A DNA stretch of 20,455 bases from positions 1-20,455 of the IMG/VR virus record IMGVR_UViG_3300038566_000201. The stretch is one strand, 5' to 3'. Source of the DNA: a virus. Shown here piece after piece: positions 1 through 20,455 of this stretch. The notes under the pieces are model-generated. The model had not been told where the DNA came from and searched no databases. It was given only the letters and a program-made list of their open reading frames with translations. Within the stretch, counting starts at the first letter, position 1. Each line of letters starts with the position of its first letter. Both the position numbers and the translations under genes were made by a program.

Positions 1-125
1 ACAAGCAGCAAGAAATCGCTGACGAGTACGAGAAAATCTATTTGTCCGGTGATCGCCAAGCTAGAAACAGGGCCAATACATGGCTTAATGGAATTGCAAA
101 GGAATACAAAAACAATGGCGCGTAA
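1..125 (+). CDS. C-terminal end of an unrecognised early/middle-region protein (partial)
   Basis: An open frame enters from the left edge (first full codon at base 3) and ends at TAA 123-125, giving about 40 residues. The peptide is polar and helical-looking, with the segment GDRQARNRANTWLNGIAKEY near its end. I do not recognise the family. It is judged real because its stop codon overlaps the start of the downstream NinG gene by 11 bases, a spacing typical of phage nin-type operons, and because the overlap fits the ATG chosen for that gene. Being next to ninG suggests a role in the recombination or replication block, but that is inference from position only. Confidence 0.55.
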   Translation, partial: KQQEIADEYEKIYLSGDRQARNRANTWLNGIAKEYKNNGA

Positions 126-741
126 ATGCAAATGTGGATGCCGCGCTGAAATCAAACCGGCGGCTAAATGCACCACTTACATGGAAAAGCTTGGCTTTGC
201 TACTGAGGAATGCCAGCAAAAGGCGGCTATGGTTGCGCTGGATAAGCTGAGAGCTAAAAACGAGCGCAAGGCTAAGGCTGATAGGGTTAAGACTGAAAAG
301 GCTGAAAGGACGAAGCACAAAGCGGAAAAAGAGCGAGTCAAAAGACGCAGTGAGTGGCTAGATAACCTTCAAACCCTTGTTAATCAATGGGTGGTTCATG
401 TTCGAGATAAGGACGAACCTTGCTGTACATGCGGAAAAACAAAGCAGAATATTAAGTATGATGCTGGCCACATGATAAGTCGTGGTTCCAGTCCAGAATT
501 GAGGTTTGAGCTAACCAATATCCATAAACAGTGCAGTATTGAGTGTAACGTGCACGGCTCTGGTAAGCGAAAAGAATACGAGTTATTCATTATTAAAAAA
601 TACGGCCAAGCACACCTTGATTGGTTGCTAGGGCCGCAAAAATCACTAAAAGAACAATTCCCGCATTACACTGATATTAAGTCAGAAATACAGCGTTTTA
701 GAAAATTACTTAGGCAAGCTGGATTAAAGCCGAATTATTAG
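115..741 (+). CDS. ninG: NinG-family recombination protein (lambda Rap-like)
   Basis: A 208-residue protein of the NinG/Rap family, Holliday-junction or branched-DNA endonucleases made by lambdoid phages to help recombination. An N-terminal basic Cys motif (KCKCGC, residues 5-9) is followed by a long Lys/Arg/Glu-rich helix (about 35-80). The conserved core comes next: CCTCG (103-107), DAGHMISRG (116-124), ELRFELTNIHKQC (128-140) and C144, an HNH-like metal site of Cys and His residues. Length matches the family. The frame stays open up to a GTG at 49, but ATG 115 is preferred. It has AAGGAA about 11 bases upstream, it overlaps the stop of the preceding gene, and family members begin close to the Cys motif. 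The gene is transcribed toward the late operon, which converges on it from the right. Confidence 0.9.
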   Translation: MARKCKCGCRAEIKPAAKCTTYMEKLGFATEECQQKAAMVALDKLRAKNERKAKADRVKTEKAERTKHKAEKERVKRRSEWLDNLQTLVNQWVVHVRDKDEPCCTCGKTKQNIKYDAGHMISRGSSPELRFELTNIHKQCSIECNVHGSGKRKEYELFIIKKYGQAHLDWLLGPQKSLKEQFPHYTDIKSEIQRFRKLLRQAGLKPNY

Positions 742-757
742 CACACTAAATAACTGC

Positions 758-803
758 CAAAACAAAAAAAGATCCGCACAGTTTTTTAAGGACTATGCGG
801 ATC
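758..803 (-). terminator. Intrinsic terminator of the leftward late operon
   Basis: Inverted repeat GATCCGCA (771-778) with TGCGGATC (796-803). After one C/A mismatch it extends by three further pairs (780-782 with 792-794), around a loop at 783-791. Read on the minus strand the stem is followed by a run of T (complement of AAAACAAAAAAA, about 760-770), the classic rho-independent layout. On the plus strand no T-run follows the stem, so it serves transcripts arriving from the tailspike gene, not ninG. The rest of the 742-937 intergenic stretch holds nothing I can support: no ORF, no tRNA and no clear promoter. Confidence 0.8.
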
Positions 804-937
804 AAGCTAGGATTGAAATAACCAAACACAAAAAACGGATTTTATAGGCGGTAAATCAAACAAATAAACTATTTATCTTTCCACCTTATTGCATGTGGTG
901 TTACTCCTTATTAAGCCCAGTACATCTAGTTTGGTAA

Positions 938-3070
938 TTAAGTTAGCTCACTCAGTCTACTAGAAAATTCAGGTATAATTTCAACCTGAACTGTATTCGC
1001 CGCGTTGTTTGTAACAGTTATATTTATGTCCTCCGCTGTGCTTGTGTTATTGGTTATAACAATATCACTAGCATTAACGCCTATCTCTGAAAAGATTGAG
1101 CCGAAATTCAAACTAACCGCTGCACCTATAACTTTATGGATTGAGCTTACTGCAAAGAACGAGCCGTTGTTGTTAGCCGTATCCCTTATAATAACCTTAA
1201 AACCAATGTATCTAAAATCTAAGCCGGACCCAATAGGCACCTTGAAGGTTACATTCTGACTGCCCGCAGGCACTATGTTGCCCGTGTATTTTCCAGATAC
1301 TTTATATATTGCTGGTAAGTCTAACCAATCTTGTGACGGTGACATTAGCCTTGCTAAGTGTATGCCATCATTATCACCAGTGATAACACCCATACCGTCA
1401 TTACCATATTCTATGATTTTTCCGCCAGAGCCACTCACTAAAAAGCCTTTCAGCCCACTATTGTTCTTAATGATAATATCGGTTGTTGACCTACGAACCA
1501 AACCAATAGAGCTGGTGCCATCCCCCGACATTCGGTTATCACACACTGACCCCGTTACCAACGCACCAAGAAACATATCTTGGCCTGATGTTACACCTTG
1601 TGTTTGGTTGCTCTTTATTGAGATATTATAAGCCAATCCTGTAGGTGCTCCACCGAACTGCTCTACTCTAATACGCTCACAATTATTTCCTGTAATTATT
1701 ATGTCGTATACGTCTTGAGTTTCACATGTTACCTTCAGCGTCCCGCATGTATTACCAGAAACAGTTAAGAACGAGCTATCATCTAACCAAAGGTCACCAC
1801 CAAATGTATTGCCTGTTATTGCTCCGTTGGTTACTCCGTTGTTCTCTACCTCTATTGAGCCATAAGAGTTATTCTCATCGTAACACCCTAAAACAACTAA
1901 ATCGGTATTACCATTTATGAAATTATAAGATGTTGCGTTTTGACCATTGTAGGTTTCGCAGCCTATATACCTTGATCTTGTAACACCTATATTTTGGAAG
2001 TGACCTGCATTAAGCCCTATTGGTGCTACAGACTTGCAACCTAAAACTAACAACCCGTCAAGTACCCTGTTTGATGGATCTGAGGCGGCGGCATTATAAC
2101 CTCTAGCTCGCATATCTGTGGAGTAAAAATACCCGTTAAAGTTACAATACAGTGCTTTTATATTTTCATAATTAGCGTCATCCTCAAACGGAACGCACTG
2201 AATAGCCCTGTTGCCGCTAGAATAATCCGGCGCAGTAAAGTCACAATACTCAAAATTAATATTGCTAGACTTAACCCTGAATACACGCGACTTAAATATG
2301 CCGCCTCTAATAGTTATGGGTTTAGTCAAGTTGATTGTTTCAAACTTATATGTAACATCTTTATTGAAAGTAAGTACAGCTCCACTCGGTAAGTTGTCTA
2401 TTAGCTCCTGTAGGACAAGTGTATCATCTACAATACCATCCCCCACTGCGGCTGAATCTTTAGCATTTACTACATCAACAAACCTATCCTTCAACTTCCT
2501 AGCTGTAGTCGTACCCGTAGCAGTGACCAATAAAGCATTAGGATCAATCGTTTTCCCAGCTTGCTTTATGATGGATGCGCAAACTCCAACAACACCCGTA
2601 TCTACTACCGAGTCTATGACAACTATAGTTGTTTCTGATCCACCATAAGTAGAGCTTTTTATAAATGAATATTCATAACCCGAACCATTATCAATCCTTA
2701 CCGCGCAACCTTCAGGGTAGCTGTCAGTAACATTTCCTGACACCTTAAAGCTTGTAGAGCTTAAATAGGTAGCAGAGACACAATTAACCCATTCTTCCGC
2801 ACTACTTGCGCTTACGGGGTCAGCCGTCCAAATTTCATTCTCTTCTGCGTCCTTAACGACGATCTTGTAAGAGCCATCGAGGTAAATATTGGCATAACCT
2901 TCGCCATTCAGAATCACCGGATTAGAATTGGCGACAATGCCGTCTTCTGATTGAAAGGTATCTTTTGGCGCGTTTGTTCGCGCCTTGTAGGTGTAAACTT
3001 TACCAAAAGCTAGCGGATTACCATCGCGGTCCCAGCAGTACATTTTTGGCCCAATTATTGAAACTGCCAT
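938..3070 (-). CDS. Tailspike protein: head-binding domain plus right-handed beta-helix
   Basis: Receptor-binding tailspike of 710 residues, in the place of P22 gp9. Residues 1-86 form a head-binding domain of the type found on many podovirus spikes (WDRDGNPLAFGKVYTY, then NPVILNGEGYANIYLDGSYK). Residues about 92-175 look like a small beta domain. A pectate-lyase-like opening (AAVGDGIVDDT, about 207-217) then leads into a long run of short Asn/Gly-rich beta repeats (about 220-560) typical of a right-handed beta-helix. Such helices usually bind and cut capsule or O-antigen; no active site can be assigned by eye. The C-terminal 110 or so residues are beta-rich and may hold the trimer together. 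Start: ATG 3070, with AGAAGGA eight bases upstream. A TTG at 3094 in the same frame lacks this support. It is the last gene of the late operon. Confidence 0.88.
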   Translation of the reverse strand: MAVSIIGPKMYCWDRDGNPLAFGKVYTYKARTNAPKDTFQSEDGIVANSNPVILNGEGYANIYLDGSYKIVVKDAEENEIWTADPVSASSAEEWVNCVSATYLSSTSFKVSGNVTDSYPEGCAVRIDNGSGYEYSFIKSSTYGGSETTIVVIDSVVDTGVVGVCASIIKQAGKTIDPNALLVTATGTTTARKLKDRFVDVVNAKDSAAVGDGIVDDTLVLQELIDNLPSGAVLTFNKDVTYKFETINLTKPITIRGGIFKSRVFRVKSSNINFEYCDFTAPDYSSGNRAIQCVPFEDDANYENIKALYCNFNGYFYSTDMRARGYNAAASDPSNRVLDGLLVLGCKSVAPIGLNAGHFQNIGVTRSRYIGCETYNGQNATSYNFINGNTDLVVLGCYDENNSYGSIEVENNGVTNGAITGNTFGGDLWLDDSSFLTVSGNTCGTLKVTCETQDVYDIIITGNNCERIRVEQFGGAPTGLAYNISIKSNQTQGVTSGQDMFLGALVTGSVCDNRMSGDGTSSIGLVRRSTTDIIIKNNSGLKGFLVSGSGGKIIEYGNDGMGVITGDNDGIHLARLMSPSQDWLDLPAIYKVSGKYTGNIVPAGSQNVTFKVPIGSGLDFRYIGFKVIIRDTANNNGSFFAVSSIHKVIGAAVSLNFGSIFSEIGVNASDIVITNNTSTAEDINITVTNNAANTVQVEIIPEFSSRLSELT

Positions 3071-3078
3071 TGTTTTAA

Positions 3079-3085
3079 TCCTTCT
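3079..3085 (-). promoter_or_regulatory. Ribosome binding site that fixes the tailspike start
   Basis: AGAAGGA on the minus strand, eight bases before ATG 3070. It lies inside the longer open frame that begins with TTG at 3094, so it argues for the shorter 710-residue product. Confidence 0.65.
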
Positions 3086-3092
3086 ATTGGTC

Positions 3093-3122
3093 AATAATAA
3101 TTATGTATGGTTAATTATTATT
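3093..3122. other. 11-bp A/T-only inverted repeat over the HNH gene start
   Basis: AATAATAATTA (3093-3103) and its exact reverse complement TAATTATTATT (3112-3122) flank an 8-base loop TGTATGGT. The first possible ATG of the HNH-like gene (3107) lies in the loop. The repeat sits between the divergent starts of the tailspike and HNH-like genes. In plus-strand RNA it would hide the first start; in minus-strand RNA it would form just before the tailspike leader. The stem is pure A/T, so it is weak. A regulatory role is inference. Confidence 0.45.
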
Positions 3123-3730
3123 TTGGGTTTATTATGATTGGTGAAAAATTCGGTTTCCTTACTGTTACAGGTAAAAGCACCAATAACGGTAAAGGAACAT
3201 ATAAAACAGAGTGTATCTGTGAATGCGGAAAAACACACTTTGCAAATACATCCAAGCTTAGATCTGGAAGAACTAAGTCTTGCGGATGCAAAAGAACAAC
3301 GCATGGCCTTTGGGGAACTCCTGAATACACCATTTGGGCCGCAATGATTCAGAGGTGCAACAACCCCAATAATTGCAATTATGAAAACTATGGAGCGCGA
3401 GGCATATCCGTCTGTAAAGAATGGCTTAGATTTGAAAGGTTTATTTCCGATATGGGAGAAAGGCCTTCTAACAAGCACAGCATAGACAGACTGGATAATG
3501 ATGGAGATTACACGCCCCAAAACTGCGAATGGAGAACAGCTAAACAGCAGCGATCCAATACGAGTCGCAATGTATTTTACACCTATGGTGGCGAAACGAT
3601 GACCATAAGCCAGTGGGCTGAAAAAATGAGATGCAATAAGAACACGCTTAGGGAGCGAATTGTTAAGCTTGGGTGGAGCATTGAAAAGGCAATTACCACA
3701 CCCGTTAAAAAGAGGACTAATAAGCACTAG
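3107..3730 (+). CDS. HNH-like / AP2-type homing endonuclease candidate, antisense to the late operon
   Basis: 207 residues (198 if ATG 3134 is used). Three parts can be seen. The N-terminal IGEKFGFLTV segment is followed by a Cys-rich AP2-like DNA-binding region (CICEC 37-40, SCGC 58-61). A central nuclease-like region has THG (65-67), YGARGISVC (95-103), HSIDRLDNDGDYTP (124-137) and NCEWRTAKQQRSN (139-151), the pattern of a large family of phage HNH-type proteins. A C-terminal helix-turn-helix (about 160-197) has TISQWAEKM and GWSIEKA. The usual HNH catalytic His is replaced by the IDR-DN form common in this family, so activity is uncertain. Neither start has a clear Shine-Dalgarno; 3134 matches the usual family N-terminus (MIGxxFGxLTV). 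The gene lies alone on the plus strand between two late genes, overlapping the giant gene's stop tail to tail. That is the signature of a mobile insertion. Confidence 0.8.
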   Translation: MVNYYFGFIMIGEKFGFLTVTGKSTNNGKGTYKTECICECGKTHFANTSKLRSGRTKSCGCKRTTHGLWGTPEYTIWAAMIQRCNNPNNCNYENYGARGISVCKEWLRFERFISDMGERPSNKHSIDRLDNDGDYTPQNCEWRTAKQQRSNTSRNVFYTYGGETMTISQWAEKMRCNKNTLRERIVKLGWSIEKAITTPVKKRTNKH

Positions 3731-6700
3731 ATCTTATCCTTTGCTGTTCGTGAATCTTTAATGCCTGCTTCCTCAGATAGCTTTTTGGCTTTATCTAAGG
3801 CTTTTTTTGCCTGAGTATAATACCTGGTGAATGCGCTATTTCTTTGTGTCCAAAGCTTATCTAGCTCATTTCGCTTTTGTTCTGCACTAAGCTTCTTATC
3901 GTATCGAATAGAAAGCTCTTTGGTTTTCATGCCTTCCTTGCCATAAATGATCTTTATTAGATTATTCATAGAGTCATTTAAGGCAAACAATACGGTTTTC
4001 TCGTCACCGCTAAGGCCATAAAATGTATCGTCTTTGAACTTACCATTAAGATCACCCTTAATGGCTCGCCTAACATCAATACCAGCCTTAAAGTCAGCGG
4101 TTACTTGGTCAGACTGCTCTTTTAGATCAAAGAATTTCTCCATTGATCTGTTGTTTGGTCTAACTTCAGGCGTTAAGAACCGCTTCACAAAGATATTATC
4201 AGCTAAGGTGCTTTCAGGCATATCCCCAAATTTCTCTTCATCCCAAAGCATGCGCTCAGTGCCAGCCATAAGGTATCCACCAAGATAGCCAGTGTGAGCC
4301 TTAAAAAAGTGCTCAGCCTTGATTGGGCTTATATTAAGCATTTGCCCAAACTTAATAAACGTCTCGCTTGTGTTGGCATTATATTGCTGTGAAGCGGATA
4401 AATCAGCCATCGACCCAGGTACTACCGGCGCGCCCGTCCATTTCTTATTGCGTAGCAAGTCCCACATACCTTGAGCGGCGGCGGGAACACCATCGATGCC
4501 GTACATTTGAAGCATTGTCCAAGCCATGCCCTCGGCGTATTCTTTGCCATCGCTATCTTCAACGTATTTAAAGAACAGCTCAGGCATGGTGGCAAACACA
4601 AAACCCACATCGTAAGGCCGAGGCATTTTTATAAACGTCCCATCACCTAAAGGAAAGTGCCAGTTTGTACGCTTCTCGTAGTCTGGTATTTCCTTGTAAT
4701 CTTCATCATCCTTATTAATCAGCCAAAGCATAAGCGTGGGCACCGTCAAGCCTAAAAAGGCTTTCATGGCCAAAGCTCTTGGGTTACCACCAAATTTCTT
4801 ATAAATAAACGCCTCTCTAAAAATACGGTCCTGAGATTGGATCATGGCATTAAGAAACGGCACTGTCCGAATGTAGCCGGTCAAAAAGTGATTGGCTCCA
4901 TAAACGCTAAAATCCGTGGATATTTCGCGCGCTGCAAAGGCGGCATCCATATCAGACATTTCGTTTTTCTTGGCTAGTCTGAATTCACCTATTCGGGTGC
5001 CGTATTCAAAGGCGCTCATTAAGTTATCAATAGCGCTTAAAATCTTCTGAGTTCGATTAGCTACACCATACTGCTTAATTCTAACCCGCTGGCGAGCCTG
5101 ATCTTTTGTACTGCCATGAACACGGCTTGAGTAACCGCCACCTGAGCGCATGAAGTCCTGAAAGTACTTGTCCTTTCTGAAATATGAATACATGCCCTTA
5201 AAAGAATCAACAAACGGCGTGAAATTGTTTTTACTGATAAAAGTCGCGCCAATCGTATCTCGCACAAGGTTCGCGCCGGTAAACTCTACCCCTAGCGTTA
5301 TTGAGCGCGTGAACAGGTTTTTAATGCCAAACATGACATTCATAAAACTGCTGTATGACTCTGGATTCATGCTTAGAAGCATTTCTTGAAGTAATGGGTC
5401 TTGCACCTCGTAATACTGTGGCTTGCCATTAACAATCACCGTATCAATGAAGTTTCCTGTCTCGGTTAGTGTTGGCTTAATGCCATGCTGCCAGAAGTTA
5501 AGAAGCTCAGGATTGCTTAAATCAAGCTCACCCTCAATTACCACGCCAGAAGCCTCAAGCACCTCAACAATTTTACGCTCCATGTCTTCTAGGTGCGTTT
5601 TAACAAGCTTAGAGTCTGGCGCCACCTTAACAGCCCAGATAGCGCCGTCACGGTGATTTGCAATGTATTGGTATAATCGCTGCTTGGCTCTGGCATCCAG
5701 TGCGGCCTTGACGTTTGCTGTCACTCCATCTTGAATATTTACCAGTATGTCCTCAAGGTTAGCCGTGCCGCCTTTAAGTTTATGGAAGCCTGAGCTAACC
5801 CCTTTACCCTCACTCAATGAGTCTCGAATTCGGTTAAATGGTACATAATCCTGATTAACCTTTTCCATGGTTGCCCGGGCATCAGGTGTGAGCATTCCAG
5901 ACTCTTGGTAAAGATCCATCATTCTTGTGTTAAACGCCTGGTACTCTTTGAATATTGACTCAAACACCGGGTAGTCACGGCCAAGCTTTGCCCATGCCTT
6001 AGCGGTTTCTTTTGGAATGAGGTTTTCACGTTTCTGGCGGTGAAGCTCTAAAGCTCTTCGGCCTGCAAAGTATCGCATTAGAAGGTCAATAGGCTGTTGA
6101 TCGCTGTCTTTATCGGTAAGTTTGATTGTGTCTACCGGCTTAAATATCTCAAACAAGCTTTTTCCGCTTGGCACTAGATCGCCGTTTTCTTCAAATTTAA
6201 GGGTGCCATAGTTCATAATGTATTCGGCTATACCCTCATAGCCGCCATTAGCAATCCTGAATTGCTTCCATGCTGATTCCTGCACTGTGCCAACTTGGCC
6301 GGTTAGCTCTTTCTCAGCCTCTCGCGCGGCGTGCATTTTATCAATTGACTGCTGGCGGATTAGGGAATCACGGCGATATGTCCACTGCATGAACTTGCCA
6401 TACATGCCTTCTTCACGTCCAATTAGAGCCCGCCCTAGATGGTCAGCACCTTGGAAGTAAAACTTGTGCATGGATTCACGAAGGCTTTTCATTCTGTCAT
6501 TTAGCTTTTTATCGCTAGCAAGCAGATCATTAAATGCATCATAAAAACCCGGTGCGCGAAGCTTCGCCTCTTTTGAGTTGGTTAGCCATAAACGTACAAA
6601 CTCGGCAAACCCTTCAATCAGCTCAATTTTAGCGTTAGCATCCGTATAACTAAGGCTTGCCACTTCATCACGGTAAGCTTTTTTCTTGTAAAGCAGTGAA

Positions 6701-9700
6701 AAATTAGGAAGCGTTTCATTGGAATACATATCCAGATAGTGGGCCATTTCGTGCGCCAAAATCTCAACGTCATTTTTCCGGCGCGTCCTTAAGGCGCCTG
6801 TTCTGGTGTTATAGAAACCTTCTACAGATTGACCCTTGATCTTACCGTTATAAATTCGGCGGCCCATTATCGATATAAGGTCACGCATAATCGGCTCAAT
6901 GCGCTGCGGATCACTTGGCATGACAATGCGCTTGCCATCTATGGTGATAACGTCCTGTCTTGGTGGCAGGCCCATGCTTCGATAAACGCCAACATAGTTA
7001 TGCCCAGGTGCATGGAATACCGCGCCCGTCTCTGAAGCTGGTCGGTTACTATTTAGAATCTCAGGCACTTTTTCAGACTTTATGCGCTTAGCTCTGGCTT
7101 TTTGTGCGGGTGTGTCTTGCTTGCGGCCCACTGTGATAGCCATTTCTAGCTGAGCCTCTTTTATTTCTGCCTCGGTTTGAGATTCGACAACCTGCTTAAT
7201 CTGCTCTTCAAATGTAGCCCCATCGGTTACCACATCAATGGTGTGCGGCTTTAATGCGTGAGCCTCAAGCATTCCTTCATAAGCTTTTGTTACTAGCTCG
7301 TCTTTTGGCGTGTCGGTTTTCTTGGTCTTAGTAAATTCTATAAGCTCTTTTTTGGTCATAGAATCAAGGTCACTAATAACACGCTCTTTATTATTAATTA
7401 GGCCATTAAAGCTATCGTTAATATCTTTTTTGGTGGCCGAAGAGCTTTCTATAAGTTGTTGATAACTAACGAAATCATTATAATTATATGCAGATTTACC
7501 CTCGGTTTTTTGAGGCAAGCGATACATGGAATCACTTATTTCATAATCCTTGTTTTTTCCTTTGTTTTCTACAAACCCAAACCCTTTATAAAATTCGATT
7601 AGCCGCTTTTTGTTGCCTCCAAAATCGGTGGACGGGTTCAATGATATGGTCTTTCCTCTTTGGTCGGCTAGGCGTGTTATGTCATTCATTGCTTTGGTTC
7701 CCATGCCTTTCTCGCGGGAACCTTCGGGCACAACAATTTTATCGAGAAAAACGATGTCGCCACGCTCTCTAATCTGGAAGGCTGTATTTGTATTATTCTT
7801 TTTTATAGCTGAAGAAAAGCTTTCTGTTGTGGATGGTTCCTTTTTAGAACTACCCACTGGTTTAATTGATTTAACGTCAAAAACCTGAATATCACCGTCA
7901 AGATATGCGCCGTCATATCCTTGACTGATAAGCTCGTCAATCGTGTACTTATCAAGTTCTTTGAACCCAGCAACTTTTTTTAGGTCAACGTTACGCTCAA
8001 TTATTCTTCCCTTTCCAGCGGCCGCACTGGCTGAGCTTTTAGGGTCGCTAAAATTGGCTTTATCAGAAGTAAACCATACAGTTCCATCGGCTGATTTGGT
8101 GGTGTCAAAATCTTCAAAATTCTGACTTGTCTGGTGATACACTGTGCCAGTAAAGGTATTAACTGGCTCTTCCTGTTGTGCTTTTTTTGTCTCTTTTTTA
8201 CTTTCTGCTATTCTTTTTTTTGACTCAGAGATAATAATTTTACTTCTTGCTGCATCAAGTGGAAGTCTTAGTTTTCGTGACTCTTCTCTCAATTCAGCCT
8301 TTCGCTCCTGTGAGGCTGTTTTATACTCGGCTTTTATCGGCTTAACATCTTCTTCGTATTGTTTTTCTAGCTGCTCGACTGTTGGCTCAGGAATAACCAT
8401 TTTTGGCGAAGCGTCCTTTTTAGACCCTTCTTTTTGGCCTTTTCCAGCTTTCTCAGCAAGATCCTTGGCTTCTTTGAAGTTTTGGCCGGTGGCGTAATTA
8501 TTACCTGCATCAAACTCTTTCTGATTCTCAAAAACCATGTAAAGCTTTGGCGTACCAGCAATAGAAAGATCAGCTATGATCTGCCCATCTTCTGACTTCC
8601 AGCTACGCTTGCTTCTTTTTTCCCATTTATTTGATTTAGCCTTTCTTTCTTGGGCTCTTTTTTTATTCCGTTCTTTTGCTTCGGCCTGCTCTTTTCCGTA
8701 GCTAGGCAATGCATTGATCAAATCAAAGCGCCTATTCTTTTCCGCATCCGTCATGTTTACGACTTCGTTCGGGTCTACCATGCCACTGGCATCACTCCCC
8801 ATTCTTTCACGAACAGCGGCACTCAATAAGTTTAATTCCTTGTTTATTTCTTCCTGAGTCATATCAGACACAGGTTTATCCTTAATCAATAAATCAGGTC
8901 TTGTATAGGTTACTGATCCATCATTATTCTTCTTAACATCAAAGTGATCTCTTGCCATCACTCGTGCAGCACCTTTTAACCCAACTCCTTTTGGCAAGGT
9001 AAAAGATTTTATTGCATCTCGACCAATAAAGTCGGTTTTATACTCTTTGCTAGTCAACCCCTCTACCATACCTGGCTTATTAACAATTTCACCAGAAACA
9101 AGATTGCCATCTAGCTCAATCATAATTCCTTTATTTTTGCCTTGGCCAATAGCTATATCTTTGCTGTCAGCTACAAATAACGGCTTAGGACTGCCCTTTT
9201 CTGGAGTGTTTGCCAGTGCATTCCATAAAAGATCTGAAAGTGACTCAACGCTAGATTCACGATACAAATCCCCAGTTATGGGTTTTGTTTTGTAGCTAGA
9301 AGGGCCATACATGACCTTTTCTGGCATTTGGGTTAATTTTGATCCTTCTTTTTTATCCGTAACCTTCTGATCACCAAGCAATGAATCCTGACCATCTACA
9401 AATGTTTGATCTGATTCTATTACTGGGCTTTTTTTGACAGGTACGCTTGCCGCTTCATCAGGCATCTTCGGCTTATCAATAGCCTTTTGTTTTTGCTCTT
9501 TGGCAATATCAGCTTCAGCCTGAGCATCCTGATTCTCTTTTTCAGTAAGATCTAAGGTGGCTGAGTATGACGGGCCAGCTTCTTGCTTTGCTGCTTCCAT
9601 GGCTGGCTCGGTAATAACCTCATATTGAGATTGTTCAGGCTTCATTGATTCAATGGCCTGCTGCTCCATTCCAGTTGGCTCGGCGGCTTTAATGTCTCTC

Positions 9701-10845
9701 TCAAGTGATTTGGCAAAGGCTTTTTCTGGCGAATAATTGATTTCATTGCCTAGCGCTGTGGTCGTACCAACGGCACCACCAAACACACCACCACCAACGG
9801 CACCTGCCGCCGCGCGGTCTAATGCTTCTTTGTAGTCAAGCTCTGCCTTGGTTCCATATCTCTCGCCAACATACTCAAGCATTCCTTCTTGAATAGCCTC
9901 TGTAGCCGCTTCTTTAGTCAAAGCCTTACTTCCAGCCTTAGCTACACGCTTGGTCGATTCTTTTATGCCTGCTTTTAGCATATTCTTACCAAGCTGCTCT
10001 TTAGCCGCCGAAGTCATACCTTTGGCGCCTATTCGCTCAAGTAACGATGAAGCAACGGCAAACGGGGCGGCCTCTAAAACGTCCACAAGCTCAGTTTGTT
10101 CTTTACCCTTGTTCTTTGCTCGCTCTTCGCCAATCTCGCCAGAACGGGCAAATACATAGGTGGGAAGCGCATAAATTGCCGCCACCATATCCGGTACAGA
10201 CTTAACGCCCTGCTCTAAACCAAATTCGAGCACATCAGCATAAGCACTGCCGCTAAGTGGGCCACCTTCTGAAAATGACTTTTTAACGTCTTCCCAGCCT
10301 ACTTGCTGCTGATAGCCTAGATCGATACCCTCAAGAACACTTGCACCTTTTTGCAAAATGGCCGGCGCATCGGCCTTGGCAAACTCTTCAGGGGTTTTAT
10401 ACGAAGGCAATATGTCGCCGTCCTCCCAGATAAAGCCACCCATAGGAAGCTTTTGCTCTAATCCTCGGCCAGTTGTCTCGATTGTTTTTAGAAGTGCGCC
10501 ACCAAGATCACCTGCGCGCTCACCAAGGCCAGCGCCTAAATTAGTAAGCTTCTCGCCTATCAGTTGCATCATTGGCTTTTCTTGCTGTGCAGGCATGGCC
10601 GCACCGCTATAAGCGTCAATGGTTTGATCTTGCTGGATTGGCTGCTGAATACCCTGATCAATTTGATCGGGCATTTCTTGCTGAATAGGATCGGCTTGAA
10701 TAGGCTGGTAGCCTATCTTTTGGGTAAATTCCTCAATAGGCATCGTTGAATAGTATTTATTATGAAGCGCCGGAACGAGCTTTTCGTCTGGCACTTCATC
10801 ATATTGAGGATTTTTTGCTCTGTAATCAGCTATAACCTGCGACAC
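3727..10845 (-). CDS. Giant polyvalent ejection protein (gp16 position) with ART, GNAT, zincin and LPD38-like domains
   Basis: 2,372 residues, about four times P22 gp16, in the gp16 position and probably ejected with the DNA. In order: an N-terminal helical motif shared by phage polyvalent proteins (YRAKNPQYDEV, ALHNKYY, 7-32); a Gly/Ala zipper segment (about 345-365); an ADP-ribosyltransferase-like module (LYRESS 527 onward to about 620); a charged coiled coil (about 825-890); an ART-PolyVal module (VYHQTS 902-907, WFTSD, YDGAYLDG, DVKSIK, to about 996); a GNAT-like module (about 1015-1112: LDKIVVPEGSREKGMG, then FYKGFGF); a SAP-like stretch (about 1150-1200); a zincin module with HEMAH (1365-1369) and EGFAEF (1411-1416); long helical regions; a hydrophobic segment (about 2015-2040); and a C-terminal LPD38-like region (about 2040-2230, MPRPYDVGFVFATMPE). 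The start is GTG with TAAGGAG six bases upstream. Domain names are by pattern, and the biochemical targets are unknown. Confidence 0.88.
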   Translation of the reverse strand: MSQVIADYRAKNPQYDEVPDEKLVPALHNKYYSTMPIEEFTQKIGYQPIQADPIQQEMPDQIDQGIQQPIQQDQTIDAYSGAAMPAQQEKPMMQLIGEKLTNLGAGLGERAGDLGGALLKTIETTGRGLEQKLPMGGFIWEDGDILPSYKTPEEFAKADAPAILQKGASVLEGIDLGYQQQVGWEDVKKSFSEGGPLSGSAYADVLEFGLEQGVKSVPDMVAAIYALPTYVFARSGEIGEERAKNKGKEQTELVDVLEAAPFAVASSLLERIGAKGMTSAAKEQLGKNMLKAGIKESTKRVAKAGSKALTKEAATEAIQEGMLEYVGERYGTKAELDYKEALDRAAAGAVGGGVFGGAVGTTTALGNEINYSPEKAFAKSLERDIKAAEPTGMEQQAIESMKPEQSQYEVITEPAMEAAKQEAGPSYSATLDLTEKENQDAQAEADIAKEQKQKAIDKPKMPDEAASVPVKKSPVIESDQTFVDGQDSLLGDQKVTDKKEGSKLTQMPEKVMYGPSSYKTKPITGDLYRESSVESLSDLLWNALANTPEKGSPKPLFVADSKDIAIGQGKNKGIMIELDGNLVSGEIVNKPGMVEGLTSKEYKTDFIGRDAIKSFTLPKGVGLKGAARVMARDHFDVKKNNDGSVTYTRPDLLIKDKPVSDMTQEEINKELNLLSAAVRERMGSDASGMVDPNEVVNMTDAEKNRRFDLINALPSYGKEQAEAKERNKKRAQERKAKSNKWEKRSKRSWKSEDGQIIADLSIAGTPKLYMVFENQKEFDAGNNYATGQNFKEAKDLAEKAGKGQKEGSKKDASPKMVIPEPTVEQLEKQYEEDVKPIKAEYKTASQERKAELREESRKLRLPLDAARSKIIISESKKRIAESKKETKKAQQEEPVNTFTGTVYHQTSQNFEDFDTTKSADGTVWFTSDKANFSDPKSSASAAAGKGRIIERNVDLKKVAGFKELDKYTIDELISQGYDGAYLDGDIQVFDVKSIKPVGSSKKEPSTTESFSSAIKKNNTNTAFQIRERGDIVFLDKIVVPEGSREKGMGTKAMNDITRLADQRGKTISLNPSTDFGGNKKRLIEFYKGFGFVENKGKNKDYEISDSMYRLPQKTEGKSAYNYNDFVSYQQLIESSSATKKDINDSFNGLINNKERVISDLDSMTKKELIEFTKTKKTDTPKDELVTKAYEGMLEAHALKPHTIDVVTDGATFEEQIKQVVESQTEAEIKEAQLEMAITVGRKQDTPAQKARAKRIKSEKVPEILNSNRPASETGAVFHAPGHNYVGVYRSMGLPPRQDVITIDGKRIVMPSDPQRIEPIMRDLISIMGRRIYNGKIKGQSVEGFYNTRTGALRTRRKNDVEILAHEMAHYLDMYSNETLPNFSLLYKKKAYRDEVASLSYTDANAKIELIEGFAEFVRLWLTNSKEAKLRAPGFYDAFNDLLASDKKLNDRMKSLRESMHKFYFQGADHLGRALIGREEGMYGKFMQWTYRRDSLIRQQSIDKMHAAREAEKELTGQVGTVQESAWKQFRIANGGYEGIAEYIMNYGTLKFEENGDLVPSGKSLFEIFKPVDTIKLTDKDSDQQPIDLLMRYFAGRRALELHRQKRENLIPKETAKAWAKLGRDYPVFESIFKEYQAFNTRMMDLYQESGMLTPDARATMEKVNQDYVPFNRIRDSLSEGKGVSSGFHKLKGGTANLEDILVNIQDGVTANVKAALDARAKQRLYQYIANHRDGAIWAVKVAPDSKLVKTHLEDMERKIVEVLEASGVVIEGELDLSNPELLNFWQHGIKPTLTETGNFIDTVIVNGKPQYYEVQDPLLQEMLLSMNPESYSSFMNVMFGIKNLFTRSITLGVEFTGANLVRDTIGATFISKNNFTPFVDSFKGMYSYFRKDKYFQDFMRSGGGYSSRVHGSTKDQARQRVRIKQYGVANRTQKILSAIDNLMSAFEYGTRIGEFRLAKKNEMSDMDAAFAAREISTDFSVYGANHFLTGYIRTVPFLNAMIQSQDRIFREAFIYKKFGGNPRALAMKAFLGLTVPTLMLWLINKDDEDYKEIPDYEKRTNWHFPLGDGTFIKMPRPYDVGFVFATMPELFFKYVEDSDGKEYAEGMAWTMLQMYGIDGVPAAAQGMWDLLRNKKWTGAPVVPGSMADLSASQQYNANTSETFIKFGQMLNISPIKAEHFFKAHTGYLGGYLMAGTERMLWDEEKFGDMPESTLADNIFVKRFLTPEVRPNNRSMEKFFDLKEQSDQVTADFKAGIDVRRAIKGDLNGKFKDDTFYGLSGDEKTVLFALNDSMNNLIKIIYGKEGMKTKELSIRYDKKLSAEQKRNELDKLWTQRNSAFTRYYTQAKKALDKAKKLSEEAGIKDSRTAKDKI

Positions 10846-10851
10846 GCGCGG

Positions 10852-10858
10852 CTCCTTA
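10852..10858 (-). promoter_or_regulatory. Strong ribosome binding site for the GTG start of the giant gene
   Basis: TAAGGAG on the minus strand, six bases before the GTG at 10845-10843. There is no competing ATG nearby, so the Shine-Dalgarno decides this non-ATG start. It lies in the 24-base gap after the stop of the upstream gp20-like gene. Confidence 0.7.
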
Positions 10859-10869
10859 TTATTTTGTTT

Positions 10870-11757
10870 TTATTGCAATAGGCCAAGCGGGTCGTTATCG
10901 ACACCTTCTTTTGGCACGTCTTTTACATTCATTCCAAATTGCTTGGCAGCACGCTTGACCGCTTCTGAGCGAGTAATATTGCCCTCGCGCACAAATATGT
11001 TTGCGGCTTCAGTGGCAATTGCTTGTACTCGGTTTCGGGCTTCAGGATCAAGGTTTGTAATATTACCCTTCTCGTCAAACAAACCACCAAGTAATTCGGC
11101 AGATTGTCGATACATAAGGCTTTCATCTGCGCTTTTTAATCCACCGGCACCGCCTGATCCACTTCCAGATTTAACCGGTTTATTCTGGCGCTCAACCTCA
11201 CGACCAGCTCGATATGCAACGTCTTGCTTGCCTAGTGATTTAACCGTTGGCGCCTCAAGTAGCTGATCCATGGTCATTGCTTTGGATAAAGAAAGCTCCA
11301 TAAAAGCTGGATCGTAGTTTTCTGGTAATTTAGCTGCGGCATCAGGGCTTATATTTTCCTTCATGCGAATGTAGCGAGATTGCTGCTCTTCTGGTGTTTT
11401 GCCTTGAAGAACATAAGACGAAAGCTGGCCGATTTCTTCAACGCTTCGCTTAACTTGCTCGCGCTTTCTGTCGTCCATTTTTCCAATCGCTTCGATAAAA
11501 GCGGGCCCGTTTTCTGGGTCTAGTGAAATAAGCTGTTCAGCCGCACCCTTAACACCTGTGCTTGTATCTGTTCGTAATTGGTAAAGCTTATTTTTTCTTT
11601 CTTTAGCTAGGCGCTCTTTTTCTGGACGCTCTGCAATTTCCCGCTCTTTCTCGCTTAGATTTAAAGCAGACAACTTGTTTTGAGTACGTGCGCCCTTAAT
11701 GGCTTCCGCATCACGGAAAGCCGCACCAATATCAACACCATAACGATTAGCTGCCAT
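10870..11757 (-). CDS. Ejection (DNA injection) protein candidate, gp20 position
   Basis: 295 residues, mostly helical and charged. The N-terminus (NRYGVDIGAAFRDAEAIKG, then a Lys/Glu/Arg-rich helix to about residue 60) resembles small proteins that precede polyvalent megaproteins in many podovirus genomes. A Ser/Gly linker (SGSGSGGAGG, about 195-208) separates it from a C-terminal helical domain ending in a Leu/Gln tail. No catalytic motif is visible. It lies between a gp7-like gene and the giant gp16-position gene, the place of P22 gp20, so a role in forming the DNA-ejection conduit is inferred from order and not from sequence. ATG 11757 is chosen because AGGG stands about eight bases upstream and the gap to the preceding stop is four bases. 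An ATG at 11787 would overlap the upstream gene and has no Shine-Dalgarno. Confidence 0.65.
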   Translation of the reverse strand: MAANRYGVDIGAAFRDAEAIKGARTQNKLSALNLSEKEREIAERPEKERLAKERKNKLYQLRTDTSTGVKGAAEQLISLDPENGPAFIEAIGKMDDRKREQVKRSVEEIGQLSSYVLQGKTPEEQQSRYIRMKENISPDAAAKLPENYDPAFMELSLSKAMTMDQLLEAPTVKSLGKQDVAYRAGREVERQNKPVKSGSGSGGAGGLKSADESLMYRQSAELLGGLFDEKGNITNLDPEARNRVQAIATEAANIFVREGNITRSEAVKRAAKQFGMNVKDVPKEGVDNDPLGLLQ

Positions 11758-11761
11758 TGTA

Positions 11762-12454
11762 TTACCCTGCCTTCTTTGTTGCGTCATAGGTCAGCCAATT
11801 TTGTGCCGCCTGATTAATTGACTGCGCTGTGTCTGTGTAAGCACCTGCACGTGCTGAGCCTATATTCTGCTGTGCAACATTCTGCGCGCGCCCAAGGTTT
11901 GACATTATATTTCCGCTAGACTGTGCTAGCTGGCCTGTGGTTTGGGCTTGTCCCGCCGCTGAAGCCTGCCCTCCCGACGATAAACTAGAAAGAATATTGT
12001 AGCGATTTGCCACCTTGTTTGCCTCACGAGCATAAGCATTGGCATATTCTTGGCTACCCATATCCTGCCCATATTGGGTTAATGCCTTCTGTTGGGCACC
12101 ACTTAAAAGACGACCCCTTGCTGCTGCTGAAGCATCAAGCGCATCAACGCCCTGCTCCATTCGGAATTTGTAGCCTGGGTCTTGAGTTACATCAACCTTG
12201 CCAACTTCAAAAGATCCATCTGCAATACCTTGCTGAATCTTATCTAGTGCGCTTTGACCGGCTTCACGCCAAGGCTGGAAGTCTTCTCTTTGAAGATCTG
12301 CCATTTCACGCTGGAACGCCAAATTTTTATCGGCAATTCTCTCTTCTGCTGCCGCACCAGCCTTAGCACCTTTTACAGAGGCATCTGCTGCTTGATCGCT
12401 TGCATAGGCACCTATTACCGCCGACCCTACTATTGCAGTGGCTACCCCTGACAT
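11762..12454 (-). CDS. gp7-like DNA ejection (DNA transfer) protein
   Basis: 230 residues of the phage DNA-transfer/injection family, a P22 gp7-type pilot protein. An Ala/Gly-rich N-terminus (MSGVATAIVGSAVIGAYAS) may insert into or contact membrane. It is followed by FQPWREAGQSALDKI (about 59-73), DPGYKFRMEQGVDALD (about 91-106), SAAARGRLLSGAQQKAL and GSQEYANAY, all recurrent in the family. The C-terminal third is Gln/Ala/Ser-rich and low in complexity. A strong GAGGGGG sits about four bases before ATG 12454. The start overlaps the end of the cupin-SET gene by 13 bases, so translation is probably coupled. Such proteins are packed in the procapsid and leave with the DNA to help it cross the envelope. 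Confidence 0.8.
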   Translation of the reverse strand: MSGVATAIVGSAVIGAYASDQAADASVKGAKAGAAAEERIADKNLAFQREMADLQREDFQPWREAGQSALDKIQQGIADGSFEVGKVDVTQDPGYKFRMEQGVDALDASAAARGRLLSGAQQKALTQYGQDMGSQEYANAYAREANKVANRYNILSSLSSGGQASAAGQAQTTGQLAQSSGNIMSNLGRAQNVAQQNIGSARAGAYTDTAQSINQAAQNWLTYDATKKAG

Positions 12455-13305
12455 AAATCCCCCTCGGCATTCCTATGCTCAATTACATCACGATAATTAA
12501 CTGTTATTTCGTGACCTGGTTCAATATCTTTTATAGCCACAAGATCAACTCCATCACTTGTAACCACCATAGCGGCATTAGGCTCAAAGGCGTGATTAGT
12601 GTATCGCCCGGCGATTGTTCTATTGGGCCCAACTCTAGCAGGGCAGATAATAGCCCCCTTATTGTGATCTACGTCACTAAACAAACCAACACCATGAATA
12701 CGAGATTCTTTAACGTCTAAGAATTCATATCCTTTTGGCATTGGTATCATATCCTTTTCATTTTTAACTTGAGCTGAAACTTCCTCTTCTGTCATACCTA
12801 AAGACTGGACCATATTTTTATAATCCGCCCGGCTCACCAAGATATTGAATTCTTCAAATTCCTCAAAGCTTCCACACGTTAAAAACTCGTACATTTCTTC
12901 AGGATCTCGCTCTTCAGCTACATGAAATGTAATCCAATGGGTATCTTCGTGAGCATAACCGGCTCGCTTCTTACCAGCCTTGCCCTCAAGGATATTAAGG
13001 CCAGTAAGGCGCTTAACTTCGCCTGAGTCGGTTGATACCGTAATGTCACCACTCAGCATAATGTCAAAATGGTCAAACTTTTGAATACGACCAGTAAGAA
13101 GGGTGTCTTTTTTTATAGTAATCTCGCGGGCATACATGCCACCACAAAAACGATGAATTACTGGAATATCCAATTGAGGGAACTCTGCAAGCTTGGACTC
13201 CAAATCCATAATCCTTGAGCGAGCCTCTTCCTTAACAGGACTGCAAACACTCCCAATTATTGAAATGGCTTTTTCGTTCTCGTCTATTTTAAAACCTTCA
13301 GACAT
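12442..13305 (-). CDS. Cupin-SET fusion protein (lysine methyltransferase-like)
   Basis: 287 residues with two domains. Residues about 48-145 fit a cupin/RmlC-like beta barrel: HRFCGGMYAREITIKK, a Gly-containing turn at LTGRIQKFDHF, then GYAHEDTHWITFH. Residues about 193-275 fit a SET domain, the fold of protein-lysine methyltransferases: HGVGLFS (204-210), the NH-x-x-x-PN motif at 237-243 (NHAFEPN; NHSCxPN in classic members), and GHEITVNY (264-271), where Y271 would be the conserved tyrosine. The pre- and post-SET Cys clusters of eukaryotic enzymes are absent, as is usual in bacterial and viral forms. The gene lies inside the virion operon, overlapping the needle candidate by 8 bases and the gp7-like gene by 13. 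The substrate is unknown; phage coat or ejected proteins, or a host protein, are possibilities. The cupin half could be structural. Confidence 0.82.
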   Translation of the reverse strand: MSEGFKIDENEKAISIIGSVCSPVKEEARSRIMDLESKLAEFPQLDIPVIHRFCGGMYAREITIKKDTLLTGRIQKFDHFDIMLSGDITVSTDSGEVKRLTGLNILEGKAGKKRAGYAHEDTHWITFHVAEERDPEEMYEFLTCGSFEEFEEFNILVSRADYKNMVQSLGMTEEEVSAQVKNEKDMIPMPKGYEFLDVKESRIHGVGLFSDVDHNKGAIICPARVGPNRTIAGRYTNHAFEPNAAMVVTSDGVDLVAIKDIEPGHEITVNYRDVIEHRNAEGDLCQG

Positions 13306-13936
13306 TATTCATTTGCCCCGAATTTTTGCTATTAGTTAGTAATTCATTGAATAGAGAAACTATACCATTAATTTCACCAACCACCGTATTCAAGTCGCTT
13401 ACCAATTGATTTACGTCTGCTTTTGTCTCATTGGCTAAGGTTACTATGCTTTCAACTTGCGCTTGATTGTAAGTTGCTGGCGCTGTTGTGGCGTCGGGGC
13501 TATCAACTGATACGGTTGATTCTGTGGCGTCTGTAGCATCAGCAATCAAGGCCATCTGCTTGACAAGTCCAACTGCAAGCTCTGTCGCCAAGTCGTTGAA
13601 ACCAACTATATTACCGTTTGATCCGTGGGCCTCTTCTAGCGCCTCATGGTCACCAAGATCATTTGCATTCTGTAAAATATCATTTGAATTTACCGCTATG
13701 TTATTGATATTTATAAGAACTTGTTCAATTACATCATTTAGAGTTGAATCAATATCTATGATCGTATTATCGATTTCAGACTTATTGTCATCAATGGCAT
13801 TGCCGCCCTTGTAAGCAGTGCGGCGGTAAAGATCACGAAACCATATAGACCATGACCTAGAAAGAATCCCACTACCATCAACGATCGGGGTGGTTAAAGG
13901 TGGTGCACCTACTATGTTCTCGTCACTAACTGCCAT
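13298..13936 (-). CDS. Virion protein, tail-needle candidate (gp26 position)
   Basis: 212 residues. The N-terminus (APPLTTPIVDGSG, LSRSWSIWFRDLYRRT) is a recurrent head- or tail-attachment segment of small phage virion proteins. The middle is rich in Ile/Asn/Asp at heptad-like spacing (about 50-95), followed by DHEALEEAHGSNGNIVGFND. The C-terminus (about 155-205) again shows regular hydrophobic spacing compatible with a trimeric coiled coil. It starts on the stop codon of the gp10-like gene (TAATG), the place of P22 gene 26, whose product is a trimeric coiled-coil needle of similar length (233 residues). Sequence similarity to gp26 itself is not evident, so the needle role rests on position, length and coiled-coil character. 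A fibre or adaptor role is the alternative. Confidence 0.6.
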   Translation of the reverse strand: MAVSDENIVGAPPLTTPIVDGSGILSRSWSIWFRDLYRRTAYKGGNAIDDNKSEIDNTIIDIDSTLNDVIEQVLININNIAVNSNDILQNANDLGDHEALEEAHGSNGNIVGFNDLATELAVGLVKQMALIADATDATESTVSVDSPDATTAPATYNQAQVESIVTLANETKADVNQLVSDLNTVVGEINGIVSLFNELLTNSKNSGQMNNV

Positions 13937-15321
13937 TATCTTGTCTCAATGTATGCGCCGCCAATGTCAATCGGCGCCGGGTCTGAAATTCTAATATGGA
14001 TCGTGAATTGACGGGCCGCGCCCAGCCTATTCCATTTTACTCGAGTAAGATACTTGCCTTTCTTGCCTATTTTTGACTCTTTCCAATTGCTCCAAGTCTT
14101 GCCATTGTCCTTGCTGAATCGCATCCAAGCAAGCGGGTCTGATCCTTGGCCTGTTGTTAAGCCTACACCTGATGACATATCAAGCTCAAAGCTATCAATA
14201 GATATAAACTCTCTGCCCATATTGATAGTGGGCAAAATAAACTCTCTAACTATAGGCTCGCCATCGTCCGTGTAATAATTTTTAGCCATCTGGTAAATGC
14301 GCGGCCCCTGAAAATCACCTGTTAGGGTTTTACCATTTAAGAATATTGATTTAATGGAGCGGTGACGGGAAAAATTATAGTCTGCTAGCTTATGCCAGCC
14401 TGATGTGGATATGTCATAGCGCCATGTAACGCCTGCACTCGGTATTGTCAGTATGTAAAACAGGTGGCCATCGTCTTGCATTGAGTAGGCGAAAGCATCG
14501 GACAAATCTACACCGCTCAAGGTTTCTTCTACGGCATGAGTGCTAATTCGCTGGGGGATATAACCGGATAACTGATACACCATCAAATCAGAGCCAACGA
14601 AATAAACCGTATTGTTTTGCTTTGTCACGGTATAAGCTGCAGCAAGCCCCTTCTCAATGAATGCACCCTGATTACGCTCAAAGGGAAAGTCTGAGGCACC
14701 TGAGTTATACCAAACCTCAATGGTCTGAGTACCAAACATAAACACTTCACGGTGATCACTTAAAACTGCCAGTAATGGGTCTGGCTGGCCTTCGGCACTG
14801 GCAAAGTCAAGTGGATCGAAAGTCACATTCAAAAGGTCTGAAATAAAGAATTGACCAGTACCTTTTCGGTCAAAGATAAAATACCCATCCTGGTAGGTTA
14901 CCGTCCTTGCTGGATACCAGCCATCACCTGATAGCTGCTCTACTTCCTTGGTTGTGTCGTCGTAGTAATAACCCTTTGATCCGTCCACCATAACAATTTG
15001 ATCGCCATTGTCTTCGGTAACTACGGTGCCAGTAAAATCAACATCACCAAGCTCATTGAATGAGCCGTCACTAAAAAACTCATATAACTTTGATGGAGTA
15101 ACCGCAAAGCCTCGACCATTAATTTCGTGAAGCGCTTTAATTGGGAAGGTTGGCAGCTCAGTAAAGAAGGCAAGCCCCGGCGAATTAATCAGATTAAACG
15201 GGTATTTTCCGCCGATAGATTTTCTAGGGTAGACGTTTATAAGCGCCTCTTGGCCAGAAATATCATTTTCAGCGGTATTTGTGGCCAGTGGCACTTCTTG
15301 TTGATTTCCGTGAATACCCAT
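13936..15321 (-). CDS. Packaged-DNA stabilisation protein, gp10-like tail hub/adaptor
   Basis: 461 residues, close to P22 gp10 (472). The protein is beta-rich with repeated aromatic blades (for example GYYYDD, VFMFGTQTIEVWYN, HLFYILTIPSAGVTWRYD). This fits the Phage_stabilise family, which forms a ring below gp4 to close the portal and carry needle and spikes. The N-terminus (VPLATNTAENDI, ALINVYPRK) is typical of the family. It lies between the gp4-like and needle-candidate genes as in P22 and is joined to both neighbours by one-base TAATG overlaps, with the 73-residue membrane gene inserted just upstream. The Shine-Dalgarno is weak, so reinitiation from the upstream gene is likely. Confidence 0.88.
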   Translation of the reverse strand: MGIHGNQQEVPLATNTAENDISGQEALINVYPRKSIGGKYPFNLINSPGLAFFTELPTFPIKALHEINGRGFAVTPSKLYEFFSDGSFNELGDVDFTGTVVTEDNGDQIVMVDGSKGYYYDDTTKEVEQLSGDGWYPARTVTYQDGYFIFDRKGTGQFFISDLLNVTFDPLDFASAEGQPDPLLAVLSDHREVFMFGTQTIEVWYNSGASDFPFERNQGAFIEKGLAAAYTVTKQNNTVYFVGSDLMVYQLSGYIPQRISTHAVEETLSGVDLSDAFAYSMQDDGHLFYILTIPSAGVTWRYDISTSGWHKLADYNFSRHRSIKSIFLNGKTLTGDFQGPRIYQMAKNYYTDDGEPIVREFILPTINMGREFISIDSFELDMSSGVGLTTGQGSDPLAWMRFSKDNGKTWSNWKESKIGKKGKYLTRVKWNRLGAARQFTIHIRISDPAPIDIGGAYIETR

Positions 15322-15542
15322 TATTTTTTTATCCAGTTATTCTTAAATCCTATCGACCAACTATAGGTATAAAAAAAACAAAGCCCAAATATACCCCATT
15401 GCTCTGCTTTGAAAGTTGCGTAAAACCAAAACGGCTGACCAATCAGTCCAAGGATAGATGCGTACTTCTTTAGATTTTCACGATGCTGCTGGCTTAGCCA
15501 TATTGCTGTAGAGCCCGTGACTGCGATAATAAGTTGTTCCAT
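15321..15542 (-). CDS. Small two-helix membrane protein of the head-completion block
   Basis: 73 residues. The N-terminus MEQLIIAVTGSTAIWLS is moderately hydrophobic. A second hydrophobic span covers about residues 28-64 (ILGLIGQPFWFYATF, then WGIFGLCFFYTYSWSIG), separated by a short polar stretch and ending in a basic tail. The pattern GQPFWFYA plus QWGIF is familiar from small unnamed proteins in other podovirus late operons. It is tied on both sides by TAATG overlaps to the gp4-like and gp10-like genes, so it is a real gene. Function is unknown. Its place among head-tail genes, not among lysis genes, makes a holin unlikely, though not excluded. Confidence 0.75.
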   Translation of the reverse strand: MEQLIIAVTGSTAIWLSQQHRENLKKYASILGLIGQPFWFYATFKAEQWGIFGLCFFYTYSWSIGFKNNWIKK

Positions 15543-16294
15543 TATGGCCCTTGATTAATTATATAAGTACCTGTCGGCCTTGTTGCTGCTGTCAATGCTC
15601 TATCCATACCTAGCAAGTGCTTGCGGCTATTTGAGCGCTTAATCATGCGCTTGCCTTCTGCTGCTATGGCTGCGGTTGTATTTGAAACCTGCTTACCCCA
15701 TTCGTCTGCAAGATCCAGCGCAAGGTTATACTCAAGCGCTCGCTTGTAGCCCGGTGGCAGGTTAATAACCTCGGTTAGACCAGTAACGGGAAGCACTTCA
15801 GAAAATGGCTGAATAACGCTTAGGTGAAGTGTCTCTGAAGCGTATGGCGTAGCATCAAAATAGATTGTATTAAGTGGCCAGCCTTTTTGCAGATAGAACC
15901 GGCTTGGCCGTGCTTCGTTGGTTTTTCGGCTTATTTCATCGTATGAAACAACACCTATAACGCTTAACGGGTAGTCTGTACCTGAAGCGTCACGAATAAA
16001 TGCGGATAATATTTCTTGTGGCCTTGCTGTCTCGATATGATTATCAGGAAGCGGGACCGGTTGTGGATCTGGATAAATGCCTAATGTGTACTTAGGCTGA
16101 TTGGCCACCAGTGTATGCGTGACCACACCAACTACAGGAATAAGAAGGCTTTCAAGACTCCAAGCGTCCACCATATTGATAAACACCTGAAGAGCATCGT
16201 CACCTTCATCGGCTGGCAATGGCTCCCCAGCGGCCAAGACGCCTATCTTTCTCATAGACGCTGATATTAACGCGCCAACTGTGAAGCCTGCCAT
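15542..16294 (-). CDS. gp4-like head-completion / head-tail adaptor protein
   Basis: 250 residues. The N-terminal helix TVGALISASMRKIGVLAAGE, with DDALQVFINMVDAWSLE (about 33-48), resembles the start of P22 gp4 and T7 gp11-type adaptors (ALRKLGV, then a helix ending in W). A beta-rich middle insert (about 55-175: YTLGIYPD, DYPLSVIGVVSYDEI, WPLNTIYFDATP) and a C-terminal helical part (PPGYKRALEYNLALDLADEWG) complete it. It is longer than P22 gp4 (166) but of the usual length for the wider family found in many podoviruses. It would bind the portal after packaging and seat the gp10-like ring. AAGGGG stands about seven bases before ATG 16294. The gap to the upstream stop is three bases, and it ends on a TAATG overlap. 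Confidence 0.8.
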   Translation of the reverse strand: MAGFTVGALISASMRKIGVLAAGEPLPADEGDDALQVFINMVDAWSLESLLIPVVGVVTHTLVANQPKYTLGIYPDPQPVPLPDNHIETARPQEILSAFIRDASGTDYPLSVIGVVSYDEISRKTNEARPSRFYLQKGWPLNTIYFDATPYASETLHLSVIQPFSEVLPVTGLTEVINLPPGYKRALEYNLALDLADEWGKQVSNTTAAIAAEGKRMIKRSNSRKHLLGMDRALTAATRPTGTYIINQGP

Positions 16295-16297
16295 GGT

Positions 16298-16822
16298 TTA
16301 CCCCTTAAATTGATCTGACGTTTTGCCGGTGACTTTCAAAAGATACCCCTCAAGCTCCCATAGCTTATCTTTTGCAGCACTCAGACAGCGCTCTTTTGCA
16401 TACTTCTCGCCAAGCGCTTTGTCGTAGTTTTTAGGATCAACACAGGCCGACTCGCCATAACCAACATTGAAGCCATTAGGCAAGAAAGCCCAGCAACCGG
16501 TGGTTGTTGTATCACCTACGCGCTCAAATTTAAATTCAAGCGAGTTGGCCAGTTCTTCGATATGAGAGTATTCAACCTTATCTTTTTTAACAAAGAGGCT
16601 GTATCCGTTATCAAACTGCTCTTTGGGTGACCATGAGATATAGCCCTTGTGGGCCTCATGGTTTGGCTTGCCACCATCAAGATACTCGACTAGATAGCCT
16701 TCATCTAAGCCGTCTTCGTTAGCTGGCAATTTCCAACCTCGATAAACATTGTACGCCGCCCGGTTCATCGGAATGGCAGTCACTAGCTTATGGCTTTCAT
16801 AAATAGGGGCTGACTCATTCAT
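16298..16822 (-). CDS. Accessory protein with a C-terminal Gp49/Sf6 gene 66-like domain
   Basis: 174 residues. The N-terminal part contains AAYNVYRGWKLPANEDG, DEGYLVEYLDGG and GYISWSP, a motif set seen in small unnamed phage proteins. The C-terminal part (about 82-168) contains GFNVGYGESACVDPKNYD and AKDKLWELEGYLL. This fits the N4 Gp49/Sf6 gene 66 family, whose members usually stand alone and have no known function. The two pieces look like a fusion of common phage accessory modules. ATG 16822 is preferred to a TTG at 16846 because AAGGG is about eight bases upstream and the overlap with the preceding gene falls to eight bases. Its seat between coat and gp4 is unusual for this domain. Function unknown. 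Confidence 0.7.
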   Translation of the reverse strand: MNESAPIYESHKLVTAIPMNRAAYNVYRGWKLPANEDGLDEGYLVEYLDGGKPNHEAHKGYISWSPKEQFDNGYSLFVKKDKVEYSHIEELANSLEFKFERVGDTTTTGCWAFLPNGFNVGYGESACVDPKNYDKALGEKYAKERCLSAAKDKLWELEGYLLKVTGKTSDQFKG

Positions 16823-17441
16823 TAGAATCACCCTTACTTTCTTCAATAGCCACAGTGATCTTGTCGATCATTGTTTGCTCGCTAAAGCTCATGCGTAGGC
16901 CAAGCTTATAATCAGAACCAAGAGTTACAAGCTCTTCTTTGGTTAAGCTAGTTGGCGATTGAATAAAGCGATTAATTAGCGGCTCGCCTTCTTCATCAAT
17001 GGCGCCTGGTTCTTTTAATCCACGACTCTCAGCTTCAGCAATTAGCTGATCATCACTAAACATCGCAAGAATACCTTCAGCACCTAGACGGTTATGAAGC
17101 TCTTTTGTAAGAGAGTCTGTATCAGCATTGGCAATATCAAGCCCAGCATCCAAGGCGACAGATGCCATCTTATTGGCTTCGGCCTTTAACTGCTCAGGGG
17201 TCAATACGATAAAGCCATAGGATTCAACAAGGTTTTTAAGGTCTTGTGGGTTCGCGTTTTCAGCATCTTCCATGCTAATGCCGGTGTCGTCATTCTCAGG
17301 AAGTTTTAAGCTTTCCGGTGAATCAAGCCAGCCATCTTCTAAGTGCTCTTCAATCTCAGCCTGAGTCAGATTCATCATTAGGCCGCGCGGGTTTTCAGCG
17401 TTAAAGAGATAAACGCTCTTTTTTTTGTTTGTATCAGTCAT
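16815..17441 (-). CDS. Acidic protein of unknown function following the coat gene
   Basis: 208 residues, acidic and helical. The N-terminal segment (VYLFNAENPRGLMMNLTQAEIEEHLEDGWLDSPE) is beta-then-helix. The C-terminal 35 residues (LTKEELVTLGSDYKLGL, then MIDKITVAIEES) resemble a SAP/HeH-type helix-extended-helix, and a related-looking piece (FSDDQLIAEAESRGL) lies just before it, so it may hold two such motifs. No enzyme motif is visible. ATG 17441 is used although its Shine-Dalgarno is weak (AGAGA). Longer frames to 17525 would run back through the coat terminator and into the coat gene. It is the first gene behind the terminator that follows coat, so it should be made at a lower level than coat. 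A head-decoration or adaptor role would be a guess. Confidence 0.65.
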   Translation of the reverse strand: MTDTNKKKSVYLFNAENPRGLMMNLTQAEIEEHLEDGWLDSPESLKLPENDDTGISMEDAENANPQDLKNLVESYGFIVLTPEQLKAEANKMASVALDAGLDIANADTDSLTKELHNRLGAEGILAMFSDDQLIAEAESRGLKEPGAIDEEGEPLINRFIQSPTSLTKEELVTLGSDYKLGLRMSFSEQTMIDKITVAIEESKGDSNE

Positions 17442-17472
17442 TTTGAGTCTCTGCTTTTGGTTTGAAGATACC

Positions 17473-17496
17473 AAAAAGCCCCGGTTAAGGGGCTTT
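17473..17496 (-). terminator. Intrinsic terminator/attenuator behind the coat gene
   Basis: A perfect 8-bp stem AAAGCCCC (17475-17482) with GGGGCTTT (17489-17496) around a six-base loop, followed on the minus strand by five Ts (17473-17477). It lies 11 bases past the coat stop codon and before the next gene, so it probably lets only part of the transcripts continue into the downstream genes, leaving coat in excess. Confidence 0.75.
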
Positions 17497-17506
17497 AAGG
17501 AGGTGG

Positions 17507-18760
17507 TTAGCTTGCAGCGCCCCACATACGAAGTGCTAGCTCTGGATAGATCAAGTCAGCACCCCAAACGGCATCGATACGGGTAATTTCCGTTTGCTCA
17601 TTAATATCATAAGCAGCGGTCATTGTAAGCGATAAGCCGGTTTGTGGATCTGAAGCGCGGGCCTTAACAACCGCAGACTGTGGAAGCTCTAGGTCAATCA
17701 TGGCCAATGCAATGGCATCTTTATGGAACAAGTAGTTTTGCTCATAAGTGCTGCCAGCCAGCCCCATTACTGAGATCGGCGCATTATCTGCCGGAACATT
17801 TGTTACATTCTGGTACGCTTTCAAGCTGATAGTGTCACCATCGGCATTGGTTGTGGTCGCTGTACCATCATTGATAGCCGGTGAAATTGGGATAGTGGCC
17901 AAGCCAGAACCATCCGAATCAACATCAGCGGTAACAACAAACTCTTGAAGCAAGCCAGTCGTTTCATAGTTTTGAGGGTTCACACTATAAACACCATCAA
18001 AAGTAATAACGTCACCCGCTAGAAGCAAGCCTGTTACTGAAGCCGTCCAGCCATCGGTAGTCACTGAACTGCCATTGGTAATAGTGCCAGCAACTAACGG
18101 CGTACCACCATGAGCACCTACAGTATGCTTAGGCAGGTTTTGAGACTCATAGGTAACGTAATCAGAAACATTACCTTTGTAGCCTTTCTTATAAGCAGTC
18201 TCAACCATGCTTTCTTTGAATAGCTTGGTCACTTCATCGGATAGGCCGGCACATGTGAACGGATCAAGAACCGCATGACGCATACCATCTGAAGGAACCC
18301 CCAATGTAGTTTGCTTGGCGCCAGCATTGGCAAAATCAATAAACTTAACAGGACGCACGCCTGGCGTACCAGAAGAATGGAAGGCCTTTTTAAGAGTTAA
18401 GGTTAATGATCGGTCGATCTGGTTAGCAATCTGCACCATGGCAGAACTCAAATAGCGCTCTGAAAACATTTGAATATCAAGTGTCTTATCTTGAACAGTG
18501 AACTCAAGACCAACGTGCTCTTGACGGTCAATTTTAAATGGAATGGTTTGATCAACCATTGGTTGCTTCACTAAGGTTCGACCACTAGCGGATTTAACAC
18601 GGAAAGGAAGTTTTAAGCGGATAGTATCGCCAACCTTGCCAAATGTCTTTTCATAGTTACGGTAAACGCATTTAGCCATAACTAAGTTATTTTTTAACAG
18701 GCGTAGCGCTTCTTTAGCGATTACGTCATCTGTTAATAGGTTGTTATTCTGAACAGCCAT
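17507..18760 (-). CDS. Major capsid (coat) protein, P22 gp5-like
   Basis: 417 residues (P22 gp5: 430). The N-terminal section (LLTDDVIAKEALRLLKNNLVMAKCVYRNYEK, then VGDTIRLKLPFRV) and the following VDQTIPFKIDRQEHVGLEF and SERYLSSAMVQIANQID are typical of the P22-type coat family, which has the HK97 fold. An inserted beta domain (about 220-300: LLAGDVITFDGVYSVNPQ, then ATIPISPAI) aligns in character and place with the P22 I-domain (RGDKISFAGVKF). The C-terminus (LSLTMTAAYDINEQTEITRIDAVWGADLIYPELA) is the usual last strand region. AAGGAG stands seven bases before ATG 18760, one of the best ribosome binding sites in the window, as expected for the most abundant product. It follows the scaffold gene and is followed by its own terminator. 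Confidence 0.93.
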   Translation of the reverse strand: MAVQNNNLLTDDVIAKEALRLLKNNLVMAKCVYRNYEKTFGKVGDTIRLKLPFRVKSASGRTLVKQPMVDQTIPFKIDRQEHVGLEFTVQDKTLDIQMFSERYLSSAMVQIANQIDRSLTLTLKKAFHSSGTPGVRPVKFIDFANAGAKQTTLGVPSDGMRHAVLDPFTCAGLSDEVTKLFKESMVETAYKKGYKGNVSDYVTYESQNLPKHTVGAHGGTPLVAGTITNGSSVTTDGWTASVTGLLLAGDVITFDGVYSVNPQNYETTGLLQEFVVTADVDSDGSGLATIPISPAINDGTATTTNADGDTISLKAYQNVTNVPADNAPISVMGLAGSTYEQNYLFHKDAIALAMIDLELPQSAVVKARASDPQTGLSLTMTAAYDINEQTEITRIDAVWGADLIYPELALRMWGAAS

Positions 18761-18767
18761 GATGTAG

Positions 18768-18773
18768 CTCCTT
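18768..18773 (-). promoter_or_regulatory. Strong ribosome binding site of the coat gene
   Basis: AAGGAG on the minus strand, seven bases before ATG 18760, in the 24-base gap between scaffold stop and coat start. Its strength fits the high demand for coat protein. Confidence 0.65.
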
Positions 18774-18784
18774 GAAAAATTTCA

Positions 18785-19705
18785 TTACCACCCAGCGCCC
18801 GAATTCTTCTCTTTGGCGTTCATGGCAGCCTCATACTCTGAAAAGGACATATCTTCCATGGCCTTCTCTTGTGTACTTGAACCGCCTACCGGCGAGATTG
18901 GATCTGACGCCTGTGTCGTTTTAGTTGGTTTTGGCGGCTTAACTACAGCCGTTAAATCAAGTTTGGCGATTTCTCGCATCTGCTGAGCTGGTGACTTCTC
19001 AGCTATTTGAGCTGCAAGGTCTTTGTTTTGGCCTAGGTGATACATAACCTTTGTCGGGTCGTCACACTCTGCCAGTGCCTCAAGCATTTCACCTGTAATC
19101 GGCACCTCTGGGTTTAAAGCAACATCTGCAAAGTCAGAATACTTTTCAGCATCTTGATCAACTTTTTCTTTGATCAAGGCCATAGCGGTACGCTGCGCGT
19201 CCGTCAATTCGTCACTATTAGGCTTATCGGATTTTTCAGGCTCTTCCTTCGCCTTGCTCTCTTGCTGCTGATCAAATTCATCTACAGCATTGAGATAGTC
19301 GTCATAAGTCTCATAATCACTTTCTACAGGCTCACTAGCCTGATCTGACTTACCATCTGTTTTCTTGTCTTCCAGTTCTGCAAGACGCTTTTCCGCTGCC
19401 TCAGCGCGGCGCTTAGCTTCTTCTCGCTCCCTTACAACGTCATCGATACGTTTTTGAACACGATTTTGCTTCTTAGGTTTTGGCTCTTCGGCTTCTTCCT
19501 GTTCTGCTTTGTCGTCTTCGGCGGTGGCATTCTCACCGGAGTTATCCGCTTTTTTACCCTCGTTTTCTGCTTCTTCTTCCGCACCCCTGGAATCATCAAT
19601 CTGGGTTTCTCCCTGATCGATTTCCTGCGCTTCTGTTTCCGCTTCTACTGGGTAGTCATTTACGGATGTTTCGAAACCTGAAGTTTCGTCTTGCTCTACA
19701 CTCAT
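18785..19705 (-). CDS. Scaffolding protein, gp8-like
   Basis: 306 residues, matching P22 gp8 (303) in length, order and character. The first 170 or so residues are very acidic and low in complexity, with a basic, helical heptad stretch (about 78-115: KQNRVQKRIDDVVREREEAKRR) likely to dimerise. The middle (about 173-250) is a more ordered helical part (DAQRTAMALIKEKVDQDAEKYSDF, LEALAECDDPTKVMYHLG). A linker with DPISPVGGSS leads to a short C-terminal helix (MEDMSFSEYEAAMN), the place where P22 scaffold binds coat. It would direct procapsid assembly and leave before packaging. Start ATG 19705 with TAAGGA about seven bases upstream. It lies between portal and coat. Confidence 0.88.
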   Translation of the reverse strand: MSVEQDETSGFETSVNDYPVEAETEAQEIDQGETQIDDSRGAEEEAENEGKKADNSGENATAEDDKAEQEEAEEPKPKKQNRVQKRIDDVVREREEAKRRAEAAEKRLAELEDKKTDGKSDQASEPVESDYETYDDYLNAVDEFDQQQESKAKEEPEKSDKPNSDELTDAQRTAMALIKEKVDQDAEKYSDFADVALNPEVPITGEMLEALAECDDPTKVMYHLGQNKDLAAQIAEKSPAQQMREIAKLDLTAVVKPPKPTKTTQASDPISPVGGSSTQEKAMEDMSFSEYEAAMNAKEKNSGAGW

Positions 19706-19732
19706 GGCATATCCTTAGATACGAATTTAAGC

Positions 19733-19749
19733 CCTGTGAGCCTCACAGG
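19733..19749. other. 17-bp near-perfect palindrome between portal and scaffold genes
   Basis: CCTGTGAG (19733-19740) and CTCACAGG (19742-19749) meet around one central base. As RNA it could fold as a 6-bp stem with a 5-base loop. Read on the minus strand it is followed by GCTTAAATT, too few Ts for a convincing terminator. It could be a weak attenuator, an RNA processing site or a protein-binding site; nothing decides between these. Confidence 0.4.
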
Positions 19750-19776
19750 TAAGGTTAATGGAATAATAAACCCCAT

Positions 19777-20455
19777 TTATTCTGTTGTCACCCCGTTATT
19801 ATTCTGACTCATGGCCTCGGCAATTGCCTGGGCCACAAGCTCCCTGACTTGCTGATATGCAATATTTCCTGCGTTTGCGCCAGCTTCAATTTCTGCCAGC
19901 TTCATGCGGGCTTCTTCTGTTTCTAGTTGGGCCTGAACCACATCAGACTGAGCCTTGGCAATTGTTGCCTGAGCTTTTTCCATCTCAGCTTGTGCTTTGG
20001 CTCCATTACCTTCCGCTTCTAGCTTGCGAACTTCTAACTCTGCCATTTGAACTTGCTGCTCTGGCGTTGGTGGTGGCGGCTCTGGCATGTCCTTTTCAAG
20101 CTGCTTACGCTCTTCACCTGTCAGAACATTAGGCGGCACAATCTTTTTAAGGCGCTCTGCTATGGTGTCGGCACCGGGCCAATCCATATTAAGTGCGATT
20201 AGGTCGGCCATTACTGCGGCGGCAGACGGCACGGCTTGAGCAAACTGGATCATTGCTTCTGCTGCTTCAATGCGTTGAGTGCTGTAAGCTGGACCAGTTG
20301 TGACAATAACATCGTACTTAGCCACACCCAGATCATTTATGGTTACCCATTCTTGGGTTTGTTCGTCAAATATCTGCTCGTTAAGCTTAACAAAGTCTTC
20401 TGTGTCATCAGGAAACTTAATGCGCACGATCCGCTTTGGATCGTGACTGGGAAAC
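19777..20455 (-). CDS. Portal protein, C-terminal part (partial)
   Basis: The frame is open to the right edge, and the visible part is the last 220 or so residues of a P22-type portal. Diagnostic segments are the beta strands DDTEDFVKLNEQ, then GVAKYDVIVTTGPAYSTQRIEAAEAMIQFAQ, MADLIALNMDWPGADTIAERLKKIVPP and a long C-terminal helix (about the last 100 residues, Glu/Ala/Lys/Gln-rich). In P22 the equivalent helix forms the barrel inside the capsid. The portal is the dodecameric ring through which DNA enters and leaves. A GTG at 20427 is in frame but is not the real start, since conserved sequence continues upstream. The last 17 bases of the window (20439-20455) match a library primer, so the five outermost residues are not phage sequence. 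It is the first gene of the visible late operon. Confidence 0.88.
   Translation of the reverse strand, partial: FPSHDPKRIVRIKFPDDTEDFVKLNEQIFDEQTQEWVTINDLGVAKYDVIVTTGPAYSTQRIEAAEAMIQFAQAVPSAAAVMADLIALNMDWPGADTIAERLKKIVPPNVLTGEERKQLEKDMPEPPPPTPEQQVQMAELEVRKLEAEGNGAKAQAEMEKAQATIAKAQSDVVQAQLETEEARMKLAEIEAGANAGNIAYQQVRELVAQAIAEAMSQNNNGVTTE
20439..20455 (-). other. Untrimmed random-PCR (SISPA-type) primer sequence at the contig end
   Basis: On the minus strand the window begins GTTTCCCAGTCACGATC, identical from memory to the 17-base constant part of the primer used in random-PCR (round A/B, SISPA-type) amplification of viral nucleic acid. It lies exactly at the edge with nothing beyond it. A chance exact match of 17 bases at the end is very unlikely. 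The next nine bases inward (20430-20438) may come from the primer's random portion and so may carry errors. Confidence 0.85.

Follow-up and report, generated by a model that had tools for sequence, protein, structure and literature searches.

SET enzymes have been described chiefly in eukaryotes, and the presence of a gene that joins a cupin to a SET domain within the virion operon of a phage raises the question of what such a protein might do there. The gene lies in IMG/VR virus record IMGVR_UViG_3300038566_000201, analyzed here over a stretch of 20,455 nucleotides (positions 1 to 20,455 of that record), hereafter the window. Databases label members of this family as of unknown function (phrog_34170), as "pbcV-1 histone H3-lys 27 methyltransferase structure" (MW202744), or as "SET domain containing protein" (A0A6J5PTS6), and other members as hypothetical or "tail fiber"; NCBIfam and PADLOC left the fusion unmatched. 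A full-text literature search, which covered few subscription journals, found no description of a phage cupin-SET or compact SET protein; a SET-domain ORF is listed, without study, in Stenotrophomonas phage Ps15.

The cupin-SET gene within a P22-like late operon

Pfam and PHROG matches, together with position, identify a P22-like late operon on the minus strand of the window. It starts with the end of a P22_portal gene, followed in order by a gene in scaffold position, a P22-type coat gene, a gene in gp4 position and a gp10-type head closure gene, and continues with a 212-aa ORF, the 287-aa cupin-SET ORF, a gp7-type gene, a 305-aa ORF, a 2372-aa LPD38 protein, and a 718-aa ORF in tailspike position (Table 1). 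The initial annotation had given the cupin-SET ORF without its strand; the ORF is genuine and lies on the minus strand, where it is open throughout, and the plus-strand translation of the same interval is riddled with stops. The translational overlaps proposed for both sides were recovered, with 8 nt shared with the upstream ORF (13298–13305) and 13 nt with the downstream gp7-like ORF (12442–12454), as was the virion-operon setting, with P22-type coat, gp10-type and gp7-type genes around the fusion. Of the neighbors that had been named as gp26- and gp7-type, the gp7 assignment stands on its PHROG match; the gp26 assignment stands by position only, the PHROG match of the upstream ORF being a weak one to head fiber proteins.

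Table 1. Coordinates of the cupin-SET gene, its parts and its operon neighbors in the window.
Feature	Position	Strand	Evidence and remarks
Cupin-SET fusion gene	12442..13305	minus	287 aa; Pfam, PHROG, AlphaFold, structure comparison
RmlC-like cupin domain, residues ~42–147	12865..13182	minus	AlphaFold model, PDB matches, phrog_12032 E 4.1e-44
Helical linker, residues ~148–189	12739..12864	minus	Alignments; modeled helices 147–168, 173–181
Compact SET domain without SET-I, residues ~189–272	12490..12741	minus	G207, N237, H238, N243, E266, Y271
Cupin-SET 3' end (EGDLCQG-stop)	12442..12470	minus	Overlaps gp7-like start and likely ribosome-binding site
P22 gp7-type DNA ejection protein	11762..12454	minus	phrog_598 E 5.8e-41; translational overlap
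Upstream overlapping ORF, 212 aa, fiber/needle position	13298..13936	minus	phrog_4366 head fiber E 2.6e-4
P22 gp10-type head closure/stabilization protein	13936..15321	minus	Pfam Phage_stabilise; phrog_578 E 3e-128
2372-aa polyvalent ejection-type protein	3727..10845	minus	Pfam LPD38 148 bits; phrog_15406

The 2372-aa protein carries its LPD38 domain at residues 2047–2206, a HEMAHYLD zincin-like motif, and a weak GNAT-like match at residues 1032–1097. A free-standing HNH endonuclease gene (phrog_374; 3107–3730, plus strand) between this giant ejection protein and the tailspike-position ORF resembles a homing insertion, and a NinG-like gene (49–741, plus strand; Pfam NinG, 139.8 bits) lies at the edge of the window, on the strand opposite to the operon.

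The compact SET domain and its active site

By every defining feature tested (profile, fold and motifs), the C-terminal half of the protein belongs to the SET superfamily. The Pfam SET profile (PF00856) matched it with an E-value of 4.6e-9 (37.1 bits vs. a cut-off of 22.4), over profile positions 62–104 only, and matched 11 of 11 family members; a profile built from 11 relatives retrieved chains of MLL, EZH2, SET7/9 and vSET (E down to 5e-11) and aligned an N-terminal SxIxGxGLF motif, together with the C-terminal NH and Y motifs, to solved SET chains. The AlphaFold model, based on a 56-row alignment, reached a mean pLDDT of 94.1, mostly 96–98 across the SET domain; the SET fold that had been anticipated from the sequence is present in this predicted structure, in which residues 188–272 superpose on MLL1 (Z 10.6), EZH2 (Z ~10), SET7/9 (Z 9.8) and vSET (Z 9.6). 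The motifs read by the initial annotation as those of a SET domain, HGVGLFS (residues 204–210), NHAFEPN (237–243) and GHEITVNY (264–271), do occur in the right order; their spacing is not the typical one, the SET-I insert being absent.

This insert, which carries part of the substrate channel, is a trait of canonical histone lysine methyltransferases of the vSET/MLL type. Among the matches listed, 172 of 173 relatives have 38 residues between the SxIxGxG motif and NH; a stretch of ~42 residues in MLL1 corresponds to ~8 in the window protein, which amounts to a deletion of ~34 residues relative to MLL1. Judged by its sequence, the phage SET domain is placed outside the canonical, SET-I-bearing type. 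In canonical SET domains the lysine channel is lined by tyrosines located within the missing stretch, and the phage domain therefore lacks them; catalysis may for this reason differ, or the substrate may be other than lysine. The C-terminal catalytic tyrosine (Y271) is retained despite the loss of SET-I, and the ~82 residues of the phage domain would offer a very small natural SET core for studying the minimum that catalysis requires.

Conservation of the active site was followed in 51 non-redundant homologs (mutual identity under about 88%, many only ~35% identical). S201, G207, T230, G233, R234, N237, H238, N243, E266 and Y271 were identical in all 51, including the tyrosine that had been singled out for checking; in a wider, partly redundant set, among the matches listed, the serine and the glycine were found in 179/179 proteins each, NH in 177/177 and the tyrosine in 174/174. 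The linker (residues 148–189) is conserved along with the SET domain, with the pattern DYxxx...GxTxExVxxQxENxxD. Since the catalytic residues stay invariant among proteins that often share only ~35% identity, the SET half appears to be an enzyme and not a structural remnant, and the cupin-SET protein is likely a methyltransferase. The residue two positions before Y271, which we take to be the F/Y switch position of SET enzymes, is mostly V or I in the 51-homolog alignment; either residue would suit higher methylation states.

The cupin half and its partners among relatives

The cupin-like domain that the initial annotation had placed ahead of the SET domain was recovered as an RmlC-like fold at residues ~42–147; structure matches of the AlphaFold model span residues 42–147 and include 3fjs and 3d82 (E ~1e-6), HP0902 (Z 8.7) and DddK (Z 8.6), and the cupin half matches PHROG 12032/24280 (phrog_12032 over residues 20–153). 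The cupin metal ligands (HxH...E and the second-motif His) were not found in the 51-homolog alignment; in motif 1 only H79 is widely conserved (45/51), and H119 occurs in 25/51. Since the canonical HxH...E metal motif is absent, the cupin is probably no second enzyme, and the earlier suggestion of such a role is weakened. A similar RmlC-like cupin has been labeled "short tail fiber", a label that one paper notes to lack experimental validation (PMC8703784), and the literature search found no virion location for the phrog_12032 "short tail fibre" proteins; the domain assignments given here replace this unsupported label with a testable one.

Linkage of the two domains was judged from the best 80 matches of each scan, two scans having at least about 600 matching stretches, and loci at contig ends (L080, L123) were excluded from this judgement. 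Among the matches listed, cupin-SET fusions were found 163 times, fusions in reversed order, SET first and cupin second, three times (L073 2962–3819, L092 5980–6855, L100 5998–6849), and neighboring separate genes four times, in either order (L061, L063, L117, L119; each pair may represent one virus). The occurrence of three arrangements, fused, reversed and split, argues for a working relation between cupin and SET; more distant SET domains with other partners may exist beyond the matches listed. The order gp10 ... cupin-SET, gp7 recurs in most loci (among loci up to L095), and, among the matches listed, a gp7-like gene directly follows 140 of the 160 SET genes for which a downstream gene is present; this count was obtained with an iterated profile of a protein of simple composition, and some of its matches may be false. 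As to whether the fusion always lies between gp26- and gp7-type genes, the gp7 side is kept in most cases, and on the other side the upstream ORF varies freely; the small upstream ORFs were rejected as a constant partner because they are too diverse. Ten loci came from bacterial or archaeal assemblies, mostly metagenome bins that may contain phage contigs; seven of them carry cupin and SET together, several of these beside P22-type coat, gp10 or gp7 genes. Prophage L371 has a SET domain without a recognized cupin, prophage L372 has cupin and SET distant from any recognized gp7, and L374 and L375 resemble ordinary cellular SET proteins.

Thalassomonas phage BA3, Shewanella phage X14 and many Vibrio phages encode the same cupin (~60–72% identical) without a SET domain, which is replaced by a short helical tail. 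The BA3 cupin gene occupies the equivalent place, ahead of the DNA ejection gene, and several SET-less forms end in a GDLCQ-like peptide, the same peptide that overlaps the gp7 start in the window. In the cupin tree, which is based on 125 columns and contains many unresolved forks, four SET-less rows cluster inside the SET-bearing rows and adjoin the window sequence; the SET/no-SET labels need two changes on this tree, for which a single gain and a single loss of the SET domain are the simplest reading. Since this sister clade, a close lineage, has the cupin alone, SET is not required for building the particle.

In BPP-1-like phages the cupin (Bbp23) is accompanied by a GNAT gene, which usually lies immediately upstream of it; among the matches listed, a GNAT gene was found near a Bbp23-type cupin in 77 loci and directly upstream in 57 (L045 5501–6420, L206–L285). 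A GNAT scan of 34 records was positive for 10/10 BPP-1-like, 0/4 SET-less Vibrio-type and 2/20 SET-bearing records, and one of the last two matches sits within a giant ORF. The idea that SET and GNAT are mutually exclusive alternatives beside the cupin was set aside, since the labels follow lineage and exclusivity is for that reason not independent evidence. P22 gp14 and its phiSG1 homolog (DUF2824) occupy the slot of cupin-SET, from needle to gp7 (L126 8911–9366; L376 2917–3387), and DUF2824 looks GNAT-like by eye; a shared "modifier slot", with gp14/DUF2824 as a GNAT, is not claimed, given a pLDDT of 42 and a GNAT profile comparison probability of 19%.

Possible functions and known systems

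From the observed domains, their fold, the invariant catalytic residues, the SET-cupin-gp7 linkage and the absence of SET in the sister clade we infer, at slightly less than an even chance, that the protein is an active SAM-dependent protein-lysine methyltransferase, that its non-catalytic cupin docks on the ejection module, and that it methylates a protein of the virion or of this module. Expressed late by a P22-like podovirus, the SET half would act as a SAM-dependent enzyme from a compact subfamily that lacks SET-I, with protein lysine as its most likely target; the cupin, no metal enzyme, would serve as a docking module of the ejection-protein part of the virion and would keep the enzyme attached to its partner, most likely at the assembly stage, next to the gp7-type ejection protein. 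Methylation would then fall on a virion or ejection-module protein, with gp7 or the large polyvalent protein as a first guess.

It is also conceivable, if rather unlikely, that the enzyme is held in the virion by its cupin and would enter the cell from there, with the gp7-type and polyvalent ejection proteins, to methylate a host protein early in infection. The cupin-SET gene adjoins gp7 and lies near a polyvalent protein of the LPD38 type, a class whose injection along with phage DNA has been predicted (PMC5512222; the phrase "SET domain" is absent from the main text of that paper), and a SET domain that is dispensable in the sister clade is what a host-directed function would lead one to expect. 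The precedent of vSET, which PBCV-1 both encodes and packages and whose target is host histone H3 (PMC7019647), points the same way; however, histone H3 is absent from bacteria, and this known packaged SET comes from an unrelated algal virus. The generalization that virion-associated, SET-I-less methyltransferases with a cupin adaptor are widespread, are delivered with ejection proteins, and methylate bacterial host proteins at infection must be considered unlikely. That the SET domain modifies its own cupin and in this way tunes the assembly of that virion part is quite improbable: the linkage, found in either domain order and also between separate genes, would suit it, as would the basic GKK/GRK motif in the cupin, but SET-less phages conserve this motif just as well, so that it is not SET-specific, and the conserved cupin lysines, present there to an equal degree, were rejected as a SET substrate. 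Least probable of all is a degenerate SET (beta-clip) domain with a structural or binding role and no catalysis, a reading that accommodates the missing SET-I with its tyrosines and the virion-operon location but is opposed by the finding that NH, E266 and Y271 do not vary at all among divergent phages and by a sister clade in which the cupin stands alone, SET-less. Whether at assembly on the ejection module, as preferred here, or in the host cell, a protein of the particle or of the host is probably methylated by these phages; if this is true, common aquatic podoviruses would methylate proteins during particle assembly or entry.

Among known systems, phrog_34170, MW202744 and A0A6J5PTS6 are members of cupin-SET's own family that are already in databases, in records that omit the virion context, the loss of SET-I and the link to the cupin. 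Isolated phages with a member of the family include Pseudoalteromonas phage PH1 and Rhodoferax phage P26218. The "short tail fiber protein" and "tail fiber adhesin" groups phrog_12032/phrog_24280 (BPP-1 Bbp23, Thalassomonas BA3, Vibrio phages) contain clear homologs of the cupin and differ in having no SET domain. The chlorovirus PBCV-1 protein vSET (A612L) is likewise a small viral SET domain (Z 9.6, rmsd 2.5 over 80 residues, 29% identity); its closeness to the phage domain lies only in the fold and in the shared GxG, NH and catalytic Tyr motifs, and does not extend to SET-I and its tyrosines, which the phage domain lacks. The phage domain is also shorter (model residues 191–271 align to vSET 1–105) and, in contrast to vSET, is fused to a cupin within a phage virion operon and would encounter no histone target in bacteria. 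Finally, the SET domain of MLL1/KMT2A is the best fold match (Z 10.6, rmsd 1.7–2.1 over ~80 residues, 29–30% identity); whereas MLL1 possesses SET-I, missing in the phage, and a post-SET region, its SxIxGxGLF, NH and EExTxxY motifs align with those of the phage SET domain.
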